From positions 310,001 to 374,000 of the forward strand of contig NZ_JADLZT010000003.1 of assembly GCF_015453285.1 (NCBI RefSeq): 64,000 nucleotides of DNA, read 5' to 3'. Under the pieces are notes generated by a model. That model was not told the DNA's origin, searched no databases, and saw nothing but the letters and a program-made list of their open reading frames with translations. Each line of letters opens with the position of its first letter. Position 1 is the first letter of the stretch. The stretch comes from Lysobacter niastensis. GTDB taxonomy: Bacteria > Pseudomonadota > Gammaproteobacteria > Xanthomonadales > Xanthomonadaceae. Of this stretch, positions 1 to 64,000 are shown piece by piece. A program made the position numbers and the translations under genes.

Positions 1-1
1 C

Positions 2-103
2 AACGTCGATGCCGATGCGGTCAAGGTCGACCTGATCGGCGACGGCGACAACAAGGTGCTCGACATCTCCGTCGCGCTGCCCGAGTCGCCGGCTCAGGCC
101 TGA
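2..103 (+). CDS. C-terminal end of an unidentified protein (cut by window start)
   Basis: An open frame enters from the window edge and ends at TGA 101-103, leaving 33 residues that begin [15 protein letters not shown] and end ALPESPAQA. The codon use matches neighbouring genes, so this is probably a real gene end. I do not recognise the family from so short a tail and assign no function. A perfect palindrome follows 7 bases after the stop and may mark the 3' end of its transcript. Confidence 0.5.
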
Positions 104-110
104 TGTCCGC

Positions 111-143
111 ATGCGTCATTCCGGCGAGGCCGGAATGACGCAT
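111..143. repeat. Perfect REP-like palindrome
   Basis: Two 15-base arms (111-125 and 129-143) are exact reverse complements around a 3-base GAG loop; the arm contains CGTCATTCCGGC. There is no T-run, so it is not a classical intrinsic terminator. Short palindromes with CGTCATTCC cores are a common type of dispersed extragenic repeat in proteobacterial genomes. It lies between a gene end and the next start. Confidence 0.75.
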
Positions 144-175
144 GGGGCGATGAAGCAGTTCCACCGAACGCCGCC

Positions 176-658
176 ATGCTGATCCTCGCCGACGTCCGCT
201 TCGACGACGTCGCCCACCTGCTCGCCCGCTACGACCTGCAGTTGCAGCGCGTGGACGACGGCCATCCGATCCCCGGCAGTTACTGGGGCGAATGCGAAGC
301 GGGCCTGATCGGAAGCACCGTCTACGCACGCAGCGACACGCCGCTGCACTCGCTGTTGCACGAAGCCTCGCACCTGATTGTGCTGCCGCCCGAACGCCGC
401 GCCGCGGTGCACACCGACGCGACCGATTCGGTGGAGGAAGAAGACGCGGTGTGCGTCCTGCAGGCATTGCTCGGCGATGTCCTGCCCGGCGTCGGCCACG
501 AGCGCGTGCTCGCCGACATGGACGCCTGGGGCTACACATTCAGGCTCGGCTCGGCGCGTGCGTACTTCGAAGATGACGCCGACAACGCGTGGCGATGGCT
601 GCATGCGCGCGGCCTCGCCGATCTGAATCTGCGCAAGATCTGCTTGCCCGGCAGCTGA
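176..658 (+). CDS. Hypothetical protein with HEXXH-type motif
   Basis: A 160-residue protein without signal peptide or membrane segment. Near residue 62 it has LLHEASHLIV, which fits the HEXXH zinc-binding pattern of zincin metallopeptidases, followed by an acidic stretch (DSVEEEDAV) that could supply a third ligand. The length and the motif after an N-terminal beta-rich part suggest a small metallopeptidase-like or hydroxylase-like protein. Peptidase activity is inferred only from this motif. The start ATG at 176 has a weak ribosome site. No operon partner is evident: the next gene begins 122 bases downstream. Confidence 0.75.
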   Translation: MLILADVRFDDVAHLLARYDLQLQRVDDGHPIPGSYWGECEAGLIGSTVYARSDTPLHSLLHEASHLIVLPPERRAAVHTDATDSVEEEDAVCVLQALLGDVLPGVGHERVLADMDAWGYTFRLGSARAYFEDDADNAWRWLHARGLADLNLRKICLPGS

Positions 659-780
659 ACTGTTCAGCGCATTGCGATGCAGCGGCTTCGACGCTGGCCT
701 GCATCGAAGAACGCATGCGTTCCTTCTGATTACAGGGGATTTCCCACGGCTTCGCATCGAAGCCCAATTCAGGAGGCAAC

Positions 781-1713
781 ATGGACGTGCGTATCGGCGC
801 ATGCACCTTGATCACCGCAGCCGGACTGCTTGCCGGCATCCATGACGCGTCGGCGGAGCGGCTGCTGACCATACGCGACCAGTCCACCGGGCAGAGCGTG
901 ACGCTGACCGGCGACAATGCGGGATTCCTCATCGACGGCAGCGGCGACGGCGTCAACATCGATGTGTTCGCGCAGTCAGCCAAGCTGGGGCCTGCGTTCG
1001 TGTCCGGTGCGACGTGGTTTATGCGCTTCGAGGCGCCGCCAGGCGAGACGCTGCAGCCTGGCCGTTACATCAACGCCGGCTGCCCGTTCGCGCTGCGCAC
1101 GGGCCGCGTACCGTCCATGCAGGTGACCGAGGACAATCCGATCTGCCGCCCGGATACCGATTCAATCTGGGGCAGCTTCGAGATCCGCCAGATCGCCTAC
1201 GACACCGCCGGCAAGATCTCCTCGATCGAACTGACCTTCAGGCAGCACTCCGGTTCGCCCGACGCACCGCCGCTGGTCGGCCTGCTGCGGCTGGATACCG
1301 ACCCGCTGTCGTTCGTCGTGGAAAGCGATCGGCGGTTCGCACTGGGACAGACTTCGCAGAAGAACTTCGGCGACTCCAGCCTGTTCTCGCTCAACGGCAC
1401 CACGGCGGGGATCGACTACACCGCCTCGGTGATCAAGGACCACTGGGCGATCACGATCGCTCCGCCGGAAGGGCAACTGCTGCAGGCGGGCAAGACCTAT
1501 ACGACGCGCAACTTCGCGACCGGCCCGAACGCGGGGCTGGTGGTGTTGCGCGGCCTGGGCTTCCGGGGTTGCAGCGACGCGACGGGCACGCTGCGCGTGC
1601 GCGGGCTGAACACGGACTCCGCGGGCAATGTCGTCGGATTGCATGCCGATTTCGAGTACCGCTGCCCCGGTTCGAACGCAGCCCTGCGCGGCACCATCCG
1701 TCACCACCTCTGA
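781..1713 (+). CDS. Secreted hypothetical protein with two similar domains
   Basis: A 310-residue protein with a signal peptide ending near ASA (residues 1-25) and a strong AGGAGG ribosome site at 771-776. The mature part appears to consist of two related beta-rich halves. The first runs from about residue 40 (NAGFLIDGSG... LQPGRYINAG) and the second from about residue 205 (TAGIDYTASV... LQAGKTYTTRN); both carry a PPGE/PPEG turn followed by LQxGxxY. Each half has cysteines that could form disulfides. No enzymatic motif is visible. It is probably a periplasmic or secreted protein; the family is not recognised. A stretch rich in short G/C runs separates it from the M2 peptidase gene. Confidence 0.8.
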   Translation: MDVRIGACTLITAAGLLAGIHDASAERLLTIRDQSTGQSVTLTGDNAGFLIDGSGDGVNIDVFAQSAKLGPAFVSGATWFMRFEAPPGETLQPGRYINAGCPFALRTGRVPSMQVTEDNPICRPDTDSIWGSFEIRQIAYDTAGKISSIELTFRQHSGSPDAPPLVGLLRLDTDPLSFVVESDRRFALGQTSQKNFGDSSLFSLNGTTAGIDYTASVIKDHWAITIAPPEGQLLQAGKTYTTRNFATGPNAGLVVLRGLGFRGCSDATGTLRVRGLNTDSAGNVVGLHADFEYRCPGSNAALRGTIRHHL

Positions 1714-1870
1714 GGGAGGGGGACCGCCCGGAACTTCCGGGCCCGGAGCGCCGGCCGAACCCGGCCGCGCTCCGCTTTGCCGGCCTTGGCCCGGAACTTG
1801 CCAGCAGCGCCCCGCCCCTACTAGCCTGCGCACTCCACGCGCCGGCACCGGCGCCCGCAGAGGAAGTCCC

Positions 1871-3865
1871 GTGAACCACCGTCATCTCCTGCTCTCGCTG
1901 GCCGTTGCCACGAGCCTGCTTTCGCTCTCGGCCTGCAAGAAGGAGCCGACCCCGGCGACCGGCACTGCCGGCACCCAGGCTCCGTCCGGCGAAACCGCCG
2001 ACCAGTTCGTCGCGCGCGTCAACGAGGAATACCGCAAGGCATTCCCGGAGATGACCGCTGCGCAATGGCTCTCGTCGACGTACATCAACGACGACAGCCA
2101 GCTCATCGCCGCCAAGGCCAATGAGCGCTCGCTGGCCCAGCTCAATGCATGGATCGAGCAGGCCAAGCAGTACGAAGGCAAGGAGATGTCGCCGCAGACC
2201 GCGCGCGCGATCCAGCTGCTCAAGCTGATGACCGCGATGCCGGCGCCGAAGGATCCGGCCAAGCTCACCGAACTCACGCAGATCGCCACGCGCATGGAAG
2301 GCATGTACGGCGCGGGCAGCTACTGCACCGGCAACGGCGACGCCAAGAAGTGCCGCCAGCTCGGCGACCTCGAGGACGTGCTGCGCCACAACCGCGACTA
2401 CGACGCGCAGCTCGACGCGTGGCAGGGCTGGCACACGATCTCCCAGCCGATGCGCAAGGACTACACGCGCTTCGTCGAACTGGTCAACGAGGGCGCCCAC
2501 GAGATGGGCTTCGCCGACACCGGCGAGATGTGGCGCTCCGGCTACGACATGACGCCGGCCGAGATCTCCGCCGAGACCGACCGCCTGTGGGGCCAGGTCA
2601 AGCCGCTGTACGAGCAGTTGCATTGCTATGCGCGCACCAAGCTCGAAACCAAGTACGGCGCCGACAAGGGCCACGTGGCCGGCAACATGCTGCCTGCGCA
2701 CCTGATGGGCAACATGTGGCAGCAGGACTGGGGCAACCTCTGGGACATGCTGCAGCCGTACCAGAACGCCGGCAGCCTCGACATCACCGGGGCCCTGGAA
2801 GCGCAGTACCAGCAAGACCTCGCCGCCGAACTTACCAAGCACCCGGGCGAGCGTTCGTCGTCGCAGATCTCGCAGATCGAGCATGACGCACAGCTGGCCG
2901 TCGCCAAGCAGATGACCGAGCGCGCGCAGGACTTCTACATGTCGCTCGGCATGCAGAAGCTGCCGGAGAGCTACTGGACCAAGACCCAGTTCATCAAGCC
3001 GCGCGACCGCGACGTGGTCTGCCACGCCAGCGCGTGGGACATGAACATGGCGGGCGACGTGCGCACCAAGATGTGCATCAAGCCCAACGAAGAAGACTTC
3101 ACCACGATCTACCACGAGCTGGGCCACATCTATTACGACCTGGCCTACAACAAGCAGCCGCCGCTGTTCCAGAACGGCGCCCACGACGGCTTCCACGAGG
3201 CGATCGGCGACACCATCGTGCTGGCGATGACGCCGAAGTACCTGCAGTCAATCGGCCTGGTCGGCGAGCAGCAGCAGTCCAAGGAAGCGCTGATCAACGC
3301 GCAGATGCGCATGGCGCTGGCCAAGGTCTCGTTCCTGCCGTTCGGTCTGATGATCGATCGCTGGCGCTGGGGCGTGTTCGACGGCTCGATCAAGCCGGGC
3401 GACTACAACAAGGCGTGGTGGGAACTGAAGGCCAAGTACCAGGGCGTCGCTCCGGTCGCCGCCCGCGGCGAGGAGTTCTTCGACGCCGGCGCCAAGTACC
3501 ACGTGCCGGGCAACACCCCATACACCCGCTACTTCCTCTCGCACGTGCTGCAGTTCCAGTTCTACAAGGCGCTGTGCGACTCGGCCGGCTACAAGGGCCC
3601 GCTGTACGAGTGCAGCTTCTACGGCAACAAGGCGGCGGGCGCGAAGTTCCAGGCGATGCTCGACAAGGGTGCCAGCCAGCCGTGGCAGAAGACGCTGAAG
3701 GAACTGACCGGCGGCGAGAAGATGGACGCCTCCGCGGTGCTTGAATACTTCGCTCCGCTGCAGGAATGGCTGAAGCAGCAGAACGAAGGCCAGACCTGCG
3801 GCTGGCAGGCCTCCGGCGCCACCGCCGCTGCGCCTGCGAAGCCGGAAGCGCCAAAGAAGGGCTGA
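1871..3865 (+). CDS. M2 family zinc metallopeptidase (ACE-like dipeptidyl carboxypeptidase), lipoprotein
   Basis: A 664-residue homologue of angiotensin-converting enzyme (peptidase family M2), which removes C-terminal dipeptides. The zinc motif YHELGHIYYDL has its first histidine at codon 415, and the third ligand glutamate is expected in the following FHEAIGD segment. I chose GTG 1871 as start because a GAGGAAG ribosome site sits just before it and the encoded N terminus is a lipoprotein signal ending LSLSAC, with Cys as the lipidated residue. An in-frame upstream extension to 1628 would bury that signal. The length fits bacterial M2 enzymes. The C terminus is an Ala/Pro/Lys-rich tail. A terminator follows at 3893. 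Confidence 0.93.
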   Translation: MNHRHLLLSLAVATSLLSLSACKKEPTPATGTAGTQAPSGETADQFVARVNEEYRKAFPEMTAAQWLSSTYINDDSQLIAAKANERSLAQLNAWIEQAKQYEGKEMSPQTARAIQLLKLMTAMPAPKDPAKLTELTQIATRMEGMYGAGSYCTGNGDAKKCRQLGDLEDVLRHNRDYDAQLDAWQGWHTISQPMRKDYTRFVELVNEGAHEMGFADTGEMWRSGYDMTPAEISAETDRLWGQVKPLYEQLHCYARTKLETKYGADKGHVAGNMLPAHLMGNMWQQDWGNLWDMLQPYQNAGSLDITGALEAQYQQDLAAELTKHPGERSSSQISQIEHDAQLAVAKQMTERAQDFYMSLGMQKLPESYWTKTQFIKPRDRDVVCHASAWDMNMAGDVRTKMCIKPNEEDFTTIYHELGHIYYDLAYNKQPPLFQNGAHDGFHEAIGDTIVLAMTPKYLQSIGLVGEQQQSKEALINAQMRMALAKVSFLPFGLMIDRWRWGVFDGSIKPGDYNKAWWELKAKYQGVAPVAARGEEFFDAGAKYHVPGNTPYTRYFLSHVLQFQFYKALCDSAGYKGPLYECSFYGNKAAGAKFQAMLDKGASQPWQKTLKELTGGEKMDASAVLEYFAPLQEWLKQQNEGQTCGWQASGATAAAPAKPEAPKKG

Positions 3866-3892
3866 CGGTCCAGCACATCCATCGCAACACCA

Positions 3893-3922
3893 CAGGGCCG
3901 GCGCAAGCCGGCCCTGTTCTTT
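3893..3922 (+). terminator. Intrinsic terminator after M2 peptidase gene
   Basis: A 9-bp stem, AGGGCCGGC (3894-3902) paired with GCCGGCCCT (3907-3915), encloses a 4-base loop and is followed by GTTCTTTT. It lies 28 bases after the M2 peptidase stop, in the orientation expected for ending that transcript. Confidence 0.85.
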
Positions 3923-4131
3923 TGGGGTCGCCGTTCTTTCGGTTGAGCGCGGCAACCGCTGCTTCGACTCGCGGCCCCCTCCCACGGATCGGCCGTGTTC
4001 AGCCCATGCCGCCGCCGTCACATTCCGCACATCGAACCGGCCGACCAGGCGCTCGACGAGCCCCGACACGGCGCGGATACTGATACTTCAATGCCACCCC
4101 GATGAACGGGGTTCCGCATCACGGTCACCGC

Positions 4132-5577
4132 ATGAAACAGTCCATGCTTCCCCTCGCCCTCGCCGCACTGCTGGTCACGGGCCAGGTCCATTCCGCCGAA
4201 CGCGTCGACCTGCTGGTGCGCGATGCCACCGTCATCGACGTCGAGTCCGGGAAGCGCCTGCCCCACCGCGCCATCGCCGTGCGCGACGGCCGCATCCTCG
4301 CGATCGTCCCGTCTGCCAAGGCGCGGCGCTACGAGGCCACTCGCACCATCGATGCCGCTGGCAAGTACGCGATCCCCGGGCTGTGGGACATGCACGTGCA
4401 TTTCGGCGGCGGCGACGCGCTGATCGAAGAGAACCGCAACCTGCTGCCGCTGTACCTCGCGCACGGCATCACCGCGGTGCGCGATTGTGCCGGCGACCTC
4501 AGCCCGAGCGTGTTCGAATGGCGCGCCGCCACGGCCTCGGGCGAATTGCTGGGCCCGACGATCTACACCTCGGGTCCCAAGATCGAAGGCTACAAGTCGA
4601 TCTGGCCCGGTGACCTGGAAATCGGCACCGAAAAGGAACTCGACGCCGCGCTCGACCAGTTGCAGGGCTGGAAGGTCGATTTCGTCAAGATCACCGACAA
4701 CACGCTGTCGCCCGAACTGTTGCTCGCCGCCGTGCGCGAAGCCGGCAAGCGCGGCCTGAAGACGTCGGCGCACGTGCCCTACTCGCTGACGCTGGACGAG
4801 GTCGGCAGTGCCGGCCTGGATTCGATCGAACACATCGATTACGCCTTCAAGGCAGGCTCGCCGCTGGAGAAGTCGCTGGGCGAGGCCATCGCCCGCGGCG
4901 AGATCAACAGCCGCGATGCCTTCACGCAGTGGGAGGCCACCTTCGACGCGACTCGCGCGCGATCGGCCTATGCGCGCCTTGCGCACAACGGCACCGCGAT
5001 CACACCCACGCTCAACGGCAGCCGGGTCGTGGCGTACCTCGACCAGGACGATCACCGCAACGACGACTACCTCAAGTACATCGGCCCGGGCCTGCAGGCC
5101 ACTTACAGCTGGCGCGTGGAGCGCGCTGCCAAGGACGATGCCGAGGCCATTCGCCGCCGCCACGAACGCTTCGAGAAGAGCGCATCGCTGTTGCCGATGT
5201 TGCAGGAGTCCGGCGTGACCATCCTCGCCGGCACCGATGCCGGTTTCCTGAACTCATACAACTACCCCGGCATCGGGCTGCACGACGAACTCGGCTGGCT
5301 GGTGCGCTACGGCCTCACGCCGTTGCAGGCACTGCAGGCATCGACGATCAACGGCGCCCGGTTCCTCGGCCACGCCGACACCCACGGCACGCTGGAGGCC
5401 GGCAAGGCCGCCGACCTGGTGCTGCTGGACGCCGACCCGCTGCAGGACATCGCCGCCACCCGCCGAATCGACACCGTGGTGCTGAAGGGCGAGGCCTACG
5501 ACCGGGCCCGTCTGGACGCCATGCTGGCCGACGTGGCGGCACGCGTCGCGACGCAACAGGCGGCGGCGAAAAAGTAA
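4132..5577 (+). CDS. Secreted amidohydrolase family protein (imidazolonepropionase-like)
   Basis: A 481-residue metal-dependent amidohydrolase. Metal-binding landmarks appear in order: DMHVHFGG near residue 86, HVPYS near 208, SIEHIDY near 227 and GTDAGF near 366, matching the HxH, H, H and D ligands of the superfamily. The N terminus MKQSMLPLALAALLVTGQ is a signal peptide, so the enzyme is exported; ATG 4132 was preferred over an upstream ATG at 4102 because it puts this signal at the start. The substrate cannot be read from sequence; exported relatives include cyclic-imide, prolidase-like and N-acyl amino acid hydrolases. It stands alone, 266 bases after the M2 peptidase gene. Confidence 0.9.
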   Translation: MKQSMLPLALAALLVTGQVHSAERVDLLVRDATVIDVESGKRLPHRAIAVRDGRILAIVPSAKARRYEATRTIDAAGKYAIPGLWDMHVHFGGGDALIEENRNLLPLYLAHGITAVRDCAGDLSPSVFEWRAATASGELLGPTIYTSGPKIEGYKSIWPGDLEIGTEKELDAALDQLQGWKVDFVKITDNTLSPELLLAAVREAGKRGLKTSAHVPYSLTLDEVGSAGLDSIEHIDYAFKAGSPLEKSLGEAIARGEINSRDAFTQWEATFDATRARSAYARLAHNGTAITPTLNGSRVVAYLDQDDHRNDDYLKYIGPGLQATYSWRVERAAKDDAEAIRRRHERFEKSASLLPMLQESGVTILAGTDAGFLNSYNYPGIGLHDELGWLVRYGLTPLQALQASTINGARFLGHADTHGTLEAGKAADLVLLDADPLQDIAATRRIDTVVLKGEAYDRARLDAMLADVAARVATQQAAAKK

Positions 5578-5634
5578 CTGGACGCTCCTCGGCGGCAGTG
5601 GTTCAGGCCGCCCCGGAGCGGTCATACTCCGGGC

Positions 5635-6720
5635 ATGAACCGCACCGACGCCATCGACATCACCCTCGTTTCCCAGCCGCTCGACCACGCCACCTCGCTG
5701 GCGGCGCGGTACTACGTCGACCCCGCCATGGTGGCGCGCGACCGCAGCCTGATCTTCGATCGCGGTTGGCAGATCCTGGCCCACGTCTGCCAGCTGCAGA
5801 ACGCGGGCGACCACGTCGTCGGCGATTTCGCCGGCTTGCCGGTGGTCGCGGTGCGCGGCGGCGATGGCCAGATCCGCGTGTTCCACAACGTCTGCCGCCA
5901 TCGCGCCGGCCCGATCGCCAGTTGCGACGGCCTGGCCGCGAAGTCGCTGCGCTGCCGCTACCACGGCTGGACCTACACGCTGGAAGGCACGCTGCGTTCC
6001 GCGCCGGAAATGGGCACGGCGCCCGACTTCAACGTCGCCGACATCCAGCTGCCGCAACTGGCGGTGCGCGTGTGGCAGGGCCTGGTGTTCGCCGCGGTCG
6101 ACGAGGCCCATGCGATCGACTTCGACACCTTCGTCGCCGGCATCGACGAGCGTCTTGGCGCCAACCGCCACCTCGAGCGCTACGGCCACCATCGCCGCGT
6201 CGGCTACGACATCAACTGCAACTGGAAGATCTACGTCGACAACTACCTGGAGGGCTACCACGTCCCGCACGTGCACCCCGGGTTGAACCGCCTGCTCGAC
6301 TACCGCAACTACGTCACCGAGACGCACGAGTGGTATTCGCTGCAGTTCAGTCCGCTGGAAAGCGGCGACGACCTCTACGGCAGCGGCGACGCGCTGTATT
6401 ACTGGATGTGGCCCAACACGATGCTCAACATCGTGCCCGGCCGCCTGCAGACCAACCGCATCATCCCGAAGGGCGTGGACAAGTGCCGCGTCGAGTTCGA
6501 CTTCTACTACACGATGGACGAGTCCGACGAAGCGTCGGAGCGCAGGCTCGCCGACGTCAGCTTCAGCGACGAGGTGCAGTTCGAGGATCTCACCATCTGC
6601 GAGGACGTGCAGCGTGGCATGGCCTCAGGCTCCTACGTGCCGGGCCGCCTCAACCCGCTGCGCGAGAACGCGGTGCACCACTTCCACGAACTGCTGCGCC
6701 GGGTCTATCGCGAAGCCTGA
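5635..6720 (+). CDS. Rieske-type ring-hydroxylating / quaternary-amine oxygenase, alpha subunit
   Basis: A 361-residue oxygenase subunit with a Rieske [2Fe-2S] site (VCRHRAG then CRYHGW, CxH and CxxH) near residues 85-110. The mononuclear iron segment NYLEGYHVPHVHPG lies near residue 203. The spacing and the NYLEGYH motif are closest to the choline/carnitine/betaine monooxygenase branch, but a true aromatic dioxygenase is also possible. No ferredoxin reductase or small subunit gene is adjacent, so electrons must come from elsewhere. The start ATG 5635 lies 57 bases after the amidohydrolase; co-transcription is plausible. It converges on the transporter gene at 6760. Confidence 0.88.
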   Translation: MNRTDAIDITLVSQPLDHATSLAARYYVDPAMVARDRSLIFDRGWQILAHVCQLQNAGDHVVGDFAGLPVVAVRGGDGQIRVFHNVCRHRAGPIASCDGLAAKSLRCRYHGWTYTLEGTLRSAPEMGTAPDFNVADIQLPQLAVRVWQGLVFAAVDEAHAIDFDTFVAGIDERLGANRHLERYGHHRRVGYDINCNWKIYVDNYLEGYHVPHVHPGLNRLLDYRNYVTETHEWYSLQFSPLESGDDLYGSGDALYYWMWPNTMLNIVPGRLQTNRIIPKGVDKCRVEFDFYYTMDESDEASERRLADVSFSDEVQFEDLTICEDVQRGMASGSYVPGRLNPLRENAVHHFHELLRRVYREA

Positions 6721-6726
6721 TCTGCC

Positions 6727-6759
6727 CCTCCCCTTGCCCGCGCAGCGGGCAGGCGGAGG
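6727..6759. terminator. Hairpin between convergent genes
   Basis: TGCCCGC and GCGGGCA form a stem around GCA at 6735-6751, with a further CCTCC/GGAGG outer pairing. No T-run is present. Placed between converging genes, it may slow or stop transcription from either side. Confidence 0.45.
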
Positions 6760-8019
6760 TCAGAGCGTCTCTTCCGGCACGGTCGCAGCCGCCTCGCCCA
6801 CGCATGTCGTCTGCGACACGCGCGACTCCCAGCGCCAGAACAGCCAGCCGAGCACCAGGAATCCGATCGCCACGCCCACCAGCCACAGCGTGTGGCTGCT
6901 GATCCACGGCGACAGCACGCCTGCGATGAAGGCGTTGAGCACCAGGCTGGTGAAGGCCTGCAGCGACGACGCCGAACCGCGCTGGCGCGGGTACATGTCG
7001 AGGATCGCCAGCGTCACGATCGGGAACACGAGCGCGATGCCGAAGGCGTTGAGCATCATCGGCAGCACCGCCCAGGGCACCTGCGGCGTATCGGTCCACA
7101 GGTTGTAGCCGAGGTTGAGCAGCATCGCGACCGCCGAACAGGCGAAGCCGATCGACACCAGCCGCTCGCCGCTGACCTTGCCGGCGCACCGGCCCGACAC
7201 GAACGCGCCGAGGACCATGCCGCTGATCATCGGCACGAAGAACCAGCCGAACTGGCGCTCGTTGAGCTTGAGGATGTCGAGCACGAACGCCGGCGCCGAC
7301 GAGATGTAGGTCCACAGCGCGGCGAAGTTGAACGCGCTTGCCGCGGCGAGGCGCTGGAAGCGCGGGTTGACCACGATGGCGACGTAGTCGCGCAGCAGGT
7401 GGCGCGGCACCATCGGCAGGCGCGCCTGCGGCGGATGCGTTTCCGGCAGCACGCGCCACGTTGCAACCAGCAGCACCACCGAGAACACGACCAGGAACCA
7501 GAAGATCGCCGGCCAGTGGCTCCAGCCCAGGATCCAGCCGCCGATCACCGGTGCCACCGCGGGCGCGACGCCGAAGATCATCGACACCTGGCTCATCAGC
7601 CGCTGCGCATCGTGGCCGTGCAGGACGTCGCGGATGACCGCGCGCCCGACGATCAGGCCGACGCCGGACGACAGGCCCTGCAATGCGCGGAACGCCAGCA
7701 GCGTGCCCAGATCGGTTGCCAGTGCACAGCCGGCCGAGGCGATCGCGAACACGACCAGCCCGCCGAGGATCACCCGGCGCCGGCCGATCGCGTCCGAGAG
7801 CGGGCCGTGCACGATGCTCATCGCCGCGTAGGCGACGAGGTAGACGCTGATCGTCTGCTGCATCGCGAGCTTGTCGGCGCCGAACTGCGCGCCGATCGCC
7901 GGGAACGCCGGGAAGATCGTGTCGATCGAGAACGGCCCGAACATCGCCAGGCCGCCCAGCAGCAATGCCAGGGCGCGGATGGAGATCGACAGGTTCGGCG
8001 CGGGGGCGTCGCTGGACAT
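6760..8019 (-). CDS. Bcr/CflA family multidrug efflux MFS transporter
   Basis: A 419-residue inner-membrane protein with about 12 hydrophobic segments. Near residue 30, FGPFSIDTIFPAFPAI matches the conserved TM1 region of Bcr/CflA drug:H+ antiporters, and HGPLSDAIGRRRVILGG near residue 72 is the MFS motif A loop. A YPRQRGSASSLQ-type loop in the second half is also typical. It exports drugs or metabolites; the family includes bicyclomycin and chloramphenicol exporters, and the substrate here is unknown. It lies 9 bases downstream of the VOC gene on the same strand, so the two are probably co-transcribed. Confidence 0.93.
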   Translation of the reverse strand: MSSDAPAPNLSISIRALALLLGGLAMFGPFSIDTIFPAFPAIGAQFGADKLAMQQTISVYLVAYAAMSIVHGPLSDAIGRRRVILGGLVVFAIASAGCALATDLGTLLAFRALQGLSSGVGLIVGRAVIRDVLHGHDAQRLMSQVSMIFGVAPAVAPVIGGWILGWSHWPAIFWFLVVFSVVLLVATWRVLPETHPPQARLPMVPRHLLRDYVAIVVNPRFQRLAAASAFNFAALWTYISSAPAFVLDILKLNERQFGWFFVPMISGMVLGAFVSGRCAGKVSGERLVSIGFACSAVAMLLNLGYNLWTDTPQVPWAVLPMMLNAFGIALVFPIVTLAILDMYPRQRGSASSLQAFTSLVLNAFIAGVLSPWISSHTLWLVGVAIGFLVLGWLFWRWESRVSQTTCVGEAAATVPEETL

Positions 8020-8028
8020 CGTGCTCGG

Positions 8029-8493
8029 TCAGGTAGTCGCGGAGGAGGAGGCGGTGTCGATCGGAACTTCGTCGGGCGGCCCCTTCAGTTCGACCATGTT
8101 GCCTTCGGGATCGAACAGGTACTGCGACGGCCCTTCGCCTTCAGCGCCATAACGCACGCCGAACTCGCCGATGCGCACGCCGCGTGCCTGCAGGTACGAG
8201 ACGATCGCATCGCGGTCGAAGGGATCGGCACGCAGGCACAGGTGGTCCATGTTGCGTGCTTGTGTGCCCGGGGGCGTACCGCCCGCGCGTCCTATGGGAC
8301 CGGCGACATCGACCAGGTCGATCAGCGAGTTACCGGCGCGCAGCTGCACCATGCCGGATTTCTCGAGGCGCCGCTCGACCTGGCAGCCGAGCACGCCGCA
8401 GTAGAACGCCTCGGTCGCCGCCATGTCGCGCACGCGCAGCACGACGTGGTCGATCTGCAACAACTGGAACGGCCTGTCGGTCATCACATGCAT
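8029..8493 (-). CDS. VOC family (glyoxalase/bleomycin-resistance fold) protein
   Basis: A 154-residue single-domain vicinal oxygen chelate protein. It has the family start IDHVVLRVRDMAATEAFY and the second-half NMDHLCLRAD, giving two metal-ligand histidines, and DPEGNMVELKG, whose glutamate is a usual third or fourth ligand. Substrates of this family vary widely (glyoxalase I, dioxygenases, drug-binding proteins). Its position immediately before a drug-type exporter suggests detoxification or resistance, an inference from context. A second start at 8484 (MTDRP) is equally plausible. Confidence 0.88.
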   Translation of the reverse strand: MHVMTDRPFQLLQIDHVVLRVRDMAATEAFYCGVLGCQVERRLEKSGMVQLRAGNSLIDLVDVAGPIGRAGGTPPGTQARNMDHLCLRADPFDRDAIVSYLQARGVRIGEFGVRYGAEGEGPSQYLFDPEGNMVELKGPPDEVPIDTASSSATT

Positions 8494-8577
8494 CCTGCAT
8501 CGGGGCGTCGAAGCGTGGGCGACAGGATAGCCCCAGTTCGTAGAGAAGGCGTTGCGGAATGCGCGTGTTGCGAACTG

Positions 8578-9399
8578 TCAGCGCGCCAACGGAGTCACCG
8601 GCACCGGATTCGACGCCGCATCCCCGCGCGCTTCGGCATGCGCCCCTTTCCTGCCGATGGATTGCAACCGGGCGATGCTTTCGATCGGAATGGCCTCGGC
8701 AACGCGCTCCTCCGGCCACCACAGCATCACGAACGCGCTGGTGCTGCCGAGCAGGCGTGCGGCGCGTGGCTGCGGCGACACGTCCCCCGCCAACGTCACG
8801 CGCACGATGTTGCCGGCCTCGCCTTCGCGAATGGTCTGGGCCTTGTTGGCGACGTAGGCGGCCGACGCCCACACCATGCCCCAGAACACCGCCAGCACGA
8901 CGCCGGTTTCAGGCGCCAGGCCAACGCCCTTCCAACTCCAGCCGCGCAGGTTGGCGAATACCACGCGTCCCCACCAGCGGCGGCGATACGCCTCCGCACG
9001 CTCCGGCTGCCTGCGCCGGTAGGTCTCCGGCCAGATGATCACCAGCACCAGTGCCAGCGAACTGACGAGCAGGAGCGCATACGCCGGATCGCGCAGTCCG
9101 GCGACCAGATAATCGCTGGCCTGCATGTACTCGAGGATCGGCAGGTCGAAGCCGCGGTAGAAGAAGTAGTTCGACCACAGGCCGATGAACGACACGAACA
9201 GGTAGGCCAGCGTCACCAGCAGGCTCGGCTCGCGCAGCAACCTCCGCCACACGTGGACGGCCCACGCCGTCGACTCGGGCTTCGTGGCTGTCGCGCCGGC
9301 GCGACCGGATATGGCGATTTCGGCGGCGATGAGGGCTTCCGCGCTTTCGGGGGCGGGGTTTGCGGGCGAATCCTGCTCGGTAACGTTCAAGCGGCACAC
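8578..9399 (-). CDS. Hypothetical membrane protein
   Basis: A 273-residue protein with an N-terminal cytosolic stretch of about 60 residues and three or four hydrophobic segments (LLVTLAYLFVSFIGLWSNYF, YALLLVSSLALVLVIIW, GVVLAVFWGMVWASAAYV). A C-terminal soluble domain of about 80 residues includes VMLWWPEERVAEAIPIESI. I do not recognise a family. It may be an envelope-stress or ion-linked protein, but nothing specific supports that. It is transcribed away from the riboswitch/gcvP unit. Confidence 0.7.
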   Translation of the reverse strand: MCRLNVTEQDSPANPAPESAEALIAAEIAISGRAGATATKPESTAWAVHVWRRLLREPSLLVTLAYLFVSFIGLWSNYFFYRGFDLPILEYMQASDYLVAGLRDPAYALLLVSSLALVLVIIWPETYRRRQPERAEAYRRRWWGRVVFANLRGWSWKGVGLAPETGVVLAVFWGMVWASAAYVANKAQTIREGEAGNIVRVTLAGDVSPQPRAARLLGSTSAFVMLWWPEERVAEAIPIESIARLQSIGRKGAHAEARGDAASNPVPVTPLAR

Positions 9400-9517
9400 T
9401 CCGTCGTGGCGGGCGCGATCCGGGCATGGACCGGCCCCATGGCGATGTTAAGCCGGATCGCCGGAATCTGAACGGGCGGCTCGCTGCTGCGGCGTCCGAA
9501 GCCCGACGGCGACCGGC

Positions 9518-9523
9518 TATAAT
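9518..9523 (+). promoter_or_regulatory. Candidate -10 element of the gcvP riboswitch promoter
   Basis: A perfect TATAAT hexamer lies about 20 bases upstream of the first glycine aptamer, the right distance for transcription to start just before the riboswitch. I see no good -35 hexamer 16-18 bases upstream, so an activator may be needed. Confidence 0.65.
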
Positions 9524-9538
9524 TCCGCCTCCACGCAC

Positions 9539-9760
9539 GTGGTGGGAGAAGTGGTCCGGCCTTCGAGGGCTGGACTGCTGCCGAAGGCGCAAACGCCCGT
9601 AATCGCTCAGGCCCCCGTACCTCCTCGTGCGAAAACTCTGGAGAGACCGACTGCCGTCATCGGCAGAACCGGCGCCGAAGGGGCAAGAAGCGCGCAAGGG
9701 GAATTCCTCCCCCTTCCCCGCCGCTTCCAAACTCTCAGGCAAAAGGACAGAGGGGCGCTT
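9539..9760 (+). ncRNA. Tandem glycine riboswitch upstream of gcvP
   Basis: Two consecutive glycine aptamers. The first (about 9541-9625) contains GGGAGA, then GCCGAAGGCGCAAACGCC and AATCGCTCAGGC. The second (about 9635-9757) contains CTCTGGAGAGACCG, CGCCGAAGGGGCAA, an extended P3 hairpin near 9693-9720, then ACTCTCAGGCAAAAGGACAG. These are the conserved core elements of the family, which senses glycine and usually switches on glycine-cleavage genes. The two are joined by a short linker, as in cooperative tandem versions. Translation of gcvP begins about 50 bases after the second aptamer. No clear anti-SD or terminator stem is evident, so the control mode is not resolved. Confidence 0.95.
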
Positions 9761-9807
9761 CCAGCCGCAAGTGCATCCGCAACCGCGGCACCAACGACGC
9801 CCTCGCC

Positions 9808-12666
<2,859 letters not shown>

Positions 12667-12678
<12 letters not shown>

Positions 12679-12706
12679 TTGTCGAGGCCTGATGTTGAGG
12701 CCTGAT
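12667..12706 (+). repeat. Threefold 13-14 bp tandem repeat over the gcvP stop codon
   Basis: GTCGAGGCCTGAT occurs at 12667-12679, again at 12681-12693, and with one change (GTTGAGGCCTGAT) at 12694-12706. Each copy contains a TGA. The first TGA is the gcvP stop. The array looks like a slippage duplication of the last codons. Confidence 0.85.
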
Positions 12707-12729
12707 CCCGGCCGCACCTGGAAATGCAC

Positions 12730-12760
12730 GAGGCCCCGCAATGCGGGGCCTCGTCATTTC
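12730..12760 (+). terminator. Intrinsic terminator after gcvP
   Basis: GAGGCCCCGC (12730-12739) pairs with GCGGGGCCTC (12743-12752) around a 3-base loop, followed by GTCATTTC. It lies about 50 bases after the gcvP stop. The T-run is weak but the stem is strong. Confidence 0.75.
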
Positions 12761-12782
12761 TGCCCGGCCAAGCGCGGACCGC

Positions 12783-13268
12783 TCAATCGCGGCCGCCCGC
12801 CAGGCGTCCTCGGCTCAACACGGCATAGCCTTCGCGGCCGTCGCTGCCGCCTGCGCAATCGGGCACCAGTGAAGCATCGAGCGATGCCAGCGTGCAGTTC
12901 AACGACACCCTCTGCTGCGCCGACTCCTGCTGCTCGGACTCGATCGGGCGGATGCCACGGCGCTGGCTGCCGCGCGGCACGGCCAGCTTGCCGCGCGAGG
13001 CCACGGGGCGATACAGCCCCAGGTCCTCGGCCTGCGCGTACACGCGCACGCGGGGCATGTCGTGGACGCGCAACGCGACCTGCAGCGGGTCCGGCTGCTC
13101 TTCACGCTTCACTTCCGGTTCGGCATACACGCGCACGGCCGGCAGGTCATGGATGCGGGTGGCGACCTGCGCCAGTGCCGCGTCTTCTTCCTCACGGAAC
13201 ACCCGCGTTGAAATGGCATGGGTGGCGGCCAGCAGGGCGGCAGCGGCCATCAGGGTCATCAGTTTCAT
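12783..13268 (-). CDS. Secreted hypothetical protein with an internal repeat
   Basis: A 161-residue protein with a signal peptide (MKLMTLMAAAALLAATHA), which fixes the start at 13268. The mature part contains two copies of an 18-residue pattern: VATRIHDLPAVRVYAEPE and VALRVHDMPRVRVYAQAE, about 29 residues apart. Two cysteines near the C terminus (NCTLAS, PDCAGG) could form a disulfide. I do not recognise the family. It probably acts in the periplasm. It is transcribed towards the gcvP terminator and is separated by about 115 bases from the diiron-protein operon. Confidence 0.7.
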   Translation of the reverse strand: MKLMTLMAAAALLAATHAISTRVFREEEDAALAQVATRIHDLPAVRVYAEPEVKREEQPDPLQVALRVHDMPRVRVYAQAEDLGLYRPVASRGKLAVPRGSQRRGIRPIESEQQESAQQRVSLNCTLASLDASLVPDCAGGSDGREGYAVLSRGRLAGGRD

Positions 13269-13383
13269 GGTGGCAAGTCCGGTAATCGCGACGCCGGGGG
13301 ATCGTCGGAACGACATGCAGGCGCGGCTGTGAAAACGGTTCGTTATGGCAGTTCACTTCAAGGATCGACAGTTCGTTGGGACA

Positions 13384-14358
13384 TCAGGAAGGCAGGATCG
13401 GCGCTAGCGCGGTAACGATCCGCTGCATCTGTTCCGGCGTGGCCATCTCCAGCAGCAGCTTGCTGAAGCGCGGGTGCTGCACGCCGGAGACGATGTACTG
13501 CCAGCGGTAGGCACGCAGCAGCGTCTCGCCGAGGCGGGCTTCCTGGCCCGCGTCGAGCCGCCGCGCGATGCACGCCAGGCTGTAGCGCGTGTCCTGCACC
13601 GCCTGTGCCTGCAGGATTCCGTCGACGGCGCCGACCAGCGCGATCAGGTCGTCGACAGCGGCATCGAGCTCGGCCTCGCCGATGCGCTCGTGCTCCGCGC
13701 GCCATTCCAGTTCGTCGAGGATCGCGTGCTGGCATTCCTCGCGCCAATGGAACAGGAACACGTCCTTCCAGAGCGGACACAAGCCGGCCTGAGGCGCGAT
13801 GCTCTGCTCGTAGTGGCTCTGCACGAACAATTCGATGTGGCAGATCAACGCCAGCACCGCCCAGCTGCGGCGGCCGAGCACTTCGCGCGCCACCGCGTTG
13901 GGCTCGGCGACGCGCGCATATCCGGCGGGCATGCGCGCGTCCATCATCAACTCCATGCGACGGAACAACTCCTGATGCTTGAGCTCCTCGTCGGAGAAAC
14001 GCACCAGCGCTTCCAGCGCCGCCTGGTCGCCCAGCCAATGCTGGCCGGAGGTCTGGAGCATCTTCGCGCCGATGAAGCGCTCCACCAGGCCGAACATGTA
14101 GGCGTAGGTGCGGCCCTGCACCTGGCTGACGAAGCGGCGCTCGTCCGCGTCGAGGAAGTCCAGCTCATCGACCTTGGACAACCCGACCGGCAGGAAGGTG
14201 CGTTCGTAGTCGAACTCGCGGCCGCGGATCACGTCGGCATCGATGTCCCAGCGCACGCGCTTGGACACCTGCACGCAACGCGCATAACGCTGGTGCCGCG
14301 CTTCGCTTTCTGAACCTTCCCAGGACTGGACCGGGAGTACGGCGGTTGCAACGTTCAT
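13384..14358 (-). CDS. AurF-like ferritin-fold diiron oxygenase
   Basis: A 324-residue helical protein with a complete set of carboxylate-bridged diiron ligands spaced as in the four-helix ferritin fold: Glu in FGLVERFIGAK, EExxH in FSDEELKHQELF, Glu in ICHIELFVQSHYEQ, and EExxH in WREECQHAILDE. The pattern and length resemble p-aminobenzoate N-oxygenase AurF and related diiron oxygenases, which oxidise amines or hydroxylate small molecules; the exact reaction is unknown. It is the last gene of a three-gene operon after the methyltransferase and DUF4242 genes (50-base gap). The signs of an intact active site are direct; the oxygenase role is inferred from the family. Confidence 0.82.
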   Translation of the reverse strand: MNVATAVLPVQSWEGSESEARHQRYARCVQVSKRVRWDIDADVIRGREFDYERTFLPVGLSKVDELDFLDADERRFVSQVQGRTYAYMFGLVERFIGAKMLQTSGQHWLGDQAALEALVRFSDEELKHQELFRRMELMMDARMPAGYARVAEPNAVAREVLGRRSWAVLALICHIELFVQSHYEQSIAPQAGLCPLWKDVFLFHWREECQHAILDELEWRAEHERIGEAELDAAVDDLIALVGAVDGILQAQAVQDTRYSLACIARRLDAGQEARLGETLLRAYRWQYIVSGVQHPRFSKLLLEMATPEQMQRIVTALAPILPS

Positions 14359-14408
14359 TCAATGACTCCAAAGACCGGCGCGGCCGGCATGAGGCAATCG
14401 GCGCCGGA

Positions 14409-14687
14409 TCAGGACGGCGCCATGGTCGGATCGAGCACCGACCGGACTTCGGCGATCGAGTCGGCGGGAATGCCCGCACGTGCGGCGTGTTCGCGGATCA
14501 ACGACTCGTCGCGCGCCAGATAGACGCAGTAGGTGCGGTCGTTGACGACGTAGGAATGCAGCCACTGCACGCCGGTACCAAGTTCGTCCAGCACCTTGTT
14601 CGACTGCAGGGCGACGTCGCACAGCACTTCCGCCGGCTGATCGCCGATGCCGGCGATGTTGCGTTCGATCACGTACTTCCTGAGCAT
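14409..14687 (-). CDS. DUF4242 domain protein (SCO4226-type nickel-binding family)
   Basis: A 92-residue cytosolic protein that is almost entirely one DUF4242 domain: YVIERNIAGIGDQ at the start, then ELGTGVQWLHSYVVNDRTYCVY and a closing EVRSVLDP. Members form small ferredoxin-like dimers; one Streptomyces homologue binds nickel. The conserved HSY..D...C segment holds possible metal ligands. It lies 42 bases after the methyltransferase and 50 bases before the diiron protein, so it is probably co-transcribed with both. It could deliver or sense a metal for a partner enzyme, but that is inference. Confidence 0.88.
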   Translation of the reverse strand: MLRKYVIERNIAGIGDQPAEVLCDVALQSNKVLDELGTGVQWLHSYVVNDRTYCVYLARDESLIREHAARAGIPADSIAEVRSVLDPTMAPS

Positions 14688-14729
14688 GGCTCACCTCGCT
14701 TGTTGCCCCGGCCGGGGCGGGGGCCGGCG

Positions 14730-15530
14730 TCAGGCCGGCGTCGGACCGGGCTTCACGGCATGGACGTTGACGCCGCATGCGTGGAGCCGGCCATGGAACT
14801 TGTGGTCGATGCTGGTGCCGGCGAAGCATTCGAAGCGTTCGGTGACGCGAACGCTGCCCAGCCCGCCTTCCTCGATCAGTTGCAGCAACGCCGGCTCGGT
14901 CATGGCGCCGCCGATGCAGGTGGCCCACAGCCCGGCATTGGCGCGGGCACGCTCGTCCAGCTCGCGGTCGAGCACGACATCGGCCAGGAACAGCTGTCCG
15001 CCGGGCTTGAGCACCCGCTGGATCTCGCGCAGCACGCGCGGCTTGTCCGGTGCCAGGTTCAGGACGCCGTTTGACAGGACGAGATCGACGCTGGCATCCG
15101 CAACCGGCAGGTCCTCGAAAGTGCCCTCATGCAACTCGACACGCTCCAGCACTCCCGCCTGGGCCGCGGCCCGCAACGCGCAGCGACGCATCGCCGGCGT
15201 CAGGTCCACGCCGATCGCGCGCCCCTGCGGGCCGGCCGCCAGCGCCGCCAGCAGCAGGTCCATGCCTGCGCCGCAAGCGTGGTCGAGCACGGTCGCACCG
15301 GGCTTCACCGCTCCGATACGCAGCGGGTTGCCGACGCCTGCGAACGGCTCGGTGCAATCCGTCGGCAGCGCTGCCAGTTCGGCCGCGTCGTAACCCAGGC
15401 GCTGCACCGCATAGGCAGGACCGGTGTGGAAGTGGAAGCGGCCGGCCGGCTCGCGCGCCACGCGTTCGTACATGGCGCGGACCTGACGCTGCAGGTCGTT
15501 CGCATCCAGGACGAGCGGGCAATCGCGCAT
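14730..15530 (-). CDS. ArsM-like class I SAM-dependent methyltransferase
   Basis: A 266-residue methyltransferase with SAM motif I VLDHACGAGMD (near residue 80), the acidic GVDLTPAM loop, and DLVLSNGVLNLAPDKPRV followed by VLKPGGQLFLADVV. The segments GNPL, SNxVLNLxPDKPRV and TCIGGAMT are characteristic of the arsenite methyltransferase (ArsM/AS3MT) branch. However, the ArsM cysteine in SNCVINL is a glycine here, so the trivalent-arsenic site is incomplete and another substrate is likely. The first gene of the minus-strand operon, it is divergent from the response regulator gene with 149 bases between them. Confidence 0.82.
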   Translation of the reverse strand: MRDCPLVLDANDLQRQVRAMYERVAREPAGRFHFHTGPAYAVQRLGYDAAELAALPTDCTEPFAGVGNPLRIGAVKPGATVLDHACGAGMDLLLAALAAGPQGRAIGVDLTPAMRRCALRAAAQAGVLERVELHEGTFEDLPVADASVDLVLSNGVLNLAPDKPRVLREIQRVLKPGGQLFLADVVLDRELDERARANAGLWATCIGGAMTEPALLQLIEEGGLGSVRVTERFECFAGTSIDHKFHGRLHACGVNVHAVKPGPTPA

Positions 15531-15591
15531 GTCGGTCTCCGTGGCGCCATCGCACTGCGTGATGGCATGGGACCGACTCTAGGCAGCACGC

Positions 15592-15638
15592 GTAACGGAC
15601 TAATGTCCGCCGCCCGGAGATTTGTATATCTGTGTAAC
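15592..15638. promoter_or_regulatory. Candidate OmpR-family operator between regulator and divergent operon
   Basis: TGTATA at 15623 and TGTAAC at 15633 form a direct repeat one helical turn apart, the usual layout for OmpR/PhoB-type regulators. A further GTAACG at 15592 lies 42 bases from the GTAACG at 15634, about four turns. The site falls in the 149-base region shared by the response regulator and the methyltransferase operon. Confidence 0.45.
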
Positions 15639-15679
15639 GCGGGCGGATACTTTCGTCCGGTTCCAAGGCAGGCTCGGCG

Positions 15680-16399
15680 ATGACACATACGCCCTGTGTG
15701 CTGGTGGTCGATGACGACCAGCCAACCCGCGAGATGCTGGTGGAGTTCCTCGCCACCCAGGGCTACCGCGCCCTGCAGGCCGAAGACGGCACGGCCATGC
15801 GCCGGCAGCTCGAACACGAGGCGCCCGACATCGTGCTGCTCGACGTGCGCCTCCCCGGGGAGGACGGCCTGACCCTGGCACGCTACCTGCGCGAGCGCTA
15901 CGACGCCGGCATCATCATGGTCACCGGTTCAGGCGACGTCGTCGATCGCATCGTCGGGCTCGAGATCGGCGCCGACGACTACGTCGCCAAGCCATTCGAC
16001 CCGCGCGAACTGTTCGCACGCATCAAGAGCGTGCTGCGGCGCCTGCAGGCGCGCCCGCCCTCGCCTTCCGCTGCCGTGCCCGACCAGCCGCTCCGCGTTC
16101 CGTTCGGACGCTGCACGGTCGACCTCGGCGCGCACCAGGTGTTCGACGCAGACGGCAGCGAGGTGATGGTCACGCACATGGAGTTCGACCTGCTCAGGGT
16201 GCTGTACGACAACCCGGGCAAGGCGCTCTCGCGCGACCAGATCCTCTCCCTCACCAAGAACCGCGAATGGGAGCCGTTCGATCGCTCCATCGACATCCGC
16301 ATCGCGCGACTGCGCCGCAAGGTCGAACGCGACCCCGACCAGCCCCGCGCGATCCGTACCGTCCGCGGCGTGGGTTACATGTTCGTGCCGGAACCGTAA
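15680..16399 (+). CDS. OmpR/PhoB-family response regulator
   Basis: A 239-residue two-domain regulator. The receiver domain (residues 1-120) has the acidic pocket VVDDDQ, the phospho-acceptor aspartate at codon 55 in IVLLDVRLPG, the switch threonine in IMVTGSG, and the lysine in YVAKPF. The C-terminal winged-helix domain ends IRTVRGVGYMFVPEP, typical of OmpR-type DNA binding. It lies just upstream of the hybrid kinase gene on the same strand (96 bases), which probably encodes its partner, and is divergent from the diiron-protein operon, its most likely target besides itself. Confidence 0.95.
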   Translation: MTHTPCVLVVDDDQPTREMLVEFLATQGYRALQAEDGTAMRRQLEHEAPDIVLLDVRLPGEDGLTLARYLRERYDAGIIMVTGSGDVVDRIVGLEIGADDYVAKPFDPRELFARIKSVLRRLQARPPSPSAAVPDQPLRVPFGRCTVDLGAHQVFDADGSEVMVTHMEFDLLRVLYDNPGKALSRDQILSLTKNREWEPFDRSIDIRIARLRRKVERDPDQPRAIRTVRGVGYMFVPEP

Positions 16400-16465
16400 C
16401 AGCCGCGGCGTTTTTGTTTCCGCCGTGTAACAGCGCCCCGCGACCGCATTTTCCGCTCCTATACT
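16395..16465 (+). promoter_or_regulatory. Candidate promoter and regulator boxes of the hybrid kinase gene
   Basis: TATACT at 16460-16465 is a good -10 about 31 bases before the kinase start. No consensus -35 is present, but TGTAAC at 16426 sits just upstream of the -35 position and CGTAAC at 16395 lies 31 bases further up, overlapping the response-regulator stop. The boxes match those before the response regulator gene. Confidence 0.45.
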
Positions 16466-16495
16466 CGACGCACGGTCCGTTGCCAGGACACCCCC

Positions 16496-19354
16496 ATGCA
16501 GCCCGGCAGCCCCTTTCAGAGCCCGCAGAGCGGCGATCCCGAACAGGCGTTGCGCGACAGCGAAGCGCGCCTGCAGCAGGTGCTCGACAACACCAGCGCC
16601 GCCGTCTTCGCCAAGGACCGTAACGGCCGCTATCTGTTCGTCAACCGCGAGTTCGAACGGCTGGTCGGGCTCGACGCGGCCTCGCTGATCGGCCGCACCG
16701 ACCGCGACATCTTTCCGCCCGACCTCGCCGCGGGGTTTCGCCGCAACGACATGCGCGTGCTGCTGGAGGCGCGTCCGCTCGAGTTCGAGGAAGCCGGCGT
16801 GTTCGCCGGTGCGCCGCGCACGTTCCTGTCGGCGAAGTTCCCGCTCTTCGACAGCCAGCAGGTGCCGTACGCGGTGTGCGGCATCTCCACCGACATCACC
16901 CACCGCAAGCAGATCGAAACGGCGCTGAGCGCTTCGGCCCTGGCGGTATCCACCGCCTGCGGACGCGAGCTGTTCGTCGAGCTGTCGCGCTACCTCGCCG
17001 CGATCCTGGCCGTGGACGTGGCCTTCATCGCCGAGATCCGCGAGGATGTGCCCGACACGATGCGGATGCTGTCATTCGTGCACGATGGCGCGCCGCGCGA
17101 GAACTTCGAGTACGCCCTGACCGGAACCGCCTGCGAGACCGTCGTCGGCCACGGCTTCCGCATCTATCCCGCCGCACTGGGGCAGCAGTTTCCGCTCGAC
17201 GATGACTTCAAGGCGCTTGGCGCGGAAAGTTATGCCGGCTATCCGTTGACCGACACGCAGGGCAGTCCTCTCGGACTGATCTCGATCGTTTCCAGCCACC
17301 CGCTGGAGCAGGCCGAGTTCATCGAATCGGTGATGAAGATCTTCGCCGTGCGCGCGGCGGCCGAGCTCGAACGCATCCGCGCCGACGCGGCGCTGCTGGC
17401 ATCGCAGGCCAGTTACCGGCAGATCTTCGAGGCCAGCGAGGACGCGATCTTCGTCCACGATTACGACAGCGGCCGCATCGTCGACGTCAATCCCAAGGCC
17501 TGCGCGATCTATGGCTACGACTACGACGAGTTCCTGAGCGTCCCGATGGACGGTCTCGGATCGGGCGAACGGCCTTACACCGGCGCCGACGCTGCCGCGC
17601 ACCTGCAGCGCGCGCGCGAACTGGGCTCCACCGGCTTCGAATGGCGCCGGCGCAACAAGGACGGCAGCCTGCATTGGGACGAGGTATTCCTGAAGGCGGC
17701 CAACATCGGCGGGCAACCGCGCATCCTCGCCTTCACCCGCGAAATCACCGAGCGCAAACTCGCCGAAGAAGCGGCGGAGCGGAACGCCGAACACCTCAAA
17801 GCCACCGTCAATGCCGCGTTGGACTGCATCATCGCGATGGACGAAAGCGGCGTAATCATCAAGTTCAATCCTGCCGCGGAGGCCTGCTTCGGCATCAGCC
17901 AGGCGCAGGCACTGGGACGGCCGCTGGCCGACGTGATCATCCCCGAGCGCCTTCGCGATCAGCATCGGCAGGGCCTTGAGCGTTACCTTGCCGGCGGGCC
18001 AGGCCCGGTGTTGCAGCGCCGCGTCGAGGTGACCGGAATGCGCGCCGACGGCAGCGAGTTTCCCGCGGAGCTGGCCGTAGGCGTCGACCACAGCCCCTCC
18101 GGCAAGATCTTCATCGGCTACCTGCGCGACATCACCGACCGCATCGAGTCGGACGAACGCAGGCGCCGCCTGGAGACGCAACTGCAGCAGGCCAAGAAGA
18201 TGGAAGCGATCGGCCACCTGACCGGCGGCATCGCGCACGATTTCAACAACCTGCTGGCCAGCATCATGGGCTATGTCGTTCTCGCCAGTGAGCGTCCGGT
18301 CACCGCCGGCGACGAACGCCTGCAGGCGCACCTGGACAAGGCATTGCGCTCCTGCGAACGGGCGCGCGACCTGATCCGGCAGATGCTGATGTTCAGCCGT
18401 GGCCAGAAAGGCACGCCACAACCGGTAGACGCCGCCGAAAGCCTCGAGCAGAACCTCGGCATGCTGCGGCCGACGATTCCCGACGGTATCCGGATTGCCA
18501 ACGAAACCTCGGGCGACGTGCCACTGGTGGCGATCGATCCGGTGCAGCTCGACCAGGTCATCGCCAACCTGTGCGTCAATGCCTGCGACGCGATGCAGGA
18601 CGGCGGAACCTTACGGGTGAGCGCGGCGCGCACCAGCATCGAGGGCCGCTTTTGCAGTGCCTGCCGCCAGCCGGTGCTGGGCGAGTTCGTCGAACTGCGC
18701 GTGCAGGATGACGGCCCCGGCATCGAGGCCGCGATCCTCGAACGCATCTTCGATCCATTCTTCTCGACCAAGCCCAGCGGCAAGGGCACCGGCATGGGTT
18801 TGGCGACGGTGCACGGCATCGTCCACGAACACGGCGGCCATCTGCTGGTCGACTCCGCGCCCGGTCAGGGGTCGTGCTTCCGCGTGCTGCTACCGGTCTG
18901 CCGCGACCAGGCACCGGCGAGCCGCGAAGCGGAGCGCGCCGCGATGGCCCCGCTGCAACTCAGCGGGCGCGTGCTGGTCGTGGACGACGAACACAGCGTG
19001 GGCGAGTTCATGTGCGAGCTGCTCGACGGCTGGGGCCTGCAGGCGGATTTCACCGCGAGTCCCGCCGATGCGCTGGAGCGCGTCCGCGCCGAACCTGGCC
19101 GCTACCAGCTGCTGATCAGCGATCACGCCATGCCCGGCATTACGGGTGTCGACTTGGCGCGTGCCCTGGCCGGCGCCGCCCCGGAACTTCCGATCCTGCT
19201 CTACAGCGGCCTGACCGACAGGATCGGGCCCGACGCGCTGGCGCACACCCAGGTCCGCGGCGTACTACAGAAGCCGGTCGACCGGCATCACCTGGGACGC
19301 ATGCTGGTCCAGCTGTTGCAGGAGCCGCCGGAGAGAATGGCCGGAGGCGCCTAG
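16496..19354 (+). CDS. Hybrid sensor histidine kinase (PAS-GAF-PAS-PAS-HisKA-HATPase-REC)
   Basis: A 952-residue soluble kinase without membrane segments, so it senses a cytosolic signal. Domains in order: PAS (about 20-140), GAF (150-290), PAS (300-420), PAS (430-550), HisKA with the phospho-histidine at codon 581 in GHLTGGIAHDFNN, an HATPase with DDGPGI and GKGTGMGLATVHG (about 675-795), and a C-terminal receiver with its aspartate at codon 876 (LLISDHAMPG). The HDFNN box is typical of kinases with PAS sensors. The fused receiver implies an internal phosphorelay or feedback before transfer to the adjacent OmpR-type regulator. No haem or flavin motif is clear, so the stimulus is unknown. Confidence 0.95.
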   Translation: MQPGSPFQSPQSGDPEQALRDSEARLQQVLDNTSAAVFAKDRNGRYLFVNREFERLVGLDAASLIGRTDRDIFPPDLAAGFRRNDMRVLLEARPLEFEEAGVFAGAPRTFLSAKFPLFDSQQVPYAVCGISTDITHRKQIETALSASALAVSTACGRELFVELSRYLAAILAVDVAFIAEIREDVPDTMRMLSFVHDGAPRENFEYALTGTACETVVGHGFRIYPAALGQQFPLDDDFKALGAESYAGYPLTDTQGSPLGLISIVSSHPLEQAEFIESVMKIFAVRAAAELERIRADAALLASQASYRQIFEASEDAIFVHDYDSGRIVDVNPKACAIYGYDYDEFLSVPMDGLGSGERPYTGADAAAHLQRARELGSTGFEWRRRNKDGSLHWDEVFLKAANIGGQPRILAFTREITERKLAEEAAERNAEHLKATVNAALDCIIAMDESGVIIKFNPAAEACFGISQAQALGRPLADVIIPERLRDQHRQGLERYLAGGPGPVLQRRVEVTGMRADGSEFPAELAVGVDHSPSGKIFIGYLRDITDRIESDERRRRLETQLQQAKKMEAIGHLTGGIAHDFNNLLASIMGYVVLASERPVTAGDERLQAHLDKALRSCERARDLIRQMLMFSRGQKGTPQPVDAAESLEQNLGMLRPTIPDGIRIANETSGDVPLVAIDPVQLDQVIANLCVNACDAMQDGGTLRVSAARTSIEGRFCSACRQPVLGEFVELRVQDDGPGIEAAILERIFDPFFSTKPSGKGTGMGLATVHGIVHEHGGHLLVDSAPGQGSCFRVLLPVCRDQAPASREAERAAMAPLQLSGRVLVVDDEHSVGEFMCELLDGWGLQADFTASPADALERVRAEPGRYQLLISDHAMPGITGVDLARALAGAAPELPILLYSGLTDRIGPDALAHTQVRGVLQKPVDRHHLGRMLVQLLQEPPERMAGGA

Positions 19355-19424
19355 CGCGCAATCACGACTCCATCACGCGATGGCGCACGGACTATCGTCC
19401 ATTGCCCACGAGTCAGGAGGCGCC

Positions 19425-19817
19425 ATGGACAAGCCGAGCCGTTTCACCCGGGCCGCACGCGCGGCCGCGCGCTTCACCGGCCGGCCGTTGTGCTTCAACC
19501 TCGCGCTGCTGATCGTCATCGTCTGGCTCGTCACCGGACCGGTGTTCGGCTTCAGCGATACATGGCAGCTGGTCATCAATACCGGCACCACGATCGTGAC
19601 GTTCCTGATGGTGTTCCTGATCCAGAACACGCAGAACCGCGATACCGAGGCGATGCACATCAAGCTCGACGAGATCATCCGCGCGACGAGGACGGCGCAG
19701 AACGAACTGCTGGACCTCGAAGAACTGGACGAAAAGACACTCGACGATTATCGCCGCCGCTACGAGCGGCTGGCCGAACACGCACGCCACAAGATCAGCG
19801 AAAAAAGCAAAAAATAG
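19425..19817 (+). CDS. Low-affinity iron permease family membrane protein
   Basis: A 130-residue protein with two hydrophobic segments (CFNLALLIVIVWLVTGPVFG and LVINTGTTIVTFLMVFLIQN) and a C-terminal charged helix ending KKK. The TGPxFGFSDTWQLVINTGTT and FLIQNTQNRDT region is the signature of the low-affinity iron permease domain first defined in yeast Fet4. In bacteria the transport role is unproven and the protein is only about a quarter of the yeast length. ATG 19425 was chosen because of the CAGGAGG ribosome site seven bases before it. Its end overlaps a bidirectional-looking terminator. Confidence 0.88.
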   Translation: MDKPSRFTRAARAAARFTGRPLCFNLALLIVIVWLVTGPVFGFSDTWQLVINTGTTIVTFLMVFLIQNTQNRDTEAMHIKLDEIIRATRTAQNELLDLEELDEKTLDDYRRRYERLAEHARHKISEKSKK

Positions 19818-19840
19818 GCGGCCCGGTATCCCGGACCGCC
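19803..19840 (-). terminator. Intrinsic terminator of the BON-domain gene
   Basis: GGCGGCCCGG (19817-19826) pairs with CCGGACCGCC (19831-19840) with one G-T wobble. Read on the minus strand the stem is followed by TATTTTTTGCTTTTTT, an ideal T-rich tail. It overlaps the stop of the convergent iron-permease-like gene. Confidence 0.85.
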
Positions 19841-19866
19841 CTGTGCTACTGCCATCGGGTTACGGC

Positions 19867-20238
19867 TCAGTAGCCGGCTTTCTTCACGGTCAGCCCGCTG
19901 GAATCGACTTTCTTGACGCCGTCGATCTTCTTGGCGACGGCTACGGCCTTGTCGGCCTGGGCCTTGCTGTCGACCTGGCCCTTCAGCATGACCACGCCGT
20001 CCACGGTATCGACATCGATTGCCAGACCCGAGACGTCCTTCGTCGCCAGCAGGTCGGACTTGACCTTGGTGGTGATCCACGCGTCGCCCATCGGCTGGTC
20101 GGTCGCGCCTTGTGCGGTAGCGCTGGTGCTGGTGTCCTGCGCCGAGGCGGCTGACACCGCTCCCAGACCAAGCACCAGTGCAATGGCGACCGTCATGGTC
20201 GTAGAACGCTTGTTAAAGCTCATCTTGTTGAAACTCAT
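19867..20238 (-). CDS. Periplasmic BON-domain protein
   Basis: A 123-residue protein with a signal peptide cleaved after ASA (SAASAQDTS) and a single BON domain from about residue 55 (DAWITTKVKSDLLATKDVSGLAIDV... VVMLKGQVDSKAQADKAV). BON domains bind phospholipid and occur in OsmY-type osmotic-stress proteins. The start at 20238 has a strong AGGAGG-type site on the minus strand. The first ten residues are a duplication, MSFNKMSFNK, giving two in-frame starts. The gene is divergent from the MgtC-family gene and ends at the terminator at 19803-19840. Confidence 0.9.
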   Translation of the reverse strand: MSFNKMSFNKRSTTMTVAIALVLGLGAVSAASAQDTSTSATAQGATDQPMGDAWITTKVKSDLLATKDVSGLAIDVDTVDGVVMLKGQVDSKAQADKAVAVAKKIDGVKKVDSSGLTVKKAGY

Positions 20239-20499
20239 CAACCTACCCTCCTCATCCGAATACGAAACAACGTTCGTTCCTTCGCGCCGTGCTCCAGATG
20301 GCAACGTAGCGGCCCGGAAGTTAACCAACGGGGAGATCGGTGTTATTCGACCGGATCCGTTCACGCACGAATCGCTGCAATCACGGCCCGATGCGCAATT
20401 GCGCACAAAAGCGGTGAAGCGCCGTCACGCTGCGCTCGCAGGCGTGAACCGTTCAGAACCATGACGCCGCATTGACGAATCGCCGGGCACCTTGAGCGC

Positions 20500-20985
20500 A
20501 TGGGCATGGTCGAGCAACTGTGGGTACTGGCAGGCGTCGCGTACGCGATGCTGCTCGGCGGTGTGGTCGGCTTCGAGCGCGAACTGAAGAACCGGCCAGC
20601 GGGATTCCGCACGCACATGCTGGTCGCCGGTGCGTCGGCACTGCTCATCGGCATCGGCCAGTTGCTGATGATCGACCCGAGCCATACGGGCCGCGAGATG
20701 GTGCATGTCGACCCGTTGCGCCTGGTCGAGGCGGTGGTGGCAGGCGTGTCCTTCATCGGAGCAGGCACGATCTTCGCCCATCGTGGGGGCGCCGCCATCG
20801 CCGGCATCACTACCGCTGCGTCCTTGCTGATGGTCGCGGTCATCGGCGTGGCGGTAGGCCTGCGCTATCTGCTGCTGGCGACGGCCGCGACCGGGCTGAC
20901 GCTGCTGGTGCTGACGCTGTTGAATGTCGTCGAGCGCCGGCTGCTGGCACGTGCCCGGGAATCGGATCAAAGCAAGGATTCCTAG
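20500..20985 (+). CDS. MgtC/SapB family membrane protein
   Basis: A 161-residue inner-membrane protein with about four to five hydrophobic segments and the family signature GGVVGFERELKNRPAGFRTHMLVAGASAL followed by GVSFIGAGTIF. MgtC proteins modulate the F1Fo ATPase or cation homeostasis and help growth at low magnesium. This one lacks the C-terminal ACT-like domain of full-length MgtC, making it a short SapB-type form. A second in-frame ATG at 20506 is also possible. It is divergent from the BON gene; the 260-base region between them shows no riboswitch or leader I can identify. Confidence 0.9.
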   Translation: MGMVEQLWVLAGVAYAMLLGGVVGFERELKNRPAGFRTHMLVAGASALLIGIGQLLMIDPSHTGREMVHVDPLRLVEAVVAGVSFIGAGTIFAHRGGAAIAGITTAASLLMVAVIGVAVGLRYLLLATAATGLTLLVLTLLNVVERRLLARARESDQSKDS

Positions 20986-21025
20986 AGACGCCGTCCGCAG
21001 CCACACAGGTTGCGCTAGGGTATCG

Positions 21026-22741
21026 ATGATCACTGCCCCAAGGCACGCGCCCATGAGCGAGCCGCTGTCCGCTTCGGTTCGTATTCTGTCCACGGTGCCG
21101 TTGCTGGCAGCCGCGCTGACGCTGGCCGCCTGCGGCAACGCACCACCGGTCAAACCCGACGAGGCCATCGCGGTTCACGGGCCCCCGTCGCAATTGCTCG
21201 CCGAAGCGCAGGCCGCCGCGAGCCGAGGCGAGCGAGGTGGCCACTCCGCTGATGCCGCGCGGGCGTGGGTGGAATGCGCAACGCTCGCTTACCGCCTACT
21301 TGACGCGACGCCGCACGCCATCGGCATGCAGGCCTCTGAACTCGCTACGCATTGCACCGACCGTTTGCTCGTGCAGGCATTGCGCCACCGCGACCGGCGC
21401 TGGTCGCCGGGCCCGATGGAACTCGACGGCGTGCCCCTCAGCGTCGAGTTCCGCCAACTGTCGCCCACGCTGCAGCCACCGCTCACGCTCGTGCGTGCGC
21501 AGGACGTGCCGATGCAGATGTACGGTGGCCAGCGCTTCTCGCGACCGGGCTTCGGCGTGCCCTTGGCGGCGATCACGCCGCGCTGCGAGGATGCGCCAAG
21601 TTGCCAGCTTTATCCGCCGGAGGGCGTGTTCCGCTGGGCCACCGCGTGGATCGAGGCTGATGCCGATGGCGGCACGCCGCATCTGGTCATCGGCGATCCC
21701 GTCGCGGTCGATCGCCTCACGCATGGCGCGTGGCAATACCCGCTGGCAGCCGACACGTCGGCGTTCTACGCATACGGCGCCGGCACGTCGAAACTGGAAC
21801 GGCTGGCGATCTGGGGCTTGCTGGGCGGCGACGAGGTGGGTCGTCGCGCGGGCCTGTACCTGCTCGAGGACTACGACCCGAACAAGCGCCCGATCATCAT
21901 GATCCATGGGCTCGGCAGCAGCCCCTTGACCTGGGCGAGACTGTCCAACGCCATCTGGGGCGATCCGCTGCTGCGATCGCAGTTCCAGGTCTGGCATGTC
22001 GTCTACCAGACCAACGCGCCATTGCTGGTGATACGACGCCGCGTGAAGGGATACATCGACGATGGTTGGCGCCTGCTGGACCCCGAAGGAGACGACCCCG
22101 CACGCAACGGCGTCGTGCTCATAGGCCACAGCCTGGGCGGAGTGGTGTCGCGGCTGCTGTGCGCCGACAGCGGCGAGGTGCTGTGGGACGCCGGTTTCAC
22201 CCGGCCGCCGCAGGCGCTGGACGGCGATCCCGAGGACATTCGTCGCGTCGCCGAGGTCTTCCACTTCACGCATTACCCGGGCATTTCGCGCGCGATCTTC
22301 ATGGCCACGCCACACCGCGGCAGCCCCACCGCCGAACATTTCATCGGCCGTTTCATGCGCGTGCTGGTCGGCCGCCGCGCACCGGAGCTCGAAGGTCTGC
22401 GCCGGGTCGCCATCGCGAACCCCGAAGCCGTGCGCGAGGAACTGCGTCCGGTGTTCACCCGCTCCCGCCTCAACAGCATCTCCACGCTGCAACCGATGCA
22501 GCCGGTGCGCCGCGCCGGGGAGACGCTGATGCCGGCCGCCGGCATTCCCTTCCACACCATCGCCGGCGTCGTGCCCGGCAGCCGCCCGGAATCGGATGGT
22601 GTCGTGCCGTTGGCGAGCGCAATCATCCCCGGCGCGCAATCCACGCTGGTCATCGCTTCCGAACACAACGTGCAGGAAAATCCGGAAGCCGTCGCCGAAG
22701 TGCTGCGCATCCTGCGCGAGGACATCGGACATGGCAGGTGA
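21026..22741 (+). CDS. Lipoprotein esterase/lipase of the alpha/beta hydrolase fold
   Basis: A 571-residue hydrolase. Near residue 295 it has IIMIHGLGSSPLTW (oxyanion region) and near 370 the nucleophile elbow GHSLGGVVSRLL with Ser. The late HNVQENPEAV segment could hold the catalytic histidine. A lipobox, LTLAAC, near residue 30 implies attachment to the outer or inner membrane facing the periplasm. Two starts are possible, 21026 and 21053; the first has a TAGGGT ribosome site. The N-terminal 290 residues before the hydrolase core are of unknown fold. The substrate is unknown. Confidence 0.85.
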   Translation: MITAPRHAPMSEPLSASVRILSTVPLLAAALTLAACGNAPPVKPDEAIAVHGPPSQLLAEAQAAASRGERGGHSADAARAWVECATLAYRLLDATPHAIGMQASELATHCTDRLLVQALRHRDRRWSPGPMELDGVPLSVEFRQLSPTLQPPLTLVRAQDVPMQMYGGQRFSRPGFGVPLAAITPRCEDAPSCQLYPPEGVFRWATAWIEADADGGTPHLVIGDPVAVDRLTHGAWQYPLAADTSAFYAYGAGTSKLERLAIWGLLGGDEVGRRAGLYLLEDYDPNKRPIIMIHGLGSSPLTWARLSNAIWGDPLLRSQFQVWHVVYQTNAPLLVIRRRVKGYIDDGWRLLDPEGDDPARNGVVLIGHSLGGVVSRLLCADSGEVLWDAGFTRPPQALDGDPEDIRRVAEVFHFTHYPGISRAIFMATPHRGSPTAEHFIGRFMRVLVGRRAPELEGLRRVAIANPEAVREELRPVFTRSRLNSISTLQPMQPVRRAGETLMPAAGIPFHTIAGVVPGSRPESDGVVPLASAIIPGAQSTLVIASEHNVQENPEAVAEVLRILREDIGHGR

Positions 22742-22939
22742 CGGGAGATGATTCAAGGCAGCGATCGCCACTGCCCTTCGAAGCTCCATGCGAGTGTTAC
22801 GTGCATCACCGCTGCAGAAGCTTGGCCTTCAACCTCAGCCGCCTTCTGTTTTCTTGTGGACTTGACGACACAAAGCCAGGAGATGACGATCGCGCAGCAC
22901 CACAGTGGTTCCAACTGAATTGTTAGGCGGCTGACCGAT

Positions 22940-23332
22940 ATGCGGAAACTTGCCACTTTCATCCGGTATATCGGCCTGCTGGCTGGCTTGTTCCTCGTCG
23001 CATCGGCGATCGCAGACATAGCCGGCCTGATCCCGCACTCCAACGATATGCCGTCGCTTGGTGCAAGGGCAGCCTCGAACCTGCCGCCGCTCCTGTTCGG
23101 TACTGTGCTGCTACTGCCGCATCGCTGGTTCCTGGTCAGTCCGCGCTTCTACGCTCTGTTCGGGGCTTACGCTCTTCTCATTGGGGCGGTTGGCTATAAG
23201 GCTGCGGAGACATTCTCCCTGGTCCGCACGGGGGAGCTGGATCCGGCAGCCATGCCTGTAGCCATGCTTGCATTGGGCATTCCAGCGCTCAATGCAGCAG
23301 CGCTCTGGTTGCGGCGGCGTACCGCAACATGA
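22940..23332 (+). CDS. Hypothetical four-helix membrane protein
   Basis: A 130-residue protein with about four hydrophobic helices (IGLLAGLFLVASAIADIAGL, LPPLLFGTVLLLPHRWFLV, ALFGAYALLIGAVGY, VAMLALGIPALNAAALWL). No family is recognised. It overlaps the following lipoprotein gene by four bases (ATGA), so the two form an operon. The GC content and codon choice look lower than in neighbours, which hints at acquisition by transfer. Confidence 0.7.
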   Translation: MRKLATFIRYIGLLAGLFLVASAIADIAGLIPHSNDMPSLGARAASNLPPLLFGTVLLLPHRWFLVSPRFYALFGAYALLIGAVGYKAAETFSLVRTGELDPAAMPVAMLALGIPALNAAALWLRRRTAT

Positions 23333-23841
23333 GGAACGGCATGGACCTGCATGTCACCCGCCGGGACGTCGCACCTGATGCTCGTGCCTGGTATGCGCAC
23401 AGGATCTGGAAACTGGCATTTCCCTTGATCCTCGCAATGGCGGTGGCCGGCTGCGCAACCGTCCCTCCTTCCTACGAGGAGCGGGACCAGCCGGTTTCCG
23501 TCGCGGATGTCGAGATCCTGGACAAGGCCGACCAGTTACTGGCCAGCGAGTCCGACTGGAACCGGAAGGACACACGGGAGTGTCCGCCGGACGCCAAGAC
23601 ATTGAGCCTGTTCTGCGCGCTTCAGAAGGCGAGCATTGAAGTTCTCGGCTCGTACGATCACAGGCGGGTTGCACTGCAGGAGGTGCGCTTCGCCATCGAG
23701 GACGTCTCTGGCGGACGCGAATTCGAACATCGCCTGATGGACTTCAACAACTTGCCGGAAACGAAGTTCGGCGATGTCAAGAAAGTCATCGCCATTGCTC
23801 GTGGCCGGGTAGTCGAGCGCCTCGAGAACGATGCGCACTAG
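23329..23841 (+). CDS. Hypothetical lipoprotein
   Basis: A 170-residue protein with an N-terminal extension of about 28 residues, a hydrophobic signal and a lipobox ending AVAGC. A shorter start at 23341 (MDLHVTRRD) is possible. The mature region is mostly hydrophilic and helical (ASIEVLGSYDHRRVALQEVRF), with two cysteines (RECPPDAK, LFCALQK) that could pair. No family is recognised. It is translationally coupled to the upstream membrane protein, and the pair is flanked by typical chromosomal genes. Confidence 0.7.
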   Translation: MRNGMDLHVTRRDVAPDARAWYAHRIWKLAFPLILAMAVAGCATVPPSYEERDQPVSVADVEILDKADQLLASESDWNRKDTRECPPDAKTLSLFCALQKASIEVLGSYDHRRVALQEVRFAIEDVSGGREFEHRLMDFNNLPETKFGDVKKVIAIARGRVVERLENDAH

Positions 23842-23924
23842 TGTTCCTTGGCCTGGAGGCTTTCGGCAGCGGTAGGAGCCGACGTTGTCGATCACTGGCG
23901 TCGACATGAAGCTCCTCCAGAAAG

Positions 23925-23959
23925 CAGACAGGCCCCGGGAACAGGGCCTGTCTGTTTCG
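23925..23959. terminator. Terminator between convergent genes
   Basis: CAGACAGGCCC (23925-23935) pairs with GGGCCTGTCTG (23944-23954), followed on the plus strand by TTTCGC. It lies between the lipoprotein gene and the convergent M1 peptidase gene and can serve both. Confidence 0.75.
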
Positions 23960-23976
23960 CAGGAAGGAACTCGTCC

Positions 23977-26622
23977 TCAGCCGCCGTGCGCCTGCAGCCA
24001 GGCATCGACCGCTGGCAGGCGCTCGCTGCGCACCTTGATGCGGTATTGCACGTCGGCAATGGCGGTCTCGGAAGCACGACGCGAACCCGCTGCCACATGG
24101 GCGTCGGCATACGCGCGGATCTTGCCGGTCATCGACGGGTCCAGCGAACGGTTGGCCAGCGCCGGGTAGTACCGGCTGCGCGAGGTCGAATCGACCTTGC
24201 CATCCACCTGGGCGCGGTGGGCGACCGCGAAGTCGAACGCGAGGTCCGGATGCTGGTAGGCCACCGTGGCGATCATGCTGGCGCTGTTGGTCGCGCCGGG
24301 CTCGTCGGTGAGCGCCAGTTCGAGCGCCCGCCGCGCCAGCGCATCGTCCTCGGCCGACGACAGCAGCCCATACAGCTCGTCCTTCACCAGCGGCGTCTTC
24401 TCGGCCTGCGCCTGGGCGCGCAGGCGGTCCCAGGTAGCGGAGTCGGCGTGGTGCGCCACCACCGACAGGATCGTCTTGCGCAGCGCCGGGGGCATGTCGT
24501 TGGCGGCATGGCGGCGACGCGCTTCGGCGATCACCACACTGTCGCCGAGCTCGCCGAGGTTCGCGATCAGCTGCGTGCGCAGGATCTTGACCGGGTCGGC
24601 CTCGCCGGCTTTCTCATCCCAGCCGATGCGGGCCAGCACCGGTGACAGCTGCGCGATGGCGAACTTGCGGAAGCGCGTCTGACGCGTCGCGTCGCCACGG
24701 TAGTAGTCGTCCAGGCTGCCCAGGCTGCTGGCGATGTCACCCCAGATCTGTGGATCGGCGTCGCGCGGCGTCGCCTTGACCAGATCGAGATAGTCGGACG
24801 CCGGTTGCAGGCCCGCCCAGCCCTGCGCCCAGGTGTCGTCCATCACGCCGAGCTGGTCGATCGGCGCCAGTTTGGCGAAGCCGCCGCTGAGCGACTTGAA
24901 CTGTTGCGGCGCGTACAGCGTGCGGTAGTAGCCGGTCTGGCCGGCGTTGACCACGACCGGTCCGCAACCCGGTACGTCGAGCGTCGCGCGCCCGCCTTCG
25001 ACCACCGTGCGCGCGGCCTCCTGGCTGCCAGCCACCTGCGCGATCACCGGCACGCGCCACGACAGCGGCGCCTTGCCCGGACGATCCTTCGTGAACTCGC
25101 CCTGCGCCAGCGTCAGCGTCGTCCTGCCGCCCTTGCAGGTAGCCTGTTCGACACGGATCAACGGCACGCCCGGCTGCAGCGTGAAGTCATGGGCGATCGC
25201 GGTCACCGGCTTGCCGGCGGCGGCTTCGATCTGGCGCCACAGGTCGTCGGACACGGTGTTCCCGTAGGCATGTCCCTTGATGTAGCTGCGCACGCCATCA
25301 CGCCACGCCTCGGCGCCGACGTAGCCTTCGAGCATGCGGATCACCGCCTCGCCCTTGGAGTAGGTGATCGAGTCGAACGCCTGGCTCGCCTGCTCCACCG
25401 TCTCCACGTGCTGCACGACCGGGTGCGTGGTGGCGACGGCGTCGAGCGACATCGCGCGGGCACGCACGCCCACCGACGACAGTGCGGTGTTCCATTCCGG
25501 ATGCAGCTTCTCGGTGGTGCGGCCTTCCATCCAAGAGGCGAAGCCTTCGTTGAGCCACAGGTCGTCCCACCAGTTCATCGTCACCAGGTTGCCGAACCAC
25601 TGGTGGGCGATCTCGTGCGCGGCGACCGAGAACACGGACTGCTTGTCCGACTGCGTCGAGATCGTCGGATCTAGCAATAGCGTGTATTCGAACGTGAAGA
25701 TCGCGCCCCAGTTCTCCATGGCGCCGAAGAACTGGCTGCGGCCAGGCGAGGCGACGTTGTCGAGCTTGGGCAGCGGATACGGCACGCCGAAGTAATCGTG
25801 GTACTCGCGCAGCACCGCCTGCGAGGAATCCAGGGCGAACTGCGCCTGCGGCAACATGCCCTTCTGCGTGACCACGCCGACCTCGACACCGTCGGTGGTG
25901 GCGGTGGCGCGCTCGAAGTCGCCCACGCTGAAAAACATCAGGTAGGTCGACATCTTCGGCGACTGCGCGAACCTGATGCGCTTGTTGCCGTTGCCGAGTT
26001 CCTCGGTCGAGGTGGCCGGCATGTTGCTGACCGCCATCTCGTTCGCCGGCACGGTCGCTTCCAGCGTGAAAGTGGCCTTGTGCGAGGGCTCGTCCCACGA
26101 CGGGATCATGCGGCGTGCATCGGAGTTCTCGAACTGCGTGAACAGCGCGCGCTTCCGGCCTCCTTTCGTGTCGTAGTCGATCGCGAACAGGCCGTTGGCC
26201 TGCGTGCCGATCTTGCCCGCATAGTCGATCGACAGCCGGTAGCTTCCCGCGGGAACGGGCTCGGCGAAGGTGAACGTCGCGGTCTGCGCGTCGTTGTCCA
26301 CCACGACCTTAGGTGCGGCGAACTTCGCCTTGCCGCTGGCCGGCGCCAGCCGCACGGACGCGAAGGTCATGTCGAGCTGGTTGAGCGTGATGGTGCGCGT
26401 CGGCTCCAGCACGTCGAGGGTGATGGTGACGCGGCCGTCATAGCTCAGCGATTGCGCATGCGGCACCAGCGCCACGTCGTAATGCGTGGGCACCACGTTC
26501 CGCGGCAGTTGCGTGGTCGCCTGGGCCTGCAACGACGGCAGCGTGCCGGCCGTCTGCGCCAGTGCGGCCGCGGAGCCGCCGGCCAGGGCCAGCGCGATGG
26601 CGGTAACCAGAAAACGACGCAT
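23977..26622 (-). CDS. M1 family membrane alanyl aminopeptidase, exported
   Basis: An 881-residue zinc aminopeptidase. It has the exopeptidase motif GAMENWG and the zinc site HEIAHQWFG with WLNEGFASW containing the third ligand, followed by the catalytic tyrosine region. A C-terminal ERAP1-like helical domain occupies about residues 550-875. The N terminus MRRFLVTAIALALAGGSAAALA is a signal peptide, so start 26622 is chosen over an upstream in-frame start. Located in the periplasm or secreted, it trims N-terminal residues from peptides. It is a single gene, convergent with the lipoprotein gene. Confidence 0.95.
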   Translation of the reverse strand: MRRFLVTAIALALAGGSAAALAQTAGTLPSLQAQATTQLPRNVVPTHYDVALVPHAQSLSYDGRVTITLDVLEPTRTITLNQLDMTFASVRLAPASGKAKFAAPKVVVDNDAQTATFTFAEPVPAGSYRLSIDYAGKIGTQANGLFAIDYDTKGGRKRALFTQFENSDARRMIPSWDEPSHKATFTLEATVPANEMAVSNMPATSTEELGNGNKRIRFAQSPKMSTYLMFFSVGDFERATATTDGVEVGVVTQKGMLPQAQFALDSSQAVLREYHDYFGVPYPLPKLDNVASPGRSQFFGAMENWGAIFTFEYTLLLDPTISTQSDKQSVFSVAAHEIAHQWFGNLVTMNWWDDLWLNEGFASWMEGRTTEKLHPEWNTALSSVGVRARAMSLDAVATTHPVVQHVETVEQASQAFDSITYSKGEAVIRMLEGYVGAEAWRDGVRSYIKGHAYGNTVSDDLWRQIEAAAGKPVTAIAHDFTLQPGVPLIRVEQATCKGGRTTLTLAQGEFTKDRPGKAPLSWRVPVIAQVAGSQEAARTVVEGGRATLDVPGCGPVVVNAGQTGYYRTLYAPQQFKSLSGGFAKLAPIDQLGVMDDTWAQGWAGLQPASDYLDLVKATPRDADPQIWGDIASSLGSLDDYYRGDATRQTRFRKFAIAQLSPVLARIGWDEKAGEADPVKILRTQLIANLGELGDSVVIAEARRRHAANDMPPALRKTILSVVAHHADSATWDRLRAQAQAEKTPLVKDELYGLLSSAEDDALARRALELALTDEPGATNSASMIATVAYQHPDLAFDFAVAHRAQVDGKVDSTSRSRYYPALANRSLDPSMTGKIRAYADAHVAAGSRRASETAIADVQYRIKVRSERLPAVDAWLQAHGG

Positions 26623-26862
26623 CTTTTCCCCTCGATTCTTCAATGGCCTACAGGCCGGAGCCGGCGCTTGCCGGCAGGAAACTGACAGACCCCGCCACCG
26701 TCCCGAGGTTCCGCACCGCAGACCGGGAGGGCGGAGTCTTCCGATGTATCCCGATGGTGGCGGGCCTGTGCGCCCCCACACAGCGCCGAAAGTCATGCGC
26801 GGCGGAGAACAGCCCGCCACGCAAAGCCGGACCCTGCCGCATTCAGGCGATGGCGCCCGGCT

Positions 26863-28152
26863 CTACAGCTGGGACCGGATCGGCAGGATGAACTTCTCGA
26901 TGAACTTTTCCTTCCATGGCCGCCGTTCCCAGGTTTCATGGGTATAGCGCTGGGTCGGCTTGAGATCCTGCTCGAACACCAGGGTCATGCGCTGCGCGAA
27001 CGCGCGGTCGTAGACATTCAGGCTGGCTTCGTCGTTCAGGCGGAACGAGCGCGGATCGAAGTTGGTCGACCCCACCGATACCATGGCCTGGTCGATGATC
27101 AGCAGCTTGTTGTGCATCATCGTCGGCAGGTATTCGTGGATCTCCACGCCAGCCAGCAACAGGTCGCCCCACTGCGCCTTGCTGGCCAAGCGCACGGATT
27201 CCGAATCGATGTGCGGACCCGGCACGAGGATGCGCACCCTCACGCCGCGCTTGCGCGCCGCCAGTAGTGCGTGCAACGCCAGGTCGTCGGGGACGAAGTA
27301 AGCGGCCTCCATGTCGATGCTTTTCTCGGCCGCGGCAATCGCCATCAGGTACATCAGGTGCATGCTCTCGCTGCCGCCCGAAGGCGAGGCGATGAACATG
27401 TGCGCGGCCTGGTCGCCCACGGATGGCAACGCCGGAAAGTAACCATCGCCGTTCAGCACCACGCCGCTGGTCTTGATCCAGTTGTCGTTGAACGCGGCCT
27501 GGAACTGCGCCACCACCGGCCCTTCGATGCGGAAATGCATGTCGCGCCAGTGTTCCGGGTCCTCCGCGTGCCCGCTCCAGACGTCGGCGATGCCGACGCC
27601 GCCGGTGAAAGCGACCTTGCCGTCCACCACCAGCAGCTTGCGGTGCGTGCGGTTGTTGAGCCGGCCGAGGTTGTACCAGCGCAGCGGGCGGTAGCGCACG
27701 ATCTCCACGCCGGCGCTCTTCATCTGGTCCAGCAGGGTCTCCTCCATCTTGACGCTGCCGACCCAGTCGATCGTGACGCGCACCTCCACGCCGGCCCGCG
27801 CGCGATCCGACAGCGCGTCGGCGAAGCGCTTGCCGACCTCGCCCGACCAGTAGATGTAGGTTTCGAAGGTGATGGTCTTCTGCGCGGAGGCAATCGCCTC
27901 GAGCATGGATGGAAATATCTCGTCGCCGTTCTGCAGGTCCTCGACGCGATTGCCCGGCAGGATCGACGGCCCGAGCAACACCGACATCTCGCGCATGAAC
28001 TGCGGATCGGACACCGCGTAGTGATGCTCGATGCGGCGCTCGAGCTTCTTCTCGGGTGTGGTGAAGTTCATGCCGATGACCACGGCCAGCACCGTCAACG
28101 CGATCGTCACCAGCACGGTCAAGATCATCTTCGCCCTGCCCCAACGCTTCAT
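26863..28152 (-). CDS. Phospholipase D-type cardiolipin synthase family protein
   Basis: A 429-residue protein with one N-terminal membrane segment (ILTVLVTIALTVLAVVIGM) and two HKD motifs: HRKLLVVDGKVAFTGG near residue 200 and HNKLLIIDQAMVSVGSTNFD near residue 373. Both have the GG/GSxNFD context of bacterial cardiolipin synthases, which join two phosphatidylglycerols. One membrane helix rather than two resembles the ClsB/ClsC branch. The start MKRWGRAKM at 28152 has a GGAG site upstream; an in-frame start at 28212 is less likely. It is not in an operon with the flanking genes. Confidence 0.9.
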   Translation of the reverse strand: MKRWGRAKMILTVLVTIALTVLAVVIGMNFTTPEKKLERRIEHHYAVSDPQFMREMSVLLGPSILPGNRVEDLQNGDEIFPSMLEAIASAQKTITFETYIYWSGEVGKRFADALSDRARAGVEVRVTIDWVGSVKMEETLLDQMKSAGVEIVRYRPLRWYNLGRLNNRTHRKLLVVDGKVAFTGGVGIADVWSGHAEDPEHWRDMHFRIEGPVVAQFQAAFNDNWIKTSGVVLNGDGYFPALPSVGDQAAHMFIASPSGGSESMHLMYLMAIAAAEKSIDMEAAYFVPDDLALHALLAARKRGVRVRILVPGPHIDSESVRLASKAQWGDLLLAGVEIHEYLPTMMHNKLLIIDQAMVSVGSTNFDPRSFRLNDEASLNVYDRAFAQRMTLVFEQDLKPTQRYTHETWERRPWKEKFIEKFILPIRSQL

Positions 28153-28403
28153 GGGTGCGCTCCGCGTCCGCAACAGGTGGCGCAGGCGCCAAGATAGCGG
28201 CTGGAGAGGCATCGCGTTTCAAGACGGCGTGAAAAGCGGCCGCTGGTCCGGCGGTCGGGGCAGTCGCAGCCGGGGCTGCTTTCACGCGTCGGCTACGCGC
28301 ATAGCCGGCCCGTTCGTCGCAACGTATCGGCCGCTACACGATCATGGCGTCGATCGGCATGCAGCAGCCGGCGCCGGTCCAACTCGCTCCCAATGCGAGT
28401 GCG

Positions 28404-28658
28404 CTAGGCCTCGCCCTTCGTGCGCCCATTGCCGCCGCACGAAAAGCCCAGGCGCGCAAGATCGGCCTCCACCGATACCCGCATCCGCACCAGGCGCTCG
28501 CGGGAATCACCGGGCGACGTCCTCGACTCGGCGGATCGCAACCACGACCACAACTGGTGCAGCCGCAACAGGTCGCCGCCATTCACCGCAGAATCCACAA
28601 TGCGCTGCACGCGGGTCTCCACCTGATCTATATCGCCAATGGTCGGATCGATAAGCAT
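28404..28658 (-). CDS. Hypothetical small protein
   Basis: An 84-residue frame beginning MLIDPTIGDIDQVETRVQ with a GGGGG site upstream. The predicted product is mixed alpha with a leucine-rich middle (DLLRLHQLWSWL) and a basic segment (RERLVRMRVSVEADLARLGF). Nothing similar is recognised. The composition fits a cytosolic or regulatory peptide. It may be real, since codon use is coherent, but a spurious frame in GC-rich DNA cannot be excluded. Confidence 0.4.
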   Translation of the reverse strand: MLIDPTIGDIDQVETRVQRIVDSAVNGGDLLRLHQLWSWLRSAESRTSPGDSRERLVRMRVSVEADLARLGFSCGGNGRTKGEA

Positions 28659-28794
28659 GATGTCCCCCGCGATGGACTTAACCGGCTGCGCCGCGACATC
28701 CGCGTGAAATTGCGGTGTTCCAGACGGGTGCAACCTTAAGAGTTCAGCTCCGGCTGACACGGGCGCTGCCCCTCGGTGGCCGCTTCACATCGCC

Positions 28795-28925
28795 GTAAGA
28801 CGTGCGCGTGCACGCTTTCCAAGCGCCGAGGAAGCGTGTGCCGCCATGGCGATCCTCGGGGTGACGACAGGCCGAAACGGCCTGCCATCGAGCCGCCAGC
28901 CGATGCACCGACTGGCGGCTTTTGT
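28795..28925 (+). ncRNA. Candidate structured small RNA with terminator
   Basis: Three strong hairpins in a row precede a T-run in a region with no plus-strand gene. They are GCACGCTTTCC (28810-28820) paired with GGAAGCGTG (28830-28838, extending to 28841), CAGGCCG/CGGCCTG around AAA (28868-28884), and GCCGCCAG/CTGGCGGC (28892-28899 and 28911-28918), followed by TTTTGTTT. The T-run is only on the plus strand, so a plus-strand RNA appears to end here. The 5' end is not defined. It could be a regulatory RNA or the leader of a lost gene. Confidence 0.5.
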
Positions 28926-28942
28926 TTGTGCCGGGAGTGGCG

Positions 28943-29329
28943 TCACGCACGAAAGATGCCGAGCGCCCATCGCGCCGCCCACCAGACCGCCACGCTCCAC
29001 ACCACCACGATGAACGCGGCGGCCGGCCAACTCACCGGCTTTCCCGAGGCTTGTCTTGCGCGCTCGCGTGCGGACTCCAGCACTTCGATGGGCGTCAGCC
29101 GGACCACCAGCGCCAAGCCGAGTGGCACCAGCAGCAGGTCATCCAGATAACCGACCACGGGTATGAAGTCCGGCACCAGGTCGATGGGACTGAGCGCATA
29201 GGCGGCAACCAGCAACGCCAGTAGCCGGACCGGCCAGGGCGTACGGGGATCGCGCGCGGCGAAGTAGACCGTCAGCGTGTGCTGCTTGAGTGCGGCTGCC
29301 TTTGCCTTTGTCGAGTCGAGCAGGCCCAT
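28943..29329 (-). CDS. YkvA-family (DUF1232) membrane protein
   Basis: A 128-residue protein with the DUF1232 core LLALLVAAYALSPIDLVPDFIPVVGYLDDLL and a second hydrophobic segment at the C terminus (AAFIVVVWSVAVWWAARWAL). The SPIDLxPDFIPVxGYLDD motif is the family signature. The role is unknown in any organism; it is an inner-membrane protein. It points towards, and ends near, the small-RNA terminator. A 74-base gap separates it from the DUF2185 gene upstream. Confidence 0.88.
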   Translation of the reverse strand: MGLLDSTKAKAAALKQHTLTVYFAARDPRTPWPVRLLALLVAAYALSPIDLVPDFIPVVGYLDDLLLVPLGLALVVRLTPIEVLESARERARQASGKPVSWPAAAFIVVVWSVAVWWAARWALGIFRA

Positions 29330-29403
29330 GACGCGGCCAGCATGCCGCAGCGGCGATGAACGCCGCGCGCAGCCCCGCGTGCCTTGCGCCCGCTACCTGC
29401 GAA

Positions 29404-29754
29404 TCAGGCTTCTTCCGGCACCCAGTCCGTCACCGACAGGAACCGCTCCGACTCCGGCGACTTCTCGAACACGCTGCCCTCAGGCGCATCGAGGAACGGA
29501 ATGATCGAAGGGTCGTAATTGGCGATGGTGTTGACGTCGTAGGCGCCGTGATTGGACGCATCGTCCATGTAGGCATCGTCCTCGAAGCCGGACAGGAAGC
29601 GCCAGCCGCTGTCGACCTCGTTGTCCGGCGGCTCGCGGTACATGAAACGCACGGGGTACCCGTCCACCGTGATGCGGTCCGTCGCTATGCAGGCGCCGTA
29701 GCCTTCCGCCAGCGGCCTGATCTCGTCCTTCGACAACTTGAACTGCTTGGCCAT
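29404..29754 (-). CDS. DUF2185 (Imm33-type) domain protein
   Basis: A 116-residue cytosolic acidic protein. ACIATDRITVDGYPVRFMYRE and DNEVDSGWRFLSGFED match the DUF2185 domain, which is also seen in polymorphic-toxin immunity proteins (Imm33). The start is MAKQFKLSKDE at 29754; an upstream in-frame ATG at 29811 is possible but has no better site. No toxin gene is adjacent, so an immunity role is not supported here. It lies 60 bases after the next gene and may be co-transcribed with it. Confidence 0.82.
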   Translation of the reverse strand: MAKQFKLSKDEIRPLAEGYGACIATDRITVDGYPVRFMYREPPDNEVDSGWRFLSGFEDDAYMDDASNHGAYDVNTIANYDPSIIPFLDAPEGSVFEKSPESERFLSVTDWVPEEA

Positions 29755-29814
29755 CGAGCCTCCGCCTGTGTGATCGTGGATCCCTGCTTCCCCGGAACCG
29801 AGCCCGTCCAACGC

Positions 29815-30303
29815 CTACGTCCCCGGCAGCACCAGCTGGCTGCGCAGCAACGTATCGTTCTTGTTGGACGTCGGAAAATCGAAACTGCCTTCACCGGCGC
29901 GGATGATCGCGTTCACCAGCGCACCCGCTTCGGGGGTCGTGGCCGGCTTTCCGCGGATGAAGAAGAATGTCGCGCCCTTGGCCGGATCCCTGGGCAGGTA
30001 GATCCCGCAGTCGAAAGGCGTGGTGTAGGCGAACTCGGGTTGCCTGGGCGGCACCACGTTCATCTCGACGCAGTGGCTGCCACCGATGAGATAGATGGCG
30101 CGCGCGTCCTCGTACTTCTGCACGTACTCGCCAGCGCGCAGCGTGAACGTGGCCGCCTTCTCCCTGTAGACGTAGTCCTGCTGCAGGGAATACCGCGCGC
30201 CGTCGGCCACCGCATCCAGCATCTTCGGGTACACGTGCTTGGCCGCGGCAGTACCGGCCAAAGCCGTCATCAGCGCGACAGACGCCCACGACCGTCCCTT
30301 CAA
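29815..30303 (-). CDS. Secreted hypothetical protein
   Basis: A 162-residue protein with a signal peptide (MKGRSWASVALMTALAGTAAA). The mature part is beta-rich with AIYLIGGSHCVEMNVVPP and a later FDCGIYLPRD, providing two cysteines. No catalytic or binding motif is evident, and the family is not recognised. It is likely periplasmic. The downstream DUF2185 gene begins 60 bases after it on the same strand. Confidence 0.75.
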   Translation of the reverse strand: MKGRSWASVALMTALAGTAAAKHVYPKMLDAVADGARYSLQQDYVYREKAATFTLRAGEYVQKYEDARAIYLIGGSHCVEMNVVPPRQPEFAYTTPFDCGIYLPRDPAKGATFFFIRGKPATTPEAGALVNAIIRAGEGSFDFPTSNKNDTLLRSQLVLPGT

Positions 30304-30426
30304 GTCCGCCCCCGGATCATGTTGTTCAGGACCGCCGTGCGGCGGCCCTCCCCTGGGTCCGATCGTACATGCGGGCGATGCGGCTTGCAGCAGCCGTGTT
30401 GCCTACCCTGCCGGAGACGGTTGCGA

Positions 30427-30777
30427 TCAAAGCTCGCGGCCGCGAGGCCGCAGCCATTCCAGGTCGCGCAGGGCCGCGTCGTAGGCGAGCTCGAGTTGCA
30501 GCACGCGCATCCGGGCCTGCTCGCGGGCTTCGATGGGCAGGTGCGCGATGCGGTCGGGGTGGTACTCGGCGACCTTGGCACGGAATGCAGCCTCGATCGT
30601 TTCGCGGGCGGCGTCCGGTGCTATCCCGAGTTCCTCGTGCCACATCACGGCCTGTTGCCCCGGCACCGGCGGCGGCGAGGAAGCGCGGCCCGCGCGCAGG
30701 CTGGGCCACATCACCGCCACCAGCCAGTAGCCCAGTACGCCGCAGCCGATGATCACCGCCAGTTCGGTGCCGGTCAT
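30427..30777 (-). CDS. Membrane-anchored J-domain protein
   Basis: A 116-residue protein with one N-terminal transmembrane helix (LAVIIGCGVLGYWLVAVMWP) and a cytosolic J-domain: EELGIAPDAARETIEAAFRAKVAEYHPDRIAHL, with the obligatory HPD tripeptide intact. The J-domain recruits and stimulates a DnaK-type Hsp70, so this anchors Hsp70 activity at the inner membrane. The protein lacks the Gly/Phe and zinc-finger regions of DnaJ. It overlaps the upstream membrane-protein gene by four bases, so it is the third gene of an operon with the DUF2167 gene. Confidence 0.9.
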   Translation of the reverse strand: MTGTELAVIIGCGVLGYWLVAVMWPSLRAGRASSPPPVPGQQAVMWHEELGIAPDAARETIEAAFRAKVAEYHPDRIAHLPIEAREQARMRVLQLELAYDAALRDLEWLRPRGREL

Positions 30778-31490
30778 TTCAGGGTCTCCAGGCGTTGTTT
30801 TGCATCCAGAAGGCGCTGCTCGAGCGGTGCTCCGTCACCGGCGAAATCCATCGCGTAATCCAGGCGTTGGCCGATGCGCGTACCGATGCCGGCGACCTCG
30901 TCCGCATCGAGCAGATGGCGCGCGACATCCATGGCATTGCCGTGCAGGCCCCGGCGCAGCGACAGCCGGCGCACGACGTTGATCGCGTGCGGCGGGCAGC
31001 ACAGGAGCTCGAACCCCATCGTGAGCGCCTGCCGTCTGTCCAGTTCGTACGCGCGCCGATAGCGCCACAGCTGCATCGCAACGACCAGGCAGGTGCCGTA
31101 GATCAATGCTGCCAGCGCAAGCAGCGCCAGCGGATGCGCGAAGCGCCAGAGCAGCGCCGGCAAGACCAGTAGTTGAAGCGCCCACAGCAGCCAGCACGCG
31201 GGCTTGAGCGCCGACAGCGCGGCGATGAAGTGGCCAAGCCCGGCCCAGTGTTCGCGCGCCTGGCCTTCGCCATTGCCCAGCCAGGTCACGCGGAACATGG
31301 CGTCGGCGGGACGCAGCGGATCGGGCAGGAACAGGCGCCGTCCGCGAAACTCCAGCGCGCTGCCGGTCGTGGCTCGCCAGCGACGGCCACGCACCATCGC
31401 TACCTCGTCGTAATGCAGCAGCAGCGTGGCGTCCTGCAGGTACAACGCGAGGACGCCCGCCACCAGCAGCACTTCCATCGGCAGGTTCAT
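30774..31490 (-). CDS. Hypothetical membrane protein in the DUF2167 operon
   Basis: A 238-residue protein with an N-terminal helix (EVLLVAGVLALYLQDATLLL) and two close hydrophobic segments near the middle (PACWLLWALQLLVLPALLWRFA, PLALLALAALIYGTCLVVAM), followed by a C-terminal soluble domain. The central soluble part includes FRVTWLGNGEG. No family is recognised. It overlaps both neighbours by four bases: the upstream DUF2167 gene and the downstream J-domain gene. Coupling suggests a shared membrane function. Confidence 0.8.
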   Translation of the reverse strand: MNLPMEVLLVAGVLALYLQDATLLLHYDEVAMVRGRRWRATTGSALEFRGRRLFLPDPLRPADAMFRVTWLGNGEGQAREHWAGLGHFIAALSALKPACWLLWALQLLVLPALLWRFAHPLALLALAALIYGTCLVVAMQLWRYRRAYELDRRQALTMGFELLCCPPHAINVVRRLSLRRGLHGNAMDVARHLLDADEVAGIGTRIGQRLDYAMDFAGDGAPLEQRLLDAKQRLETLK

Positions 31491-32359
31491 TCCGCCGGCT
31501 GTTCCTTCTTGCCAGCGAAGAACTTGCGGACCGCCGCCCAGCCGCCCGCCACTCCGATAAGCAGCAGCTTCCAGGCCTTGGCCAGGAACACCGCGATCGC
31601 CGCGAAGAAGCCCTTCTTCGACGCCACCGCGGCGGCACCGCCGGTGATCAGCGCGGCGAGGCCGTACTCGGCGACATGGTCGCCCGGCTTGAACTCCGCG
31701 TACTTCTCGCCGGAGTTGAACGAATAGCCGGGCAGCACCTTCTTGAACTGCGTGATGGCGGCATCGAGGCCATCCGGGTCGGACACGACGATCACTTCCA
31801 TCACGCCGCGGCGGCCGAGCAGGCGCGTGTTGTAGTTGACCACCTTGTTGTGCGATTGCATTCCCTCAGCCAGGATCGCCCACTCCAGCAGGTTGGTCTG
31901 CTTGTCGTACTGCGGCTTGAAGCTCCAGCCGACGATGTTGAACGTCTCCCAGCCACGCTGTTTGCGCTCGACGTTGGATTCCGCCGTACCTTCCTTCACG
32001 GAATCGAGGATGGCGTCGGCATCGAGTTCTTCTTTGTCCTCGATGTAACCGACCTCGTTGAAGCGGAAGAACGAGAGCCACTCCATGTCCTTCGGCGCCA
32101 GCGTGTACTCCTCGGCGTCGGTCGGCGGGTTCTCAAGCATCTCGTTGAGCTTGCGGGTGCCGTCCGCGTCGAGGAAGGCATAGCCTTCCGGCACGTCGAT
32201 GACCGCCTTGTCGCCCACCTTGCCCTTGGCCGGGCCTACCTGCCACGGCAGGTCGCCGATGTCGCCGTTGCCCTGTGCTTCCTGTGCCGCTGCAGGCATG
32301 ACGACCGCTGCCAGCGCGAACGCAGCCGCCGCCAGCACCGCAAAAAGATGCTTCCGCAT
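31487..32359 (-). CDS. DUF2167 family membrane protein
   Basis: A 290-residue protein with a signal sequence (MRKHLFAVLAAAAFALAAVVMPAAA), a soluble DUF2167 domain with IDVPEGYAFLDADGTRKLNEM, WLSFFRFNEVGYIEDKE and WEILAEG-type motifs, and one or two C-terminal helices (GLAALITGGAAAVASKKGFFAAIAVFLAKAWKLLLIGVAGG). It is an inner-membrane protein with a large periplasmic domain. The family is of unknown function and is found in many proteobacteria. As the first gene of a coupled operon, it is followed by a membrane protein and a J-domain protein, a link to protein quality control that is inference. Confidence 0.9.
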   Translation of the reverse strand: MRKHLFAVLAAAAFALAAVVMPAAAQEAQGNGDIGDLPWQVGPAKGKVGDKAVIDVPEGYAFLDADGTRKLNEMLENPPTDAEEYTLAPKDMEWLSFFRFNEVGYIEDKEELDADAILDSVKEGTAESNVERKQRGWETFNIVGWSFKPQYDKQTNLLEWAILAEGMQSHNKVVNYNTRLLGRRGVMEVIVVSDPDGLDAAITQFKKVLPGYSFNSGEKYAEFKPGDHVAEYGLAALITGGAAAVASKKGFFAAIAVFLAKAWKLLLIGVAGGWAAVRKFFAGKKEQPAE

Positions 32360-32627
32360 GAATCCCCCTGTCGATGTACCGCCTGGATGCGGACGATCCC
32401 CATCGTCCGCATCCCCCTGCGGCAAGCCTAGGGGTTGCATGCGGGACGTGGCAACCCGTGAAGCCCGTCGCAGAATCGGCGCGCGCGGCTCATTCCGCCG
32501 CCGTATTCAGCCTTCGATACACATGCCCATAACGGCCGCTGCCCCAGAGTCCCTGCCGGAGGGGTCCCCCTTGCATGCGTATCGGCCGCGTCACGGGCCG
32601 GGCATGGCTATCCCCGGAGATCGAGAC

Positions 32628-33032
32628 ATGGATGCGGAAGTGGCGATGGCGCGCATGCGCCCCTGGCTGGCGGCGCTGGCGATCGTGAGCCTGATGGCGG
32701 CCAGCACATCGGCGGCGGAACGCGTGGCGTTCGCACACGGCATGACCTCGGCGACGCTCTCTGGCCAGGTTGGCGAGGGCAGGAGCTACGTGCTCGGCGC
32801 CAAGGCCGGGCAAACGATGACGGTCGCGCTGAAATCGACCCCGGACGTCTACTTCAACGTGATGGCGCCCGGCAACGACACCGCCATCGTCAACACCTCG
32901 ATCACCGGCGAGACCACGTGGAGCGGCAAACTGCCGGCGACGGGCGACTACACCGTGCAGGTCTACCAGATGCGTGCGGCCGTGCGGCAAGGCAAGAACC
33001 CGAAGTACGCGGTGACATTCACCATCCATTAG
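32628..33032 (+). CDS. Secreted protein resembling g-type lysozyme inhibitors (PliG-like)
   Basis: A 134-residue protein with a signal peptide ending near SAAER. The mature domain has GQTMTVALKSTPDVYFNVMAPG and a C-terminal GDYTVQVYQMRAAVRQGKNPKYAVTFTI. The YxVQVYxMRAAxRxG segment resembles periplasmic PliG lysozyme inhibitors and related beta-sandwich proteins. I assign this by memory of the motif, so confidence is moderate. If correct, it protects peptidoglycan from host or predator lysozyme. It is followed by two VOC genes on the same strand, 10 bases away from the first. Confidence 0.6.
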   Translation: MDAEVAMARMRPWLAALAIVSLMAASTSAAERVAFAHGMTSATLSGQVGEGRSYVLGAKAGQTMTVALKSTPDVYFNVMAPGNDTAIVNTSITGETTWSGKLPATGDYTVQVYQMRAAVRQGKNPKYAVTFTIH

Positions 33033-33042
33033 CGAGGGTGTC

Positions 33043-33414
33043 ATGGAGCGCAATGCGGTCGGCTGGTTCGAGATCTACGTGCAGGACATGGCGCGTGCGA
33101 AAGCGTTCTACGAGGCCGTGTTCGGCACGAAGCTCGAACGACTGGAGAGCCCGGGCATCGAGATGTGGGCGTTCCCGATGAAGCCCGATGGCGGCGGCGC
33201 CGCCGGTTCGCTCGTGAAGTACGAGGGCTACCCTTCCGGCGGCAACAGCACGCTGGTGTACTTCAGCTGCGCGGACTGCGCGAACGAAGCCAGGCGCGCG
33301 GCAGACAGCGGCGGCAAGGTCTTCAAGGAAAAGTTCTCCATCGGCCCCTACGGTTTCATCGCGCTGGTGACCGACACGGAAGGCAACATGATCGGGCTGC
33401 ACTCGATGCAGTAG
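33043..33414 (+). CDS. VOC family protein (first of tandem pair)
   Basis: A 123-residue single VOC domain: VGWFEIYVQDMARAKAFYEAVFG at the start and FIALVTDTEGNMIGLHS at the end. The usual first-strand histidine is replaced (GWFEIYV), as in the putative-enzyme branch, so metal coordination may differ from glyoxalase I. The function is unknown; the family binds small molecules. It begins 10 bases after the PliG-like gene and lies 19 bases before a second VOC gene, so the three may be one transcript. Confidence 0.88.
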   Translation: MERNAVGWFEIYVQDMARAKAFYEAVFGTKLERLESPGIEMWAFPMKPDGGGAAGSLVKYEGYPSGGNSTLVYFSCADCANEARRAADSGGKVFKEKFSIGPYGFIALVTDTEGNMIGLHSMQ

Positions 33415-33433
33415 CGGAAGGGAGGGTGGCGCG

Positions 33434-33838
33434 ATGTCCAGCGGAATCCGTTCCGTCGAACTCGATCACCTCATCGTGCCTTGCCGCGACCGTGTCGCTG
33501 CGGCGAAGCAGCTGGCCGGTCTGCTCGGTGTGCCCTGGTCCGAATCAGGGCTCGGGCCGTTCTCGCCCGTGTACGTCAACGACGGGCTGACGCTCGATTT
33601 CGACCAGACCGAAGAACCTTTCCCGATCGGGCACTACGCATTCCGCGTCAGCGAGGATGTCTTCGATGCGGTCCTCGGCCGTATGCGTGCAGCCGGCATC
33701 ACCTACCGCAGCACGCCGCAGGGGCCCGCCGACATGCAGGTCAACGCCGGCTACGGCGGCCGCATCGTCTACTGGAGCGAGCCCGACGGACACTACTGGG
33801 AGATCCTGACGGTCAGCTATGCGCGGCGGCCCGAATGA
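33434..33838 (+). CDS. VOC family protein (second of tandem pair)
   Basis: A 134-residue VOC domain with VELDHLIVPCRDRVAAAKQLAG at the start, keeping the metal-ligand histidine, and YWSEPDGHYWEILTVSY at the end with the second histidine and the glutamate. The full ligand set suggests a metal-dependent lyase or dioxygenase-like fold. The substrate is unknown. It is only distantly similar to the upstream VOC protein, so they are not a recent duplication. The pair is a candidate detoxification unit. Confidence 0.88.
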   Translation: MSSGIRSVELDHLIVPCRDRVAAAKQLAGLLGVPWSESGLGPFSPVYVNDGLTLDFDQTEEPFPIGHYAFRVSEDVFDAVLGRMRAAGITYRSTPQGPADMQVNAGYGGRIVYWSEPDGHYWEILTVSYARRPE

Positions 33839-33941
33839 CTCCACGGCGGTAGTCGTCGTGAGCCATCGCGTTGCCCCGGTGAACGCGCAACGGCTACGCT
33901 GACGGTCGGGGCCTCGGGGAAAGGTCCGTCGGGGAAGAAAC

Positions 33942-34559
33942 ATGATCGGATCGATCAGGGCCGTGGCAGGCGCAGGTTTGCTTCTGCTCGCTTCGGGTGC
34001 GTGGGCTGCGCACGACAACGCCGCAAGCGCCGTGCAGACGGCGGGCGGCGCGCCGAACACGCCGGCGATCGAGTACTACGACTTGTCCGGAAACAACCTG
34101 CGCGAGCTGCGCAAGGATCTGGAACTGCGCCGCCCGCGCGATCAGTACGGCGAGCCCTACGACGGCTATACCGATTGGCATGTCAGCTGGTCGTACCGGC
34201 TGTCCGGCAGCGGGAAGAATTGCCGGGTGGAGTCCCTCGATACCGAACTGAAAGTCGGCATGAAGCTGCCCCGCTGGACACCACCCGCCGATGCATCGAA
34301 AGTCCTGGTTGCGGCCTGGGAGCGATACAGCACCGCACTCCGACATCATGAGGACGGGCATCACGCCCTCGCCGTCGAGGCGGAAACGGAACTCGTGCGC
34401 CGCCTGGCCGATCGCAGCGGAAGCTCAGGCTGCGACGCCCTCGCCCGGCAGATCGACAAGGCCGCCGATTCCATCCTGGGCGAGTACGAAATCAAGCAGG
34501 CGGAGTACGACCTGGTCACCGACCACGGTGCGAAGCAGGGAGTTCAGCTCTCCATGTAG
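33942..34559 (+). CDS. DUF922 secreted zinc-protease-like protein
   Basis: A 205-residue protein with a signal peptide (AVAGAGLLLLASGAWAAH) and a DUF922 domain: DGYTDWHVSWSYRL, then ALRHHEDGHHALAVEAETEL. The HHEDGHH segment fits an HExxH zinc site with an adjacent glutamate ligand, the feature for which the family is regarded as a predicted protease. Two cysteines (KNCRVESL, SSGCDALA) could pair. It is located in the periplasm or outside the cell. It is a single gene, convergent with the cupin gene. Confidence 0.88.
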   Translation: MIGSIRAVAGAGLLLLASGAWAAHDNAASAVQTAGGAPNTPAIEYYDLSGNNLRELRKDLELRRPRDQYGEPYDGYTDWHVSWSYRLSGSGKNCRVESLDTELKVGMKLPRWTPPADASKVLVAAWERYSTALRHHEDGHHALAVEAETELVRRLADRSGSSGCDALARQIDKAADSILGEYEIKQAEYDLVTDHGAKQGVQLSM

Positions 34560-34604
34560 GTTGCGCTGCAGCCGCGCCGCGACGAGCCGCGCGCGGGCGG
34601 AGGC

Positions 34605-35021
34605 TCACTTGCCCACGAGGAGAGGCTTTCCTTTTTCCACGATGTAGGTGGCGAGTTCGGCGGCGTTGCCGCTGCCGGCATTCTTCACCGAGTGGATCGC
34701 TCCGGCCGGGATGAACAGCACGTCACCGGACTTGAGGGTCACCGGCGACTGGCCCTCCACCTGGTATTCCATCGCGCCTTCGATCGCGTAGACGATCTCT
34801 TCTCCCGGATGGCTGTGCGCAGGCACCGCCGCACCGGGGGCGAAATCGACGTGGACCTGGATGACCTCTCGCCCGGGCGCCGACAGGTCATGCCGCTGGA
34901 GGTCGGTGCGTTTGATTCCCGGCCACGACTGCGGCTTCGCCTGCTGGGCTTCGGCAGCAGCGAACGGGAACAGCACGGCAAGCGCAACGGTGGCCGATGC
35001 AACGGCGAGGCTGGTCTTCAT
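34605..35021 (-). CDS. Secreted cupin-domain protein
   Basis: A 138-residue protein with a signal peptide ending AAAEA and a single cupin fold: PAHSHPGEEIVYAIEGAMEYQ, then GDVLFIPAGAIHSVKN. The HxH(x)nE and later H ligands of a metal-binding cupin are present. Small exported cupins of this type include quercetinase-like and dioxygenase-like proteins with unknown substrates. The start is at 35021, where the signal begins. It is followed upstream by an outer-membrane-type gene at 35174, 150 bases away. Confidence 0.88.
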   Translation of the reverse strand: MKTSLAVASATVALAVLFPFAAAEAQQAKPQSWPGIKRTDLQRHDLSAPGREVIQVHVDFAPGAAVPAHSHPGEEIVYAIEGAMEYQVEGQSPVTLKSGDVLFIPAGAIHSVKNAGSGNAAELATYIVEKGKPLLVGK

Positions 35022-35173
35022 GAGGGCCTTCGAACCTTGAGTGGACGACGCATGCATTAGACGTTGCGTTTGTAGCGCAGCTTTGTCGGCTGGCGGCGCG
35101 TTTGTATCCGCGTGTGTCGGCACGCCTGCACTACACAGTGGCGCACGGCGTTCCCGGCGAAGCGTGGGTCGAG

Positions 35174-35977
35174 TCATCCGTTGCCCTGCTTCGGATACAA
35201 CAGCGTCAGCGTGAAGCGCAGACCCCATTCGGGAGCGAGCTCCGGCGCCTGCGCGTACCAGATGACACCGCCTTGCACACTGAACATCTGCCGGCGCGCG
35301 GGAATGACCTGGCTGATGCCGAGATTGACCGGCACTGTCCATTCGCCCTGCTTCCAGTCGTAGGTGGCTTCGGTATTCATCGTCACCGTGCGTCCCGGGC
35401 CGATCCGCTTCGCGACAAATGGCTGCAGGAACGTGGCGCTGATATCGCGCCCGTCGCCACCACCGACCGAGACGATGTGGTTGACCAGTCCACCGTAGGT
35501 CCATCCGCGGCTCGTCTGGCGCAGCGCCACGGCCGTGGGACCGATGCCCCATCGATCGCTGCCCAGCAGATCGTCGCTGGCGGTCGGCAGCAGGAACACC
35601 GGGCCAGCGCCCCAGGTCCAGCCGCTGCCGGTCACCGCCTTGGGCGAGAAGAACAGACTCTGCATCACGTTGCCGATGCCGGACTGGTCGCCGGCCCCGG
35701 GAATGATCCCGTGCTGATCGATGAGCGGGACGATGGTGCGCGAGATCAGGTTCCAGTCCTCGCCGATCGAGAAGGGAATCACCGGCTGGATGTTCAGTCG
35801 CAGGCGCTCGCCATCGCCGGCAACGCCGGCACCGTGCTCGTGGTTGAACTGGAACGGGACGCTGGTGAGGCTGGCGATGGGATTGGAGAGCTGCCTGGCG
35901 ACCTCGTCGGCATTCTGCGCGAAACATGGCGCGCACGCGGCTGTCCACAACGTCATCGTGGTGAGTGTTTTCTTCAT
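35174..35977 (-). CDS. Outer-membrane transporter-like protein (MetA-pathway phenol degradation family)
   Basis: A 267-residue protein with a signal peptide (MKKTLTTMTLWTAACAPCFA). The mature part is made of amphipathic beta strands alternating with Gly-rich turns: RLNIQPVIPFSIGEDWNLISRTIVPLI, GIGNVMQSLFFSPK, and a final WGLRFTLTLLYPK. This is the pattern of the transporter family once named for phenol degradation, a beta-barrel in the outer membrane. Transport is inferred. Start 35977 is preferred over an in-frame upstream ATG because it places the signal at the N terminus. Confidence 0.78.
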   Translation of the reverse strand: MKKTLTTMTLWTAACAPCFAQNADEVARQLSNPIASLTSVPFQFNHEHGAGVAGDGERLRLNIQPVIPFSIGEDWNLISRTIVPLIDQHGIIPGAGDQSGIGNVMQSLFFSPKAVTGSGWTWGAGPVFLLPTASDDLLGSDRWGIGPTAVALRQTSRGWTYGGLVNHIVSVGGGDGRDISATFLQPFVAKRIGPGRTVTMNTEATYDWKQGEWTVPVNLGISQVIPARRQMFSVQGGVIWYAQAPELAPEWGLRFTLTLLYPKQGNG

Positions 35978-36119
35978 GCAAGGCTGCGAGTCGAGGAGTG
36001 GCCCCTCATGGAGCAGATCGCGTGCCAACCACGACGAATCGACGCTCCTCGATGCAAGCCCCTGATGCAATGGGACTTTGCCGCGCAACTACGGAAACGC
36101 TGCACGATCTGACGACAGG

Positions 36120-36194
36120 CATTGGTGGCTGGAAGCCACCAATGTTGGCGGATGTGTGGCTGCCTTGATGGAATCGCCGGGGCGTCGCGCCCCG
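36120..36194 (-). terminator. Two hairpins downstream of the lysoplasmalogenase gene
   Basis: A perfect 11-bp stem CATTGGTGGCT/AGCCACCAATG with a 3-base loop (36120-36144) and a second GGGGCG/CGCCCC stem near 36179-36193 lie directly after the lysoplasmalogenase stop. Neither is followed by a T-run, so termination by them is uncertain. Confidence 0.4.
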
Positions 36195-36851
36195 TCAAAC
36201 CATGGCGAGCGCGCTCCCCACCGAGCAGGCCAGCACTAACTGCGCGGCGTAGTACAACGGCAGGCCCCACGCCCGGTTGGTGAAACCCGGAGCGACGAAG
36301 CGATCTCGCGCCACCGAAATGTCGGAGGCGGCAAACGCGATGGCGCCGGCCGCAAGCGCCCAGGCGCCGGATGCGGGGCTTGCGGCAATGGCCAGCGAGC
36401 ACATCGCGACGATCGCCGCCACATAGGCGGACACCGCGACACGGTAGAACGGCGACAGATGCGGCCACAGCCAGCGCAGGACGATCCCGCCCACGCAGGC
36501 CATCGCCAGGAAGCCCACGGCGAGCGCGATGCGACTCGACGGCAATTGCGCGAACGCGGCGGCGAACGCGACGTGCGCCAGCAGGAACGCGCCGATGCCG
36601 AACAGGAAGATGCGGCTTCGCGCCGACAACAACAGCGCGTCGCCCACCCAGCTCAGTACGAGTGCCACGAGCACCAGTCGGCCGTAGTGCGTGTCGGATG
36701 CACCCAGCTGCAACGCGAGAAGCACGAACGCCGTGCTCGCGGCGAGCTTGAAGATCGCGCGACCCAGGCGCCAATGACGCGATTCCGCCCAGACCAGCGC
36801 GGCGGTCGCCGTCGCGCAGGCGATCAGCCAGAGTGTCGTACCGGTCCCCAT
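36195..36851 (-). CDS. YhhN-family lysoplasmalogenase
   Basis: A 218-residue membrane protein of about eight hydrophobic segments. SWVGDALLL near residue 66 and FAASDISVARDRF near residue 175 are the two conserved Asp-containing motifs of the YhhN (TMEM86) family, which hydrolyse the vinyl-ether bond of lysoplasmalogens. Bacterial substrates are uncertain, since most gammaproteobacteria lack plasmalogens. The start at 36851 is the first ATG before the first helix; a 25-residue in-frame extension from 36926 overlaps the purA terminator and is unlikely. Confidence 0.88.
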   Translation of the reverse strand: MGTGTTLWLIACATATAALVWAESRHWRLGRAIFKLAASTAFVLLALQLGASDTHYGRLVLVALVLSWVGDALLLSARSRIFLFGIGAFLLAHVAFAAAFAQLPSSRIALAVGFLAMACVGGIVLRWLWPHLSPFYRVAVSAYVAAIVAMCSLAIAASPASGAWALAAGAIAFAASDISVARDRFVAPGFTNRAWGLPLYYAAQLVLACSVGSALAMV

Positions 36852-36930
36852 GCCCTGTGGCCTCCAGATGTCCTTATTCGAGCGGCCCGGCGAGCTTATG
36901 CAGGCCGCGCCCGCCCAACAAGTCACCCAG

Positions 36931-36958
36931 AAAAAGCCCCGCTTCCGCGGGGCTTTTC
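36931..36958 (-). terminator. Intrinsic terminator of purA
   Basis: GCCCCGC (36936-36942) pairs with GCGGGGC (36947-36953), flanked by A5 and T4. On the minus strand the stem is followed by TTTTT. It lies 24-51 bases after the purA stop and is bidirectional in form. Confidence 0.9.
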
Positions 36959-36981
36959 GTGCAGTCAGTCAGTGCAGCGGC

Positions 36982-38493
<1,512 letters not shown>

Positions 38494-38682
38494 CTACTGC
38501 CTCACCAGCCACAACGACAGCAGACCGACGCCCACTGCCACCGCGCCGACCAGCCGCAACAGGCGGTCGGGCAAGGCGTGGAGCTGCTCGGCGGCGCGCT
38601 TCCAGCCGCGCGGGGCGACGAAGAGGAACAGCCCCTCCAGCACCGCGACCAGGCACAGGGCCGACAACAGCTCGATCGACAT
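38494..38682 (-). CDS. DUF2065 family small membrane protein (YjeT)
   Basis: A 62-residue protein with two hydrophobic segments (IELLSALCLVAVLEGLFLFV and LLRLVGAVAVGVGLLSLWLV) and the loop APRGWKRAAEQL typical of DUF2065/YjeT. It is encoded right after hflC (15-base gap), the same position as yjeT in E. coli. The role is unknown; it probably resides in the inner membrane near HflKC. Confidence 0.9.
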   Translation of the reverse strand: MSIELLSALCLVAVLEGLFLFVAPRGWKRAAEQLHALPDRLLRLVGAVAVGVGLLSLWLVRQ

Positions 38683-38697
38683 CTGCAGGCGGCGCCG

Positions 38698-39561
38698 TCA
38701 GCGGTCGGACCTGAGGTACTGCAGGAACGGGTCGTCGCGGTCGAGCACGATCACGCCATCGCCGTCGGCAAACGAGCGGCGGTAGGCCTCGAGGCTGCGC
38801 TGGAATGCGTAGAACGAGGGATCCTTGTTGGCCGCGGCGGCATAGGCCTGCGCGGCAAGCGCATCGCCCTCGCCGCGCAGGCGCTGGGCATCGCGCTCGG
38901 CCTCGGCGACGATCACTTCCTTGTCGCGGTCGGCCTGGGCGCGCACGGTATTGGCCTGCTCGGCACCTTCCGCGCGCAGGCGGCTGGCGACCTGCTGGCG
39001 CTGCGCGCGCATGCGGCGGTAGACGTCCTGGATGACCTGGCTGTCGGTCGGCAGGTCGATCTGCTTGATGCGCATGTCGACGATGCGCACGCCCATGGTG
39101 GCGGCGCCTTCGTTGATCGCCTTGATCTGATGGCCGATGACCTCGGCGCGCGAGCCGGAGACCACCTGCTGCAGCGTGCGGGCGTTGATCTCGTTGCGCA
39201 GCGAGTCCTTGATGATCGGCGCCAGGCGTTGCACGGCCACCGATTCGTCGCCGCCGGTGGCGCGGTAGAACGCGCGCACGTCCTCGATCATGCCGACGGC
39301 GAAGAAGTCGACGCTGACGTCCTTGCGCTCGGAGGTGAGATAGCGCTCCGGCTCGGCGTCGAGCACCTGCAGGCGGCGATCGAACACGCGCGCGGTTTCG
39401 ACCAGCGGCCACTTGAAGTGCAGGCCGGGACCGATGTCGCTACGCGAGACGCGGCCGAAGTTGAGCACCATGCCGGTCTGGCCTTCGTTGACGACGAAGA
39501 CCGAGCCGAGCAGTGCGAGCAGTGCCGCCACGATCAGGGCGACCCACATGGAAATCCTCAT
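38698..39561 (-). CDS. hflC: HflC, SPFH-domain modulator of FtsH
   Basis: A 287-residue protein with one N-terminal membrane helix (WVALIVAALLALLGSVFVV) and a periplasmic SPFH/band-7 domain. NEGQTGMVLNFGRVSRSDIGPGLHFKWP is the conserved opening, followed by a long coiled coil (SRLRAEGAEQANTVRAQADRDK). With HflK it forms the large vault-like HflKC complex that surrounds FtsH in the inner membrane and limits its proteolysis. It overlaps hflK by four bases, so the partners are coupled. The FtsH gene lies in the same window at 45763. Confidence 0.97.
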   Translation of the reverse strand: MRISMWVALIVAALLALLGSVFVVNEGQTGMVLNFGRVSRSDIGPGLHFKWPLVETARVFDRRLQVLDAEPERYLTSERKDVSVDFFAVGMIEDVRAFYRATGGDESVAVQRLAPIIKDSLRNEINARTLQQVVSGSRAEVIGHQIKAINEGAATMGVRIVDMRIKQIDLPTDSQVIQDVYRRMRAQRQQVASRLRAEGAEQANTVRAQADRDKEVIVAEAERDAQRLRGEGDALAAQAYAAAANKDPSFYAFQRSLEAYRRSFADGDGVIVLDRDDPFLQYLRSDR

Positions 39562-40679
39562 CGTTCAACCTCCTCACGGCCGGCGGGGCGCGGCGCGCGG
39601 CCGCTGCGGGCCGATTCCTGAGCCTGCTGCTCGATGGTGGTGATGGCCGGGGCCAGCGCTTCCGGTGCCAGGATGCCGCTCGCGGAGGCGGCCGGACGCG
39701 CGGCGCCCTTCTCAGGCATCGGCACGTAGAGCAACTGGCGGGAATCGCCGCCGACGATCTTGCGGTTGTCCGCCAGCACCTGCTGCAGCGTTTCCAGCCA
39801 GAGGCGCTTGCGGGTGACTTCCGGCGCCGCCTTGTACTGGTCGACCAGCAGCGAGAAGCGGTCGGCGTCACCCTGCGCGCGCGCGATGGCGGCGGTCCTG
39901 TAACCCTGGGAGACGGTGCGCACGCGGGCTGCCTGGCCACGCGCCTCCGGCACCACCTGCGCGGCGTACGCGCGGGCTTCGCTGATCAGGCGGTCCTTGT
40001 CCTGCTGCGCGCTGTTGACGTCGTCGAAGGCCGGCTTGACCTCTTCCGGCGGGCGCGCGTTGGGCAGGTTGAGTTCGGTGACGTCCAGTCCGGTGCGGTA
40101 GGCCGCGAGCGACTTCTGCAGCTGCTCGCGCGCCGACACGGCCAGCGCGTTGCGCGCGCCGAGCACGGTGTCGAGGGTGGAGCGGCCGACCTGCTCGCGC
40201 ACGGTGCTGAGCGCGGCCTGCTGGAGCATCTGGTCGCCATCGCGGGTGCCGAACAAGTACAGCTTCGGATCGCTGACGCGGTACTGGACGTTGATCTCGA
40301 CGAAAACGATGTTCTCGTCGGCAGTCAGGACCGGCACGTTGTCGCTGAAGGTCTTGATCTGGGTGGCGTTGAGCTTGGTCACTCGCTCGATCGGCCACGG
40401 CGCCTTGAAGTGCGGACCCGGCTGCAGGACGCGCGAGAACTGGCCGAAACGCAGGACCACGCCGCGCTCCTGCTCGGTCACCAGCACGAAGCAGTTGAAG
40501 GCCAGCCACAGCGCGAACACGATGCCGACCCAGCGCAGGATGCCGTTGCCGCCGCCTCCGAGGCCGCCGAACAGGCCGCGAATGGAGTCGATCACGCCAT
40601 CGAGGCCGCCGCCTCCGCGTCGCCGCGGGGACCGGCGATCGCCGCCGGAATTGTCACTGCCAGGGGTGTTCCAGGCCAT
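39558..40679 (-). CDS. hflK: HflK, SPFH-domain modulator of FtsH
   Basis: A 373-residue protein with a Gly/Arg-rich cytosolic N terminus (GGDRRSPRRRGGGGLDG), one membrane helix (LRWVGIVFALWLAFNCFVLV) and a band-7 domain beginning EQERGVVLRFGQFSRVLQPGPHFKAP. A coiled-coil stretch and a Pro/Ala-rich C terminus follow. It partners with HflC to encage FtsH. The glycine-rich N terminus is usual for HflK. It begins 179 bases after hflX and overlaps hflC by four bases. Confidence 0.97.
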   Translation of the reverse strand: MAWNTPGSDNSGGDRRSPRRRGGGGLDGVIDSIRGLFGGLGGGGNGILRWVGIVFALWLAFNCFVLVTEQERGVVLRFGQFSRVLQPGPHFKAPWPIERVTKLNATQIKTFSDNVPVLTADENIVFVEINVQYRVSDPKLYLFGTRDGDQMLQQAALSTVREQVGRSTLDTVLGARNALAVSAREQLQKSLAAYRTGLDVTELNLPNARPPEEVKPAFDDVNSAQQDKDRLISEARAYAAQVVPEARGQAARVRTVSQGYRTAAIARAQGDADRFSLLVDQYKAAPEVTRKRLWLETLQQVLADNRKIVGGDSRQLLYVPMPEKGAARPAASASGILAPEALAPAITTIEQQAQESARSGRAPRPAGREEVER

Positions 40680-40858
40680 GCCTGCTCCTAGGTTGTGGGA
40701 GGCACGTCCCGTCCTGGGACGCGGGCACCACGGCGATGCCGGAGGGTGCCATCGAATGCAGCGACGCGATCGACAGGTTCAGACGGCCGGCTGAACAGTC
40801 GATCGCGGGCGCTTGGTGATTCTAGGTGTGGGCCCACCCTGCCTCAAGCAAGGGCAGA

Positions 40859-42181
40859 TCATGCAAGGTAACGGTCGGCTTCTTCGTCATCGGCCGGCAG
40901 GGTTTCCAGCAGCGGGCGCAGCCACTCGCCGTGGGCCTGGGCGAACAGGCGCTGCGCGTCGGCGATGGCCAGGTCGACCTCCAGCAGCCAGCCGTGCTCG
41001 TCGTGCGACTCGGCACGCACGGCGCCGAGCTCGTGCAGGCGGGCGCGCAGGCGCGCGGCCTGCGGCGGTACGCGCAGCGTCCCGGCGACGTGGCGAAGCT
41101 CCAGCGCCTCGGCCAAGGCCCTGCGCAGCAGGTCCATGCCGGTGCCATCGCGAGCGGACACCCAGACGCGGTCGCGGCCCTCACCGGGGTGATCGTGGCG
41201 AGGCGCGGCGCCCTCGACCCGGTCGATCTTGTTGAATACCAGCACCTGCGGCAGGTCCCCGGCGCCGATCTCCTCCAGCACCTCATCGACCTGGCGGATG
41301 CGCTCATCACGCAGCGGGTCGGACGCGTCGACCACGTGCAGGAGCAAATCGGCTTCGCGCGCCTCCGACAGGGTCGACCGGAACGCGGCGACCAGCGCAT
41401 GCGGCAGGTCGCGAACGAAGCCGACGGTGTCGGCGAGCACCGCGCCGCCGCCGGGTAGCTCGATGCGGCGGACGGTGGGGTCCAGCGTCGCGAACAACTG
41501 GTCGGCGGCGTAGGCATCGGCGCCGGTGAGAGAGTTGAACAACGTCGACTTGCCGGCGTTGGTGTAACCGACCAGCGCCACGCGGGGCAGTTCGCTGCGC
41601 ATGCGTGCGCGGCGCATCTGCGTGCGCTGCACTTCGACTTTGTCCAGACGCTTCTGCAGCTGCTCCAGGCGCTTCTGCAGCAGGCGGCGGTCGGTTTCCA
41701 GCTGCGTTTCGCCCGGGCCGCGCAGGCCGATCGAACCGCCGCGCTGGCGCTCCAGGTGGGTCCATCCGCGCACCAGGCGCGTGGCCATGTGGCGCAACTG
41801 GGCCAGTTCGACCTGCAGCTTGCCCTCGTGACTGCGCGCACGCTGGGCAAAGATGTCGAGGATCAGGCCGGTACGGTCGACCACGCGGCGCTGCAACTCG
41901 CGTTCGAGGTTGCGCTCCTGTCCGGGCGTCAGCGGGTGGTTGACCAGGATCAGGTCGGCGCCGGTCGCATCGGCGGCCGCCTTCACTTCTTCCAGCTTGC
42001 CGCTGCCGATCAGCATGGCGGCATTGGGACGGTCGATGCGGGCGGTGAGCACGGCGGCCACGGTGGCCCCTGCCGAACGCGCGAGGTCGGCGAACTCCTC
42101 CAGCAGACCCTCATCCGGCGGACCGCCGGCATGGGGCTGTATCAGAAGCGCGTTTTCGCCTTTTTTGGATCTTTCAAACAA
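40859..42181 (-). CDS. hflX: Ribosome-associated GTPase HflX
   Basis: A 440-residue GTPase with an N-terminal HflX domain (residues 1-185, ALLIQPHAGGPPDEG... GGSIGLRGPGETQLE), a coiled coil, and a G domain with G1 ALVGYTNAGKSTLFN, G3 DTVGF and G4 NKID. It binds 50S and can split stalled or hibernating 70S ribosomes. Its position between hfq and hflK matches the usual gammaproteobacterial order. The start at 42181 gives the normal MFERSKKGENALLI N terminus. Confidence 0.97.
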   Translation of the reverse strand: MFERSKKGENALLIQPHAGGPPDEGLLEEFADLARSAGATVAAVLTARIDRPNAAMLIGSGKLEEVKAAADATGADLILVNHPLTPGQERNLERELQRRVVDRTGLILDIFAQRARSHEGKLQVELAQLRHMATRLVRGWTHLERQRGGSIGLRGPGETQLETDRRLLQKRLEQLQKRLDKVEVQRTQMRRARMRSELPRVALVGYTNAGKSTLFNSLTGADAYAADQLFATLDPTVRRIELPGGGAVLADTVGFVRDLPHALVAAFRSTLSEAREADLLLHVVDASDPLRDERIRQVDEVLEEIGAGDLPQVLVFNKIDRVEGAAPRHDHPGEGRDRVWVSARDGTGMDLLRRALAEALELRHVAGTLRVPPQAARLRARLHELGAVRAESHDEHGWLLEVDLAIADAQRLFAQAHGEWLRPLLETLPADDEEADRYLA

Positions 42182-42300
42182 ACCGGGGCATGCCTGTGTG
42201 GGGACCTCAGACGAGGCCTACGACCAAGATGGGCCCGCCCCCGGGCCGACACAAGGGCAGTTCGTTTCCGGCGCGGGGCCGGAGCCTCTGCCCGTGCCGA

Positions 42301-42576
42301 TTACTCGGCTTCGTCGCTGCCTTCGCTCGTGCCGTCCGCCGACTGGACGTAGCCGCCGCCCGGTCCCACGCGCACGTTGCGCGCCGGAACGACCGTGGAA
42401 ATGGCGTGCTTGTAGACCATCTGGCTGACGGTATTGCGCAACAGCACCACGAACTGGTCGAAGGATTCGATCGTGCCCTGCAGCTTGATGCCGTTGACCA
42501 GGTAGACCGAAACCGGCACACGTTCGCGACGCAGCGCGTTCAGGAAAGGATCCTGCAAAGATTGCCCCTTGGACAT
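42301..42576 (-). CDS. hfq: RNA chaperone Hfq
   Basis: A 91-residue Sm-like protein. Sm1 ([20 protein letters not shown]) and Sm2 ([10 protein letters not shown]) are intact, including the QDPFLN proximal-face residues and the KH pair. The C-terminal tail is short, glycine-rich and acidic (GSDEAE), differing from the long tail of E. coli Hfq. It forms a hexameric ring that pairs small RNAs with mRNAs. It lies 165 bases after miaA and 119 bases before hflX. The interval contains TATAAC on the minus strand, a possible own promoter. Confidence 0.98.
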
Positions 42577-42741
42577 CTGTTACTCCCCGGTCGAGTTCTA
42601 GTTATAGGGTGATCGGCCGTGTCAGCTGGCCGTGTCGCCGGCCTGTCCCCACAGCGGCGACGGGGCCGATGGTAACGCAAGTCGACGACGCTGTTCGCTC
42701 TCCAATGGGACCAAACGCACGGTCCGCGATCCTGCGGTCGC

Positions 42742-43716
42742 TCAGCCAGCGGATCGGGAGGCGCCGCCGGCGAACAGCGCCAGCGCGGTTTCGAGGTCTT
42801 CGCGCTCGCGGAGCGGGTCGAACCATCGCGCGTCGAGCTCGCCGCGCAGCCAGGTCAACTGGCGCTTGGCGAGCTGGCGGGTGGCGTAGATGCCGCGGTC
42901 GCGCAGCTCTGCGGCGTCGAACGCGCCATCGAGATGCTCCCAGGCCTGGCGGTAACCCACCGCCCGCAGCGCGGGCAGTTCCAGCGGCCGCGGATGATCG
43001 CGCAACCCGGGCATGGCGCGCAGGCTGCGGACCTCGTCGAGGAAGCCGCCGGACAGCATCGCGTCGAACCGGCGGGCGATGCGCTCGTGCAGCACCGCGC
43101 GGTCGTCCGGCGCCAATACCAGCTTCAGCACCCGGTACGGCAGTCGCGGCACGGCGACGGCATCGCTGCGCCATTGGCTGATGGTGCGGCCGGACAACCG
43201 ATAAACCTCGAGTGCCCGCTGGATGCGCTGGGCGTCGGTGACATGGATGCGCGAAGCCGCCAGTGGATCGACGGCGGCCAGTTCGGCATGGAGCGCCGCC
43301 CAGCCGCGCTCAGCGGCTTCGGCCTCGATCCGGGCACGCGTCGCCGCGTCGGCCTCCGGCATCGGCGACAGGCCGTGCAAAAGCGCATGGAAGTACAGGC
43401 CGGTGCCGCCGGCAAGGATCGGCACCCGACCGCGAGCGGCGATATCGTCGAGTGCGCGGCGCGCATCGGTCGCAAACTCGGCCGCTGAGTAAGGCTGCCA
43501 AGGCTCCCGCAGGTCGACCAGGTGGTGCGGCACCCTCGCCTGCTCCGCGGCGGTCGGCTTGGCCGCGCCGATGTCGAGGCCGCGATACACCAATGCGGAG
43601 TCGACGCTGACGATTTCCCCGCCGAGCTGTTCGGCCCACTCCAGGGCGAGCGCGGTCTTGCCCGACGCGGTCGGGCCCATCAGTGCGATGGCGATCGGTC
43701 GTTGATCGGCGGACAT
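42742..43716 (-). CDS. miaA: tRNA dimethylallyltransferase
   Basis: A 324-residue enzyme that transfers a dimethylallyl group to A37 of tRNAs reading UNN codons. It has the P-loop GPTASGKT at residue 12, the [17 protein letters not shown] segment with the catalytic aspartate, and [19 protein letters not shown]. Start 43716 ([14 protein letters not shown]) gives the expected length; an open frame continues upstream through the DnaA-box repeat region but encodes no recognisable domain. It is first in the miaA-hfq-hflX series. Its upstream neighbour is the repeat array, so its promoter lies near or within the array. Confidence 0.97.
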
Positions 43717-43794
43717 GGGAGGGCTCGTAACACCTGGGGGCCGGGCCGTCGGGCGCGGCCGGCGGAAGCGAAGCCTCGCACAGTCGTGCGCGGG

Positions 43795-44499
43795 CTTTCC
43801 ACAATGGCTGTGGAGAACCGCCGGGGCAAGCCTGTGGACAAGGCGCTGCGACGCAGCAACGGCAAGGCCCTCCGGCTGATTGGCGATTTTTTGTCCACCC
43901 TCTTCCGGATGTCCACAAGCCCTGTGGACAAGCCTGCGGACAGACGCGTGATGAAGCCCCGCATCGCTTGATGGGATGGGGCTTGCCGCAGGTTTGGCGT
44001 TTTTTTGACCAGTGATTCGCATTGACAAATTGCGGCACATGCGCCGCATGCCGCCAACACCGACGCCGCTGCGATGCAGCAACTTCATCCGGCTCTGCGA
44101 GTGCGCATAGCGCACTGTCCACAACATCTGTGGACAAGCCTGCGGACAGACGCGTGATGAACATGCTGCGAGCCAGCAACGACGCGGGCTTCGCGAAGTT
44201 TGGACATTTCTTGACCACCGCTTCGGTTTGACATCCTGCATTGGATGCTCGTGCCGGCTCGATCGGCCCGCTCACCCCACGACTACGTTGCGCTGACTGA
44301 TCCACGCACGACCCAAAGCAGCAGCGCGGCGACGGCGTGGACTGACGTCAAGCGTCTACGAGTCTGTTCGCGCTGGTCGTCATTGCTGTCCACAGACGCT
44401 GTGGACAACCATGCGGACAGCGGTGTGGAGAATGCGCTGCGAGCCTTGCGCCGCAAGGCTCAGCGCAATATTGATCAAAAATTGACCACGCCGGAAGCC
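43795..44499. repeat. Four-copy DnaA-box-like repeat array between folP and miaA
   Basis: Four units start at 43795, 43909, 44115 and 44386. Each opens with an inverted pair of 9-mers, NTTTCCACA/NTGTCCACA then TGTGGANAA, separated by exactly 5 bases. At offset 26 three units have TGCGGACAG; at offset 38 units 1 and 4 have TGTGGACAA or TGTGGAGAA while units 2 and 3 have a decayed copy. At offset exactly 96 each unit has TTGTCCAC or TTGACCA next to an A/T-rich run. TTGTCCACA is the preferred DnaA box in several GC-rich bacteria. Six exact TTNTCCACA matches occur in 640 bases. No gene is present in this 798-base gap. Confidence 0.8.
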
Positions 44500-44514
44500 A
44501 ACGAAAAGCTTGAC

Positions 44515-45414
44515 TTATTCGTCGTCAGGCCACTTGAGCGAAGTCGCGCTCTTGTCCTTGCGCGCTTGCGGCATGGCGGCTAGCGCGTTCCACACCTTGA
44601 TCGCGTCCACCGTGGCAGCCACGTCATGCACGCGCAGCAGCTTCGCGCCGCGTTGCGCGGCGATCAGGTGCGCAGCCACCGAACCCGATACACGTTCGCG
44701 CGGATCGTCGCGGCCCGTGAGCTCGCCGATGGTGCGTTTGCGCGACAACCCCGCCAGCACGGGAACGCCGAGCTCAGCGAAGCGATCGAGGTGCGCAAGC
44801 AACTGCAGGTTGTGCTGCGTGTTCTTGCCGAAGCCGAAGCCGGGATCGACCACGATCTTCTTCTTGGCGATGCCGGCCATCTCGGCAGAAAAAATGCGCT
44901 CCGCCAGGAAGCGATGGACCTCGGCGACGACATCGTCGTACTGCGGCGACTCCTGCATCGAGCGCGGTTCGCCCTGCATGTGCATCAGCACCACCGGCAC
45001 GCCGAGCGAGGCTGCCATATCGAGCGCGCCCTCTCGGCGCAGTGCGTAGACGTCGTTGATCATGCCGGCACCGGCCGCCACCGCGGCGCGCATCACCTCC
45101 GGCTTGGACGTGTCGATGCTGATGGGCAGCGCGATCTGCTGCGCCAGGCGCTCGATCACCGGAATGGTGCGGCGCAGTTCCTCCTCCAGCGACACCTCGG
45201 CGGCGCCGGGACGCGTCGACTCGCCGCCGATATCGAGGATGTCGGCCCCCTCCTCCGCCAAACGAAGCCCGTGCGCGACCGCGGCTTCCAGCGTGTCGTG
45301 CGCGCCGCCGTCGGAGAAAGAATCCGGCGTGACGTTGACGATGCCCATCACCCGGGGGCGGTCGAGCACCAGCGGGCGTCCGTTGCAGTCCAGGGTGGGG
45401 GCGGTATCGAACAT
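44515..45414 (-). CDS. folP: Dihydropteroate synthase
   Basis: A 299-residue TIM-barrel enzyme that joins p-aminobenzoate to dihydropterin pyrophosphate in folate synthesis; it is the target of sulfonamides. GIVNVTPDSFSDGG and GGESTRPGA are the two family signatures. DPGFGFGKN and GLSRKRTIG supply later active-site residues. The start MFDTAPTLD at 45414 is the normal N terminus; an upstream in-frame frame reaches 45648 through the inverted-repeat region and is not part of the gene. In E. coli folP also follows ftsH, as it does here on the minus strand. Confidence 0.97.
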   Translation of the reverse strand: MFDTAPTLDCNGRPLVLDRPRVMGIVNVTPDSFSDGGAHDTLEAAVAHGLRLAEEGADILDIGGESTRPGAAEVSLEEELRRTIPVIERLAQQIALPISIDTSKPEVMRAAVAAGAGMINDVYALRREGALDMAASLGVPVVLMHMQGEPRSMQESPQYDDVVAEVHRFLAERIFSAEMAGIAKKKIVVDPGFGFGKNTQHNLQLLAHLDRFAELGVPVLAGLSRKRTIGELTGRDDPRERVSGSVAAHLIAAQRGAKLLRVHDVAATVDAIKVWNALAAMPQARKDKSATSLKWPDDE

Positions 45415-45514
45415 GGGCGGGATCCTTGTAGATGCCACGGCAATGCTAATGCCTTCGCGGAAGCAACAGCGGCAGGCTCGTGGGCGGCGGGCGCGGGGCG
45501 GTCCGGGCAGCCGC

Positions 45515-45662
45515 TCCTCGATAATCGCTTGGTGCCCGAACCACCCCGCGCCCGCCTGGAAGGTTCGCTGCTGTTCGAGGACAGCGGACAAGCGTCCACC
45601 AGGCTCCGGGAATATCTCCAGCGCGTGCTGGATGGCCTTGCGAACCAAGCGATTATCGAGGA
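45515..45662. repeat. 19-bp perfect inverted repeat spanning about 148 bases
   Basis: The left arm 45515-45533 (TCCTCGATAATCGCTTGGT) and the right arm 45644-45662 are exact reverse complements. Beyond the arms the similarity continues outward with changes every third base, and both sides translate as QAIIEERL followed by a Gly/Pro/Arg-rich stretch. That pattern is expected for related coding remnants in opposite orientation. A further hairpin GCGGGCC/GGCCCGC lies at 45671-45688. No gene could be assigned in the folP-ftsH gap. Confidence 0.7.
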
Positions 45663-45711
45663 ACGACTTCGCGGGCCATCCGGCCCGCGCCTCCGCCAGT
45701 TCAACGCCAAA

Positions 45712-45740
45712 GAAAAAGCCGGCATTTCTGCCGGCCTTTT
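45712..45740 (-). terminator. Intrinsic terminator of ftsH
   Basis: GCCGGC (45718-45723) pairs with GCCGGC (45730-45735) around ATTTCT, with A5 on one side and TTTTCC on the other. Read on the minus strand it is followed by TTTTTCTTT. It lies 22 bases after the ftsH stop and separates ftsH from folP. Confidence 0.9.
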
Positions 45741-45762
45741 CCTGGGTAGATCAGTACAACCG

Positions 45763-47661
<1,899 letters not shown>

Positions 47662-47728
47662 CTATTCCTACCTGACGCCTGTCGGCGTTGTTGCAGCGGG
47701 GGAGGCGCACTCCGGCGCCGATGGCACA

Positions 47729-48376
47729 TTACTTCATTACCGCACGCTTGCCCTGTGCCAGGGCATACACCTCGGGCGACCGCTTGCGCGAGGCCTCCGG
47801 CTTGCGGATGACGACCTTGTCATAGCGGCGCCGCAGCTCTTTGACGTACTCGTCGAAGCCCACGCCCTGGAACAGCTTGATCAGGAACGCTCCGCCGGTA
47901 CGCAGGTGCTGGTCGGCGAACTCCATGGCCAGTTCGGACAGGTACATCGCCCGCGGCATGTCGACCGCATCCACACCGCTCTTATTGGGGGCCATATCCG
48001 ACAGGACAAGGTCCACCGGTTTGCCGCCCACGGCGTCTACCAGCTGCGATAGCACCGCATCGTCCCTGAAATCCCCATGAAGGAATTCGACGCCGGCCAG
48101 GGACGGCATTTCCAGGATGTCCAGGGCGATCACGCGGCCCGGACGGGCCGGATCGAGGCGGTCGAGCTCCTGCCGGATCCATTGCGACCAGCCGCCCGGG
48201 GCTGCCCCCAGGTCGACCACGACCATCCCCGGCTTCAGCAGGCGGTCGCGCGCGACCAGCTCCTCCAGCTTGTAGGCGGCGCGTGAACGCATGCCTTCCG
48301 CCTGAGCCTTCTTCACGAAGGGGTCGGAGAAGTGCTCCTTGAGCCAGCGCTGACTGGATTTGCTGCGGGTCGCCAT
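47729..48376 (-). CDS. rlmE: 23S rRNA (uridine2552-2'-O)-methyltransferase
   Basis: A 215-residue RrmJ/FtsJ-type enzyme that methylates U2552 in the A loop of 23S rRNA. SAM motif [11 protein letters not shown] and the K-D-K-E tetrad are present (Lys in [10 protein letters not shown], Asp in LSDMAPN, Lys in LIKLFQG, Glu later). I chose [16 protein letters not shown] at 48376 because this matches the usual N terminus; a 13-residue longer start at 48415 is possible. It is divergent from yhbY, which starts 81 bases away. It leads into ftsH. Confidence 0.96.
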
Positions 48377-48457
48377 GGGGCGCGTGGTCGGACGTGGGGA
48401 CGTGGGGGCGGTCATGATACCCTGCACGCCGCTCCCCCTCCCGCTTCCTGTGCCCAG

Positions 48458-48763
48458 ATGCCGACTGTCCTGACCTCCGCCCAGACCCGTTTCCTGCGCG
48501 GCCAGGCTCATGACCTGAAAGCCATGCTGCAGGTTGGCGGCAAGGGCATCACCGATGCGCTGGTGGCGGAAATCGACCTGGCGCTTGAGCACCACGAGCT
48601 CATCAAGGTCAAAGTCGGCGCGGAAGATCGCGACACCCGCGATGCCATGATCGACGACCTGGCCGACCGGACCGGCGCCGCGCTGGTCCAGCGCATCGGC
48701 CATACCGCGATCCTGTACCGGCCGAGCAAGGACAAGCGCCAGATCGTGCTGCCGCGCTCCTGA
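48458..48763 (+). CDS. yhbY: YhbY/CRS1 RNA-binding protein
   Basis: A 101-residue single CRM domain: [43 protein letters not shown] with the GxxG loop and a final [13 protein letters not shown]. It associates with pre-50S ribosomal particles. It is divergent from rlmE, another ribosome factor, as in many gammaproteobacteria. The start at 48458 is the ATG after the short intergenic region. Confidence 0.95.
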
Positions 48764-48809
48764 AGCGCACCCGCCCCGACGTCATCCGGAGGGGTTGGAA
48801 GCAAAGACG

Positions 48810-49181
48810 ATGCAGCTGAACCTCGAACGCCCCGAACACGAGTTCTTCCTGCGCAGCGCCGATGGCGCAAGCGCGCGGGTCAACGATCGCCGCCTCCAGG
48901 CCAGCTTCGTGCTGGCGCCCGACCGGCTCGTGGACTGGACTCCGCGTGACGCAAAAGCGCTGACGCCGGCGGACATGGAGCCGCTGCTGGCGCTGGAGCC
49001 GGAGGTGATCCTGCTCGGCACCGGCGCCACCCAGGTGTTCCCGCCCGCCGCCACGCTGGCGGCGTGCCTGAGCCGGAAGGTCGGGGTCGAGGTCATGACC
49101 AATTCAGCCGCGGCGCGCACGTTCAATGTGCTGGCCGGCGAAGGGCGGCGCGTGGTGGCCGGGTTCATCCTGAACGAATAG
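48810..49181 (+). CDS. Mth938-domain (DUF498/NDUFAF3-type) protein
   Basis: A 123-residue small protein with the family pattern EPEVILLGTGATQVFPPA and GVEVMTNSAAARTFNVLAGEGRRVVAGFIL. Eukaryotic members (NDUFAF3) assist complex I assembly; the bacterial role is unknown. I chose ATG 48810 with GGAAG nine bases upstream, rather than a TTG at 48795. It lies 46 bases after yhbY in the same direction and may share its transcript. Confidence 0.9.
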   Translation: MQLNLERPEHEFFLRSADGASARVNDRRLQASFVLAPDRLVDWTPRDAKALTPADMEPLLALEPEVILLGTGATQVFPPAATLAACLSRKVGVEVMTNSAAARTFNVLAGEGRRVVAGFILNE

Positions 49182-49229
49182 TCGGCCTTCGACTTCAACA
49201 TCCCGCCAAGCGGGAATCGAGCCATCGCG

Positions 49230-50138
49230 TCAGGGACGCTTCCCGGGCCCGTTCCACCGCAGCCGCGCCTGCACGCCGAAGTGATCGGATGCCCACAGCC
49301 CGTCTTCCCCCGGACGATCCAGAATCCGCTGCGATTGCAGCGGCGTGAACGTGTCGCGCTGCGCGAAGACGAGATCGATGCGCTGCGGCGCGGCGTGGTA
49401 GTGCGGATTCAGCGTTACGTATTCGGCGGCATTCGTTTTCGCCGCCGGATGCCGCGCTTCGTAAGCATCGAAGTAGCCGGTGCGCAGCGGCGCCAGTTCG
49501 GGACGATCGGCAGTCGTGTTGAAGTCGCCGGCGATCACGGCCGGAGCATCGCCGCGCGTGGCATCGACGAAGGCAAGCAAGTCGGAAATCTGTTGCGCCC
49601 GCGTCGCGCCGGTGGCGTCGCTGAAGTTCAAGTGGACGGCATAGACATTGAGTGGCCGGCCGTGGATCTCGGCACGCACCCAACCGGCAATCCGGTAGTC
49701 GTCGGCCGGCCGTAACGGCTGCTCGCCGTGCGCCAGCAGCTTCCGGGCGAGGATCGCATTGCCGTAGCGACGCGTTCGCCCGGGCGGATCGACGGAAACG
49801 AAATGCCACTGGTAACCGAGCTGGCGCGCCAACTCCCCGGCCTGATTGGGCAGGCCGGTGTCCTGCAGCACTTCCTGCAGCACGATCACATCCGGCTGCA
49901 GGCGGCGAAGCGTATCGACGATCAGCGGCTGCCGGCGCGGCCAGTCGCCCTGGTCATGCCAGAGGTTGAGGGTGACGATATCGAGCGCATCGGCATCGCG
50001 CGACGGTGACTCGGCGTCGCCCGGCGCCATCGAGCGGCACGCCACCAGGCACAGCACCAGCAACGCATTCGACATCCGCAGCCATCGCCATGCGGCCGCC
50101 GCGGCGCCTTTGCGCTGCGCGTGGCCGCCTTCGTTCAT
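49230..50138 (-). CDS. Endonuclease/exonuclease/phosphatase family lipoprotein
   Basis: A 302-residue EEP-fold hydrolase. The fold landmarks are DIVTLNLWHD near the start, VIVLQEV (metal-binding Glu), AVIAGDFNTT (Asp/Asn), and SDHFGVQARL with the catalytic His. An N-terminal hydrophobic segment with LVLCLVACRS suggests a lipoprotein or exported enzyme. It may act on nucleic acids, phosphoinositides or sphingolipids; the substrate is unknown. It overlaps the nlpD stop by four bases. In rpoS-bearing genera this slot next to nlpD holds rpoS. Confidence 0.9.
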   Translation of the reverse strand: MNEGGHAQRKGAAAAAWRWLRMSNALLVLCLVACRSMAPGDAESPSRDADALDIVTLNLWHDQGDWPRRQPLIVDTLRRLQPDVIVLQEVLQDTGLPNQAGELARQLGYQWHFVSVDPPGRTRRYGNAILARKLLAHGEQPLRPADDYRIAGWVRAEIHGRPLNVYAVHLNFSDATGATRAQQISDLLAFVDATRGDAPAVIAGDFNTTADRPELAPLRTGYFDAYEARHPAAKTNAAEYVTLNPHYHAAPQRIDLVFAQRDTFTPLQSQRILDRPGEDGLWASDHFGVQARLRWNGPGKRP

Positions 50139-50953
50139 CGCTTGGGCAGGTACAGAAGCGGATCGACCGGCTTGCCGTTGTAGCGCACCTCGAAATGCAG
50201 CATGTCGCGTGCGGCGCCGCTGCGCCCCATTTCCGCGATCTGTTCGCCGGCCTTGACCAGCTGGCCTTCGTTCACGAGGCGGCTGCGGTTGTGGCCATAG
50301 GCCGACAGCCACTGTTCGCTGTGCTTGATGATGACCAGTTCGCCGTAGCCGACCAGGCCCGAGCCGGAGTACACGACCACGCCATCCGCCGCGGCACGCA
50401 CTGCGGCGCCACCGTTGCCGGCGATGTCCACGCCCTGCTTGGTGGGATCGCCCGCCACGTAACGACCGATCAGGTCGCCATCGGCAGGCCAGCGCCAACC
50501 GAAACCGCTGCTGGCGGGAACCGGAGGCGGTGCAGGCGCGGCGGGCTTCGGTTTCGGTGCGACGGGTTTCGTTGCACCGGGCTTCGACGTCGCGGCCGTG
50601 GAACGCGGCGGATTAGCCGGACGTGATGCCGGCGCGGTCGTGGCCGCAGAAGGCGGATACAGCTTCAGTCGCTGCCCCGGCTGGATCGTGTACGGCTCGG
50701 CGATGCCATTCCACGCGGCGAGATCGCGGGCGTTGATGCCGTTGCTGAAGGCGATGCGATACAGCGTGTCGCCACGCTTCACCACGGTGGTGGCGCCCGG
50801 CTTGGGCTGCGAGGGCCGCACGGCATTCGCGCTGGCGCCCGGCTCGCGGATGACCCGGCTGGAACAGCCGGTAAGTGCGGCCACCGCTGCCATCGCGGCC
50901 AACGCCGCGGCGACGTATGCGGCGTAACCCGCTCCCCTGGTGCGTACCGTCAT
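50135..50953 (-). CDS. nlpD: LysM-M23 murein hydrolase activator, NlpD-like lipoprotein
   Basis: A 272-residue lipoprotein. A lipobox (ALTGC) near residue 27 is followed by a LysM domain (VVKRGDTLYRIAFSNGINARDLAAWNGI, about 60-105), a Pro/Ala/Lys-rich linker, and an M23 domain (RWPADGDLIGRY... GVDIAGNGGAAVRAAADGVVVYSGSGLVGYG). The usual zinc HxxxD and HxH histidines appear degenerate (GVDIAG in place of GIDIAG..H), consistent with NlpD activating amidase AmiC rather than cutting peptidoglycan. It acts in cell separation. It sits in the surE-pcm-DedA-nlpD series. Confidence 0.93.
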   Translation of the reverse strand: MTVRTRGAGYAAYVAAALAAMAAVAALTGCSSRVIREPGASANAVRPSQPKPGATTVVKRGDTLYRIAFSNGINARDLAAWNGIAEPYTIQPGQRLKLYPPSAATTAPASRPANPPRSTAATSKPGATKPVAPKPKPAAPAPPPVPASSGFGWRWPADGDLIGRYVAGDPTKQGVDIAGNGGAAVRAAADGVVVYSGSGLVGYGELVIIKHSEQWLSAYGHNRSRLVNEGQLVKAGEQIAEMGRSGAARDMLHFEVRYNGKPVDPLLYLPKR

Positions 50954-50960
50954 GCGACTC

Positions 50961-51581
50961 CTACCCTGCGAACTGCGCTTTCCAGATCAGCCAAGCCGCC
51001 GCTGCCGCCAGCAGCAGCGATGCGGCCCATCCGATCGGTTCGATGTAACGCCTCAGCGCGGCTTCCGCACGTACGCCGCCGAGACGGATCGCCAACGCGA
51101 CGAGGTACACACGCTTGCCACGTCCGATCACCATGCTCGCCATGAACGGCAGCAGCGGCACACCGACGATGCCGGACGCCCACGTGAATATCTTCAACGG
51201 AATCGGCGTGAATCCGGCCAGAACAAGCAGCCAGAACGCCTGCCACGGCGAGTTCGTGGCGATCTCGCGCAACTGCGCCACCTGCGCGTCGATGCGGTGG
51301 ATCCAGCCCAGCATCGTCAGCAGCGGCTTGACCAGTTCGTAGGCGAAATGACCGAGCGCGTAACCGAGCACGGCGCCCACAAGCGATCCAGCCAGGCTCA
51401 GCGTCGCGAACCAGAAGCCGCGCCGCGGCTGCGCCAGCGCCATCGGCGCCAGCATCACTTCCGGCGGCACAGGAAAGACGACCGCCTCTGCGAAACTCAA
51501 CCCGGTGAGGTAACCCGGTGCGTGGCGATGTCGCGCCCAGCCGATAGTGCGCTCGTAGAGCGGGCCAAAAATCTTCAACAC
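50961..51581 (-). CDS. YqaA/DedA-type membrane protein
   Basis: A 206-residue inner-membrane protein with about five hydrophobic segments and the SNARE-associated/DedA motifs FAEAVVFPVPPEVMLAPMAL and GFTPIPLKIFTWASGIVGVPLLPFM. Family members act as undecaprenyl-phosphate or lipid flippases or maintain proton-motive force. It is inserted between pcm and nlpD, an arrangement common in Xanthomonadaceae. It begins 35 bases after pcm and ends 7 bases before nlpD, so it is part of the same operon. Confidence 0.9.
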   Translation of the reverse strand: MLKIFGPLYERTIGWARHRHAPGYLTGLSFAEAVVFPVPPEVMLAPMALAQPRRGFWFATLSLAGSLVGAVLGYALGHFAYELVKPLLTMLGWIHRIDAQVAQLREIATNSPWQAFWLLVLAGFTPIPLKIFTWASGIVGVPLLPFMASMVIGRGKRVYLVALAIRLGGVRAEAALRRYIEPIGWAASLLLAAAAAWLIWKAQFAG

Positions 51582-51616
51582 GATCCCCTGTTACTGGTGA
51601 TATGGGCGGACGAGGT

Positions 51617-52300
51617 TCAATCGATCATCCCCGACAGCAGCGGCACGAACACCACCGGCGCCAGCGACTGCTGCGTGACGACGCCGTCGGCGTCCTTGGT
51701 CAACTTGAGCAGCGACTGCGACGACGGCCCGCCGACCGGCGCCACCAGCGTGCCGCCCGGCGCCAGTTGCACGGTCAGTGCATCCACCAGCGCGGGCGCC
51801 GCGGCCGTCACGACGATCGCGTCGAACGGGCCGTTCTCGGGCCAGCCGATGCGGCCGTCGTCGTGCTTGCTGCGAATGTTCATGCCGAGCTGGCGGAAAC
51901 GCTTCCGCGCGGTGCGCAGCAGTTCGCCGATGCGCTCGACGGTGTGCACTTCCAAGCCCAGTGCGGCGAGTATCGCGGCCTGGTAGCCCGAGCCGGTGCC
52001 GACTTCGAGCACCTTGGCCGGAGTCTTGCCCTCGTCGAACAACGCCTCGGTCATCTTCGCCACCACCCACGGCTGCGAGATGGTCTGGCCGTGGCCGATC
52101 GGCAGCGCGGTGTCCTCGTAGGCGCGAGTGGCCAGTGCCTCGTCGACGAACATATGGCGCGGCACGGTGCGGATCGCGTTGAGCACGCGCTCGTCCCGGA
52201 TGCCGTTCTCGCGCAGGCGTTCGACGAGCCGGTCGCGCACGCGCTGCGACGTCATGCCGGTGCCGATCGCTTCGGGTTGCAGTCGCATGCGCAGGTTCAT
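51617..52300 (-). CDS. pcm: Protein-L-isoaspartate O-methyltransferase
   Basis: A 227-residue repair enzyme that methylates isoaspartyl residues in aged proteins. [19 protein letters not shown] is the SAM motif, preceded by [17 protein letters not shown], which is characteristic of the family. It overlaps surE by four bases, the usual coupling. The start [21 protein letters not shown] includes the normal N terminus. Confidence 0.96.
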
Positions 52301-53085
52301 GCCGGCGACTCCGATCCATGCAGCGATGCAGCCAGACCGCCGACCCAGCCGGCGACCTGTTCCAGCGACTGGTAGCGCGTCAGGTCAACCTGAATGGGGG
52401 TGATCGAAATGTGGCCGGTGCGTACCGAGTGAAAATCGGTACCGGGGCCGGCGTCCTGCTCGGGACCGGCGGCGCCGATCCACCACCACTGTCTTCCACG
52501 CGGGTCCTGCTGCGGGATGCAGCTTTCGGCGCGATGGCGATTGCCCAGGCGCGAGACCTCGAAGCCACGCACCTGCTCCCACGGCACGTCCGGGACGTTG
52601 ACGTTGAGAATGGTGTCGGCGGGCAGCGGATCGGTCTTCAGCCGCGCGATGATCTCCACCGCGGCACGCGCGGCGGTTTCGTAATGACGGCCGGTGTGGT
52701 CCACCGTCTGCAGCGACATCGCCACCGCCGGCAAGCCCAGGAAGCGGCCTTCCATCGCGGCGGCAACGGTGCCGGAATAGATCACGTCGTCGCCGAGGTT
52801 GGCGGTGTTGTTGATGCCGGAGACGACGATGTCGGGCTCGGCCTCGAGCATGCCGGTGATGGCCACGTGCACGCAGTCGGTCGGCGTGCCGAAGACGCGC
52901 CAGGTCGAGGCATCGAGCTGCTGCACCCGCACGGGTGCGTCGAGGGTCAGCGAGTTGCTGGCTCCGGAACGATCGCGGTCGGGCGCGACGACCAGCACCT
53001 CATGGCCGGCGGCCCGCAGGCCCTCGGCGAGGATGCGGATGCCGGGGGCGTCGACGCCGTCATCGTTGCTGACCAGGACTCGCAT
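52297..53085 (-). CDS. surE: 5'/3'-nucleotidase SurE
   Basis: A 262-residue survival protein with the metal-binding start [19 protein letters not shown], followed by [14 protein letters not shown] and [25 protein letters not shown], all conserved. It dephosphorylates nucleoside monophosphates and is linked to stationary-phase survival. Start 53085 is the canonical one. First of a series: surE, pcm, a DedA-type gene, nlpD. The Smr gene is divergent, 112 bases away. Confidence 0.97.
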
Positions 53086-53197
53086 GAACTCCCTTGTGGT
53101 GGCTGCGGCATCCGGAGCGCCGCGACGACCCCATGATAGCTGATGCGGATTGCCTGCCATGGCTTGCAGCAGCGCCTGCAGCGCCTAAGCTTTGCGC

Positions 53198-53767
53198 ATG
53201 CCCGAAGATCGCGACGACGACGACGCCGAACTGTTCCGCACCGCGATAGGCCCGGTGCGGCGCATGCGCGAGACGGTGGCGCCGCCGTCGGCGCCCCGGC
53301 CGAAGCCGCGTGCCCGCATGGCCGAGCGCGACGAGGCGCACGCACGCGACGAGTTCAGGCATGCGCTGGCGGGATCGGTCGAGCCGCTGGATGCCGGCGA
53401 CGCCCTCGCCTATCGGCGCGACGACGTGCCGCCGCGGGTCCTGCAGCGTCTCAAGCGGGGCGAGATCTCGGTCCAGGAAGAACTGGACCTCCACGGATCC
53501 GATTCGCGCGAAGCCGAGCAACTTCTACGCGCGTTCCTGCACGACGCCCGCCAGCACGGCGTCGGCTGCGTGCGGATCATCCACGGGAAGGGTTTGCACG
53601 GCACTGCCAGCATCGCCAGCGGCGGCATGCCGGTGCTGAAGAATCTCGTCGACCGCCTGCTGCGTCAGCGCGCAGACATCCTCGCCTTCCACTCCGCGCC
53701 CCCGGCACAGGGCGGCACTGGAGCGGTGGTGGTACTTCTCGCGCCCCGTCGTCCCCGTCACTCCTGA
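53198..53767 (+). CDS. Smr/MutS2-type domain protein
   Basis: A 189-residue protein with a disordered basic N terminus and a C-terminal Smr domain: VQEELDLHGSDSREAEQLLRAFLHDA with the LDLHG motif, then VRIIHGKGLHG. Smr domains nick or cleave DNA or RNA; SmrB-like proteins rescue collided ribosomes by cutting mRNA. The LDLHG and HGKG residues are intact. It resembles the SmrA/SmrB (YdaL/YfcN) class in length. It is divergent from surE. Confidence 0.92.
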   Translation: MPEDRDDDDAELFRTAIGPVRRMRETVAPPSAPRPKPRARMAERDEAHARDEFRHALAGSVEPLDAGDALAYRRDDVPPRVLQRLKRGEISVQEELDLHGSDSREAEQLLRAFLHDARQHGVGCVRIIHGKGLHGTASIASGGMPVLKNLVDRLLRQRADILAFHSAPPAQGGTGAVVVLLAPRRPRHS

Positions 53768-53849
53768 AAAACCAGGCCTGCGACCTCCGCGGCGCGCGGG
53801 GTCGGCAGGCCCTGCCCATCACTTGCAGGCGCAGGGCGCCGGGCAGCGA

Positions 53850-54083
53850 TTACTTGTCGCCGGATTCCTTCTCGGCCGGTTTGCGAGGCGTGTTCACCCA
53901 CACCACCTCGATGCCACGACGGCGGGCGACCCGCTCGACGTAGGCGACGTAGGCTTCGTCGTTGTCATTCAGCGACGGGGCCTTATCGGGCGGTACGTAG
54001 GTGGATTTGACTTCGGTTCCGGCGCAGGCGGCCAGTCCGAGGACCGAGAGCGACAGGACAGCCATGCGTAACGATGCGTTCAT
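53850..54083 (-). CDS. Small hypothetical lipoprotein
   Basis: A 77-residue protein with signal MNASLRMAVLSLSVLGLAACAG; the lipobox ends LAAC. The mature peptide is about 58 residues, hydrophilic, with VEVVWVNTPRKP-like beta segment. No family is recognised. It is probably anchored in the inner or outer membrane. It converges with the Smr gene and lies 184 bases downstream of truD on the same strand; the intervening hairpin at 54220 may separate their transcripts. Confidence 0.75.
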   Translation of the reverse strand: MNASLRMAVLSLSVLGLAACAGTEVKSTYVPPDKAPSLNDNDEAYVAYVERVARRRGIEVVWVNTPRKPAEKESGDK

Positions 54084-54219
54084 GACGACATCTCCATGAC
54101 ATTGCCAACGCCCGGGCGAAATGCGGGGGCGGCGCATCTGGATGCGACCAGTGCGCAATTTGGCTTATACGCCGGCCATACCGCGCTGCCAGTGACGAAA
54201 GTGATAGGACCGATGACCT

Positions 54220-54250
54220 AGGGCCTGTTAACGCTATCGGGACAGGCCCT
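54220..54250 (-). terminator. Hairpin downstream of truD
   Basis: AGGGCCTGT (54220-54228) and ACAGGCCCT (54242-54250) form a 9-bp stem 18 bases after truD. There is no T-run on either strand, so its terminator role is tentative. Confidence 0.5.
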
Positions 54251-54267
54251 GCGGTCGGCGGAGGCAC

Positions 54268-55323
54268 TCAGTCGTCGCGGCCCGCGCTGGCGATCTCGCC
54301 GAGTTCCGACAGCACCGTCGTGGCATAGGCACCCGCGGGGAGCGAGAACGCGACCTCGAGGGCGCCGGCATCGAGCCAGCGCCACGTCATCGCCTCCGGG
54401 CGCAGGCGCAGCGCGCGCCGCTCCTGGCGCAGGCCTTCGGTCTCCAGCCCGGCGCGCAGCGCGGCGGCGTCGACTCCCTCCAGCGCCGACAGCTCCAACG
54501 ACTGGCATTCCCCCGTGCTGCGCAGCTCGCCGCGTCCCCAGAGCGGGCCGGTGGGATGGATGTCGCAGGACGCCAGGCGCTGCGCGAGTTCTTCGCTCCA
54601 AGGCTCGGGTCCGAACACGCTGCGGCTGCCGTCGAGCATCCACACCTCGCCTTCGAGCGGGCGGTCCCAGTGGCCGGCGGCGACACGCGCCGCCAGCACA
54701 CGGTTGAACAACTCCGATCGCGCCGCCGATACCAGCAGCGTGCGCTGCTCGCGCCGCACGCGGCGTCCGCCGAACATCGCCAGCGCCTGGGCGACGTTGT
54801 CGCCGCTGCGGCCGAAGCGTTGCTCGCCGAAGTAGTTGGGTACGCCGCGGCTGGCCATGGCCTGCAGGCGGGTCTCGATGGCCGCCGCATCGCCTTGCAC
54901 GTCGCGCAGCACCAGCACGAACCGGTTTCCGGCCAGCGCGCCGCGCGGCAGCTTCTTCGCGTGCCACTGCGATTCGAGCACGCGCAGGCTTTCGTCCGGT
55001 CCATCGATGGCCAGCGTCGCCAGGTCCGGCGCCACCCGCTTGGGCAAGTGCACCGTGAAGCGCTGGCGCGTCACCGCGTGGCGGTCCTTGAGTCCGGCGT
55101 AGCCGATCGCGACTTCGCCGACACCGGCCCACTGCGCGAGGTGGCGAGCCACGAACGCGGTGTTCATGCCGCGCTTCTCGATGGTCAGCAGCAGGTGTTC
55201 GCCGCTGCCCGAGGCCTCGAAACCGGGCAGTTCCTCTACGAAGAAATCCTCGGGACGCGTGCGGATGCGCGCGCTCAGCACGGCATCGCCATGCGCGCGC
55301 GGCTGCGATGAGCTCGCGCTCAC
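54268..55323 (-). CDS. truD: tRNA pseudouridine(13) synthase
   Basis: A 351-residue TruD-family enzyme that isomerises U13 of tRNA-Glu. [16 protein letters not shown] opens the domain, [14 protein letters not shown] and [16 protein letters not shown] contain the catalytic Asp (GLKDR), and FGEQRFGR with [10 protein letters not shown] is the TRUD insertion region. The start is GTG 55323, which overlaps the ispF stop by four bases (GTGA); no ATG fits better. It ends the eno-ftsB-ispD-ispF-truD series. Confidence 0.95.
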
Positions 55324-55799
55324 GAGCGCACCAGCAGGCAAACCGCCATCGCCGCGATGCCTTCGCGGCGGCCGGTGAAGCCAAGCTGCTCGCTGGTGGT
55401 CGCCTTGATGCTGATGTCGTCGACGGCCACCTGCAGGTCCTGCGCGAGCGTCGCACGCATGCCCTGTGCATGCGGACCGACCTTGGGGCGCTCGCAGACC
55501 ACGGTGATGTCGGCATTGCCGAGCCGCCAGCCACGCTCGTTCGCGAGCGCCAGGCAGTGACGCAGGAAGGCGCGGCTGTCGGCGTCCTTCCAGCGTGCGT
55601 CGCTGGGCGGGAAGTGCTGGCCGATATCGCCCAGCGCCAGCGCACCAAGCATCGCGTCGCACAGTGCGTGGATCACGACATCGCCATCGGAATGGGCCAC
55701 GACGCCGCGGTCGTGCGGGACGCGCACGCCACCGAGCATGACGTGGTCGCCATCGCCGAACGCGTGGACGTCATAGCCCTGGCCGATACGGATGTTCAT
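55320..55799 (-). CDS. ispF: 2-C-methyl-D-erythritol 2,4-cyclodiphosphate synthase
   Basis: A 159-residue MEP-pathway enzyme that cyclises CDP-methylerythritol phosphate to MEc[20 protein letters not shown] carries the zinc-ligand Asp and His, and [18 protein letters not shown] gives the third ligand and the substrate site. Full length for the family. It overlaps truD by four bases and follows ispD by 46 bases, so the two MEP enzymes and truD probably share a transcript. Confidence 0.97.
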
Positions 55800-55845
55800 G
55801 CGATCTTCCTGTTATCGCCGGCCACGCCGGCATGCGCCCGCAGGT

Positions 55846-56550
55846 TCAGGTGCGGACGCGTTGCGTGAGAAGGTATTCGGCGAGCGCGAGGTCCGCGGAC
55901 GTGGTGACCTTGAGGTTGTCCTCGCGGCCCTCGACCAGCATCGGCCTCGCCCCGGCACGTTCCATCGCCATCGCCTCGTCGGTGACCACGATGCCGGCGG
56001 CCTGCGCCTGCTGCAGCGCGGCCGTCAGCGCACCGCGCCGGAACGCCTGCGGGGTGAAGGCACGCCAAAGCCCCTCGCGCGGCTCGGTGGCGGCGATGCG
56101 GTCGCTGTCGCTGGCCCGCTTGAGCGTGTCGCGCACGGGTGCGGCGAGGATCGCGCCGTCGTGGGCCAGGTCGGCCGCGGCGATCAGGCGCTCCAGGTCG
56201 GTGTCATGCAGGTTGGGCCGCGCGGCATCGTGCACCAGCACGAGCGCACTGGCGGGCACCTCCGGCGGCAGCGCCTGCAGCGCGGCGAGCACCGAGTCGG
56301 CACGTTCGCCACCGCCGTCGCAGCGCAGCACAGGCTTGCCGTTCCAGTGCGTCCAGCCCGGCCAGCGCGTGTCGTCGGCCGACAGCGCGACGATCGCCCC
56401 GACGACCCGCGGATGCGCCAGCAGCGCGTCCAGCGCATGCGCGATCAACGGCCGCCCGGCGACATTCAAGTACTGCTTGGGGATGTCGCCGCCGAATCGG
56501 GTGCCGCGGCCTGCGGCGGGAATGACGGCCCAGATGCCGGAGCGGCTCAC
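55846..56550 (-). CDS. ispD: 2-C-methyl-D-erythritol 4-phosphate cytidylyltransferase
   Basis: A 234-residue nucleotidyltransferase that adds CMP to methylerythritol phosphate. AVIPAAGRGTRFGGDIPKQYL is the CTP-binding loop, LVHDAARPNL contains the conserved Asp/Arg, and TDEAMAMERAGARP lies in the substrate site. It overlaps ftsB by four bases. Together with ispF it supplies isoprenoid precursors. Confidence 0.97.
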   Translation of the reverse strand: MSRSGIWAVIPAAGRGTRFGGDIPKQYLNVAGRPLIAHALDALLAHPRVVGAIVALSADDTRWPGWTHWNGKPVLRCDGGGERADSVLAALQALPPEVPASALVLVHDAARPNLHDTDLERLIAAADLAHDGAILAAPVRDTLKRASDSDRIAATEPREGLWRAFTPQAFRRGALTAALQQAQAAGIVVTDEAMAMERAGARPMLVEGREDNLKVTTSADLALAEYLLTQRVRT

Positions 56551-56888
56551 GGAGCGGCTTCGCCGGAATCGTTGGCAGCATCGCCTTCGGCCGCGGGCGC
56601 CGTGCCTTCCGGCTCGACGACGCGGTAGAAGGTCTCACCGGGCTTGATCATGCCGAGCTCGCTGCGTGCGCGCTCCTCGACCGCCGCCTCGCCGGACTTG
56701 AGGTCCTCGACTTCGGCGGCCAATGCGTCGTTGCGCTGCTGCAGACCCTCGTTCTCGCGGGTCTGCTTGAGCACCTGCTGTCCGAGAGCGGCCACCGCGT
56801 GGCGGCCGCTCTGTCCGAACCAGAGGCGGTACTGCAGCAGCGCCACCAGCGCCACCAGCACCACCAGCAGGAGCCTGATCCAGCGCAT
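56547..56888 (-). CDS. ftsB: Cell division protein FtsB
   Basis: A 113-residue bitopic protein with an N-terminal membrane helix (LLLVVLVALVALLQYRLWFG) and a coiled coil (QQVLKQTRENEGLQQRNDALAAEVEDLKSGEAAVEERARSELGM). It joins FtsL and FtsQ in the divisome. The C terminus is longer than in E. coli FtsB and rich in Ala and acidic residues. It begins 9 bases after eno and overlaps ispD by four. Confidence 0.95.
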   Translation of the reverse strand: MRWIRLLLVVLVALVALLQYRLWFGQSGRHAVAALGQQVLKQTRENEGLQQRNDALAAEVEDLKSGEAAVEERARSELGMIKPGETFYRVVEPEGTAPAAEGDAANDSGEAAP

Positions 56889-56897
56889 CCTCCGGGA

Positions 56898-58196
<1,299 letters not shown>

Positions 58197-58307
58197 CTAA
58201 GGGTTTGAAAAAGTGGATGTCCGTCACCAACCGCGGACGATAGCCGAGTTGGCGCCGTGGCGCGCGCCCGGGCGCCGGCGCGGTCGCGCCAGGCACCCGG
58301 AAGGGCA

Positions 58308-59138
58308 TCACGCCTGTTCGAGGAAACCGTTGCGCTTGGTGACGTCGTCGATCTGCTTGAGGGTTTCCAGCAGCGCGCGCATCTTCGGCAGCGGCCAGGC
58401 ATTGGGGCCATCGGACAGCGCTTCGTCCGGCACCGGATGGGTTTCCATGAAGATGCCGTCGATGCCGACCGCCATCGCCGCGCGCGACAGCACCGGCACG
58501 AACTCGCGCTGGCCGCCGCTCTTGCCGCCGGCACCGCCAGGCAGCTGCACCGAATGGGTGGCGTCGAACACCACCGGGCAGCCGGTGTCACGCATCACGC
58601 TCAGCGAGCGCATGTCGCTGACCAGGTTGTTGTAGCCGAAGCTGACGCCGCGCTCGCAGGCCATGATCTGCTGGTTGCCGGTGGCCTTGGCCTTGTCGGT
58701 GACGTGCTTCATCTCCCACGGCGAGAGGAACTGGCCCTTCTTGATGTTCACCGGCTTGCCGGCGCGGGCCACGTTCTGGATGAAGTCGGTCTGGCGACAC
58801 AGGAACGCCGGGGTCTGCAGCACGTCGACGACGGCGGCGACCTCGTTCATGGGCGTGTACTCGTGCACGTCGGTCAGCACCGGCACGCCGATCTGGCGCT
58901 TCACTTCGGCCAGCACCTTCAGTCCCTCTTCGAGGCCGGGGCCGCGGAAGCTGGTGGCCGACGTGCGGTTGGCCTTGTCGAAGCTGGACTTGAAGATGAA
59001 GTTGATGCCCAGCTCGGAGGTGATTTCCTTGAGCTTGCCGGCGACATCGAGCTGCAACTGCATCGACTCGATCACGCACGGGCCGGCGATCAGGAAAAAC
59101 GGCTTGTCGAGACCGACTTCGAAACCACAAAGGTTCAT
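58308..59138 (-). CDS. kdsA: 3-deoxy-8-phosphooctulonate synthase (KDO-8-P synthase)
   Basis: A 276-residue TIM-barrel enzyme that condenses arabinose 5-phosphate and PEP, the first step to the KDO of lipid A core. [13 protein letters not shown] opens the active site and [12 protein letters not shown] and [12 protein letters not shown] follow. Residues expected of the class are present; I did not assign metal dependence. Start 59138 ([15 protein letters not shown]) is canonical. A palindromic repeat separates it from pyrG. Confidence 0.97.
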
Positions 59139-59153
59139 GGTGCAGCTTCTCCA

Positions 59154-59263
59154 TTCCCCCTCTCCCACTTGCGGGAGAGGGCCTAGGTAAGGGGGTGCGG
59201 GCCACGGAAAGCGCCCTCATCCGGCGCTTCGCGCCACCTCCTCCCGCACGCGGGAGAAGGGTC
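59154..59263. repeat. Dispersed palindromic repeat between pyrG and kdsA
   Basis: CCCTCTCCC (59158-) pairs with GGGAGAGGG across CACTTGC, followed by a G-rich segment, CTCATCCGGCGCTTCGCGCC, and a second CTCCCGC/GCGGGAG hairpin near 59241-59260. This arrangement resembles a common intergenic repeat of Xanthomonadaceae genomes. It separates pyrG and kdsA without a clear terminator. Confidence 0.7.
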
Positions 59264-59271
59264 CAGCCGGC

Positions 59272-61537
<2,266 letters not shown>

Positions 61538-61717
61538 GCGTCTTGCCTCCTGGTTCGGGCCGAAAGGCGGCCCAACAACGGGGAACGGTGGCATCCCCCG
61601 AACGTCCGACGGGACGATGCGGCCGACCGTAGGCAACCACGCCCTGCTGCGCCCTGAACTCCCGCAGGCGCCATTCATGCCGGCGACATCTCGCGTCCAT
61701 CCGCGTGCCGGACGTCG

Positions 61718-61756
61718 CAAAAAAAAACGAAAACACCCCGGACTGGCCGGGGCGTT
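61718..61756 (-). terminator. Intrinsic terminator of the charged secreted protein gene
   Basis: AAACACCCCGG (61731-61741) pairs with CCGGGGCGTTT (61747-61757 region). On the minus strand it is followed by TCGTTTTTTTTT. It lies about 41 bases after the stop of the gene ending at 61798. Confidence 0.85.
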
Positions 61757-61797
61757 TCGATCAGGGCGAAGGAGCTCCGATCAGGAAGAAGCGCCGA

Positions 61798-62067
61798 TCA
61801 GCGATCGTCGTCTTCCTCGGGCTCGTAGGTCGGATCGGACTTGTCCTTCTTCTTGCGCTCCTTGGACTTGTCCTTGGAGGCGTCCGTGCGCGCGGCATCG
61901 TTCTGCCTGGAAGCGTCGGCCGCCTTGTCCGCCGACTGGGACTGCTGCGCCTTGCGGTCTTTCGCGTCAGCGCTCTTGTCCTGCTGGGCATGGGCCGGCA
62001 AGGCCAGGGCGGCCGCGATCAGGCCCGGCAACAGTGCGCCCGGCAGCAGAAGCTTGCGGTTACTCAT
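61798..62067 (-). CDS. Small secreted highly charged protein
   Basis: An 89-residue protein with a signal peptide (MSNRKLLLPGALLPGLIAAALALPAHA) and a mature region of about 60 residues composed mostly of Lys, Asp, Ala, Ser and Gln, ending EPEEDDDR. It is predicted to be disordered. No family is recognised. Start at 62067. A hydrophilic periplasmic peptide of this type could bind cell-envelope components, but nothing specific is seen. Confidence 0.7.
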   Translation of the reverse strand: MSNRKLLLPGALLPGLIAAALALPAHAQQDKSADAKDRKAQQSQSADKAADASRQNDAARTDASKDKSKERKKKDKSDPTYEPEEDDDR

Positions 62068-62310
62068 GCGGATGACCTCCAGGTGGTTCGTACGACGACC
62101 CTAGCGCAGGCGTGCAGGCTGTGGACTGAACCACCCATGCCATGCCGTCTGGAGCCGGAAATGGGCGCGGATGCCGGCCAATTCAATGCCCGCACGTGAA
62201 CGGACGGCTCGGGCGTATCGTACCCGCGGGCCCGTCCGGCCCGACCCGCGGTTGTAATTAGACCGCCGCCCGCCGACCATCCCCGCTCTTGCCCCTGCAG
62301 TCGTGTCCGA

Positions 62311-64000
62311 ATGAGTTCTCGTTACAACGCCGCCGACATTGAAGTTCTCTCCGGTCTTGACCCGGTCAAGCGCCGCCCCGGCATGTACACCGACACCGCG
62401 CGCCCGAACCACCTGGCGCAGGAAGTCATCGACAACGCGGTCGACGAAGCCCTGGCCGGCCATGCGCGCAGCATCGAGGTCACCCTGTATGCCGACGGCA
62501 GCTGCGAGGTCGGTGACGACGGCCGCGGCATGCCGGTCGACATCCACCCGGAAGAGAAGATCCCGGGCGTCGAACTGATCCTCACGCGGCTGCACGCGGG
62601 CGGCAAGTTCAGCAACAAGAACTACACCTTCTCCGGCGGCCTGCATGGCGTCGGTGTCAGCGTGGTCAACGCGCTGTCGACGCTGGTCGAAGTGCACATC
62701 CGCCGCGACGGCAACGAATACCGGATGACTTTCAAGGACGGCGACCGCGCTACGCCGCTGGAGGTCGTCGGCAGCGTCGGCAAGAAGAACACCGGCACGC
62801 GCGTTCGCTTCTGGCCCGACCCGAAGTATTTCGACACGCCCAAGTTCAACCTGCGCTCGCTCAAGCACCTGCTGCGCGCCAAGGCCGTGCTGTGCCCGGG
62901 CCTCACCGTGAAGCTGTTCGACGAGGCCAGCGGCGAGCGGACGGAGTGGTACTACGAGGACGGCCTGCGCGATTACCTGTCCGGCGAACTGCGCGCCGGC
63001 CAGCCCAACCGCGAACTGCTGCCGCCGGACCTGTTCGTCGGCAAGCTGACCAAGGACACCGAGACGGTCGACTGGGCCGTGGCCTGGGCGGTCGATGGCG
63101 AGCTGGCGCAGGAGAGCTACGTCAACCTGATCCCGACCGCGCAGCACGGCACCCACGTGAACGGCCTGCGCACCGGCTTCACCGATGCGCTGCGCGAGTT
63201 CTGCGACTTCCGCAACCTGCTACCGCGCGGCGTCAAGCTGGCGCCGGAAGACGTGTGGGACCGCGTCGCGTTCGTGCTCAGCATCAAGATGACCGACCCG
63301 CAGTTCAGCGGGCAGACCAAGGAGCGCCTGTCCTCGCGCCAGGCCGCGGGCTTCGTCGAGGGCGCCGCGCACGACGCGTTCTCGTTGTGGCTCAACCAGC
63401 ACGTCGAACTCGGCGAGAAGATCGCGCAACTGGCGATCGAACGCGCCGCCGCGCGCCTGAAGACCGAGAAGCAGGTCACCCGCAAGAAGGTCACCCAGGG
63501 CCCCGCCCTGCCCGGCAAGCTCGCCGACTGCACTAGCCAGGACCTGTCGCGCACCGAACTGTTCCTCGTGGAAGGCGACTCCGCCGGCGGCAGCGCGCGC
63601 CAGGCGCGCGACAAGGACTTCCAGGCGATCCTGCCGCTGCGCGGCAAGATCCTCAACACCTGGGAAGTCGCCTCCGGCAGCGTGCTCGCCTCGCAGGAAG
63701 TGCACGATCTCGCCGTCGCCATCGGTTGCGATCCGGGCAAGGACGACCTGTCGGGCCTGCGCTACGGCAAGGTCATCATCCTCGCCGACGCCGACTCCGA
63801 CGGCCTGCACATCGCCACGCTGCTGACGGCATTGTTCCTCAAGCACTTCCCAGCACTGGTCGCGTCCGGACACGTGTTCGTGGCCATGCCGCCGCTGTTC
63901 CGCGTGGACGTGGGCAAGCAGGTGTTCTACGCGCTGGATGAGGAAGAGAAGCGCATCCTGCTGGAGAAGATCGAGCGCGAGAAGATCAAGGGGCAGGTCC
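62311..64000 (+). CDS. parE: DNA topoisomerase IV subunit B (partial, cut by window end)
   Basis: The first 563 residues of ParE. The GHKL ATPase domain opens with SRYNAADIEVLSGLDPVKRRPGMYTD, with IDNAVDEALAG and GRGMPVDIHPEEKI (ATP site), followed by the transducer domain and the TOPRIM motif LVEGDSAGGSARQARDK with the catalytic glutamate and later DADSDGLHI. ParE rather than GyrB is indicated by the short IEVLSGLDPVKRRPGMYTD start and VEIHPEEKIPGVELILTRLHAGGKF-type spacing. It decatenates sister chromosomes with ParC. The frame is intact to the window edge. Confidence 0.96.
   Translation, partial: MSSRYNAADIEVLSGLDPVKRRPGMYTDTARPNHLAQEVIDNAVDEALAGHARSIEVTLYADGSCEVGDDGRGMPVDIHPEEKIPGVELILTRLHAGGKFSNKNYTFSGGLHGVGVSVVNALSTLVEVHIRRDGNEYRMTFKDGDRATPLEVVGSVGKKNTGTRVRFWPDPKYFDTPKFNLRSLKHLLRAKAVLCPGLTVKLFDEASGERTEWYYEDGLRDYLSGELRAGQPNRELLPPDLFVGKLTKDTETVDWAVAWAVDGELAQESYVNLIPTAQHGTHVNGLRTGFTDALREFCDFRNLLPRGVKLAPEDVWDRVAFVLSIKMTDPQFSGQTKERLSSRQAAGFVEGAAHDAFSLWLNQHVELGEKIAQLAIERAAARLKTEKQVTRKKVTQGPALPGKLADCTSQDLSRTELFLVEGDSAGGSARQARDKDFQAILPLRGKILNTWEVASGSVLASQEVHDLAVAIGCDPGKDDLSGLRYGKVIILADADSDGLHIATLLTALFLKHFPALVASGHVFVAMPPLFRVDVGKQVFYALDEEEKRILLEKIEREKIKGQV

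Follow-up and report, generated by a model that had tools for sequence, protein, structure and literature searches.

The 64,000-nucleotide stretch of the Lysobacter niastensis genome analysed here (the window) carries, between folP and miaA, an array of four repeated units that is probably a tandem cluster of DnaA-reactivating sequences (DARS). The cluster would be an amplified one, independent of IHF as judged by its sequence, that converts ADP-DnaA to ATP-DnaA with a capacity set by copy number; we infer this biochemistry. DARS have been dissected mainly at two single sites of Escherichia coli.

Array architecture

The units and the two neighbouring genes are as follows.

43795-43898 (+): DARS-like unit 1, miaA-proximal; boxes 43795-43803 (forward), 43809-43817 (reverse), 43821-43829 (reverse, degenerate) and 43833-43841 (reverse); dyad 43880-43897; Fis consensus with 1 mismatch
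43909-44012 (+): DARS-like unit 2; boxes 43909-43917 (forward), 43923-43931 (reverse) and 43935-43943 (reverse), box IV position degenerate; dyad 43994-44011; Fis consensus with 2 mismatches
44115-44218 (+): DARS-like unit 3; boxes 44115-44123 (forward), 44129-44137 (reverse) and 44141-44149 (reverse), box IV position degenerate; dyad 44200-44217; Fis consensus exact (0 mismatches)
44386-44489 (+): DARS-like unit 4; boxes 44386-44394 (forward), 44400-44408 (reverse), 44412-44420 (reverse) and 44424-44432 (reverse); dyad 44471-44488; Fis consensus exact (0 mismatches)
42742-43716 (-): miaA, neighbour; TIGR00174 298.7 bits, cut-off 148.65
44515-45423 (-): folP (dihydropteroate synthase), neighbour; TIGR01496 338.9 bits, cut-off 162.6; the coordinates are those of the stretch tested, not of the true start

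Each unit is a 104-bp module with DnaA-box positions at offsets 0 (forward), 14, 26 and 38 (all reverse) and a TTGG-A/T-CCA dyad, of the type TTGGC-A/T-GACCA, at offset 85-102. Unit 4 has the highest score of the four (79.4 bits, unit profile). The unit starts given in the preliminary description (43795, 43909, 44115 and 44386) are present in the sequence, as is the 5-bp gap that separates box I (forward) from box II (reverse) in every unit. The TTGTCCAC/TTGACCA site at offset 96 is likewise present in the units; it is the right half of the dyad at offset 85-102 and not a DnaA box. Boxes at offsets 26 and 38 do occupy the positions described, although their quality is weaker than had been claimed: the box III position is degenerate in unit 1 (CCGGGGCAA) and has 2 mismatches in units 2-4, and box IV is good only in units 1 and 4, with CGTGATGAA in units 2 and 3.

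The pattern TGTCCACA-N5-TGTGGA, with up to 2 mismatches, gave 8 matches in the 64-kb window (the four units, each counted on both strands) against 0.18 expected, a number reached in none of 100 shuffles. A genome-wide count of the inverted box pair, allowing 1 mismatch, revealed no scatter of copies: apart from the array, the pair occurs only once, upstream of priA. An RNA element was rejected after the Rfam search of 43000-45200 returned no match up to E 1.

Conservation of the units among relatives

The suggested search of related genomes found units of the same type near miaA in 31 of 80 related loci (named relatives fetched by MiaA), and the fetched flank contained no unit in 49 of the 80. 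Together with the window, these 32 loci yielded 100 unit matches, of which 4 partial ones were dropped, leaving 96 full-length units. Copies per locus range from 1 to 11, the maximum being that of Lysobacter antibioticus HS124. In 20 of 22 multi-unit arrays, the miaA-proximal unit is most closely related to a rank-1 unit from a different locus, loci with a single unit being counted as well, and the closest relatives of unit 1 of the window among the 96 units are also rank-1 units of other loci. The spacing between units is variable, with the next unit beginning at +113-115 in 14 of 64 spacings.

Information per position over the 96 units is highest in box II (1.87 bits), followed by box I (1.39), the dyad region (1.11), box III (0.82), box IV (0.75) and the middle (0.61). 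Box II has 0-1 mismatches to the DnaA consensus in all 96 units and box I in 92, with exactly 0 mismatches in box I in only 8. Box III never has fewer than 2 mismatches (96/96): it has 2 in 51 units and more in 45. Random 9-mers from the same units reach 2 mismatches in 1 of 1920 cases, compared with the 51 of 96 for box III. A sequence TTGAC, resembling a -35 element pointing away from miaA, stands directly after 30 of the 96 array units (offset 105-127), a count made with no control.

The unit model R1 matched 136 of 149 family genomes; it was built from Lysobacteraceae units, and this figure is hence not independent. Further single or paired Lysobacteraceae units (L200-L209) lie at places where no folP, miaA, priA or symporter gene was detected.

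Comparison with the E. coli DARS and datA

The DARS core has been defined from two E. coli sites, DARS1 and DARS2 (PMC5742627). As described in PMC5742627 and PMC8682772, the two sites share a core in which box I opposes boxes II and III at identical spacing, with contact head to head and release of ADP. The preliminary description had proposed a "datA- or DARS-like" element. Its DARS half is supported: the boxes follow the order, orientation and spacing found in the cores of E. coli DARS1 and DARS2, and the distal half of the unit is similar to DARS1. Its datA half is not supported.

In E. coli DARS1 (bioD-uvrB; 101 bp), the box offsets and strands are the same as in the units (0 forward, 14 and 26 reverse), with 1, 0 and 1 mismatches; DARS2 has the same core geometry, with 1, 1 and 1 mismatches. 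When the Lysobacteraceae unit profile was run against 19.6 kb of E. coli DNA, it detected DARS1 at E 3.7e-5 over model positions 2-93, the next best match having E 0.99, although only 43 of 104 ungapped positions of DARS1 are identical with the unit consensus. The DARS2 core was not found by the profile within the same 19.6 kb (best match in its locus L132, E 6). DARS1 also resembles the units in its length of about 100 bp and in having TTGGCG at +84, against +85 in the unit consensus, and like the array it has no IHF consensus with at most 1 mismatch near +121 (best 2). It differs in being one copy rather than a tandem array, in its adjacent genes, in a poor box IV position, in a dyad whose right half is not kept and in a poor fit to the Fis consensus (best 2 mismatches).

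DARS2 (between rppH and mutH; 455 bp) is reported to require IHF and Fis at set places (PMC4245941). It has IHF-like sites at +93 and +109, before its dyad, unlike the array, which carries no IHF consensus. The DARS2 dyad, of the form TTGGC...ACCAA (TTGGCGAAAGATCAACCAA at +184; L132:820 on), resembles that of the array. It stands 26 bp before a TTTATCCACAG box and may overlap the published FBS2-3 region.

A DARS promotes the release of ADP from ADP-DnaA, and initiation is delayed when it is deleted. Its boxes are close to the DnaA consensus, to which boxes I and II of the units come nearer than box III. Its other features include three boxes with box I opposing II and III at one fixed spacing, an accessory flank beyond the core (about 50 bp in DARS1) and an intergenic position between oriC and terminus. 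The units have the three boxes at 0/14/26. Beyond this core, their dyad region is more informative than the middle (1.11 and 0.61 bits per position, respectively), and a dyad occurs at +84 in class sites picked by the core, a like action of the flanks being putative. The array lies in the intergenic folP-miaA gap, with its position measured from dnaA. The IHF requirement of the DARS2 subtype has no counterpart here: an IHF consensus with at most 1 mismatch was found at +117-124 in 0 of the 96 array units and nowhere in the window between 43600 and 44650.

E. coli datA is likewise a non-coding cluster of DnaA boxes, about 6.5 kb from miaA, and has the effect opposite to that of DARS, namely ATP hydrolysis. 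According to PMC5742627, the essential boxes of datA all point in one direction and an IHF site lies between DnaA boxes. A datA-like element was rejected because here box I opposes II and III, because datA, even when best aligned with the unit layout, mismatches box I at 4 positions, and because 43600-44650 lacks an IHF consensus with at most 1 mismatch. The conserved miaA neighbourhood, put forward earlier for a datA- or DARS-like element, proved a weak argument: in four single-contig genomes of the genus (G001, G006, G010 and G011), the distance between dnaA and the array, as a fraction of the chromosome, is 0.29, 0.33, 0.34 and 0.33, compared with 0.10 for datA, 0.33 for DARS1 and 0.21 for DARS2 in E. 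coli (map positions in PMC5742627).

A review reports DARS1- and DARS2-like sequences as conserved across many proteobacterial species (PMC10380432), and we therefore do not claim DARS outside E. coli as new. Our literature search for DARS with Xanthomonas or Xanthomonadaceae found no report, which does not by itself establish the novelty of tandem DARS arrays.

A class-wide core with a fixed flank

The core pattern TTATCCACA-N5-TGTGGATAA-N3-TGTG, with one mismatch allowed, occurs in 171 of 274 class genomes (3 of them from the own family) and the reversed pattern in 0 of 274. With the gaps left free (1-12 and 1-8), exact matches were obtained in 106 of the 274 genomes. The first gap was 5 bp in all 147 exact matches. 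The second was 3 bp in 136 of them, and the others had 1 bp (9 matches), 5 bp (1 match) or 8 bp (1 match); the 147 include places matched twice with different gaps (e.g. G212, G196, G249 and G355). For the flank, a class set of 90 loci was taken from among the matches listed (30 tool-given and 60 hand-picked, one per genome, none from the own family). It yielded 91 sites for the dyad profile, 90 for the dyad position counts and 88 for the Fis and IHF counts, which needed longer flanks. In the core-pattern, free-gap, dyad-profile and Fis/IHF class tests, the sites were chosen without a flank model. Model R2, which matched 229 of 274 genomes, includes E. coli DARS1 and the dyad, and its result is hence supporting only.

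The dyad profile of the Lysobacteraceae units scored at least 6 at +81-88 in 48% of the 91 core-picked sites outside the family, whereas 68 control windows averaged 0.3% (maximum 1.1%). The best dyad offset, within a range of 60 to 109, was exactly 84 in 57 of the 91. In the class dyad, G86, A90, T96 and C100 are present in 62, 64, 70 and 62 of 90 sites, respectively; with T85 and T95 they are the six most informative dyad positions, and the four by themselves form the frame of the Fis consensus GNNYANNNNNTRNNC (taken, like the IHF consensus, from PMC4585315). No compensating changes across the dyad were seen in the class sites, which speaks against a hairpin and makes a protein-dimer site the likelier reading of the sequence.

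A Fis consensus with at most 1 mismatch, starting at 82-90, was found in 76 of 88 class sites (control 6%), and a predicted Fis site under the same limits (GNNYANNNNNTRNNC) in 75 of 96 array units (control 12%). Among 24 consensus-core single sites of the family (19 next to priA, the other 5 with no demonstrated link to it), only 2 carried it (control 10%), no better than control. A Fis homologue is encoded in 12 of 12 genus genomes. The IHF consensus (at most 1 mismatch, +117-124) is present in 59 of 88 class sites and 17 of 24 family single sites; in the class sites it is located at +119-122, control windows of 16 starts giving 0 to 15%. Its absence at +121 in the arrays is in part a matter of space, the following unit having already begun at +113-115 in the 14 of 64 spacings noted above.

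Paired DARS-like cores 350-400 bp apart were observed in three other families of the class (L313 [G409:C209]; G358:C1:2379301 and 2379702; G332:C4; G442:C13), suggesting that small tandem DARS clusters may extend beyond Lysobacteraceae.

A single site beside priA

In the window genome, the other place with the inverted pair is a single DARS-like site (G000:C8:96969-97070, minus strand; locus L194), flanked by priA and by a divergent gene whose product has a sigma-70 region 4 domain. It has TTATCCACA boxes and a perfect IHF consensus, AATCAACAACTTG, at +121. The unit model found such a weaker single site in 12 of 12 genus genomes (E 5e-7 to 1e-3), and priA was in the locus for all four genus sites fetched (L194-L197). 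Among 18 single sites with E <1e-3, drawn from 28 family genomes selected because their matches were weak or lacking, priA was in the 3.1-kb locus for 13 and absent from 5. The single sites also carry TTATCCACA boxes. The priA-linked site shares with the array units the core and the TTGGC dyad at the same offsets. Unlike the array, it is single, has consensus TTATCCACA boxes and an IHF consensus at +121, and lies nearer dnaA (0.07-0.09), the distances in the four single-contig genomes (G001, G006, G010 and G011) being 0.09, 0.08, 0.08 and 0.07 of the chromosome.

Alternative readings

The main rival to a DARS cluster is a passive one, which would hold back initiation by sequestering DnaA on its boxes, with no catalysis involved; we regard this as improbable, though worth weighing. 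Sixteen box positions within 700 bp, several of them degenerate, and the 11 units of L. antibioticus HS124 are what a titration site might look like, and titration on the chromosome has been proposed for E. coli (PMC12371093). However, titration requires boxes only. It would depend neither on the exact 0/14/26 geometry nor on a dyad that is not a box and keeps a constant distance, and these two features recur class-wide; box III is weak.

Distinctly less probable is an operator array through which DnaA or Fis controls transcription of miaA or folP. The array fills the folP-miaA gap, with 79 bp between the miaA start codon and the beginning of unit 1. Against this, a sodium:solute symporter gene (L039:2448-3935, Pfam SSF) lies inside the folP-miaA interval of several relatives, with units either between folP and the symporter (L149) or between the symporter and miaA (L147); units occur in both orientations among relatives (L044, L051, L061 and L072); and the module has other locations too, one of them next to priA.

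A second or alternative replication origin is very unlikely, even though DnaA boxes are clustered next to short A/T runs. The array has no large A/T-rich stretch (lowest 500-bp GC 0.59), and GC skew only fluctuates around it (+0.03 over the preceding 4 kb, -0.03 on the other side), so both an A/T-rich unwinding element and a GC-skew switch, as expected of an oriC, are absent. The dnaA-dnaN region carries TGTGGACAA and TTATCCACA and a box-flanked A/T-rich stretch of its own, and because of these boxes and this stretch oriC is predicted to lie there.

A decayed coding repeat, which the preliminary description had considered given that the units translate to similar peptides, or a scattered REP-type repeat, is already refuted for practical purposes by the inverted pair being at only two genomic places, stops in all six frames (22 to 58 of the 96 units per frame), variable spacing, and conservation between units that shows no codon phase (0.91, 0.89 and 0.92 bits by codon position; 96 units, 32 loci). 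Four ORFs gave no Pfam match at E 0.1, and the boxes themselves account for the similar peptides.

Proposed mechanism and significance

Returning to the DARS reading, ADP-DnaA would bind the facing boxes I and II, with further molecules in tandem on box III and, where it is intact, box IV. If the array works as in E. coli, the AAA+ domains would meet head to head, ADP would leave and the apo-DnaA would take up ATP and become competent for initiation. The +85 dyad, with its Fis-site layout, may bend or brace the flank, as the DARS1 flank and the DARS2 Fis site do. Because the IHF site of the priA-linked site is absent from the array, the array would supply ATP-DnaA constitutively, in an amount graded by copy number, and the priA site would be the timed source. 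As the number of units near these genes varies from 1 to 11 among the relatives that have them, unit copy number may help to set the timing of chromosome copying.

More tentatively, and with somewhat less than even confidence, we propose that the DARS of Gammaproteobacteria (in the GTDB sense) share one conserved layout, with the core at 0/14/26, a Fis-type dyad at +86 and IHF at +121, of which the E. coli sites would be rearranged or reduced forms. Lysobacteraceae would have divided the task: the DARS at priA, close to the origin and equipped with an IHF site, would be the timed one, and the mid-arm array, which lacks IHF, would tune the rate of ADP-DnaA recharging through its copy number (1 to 11).

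With Fis-type and IHF consensus sequences at set offsets, obtained from sites picked by the core only, there is now a recipe by which DARS can be sought throughout the class, and the fixed-offset flank consensus suggests a role for the DARS1 flank. The tandem array offers a natural copy-number series for asking whether the recharging of DnaA limits initiation. If the proposal is true, the array of Lysobacteraceae would be an initiation-timing dial that evolves by tandem duplication.
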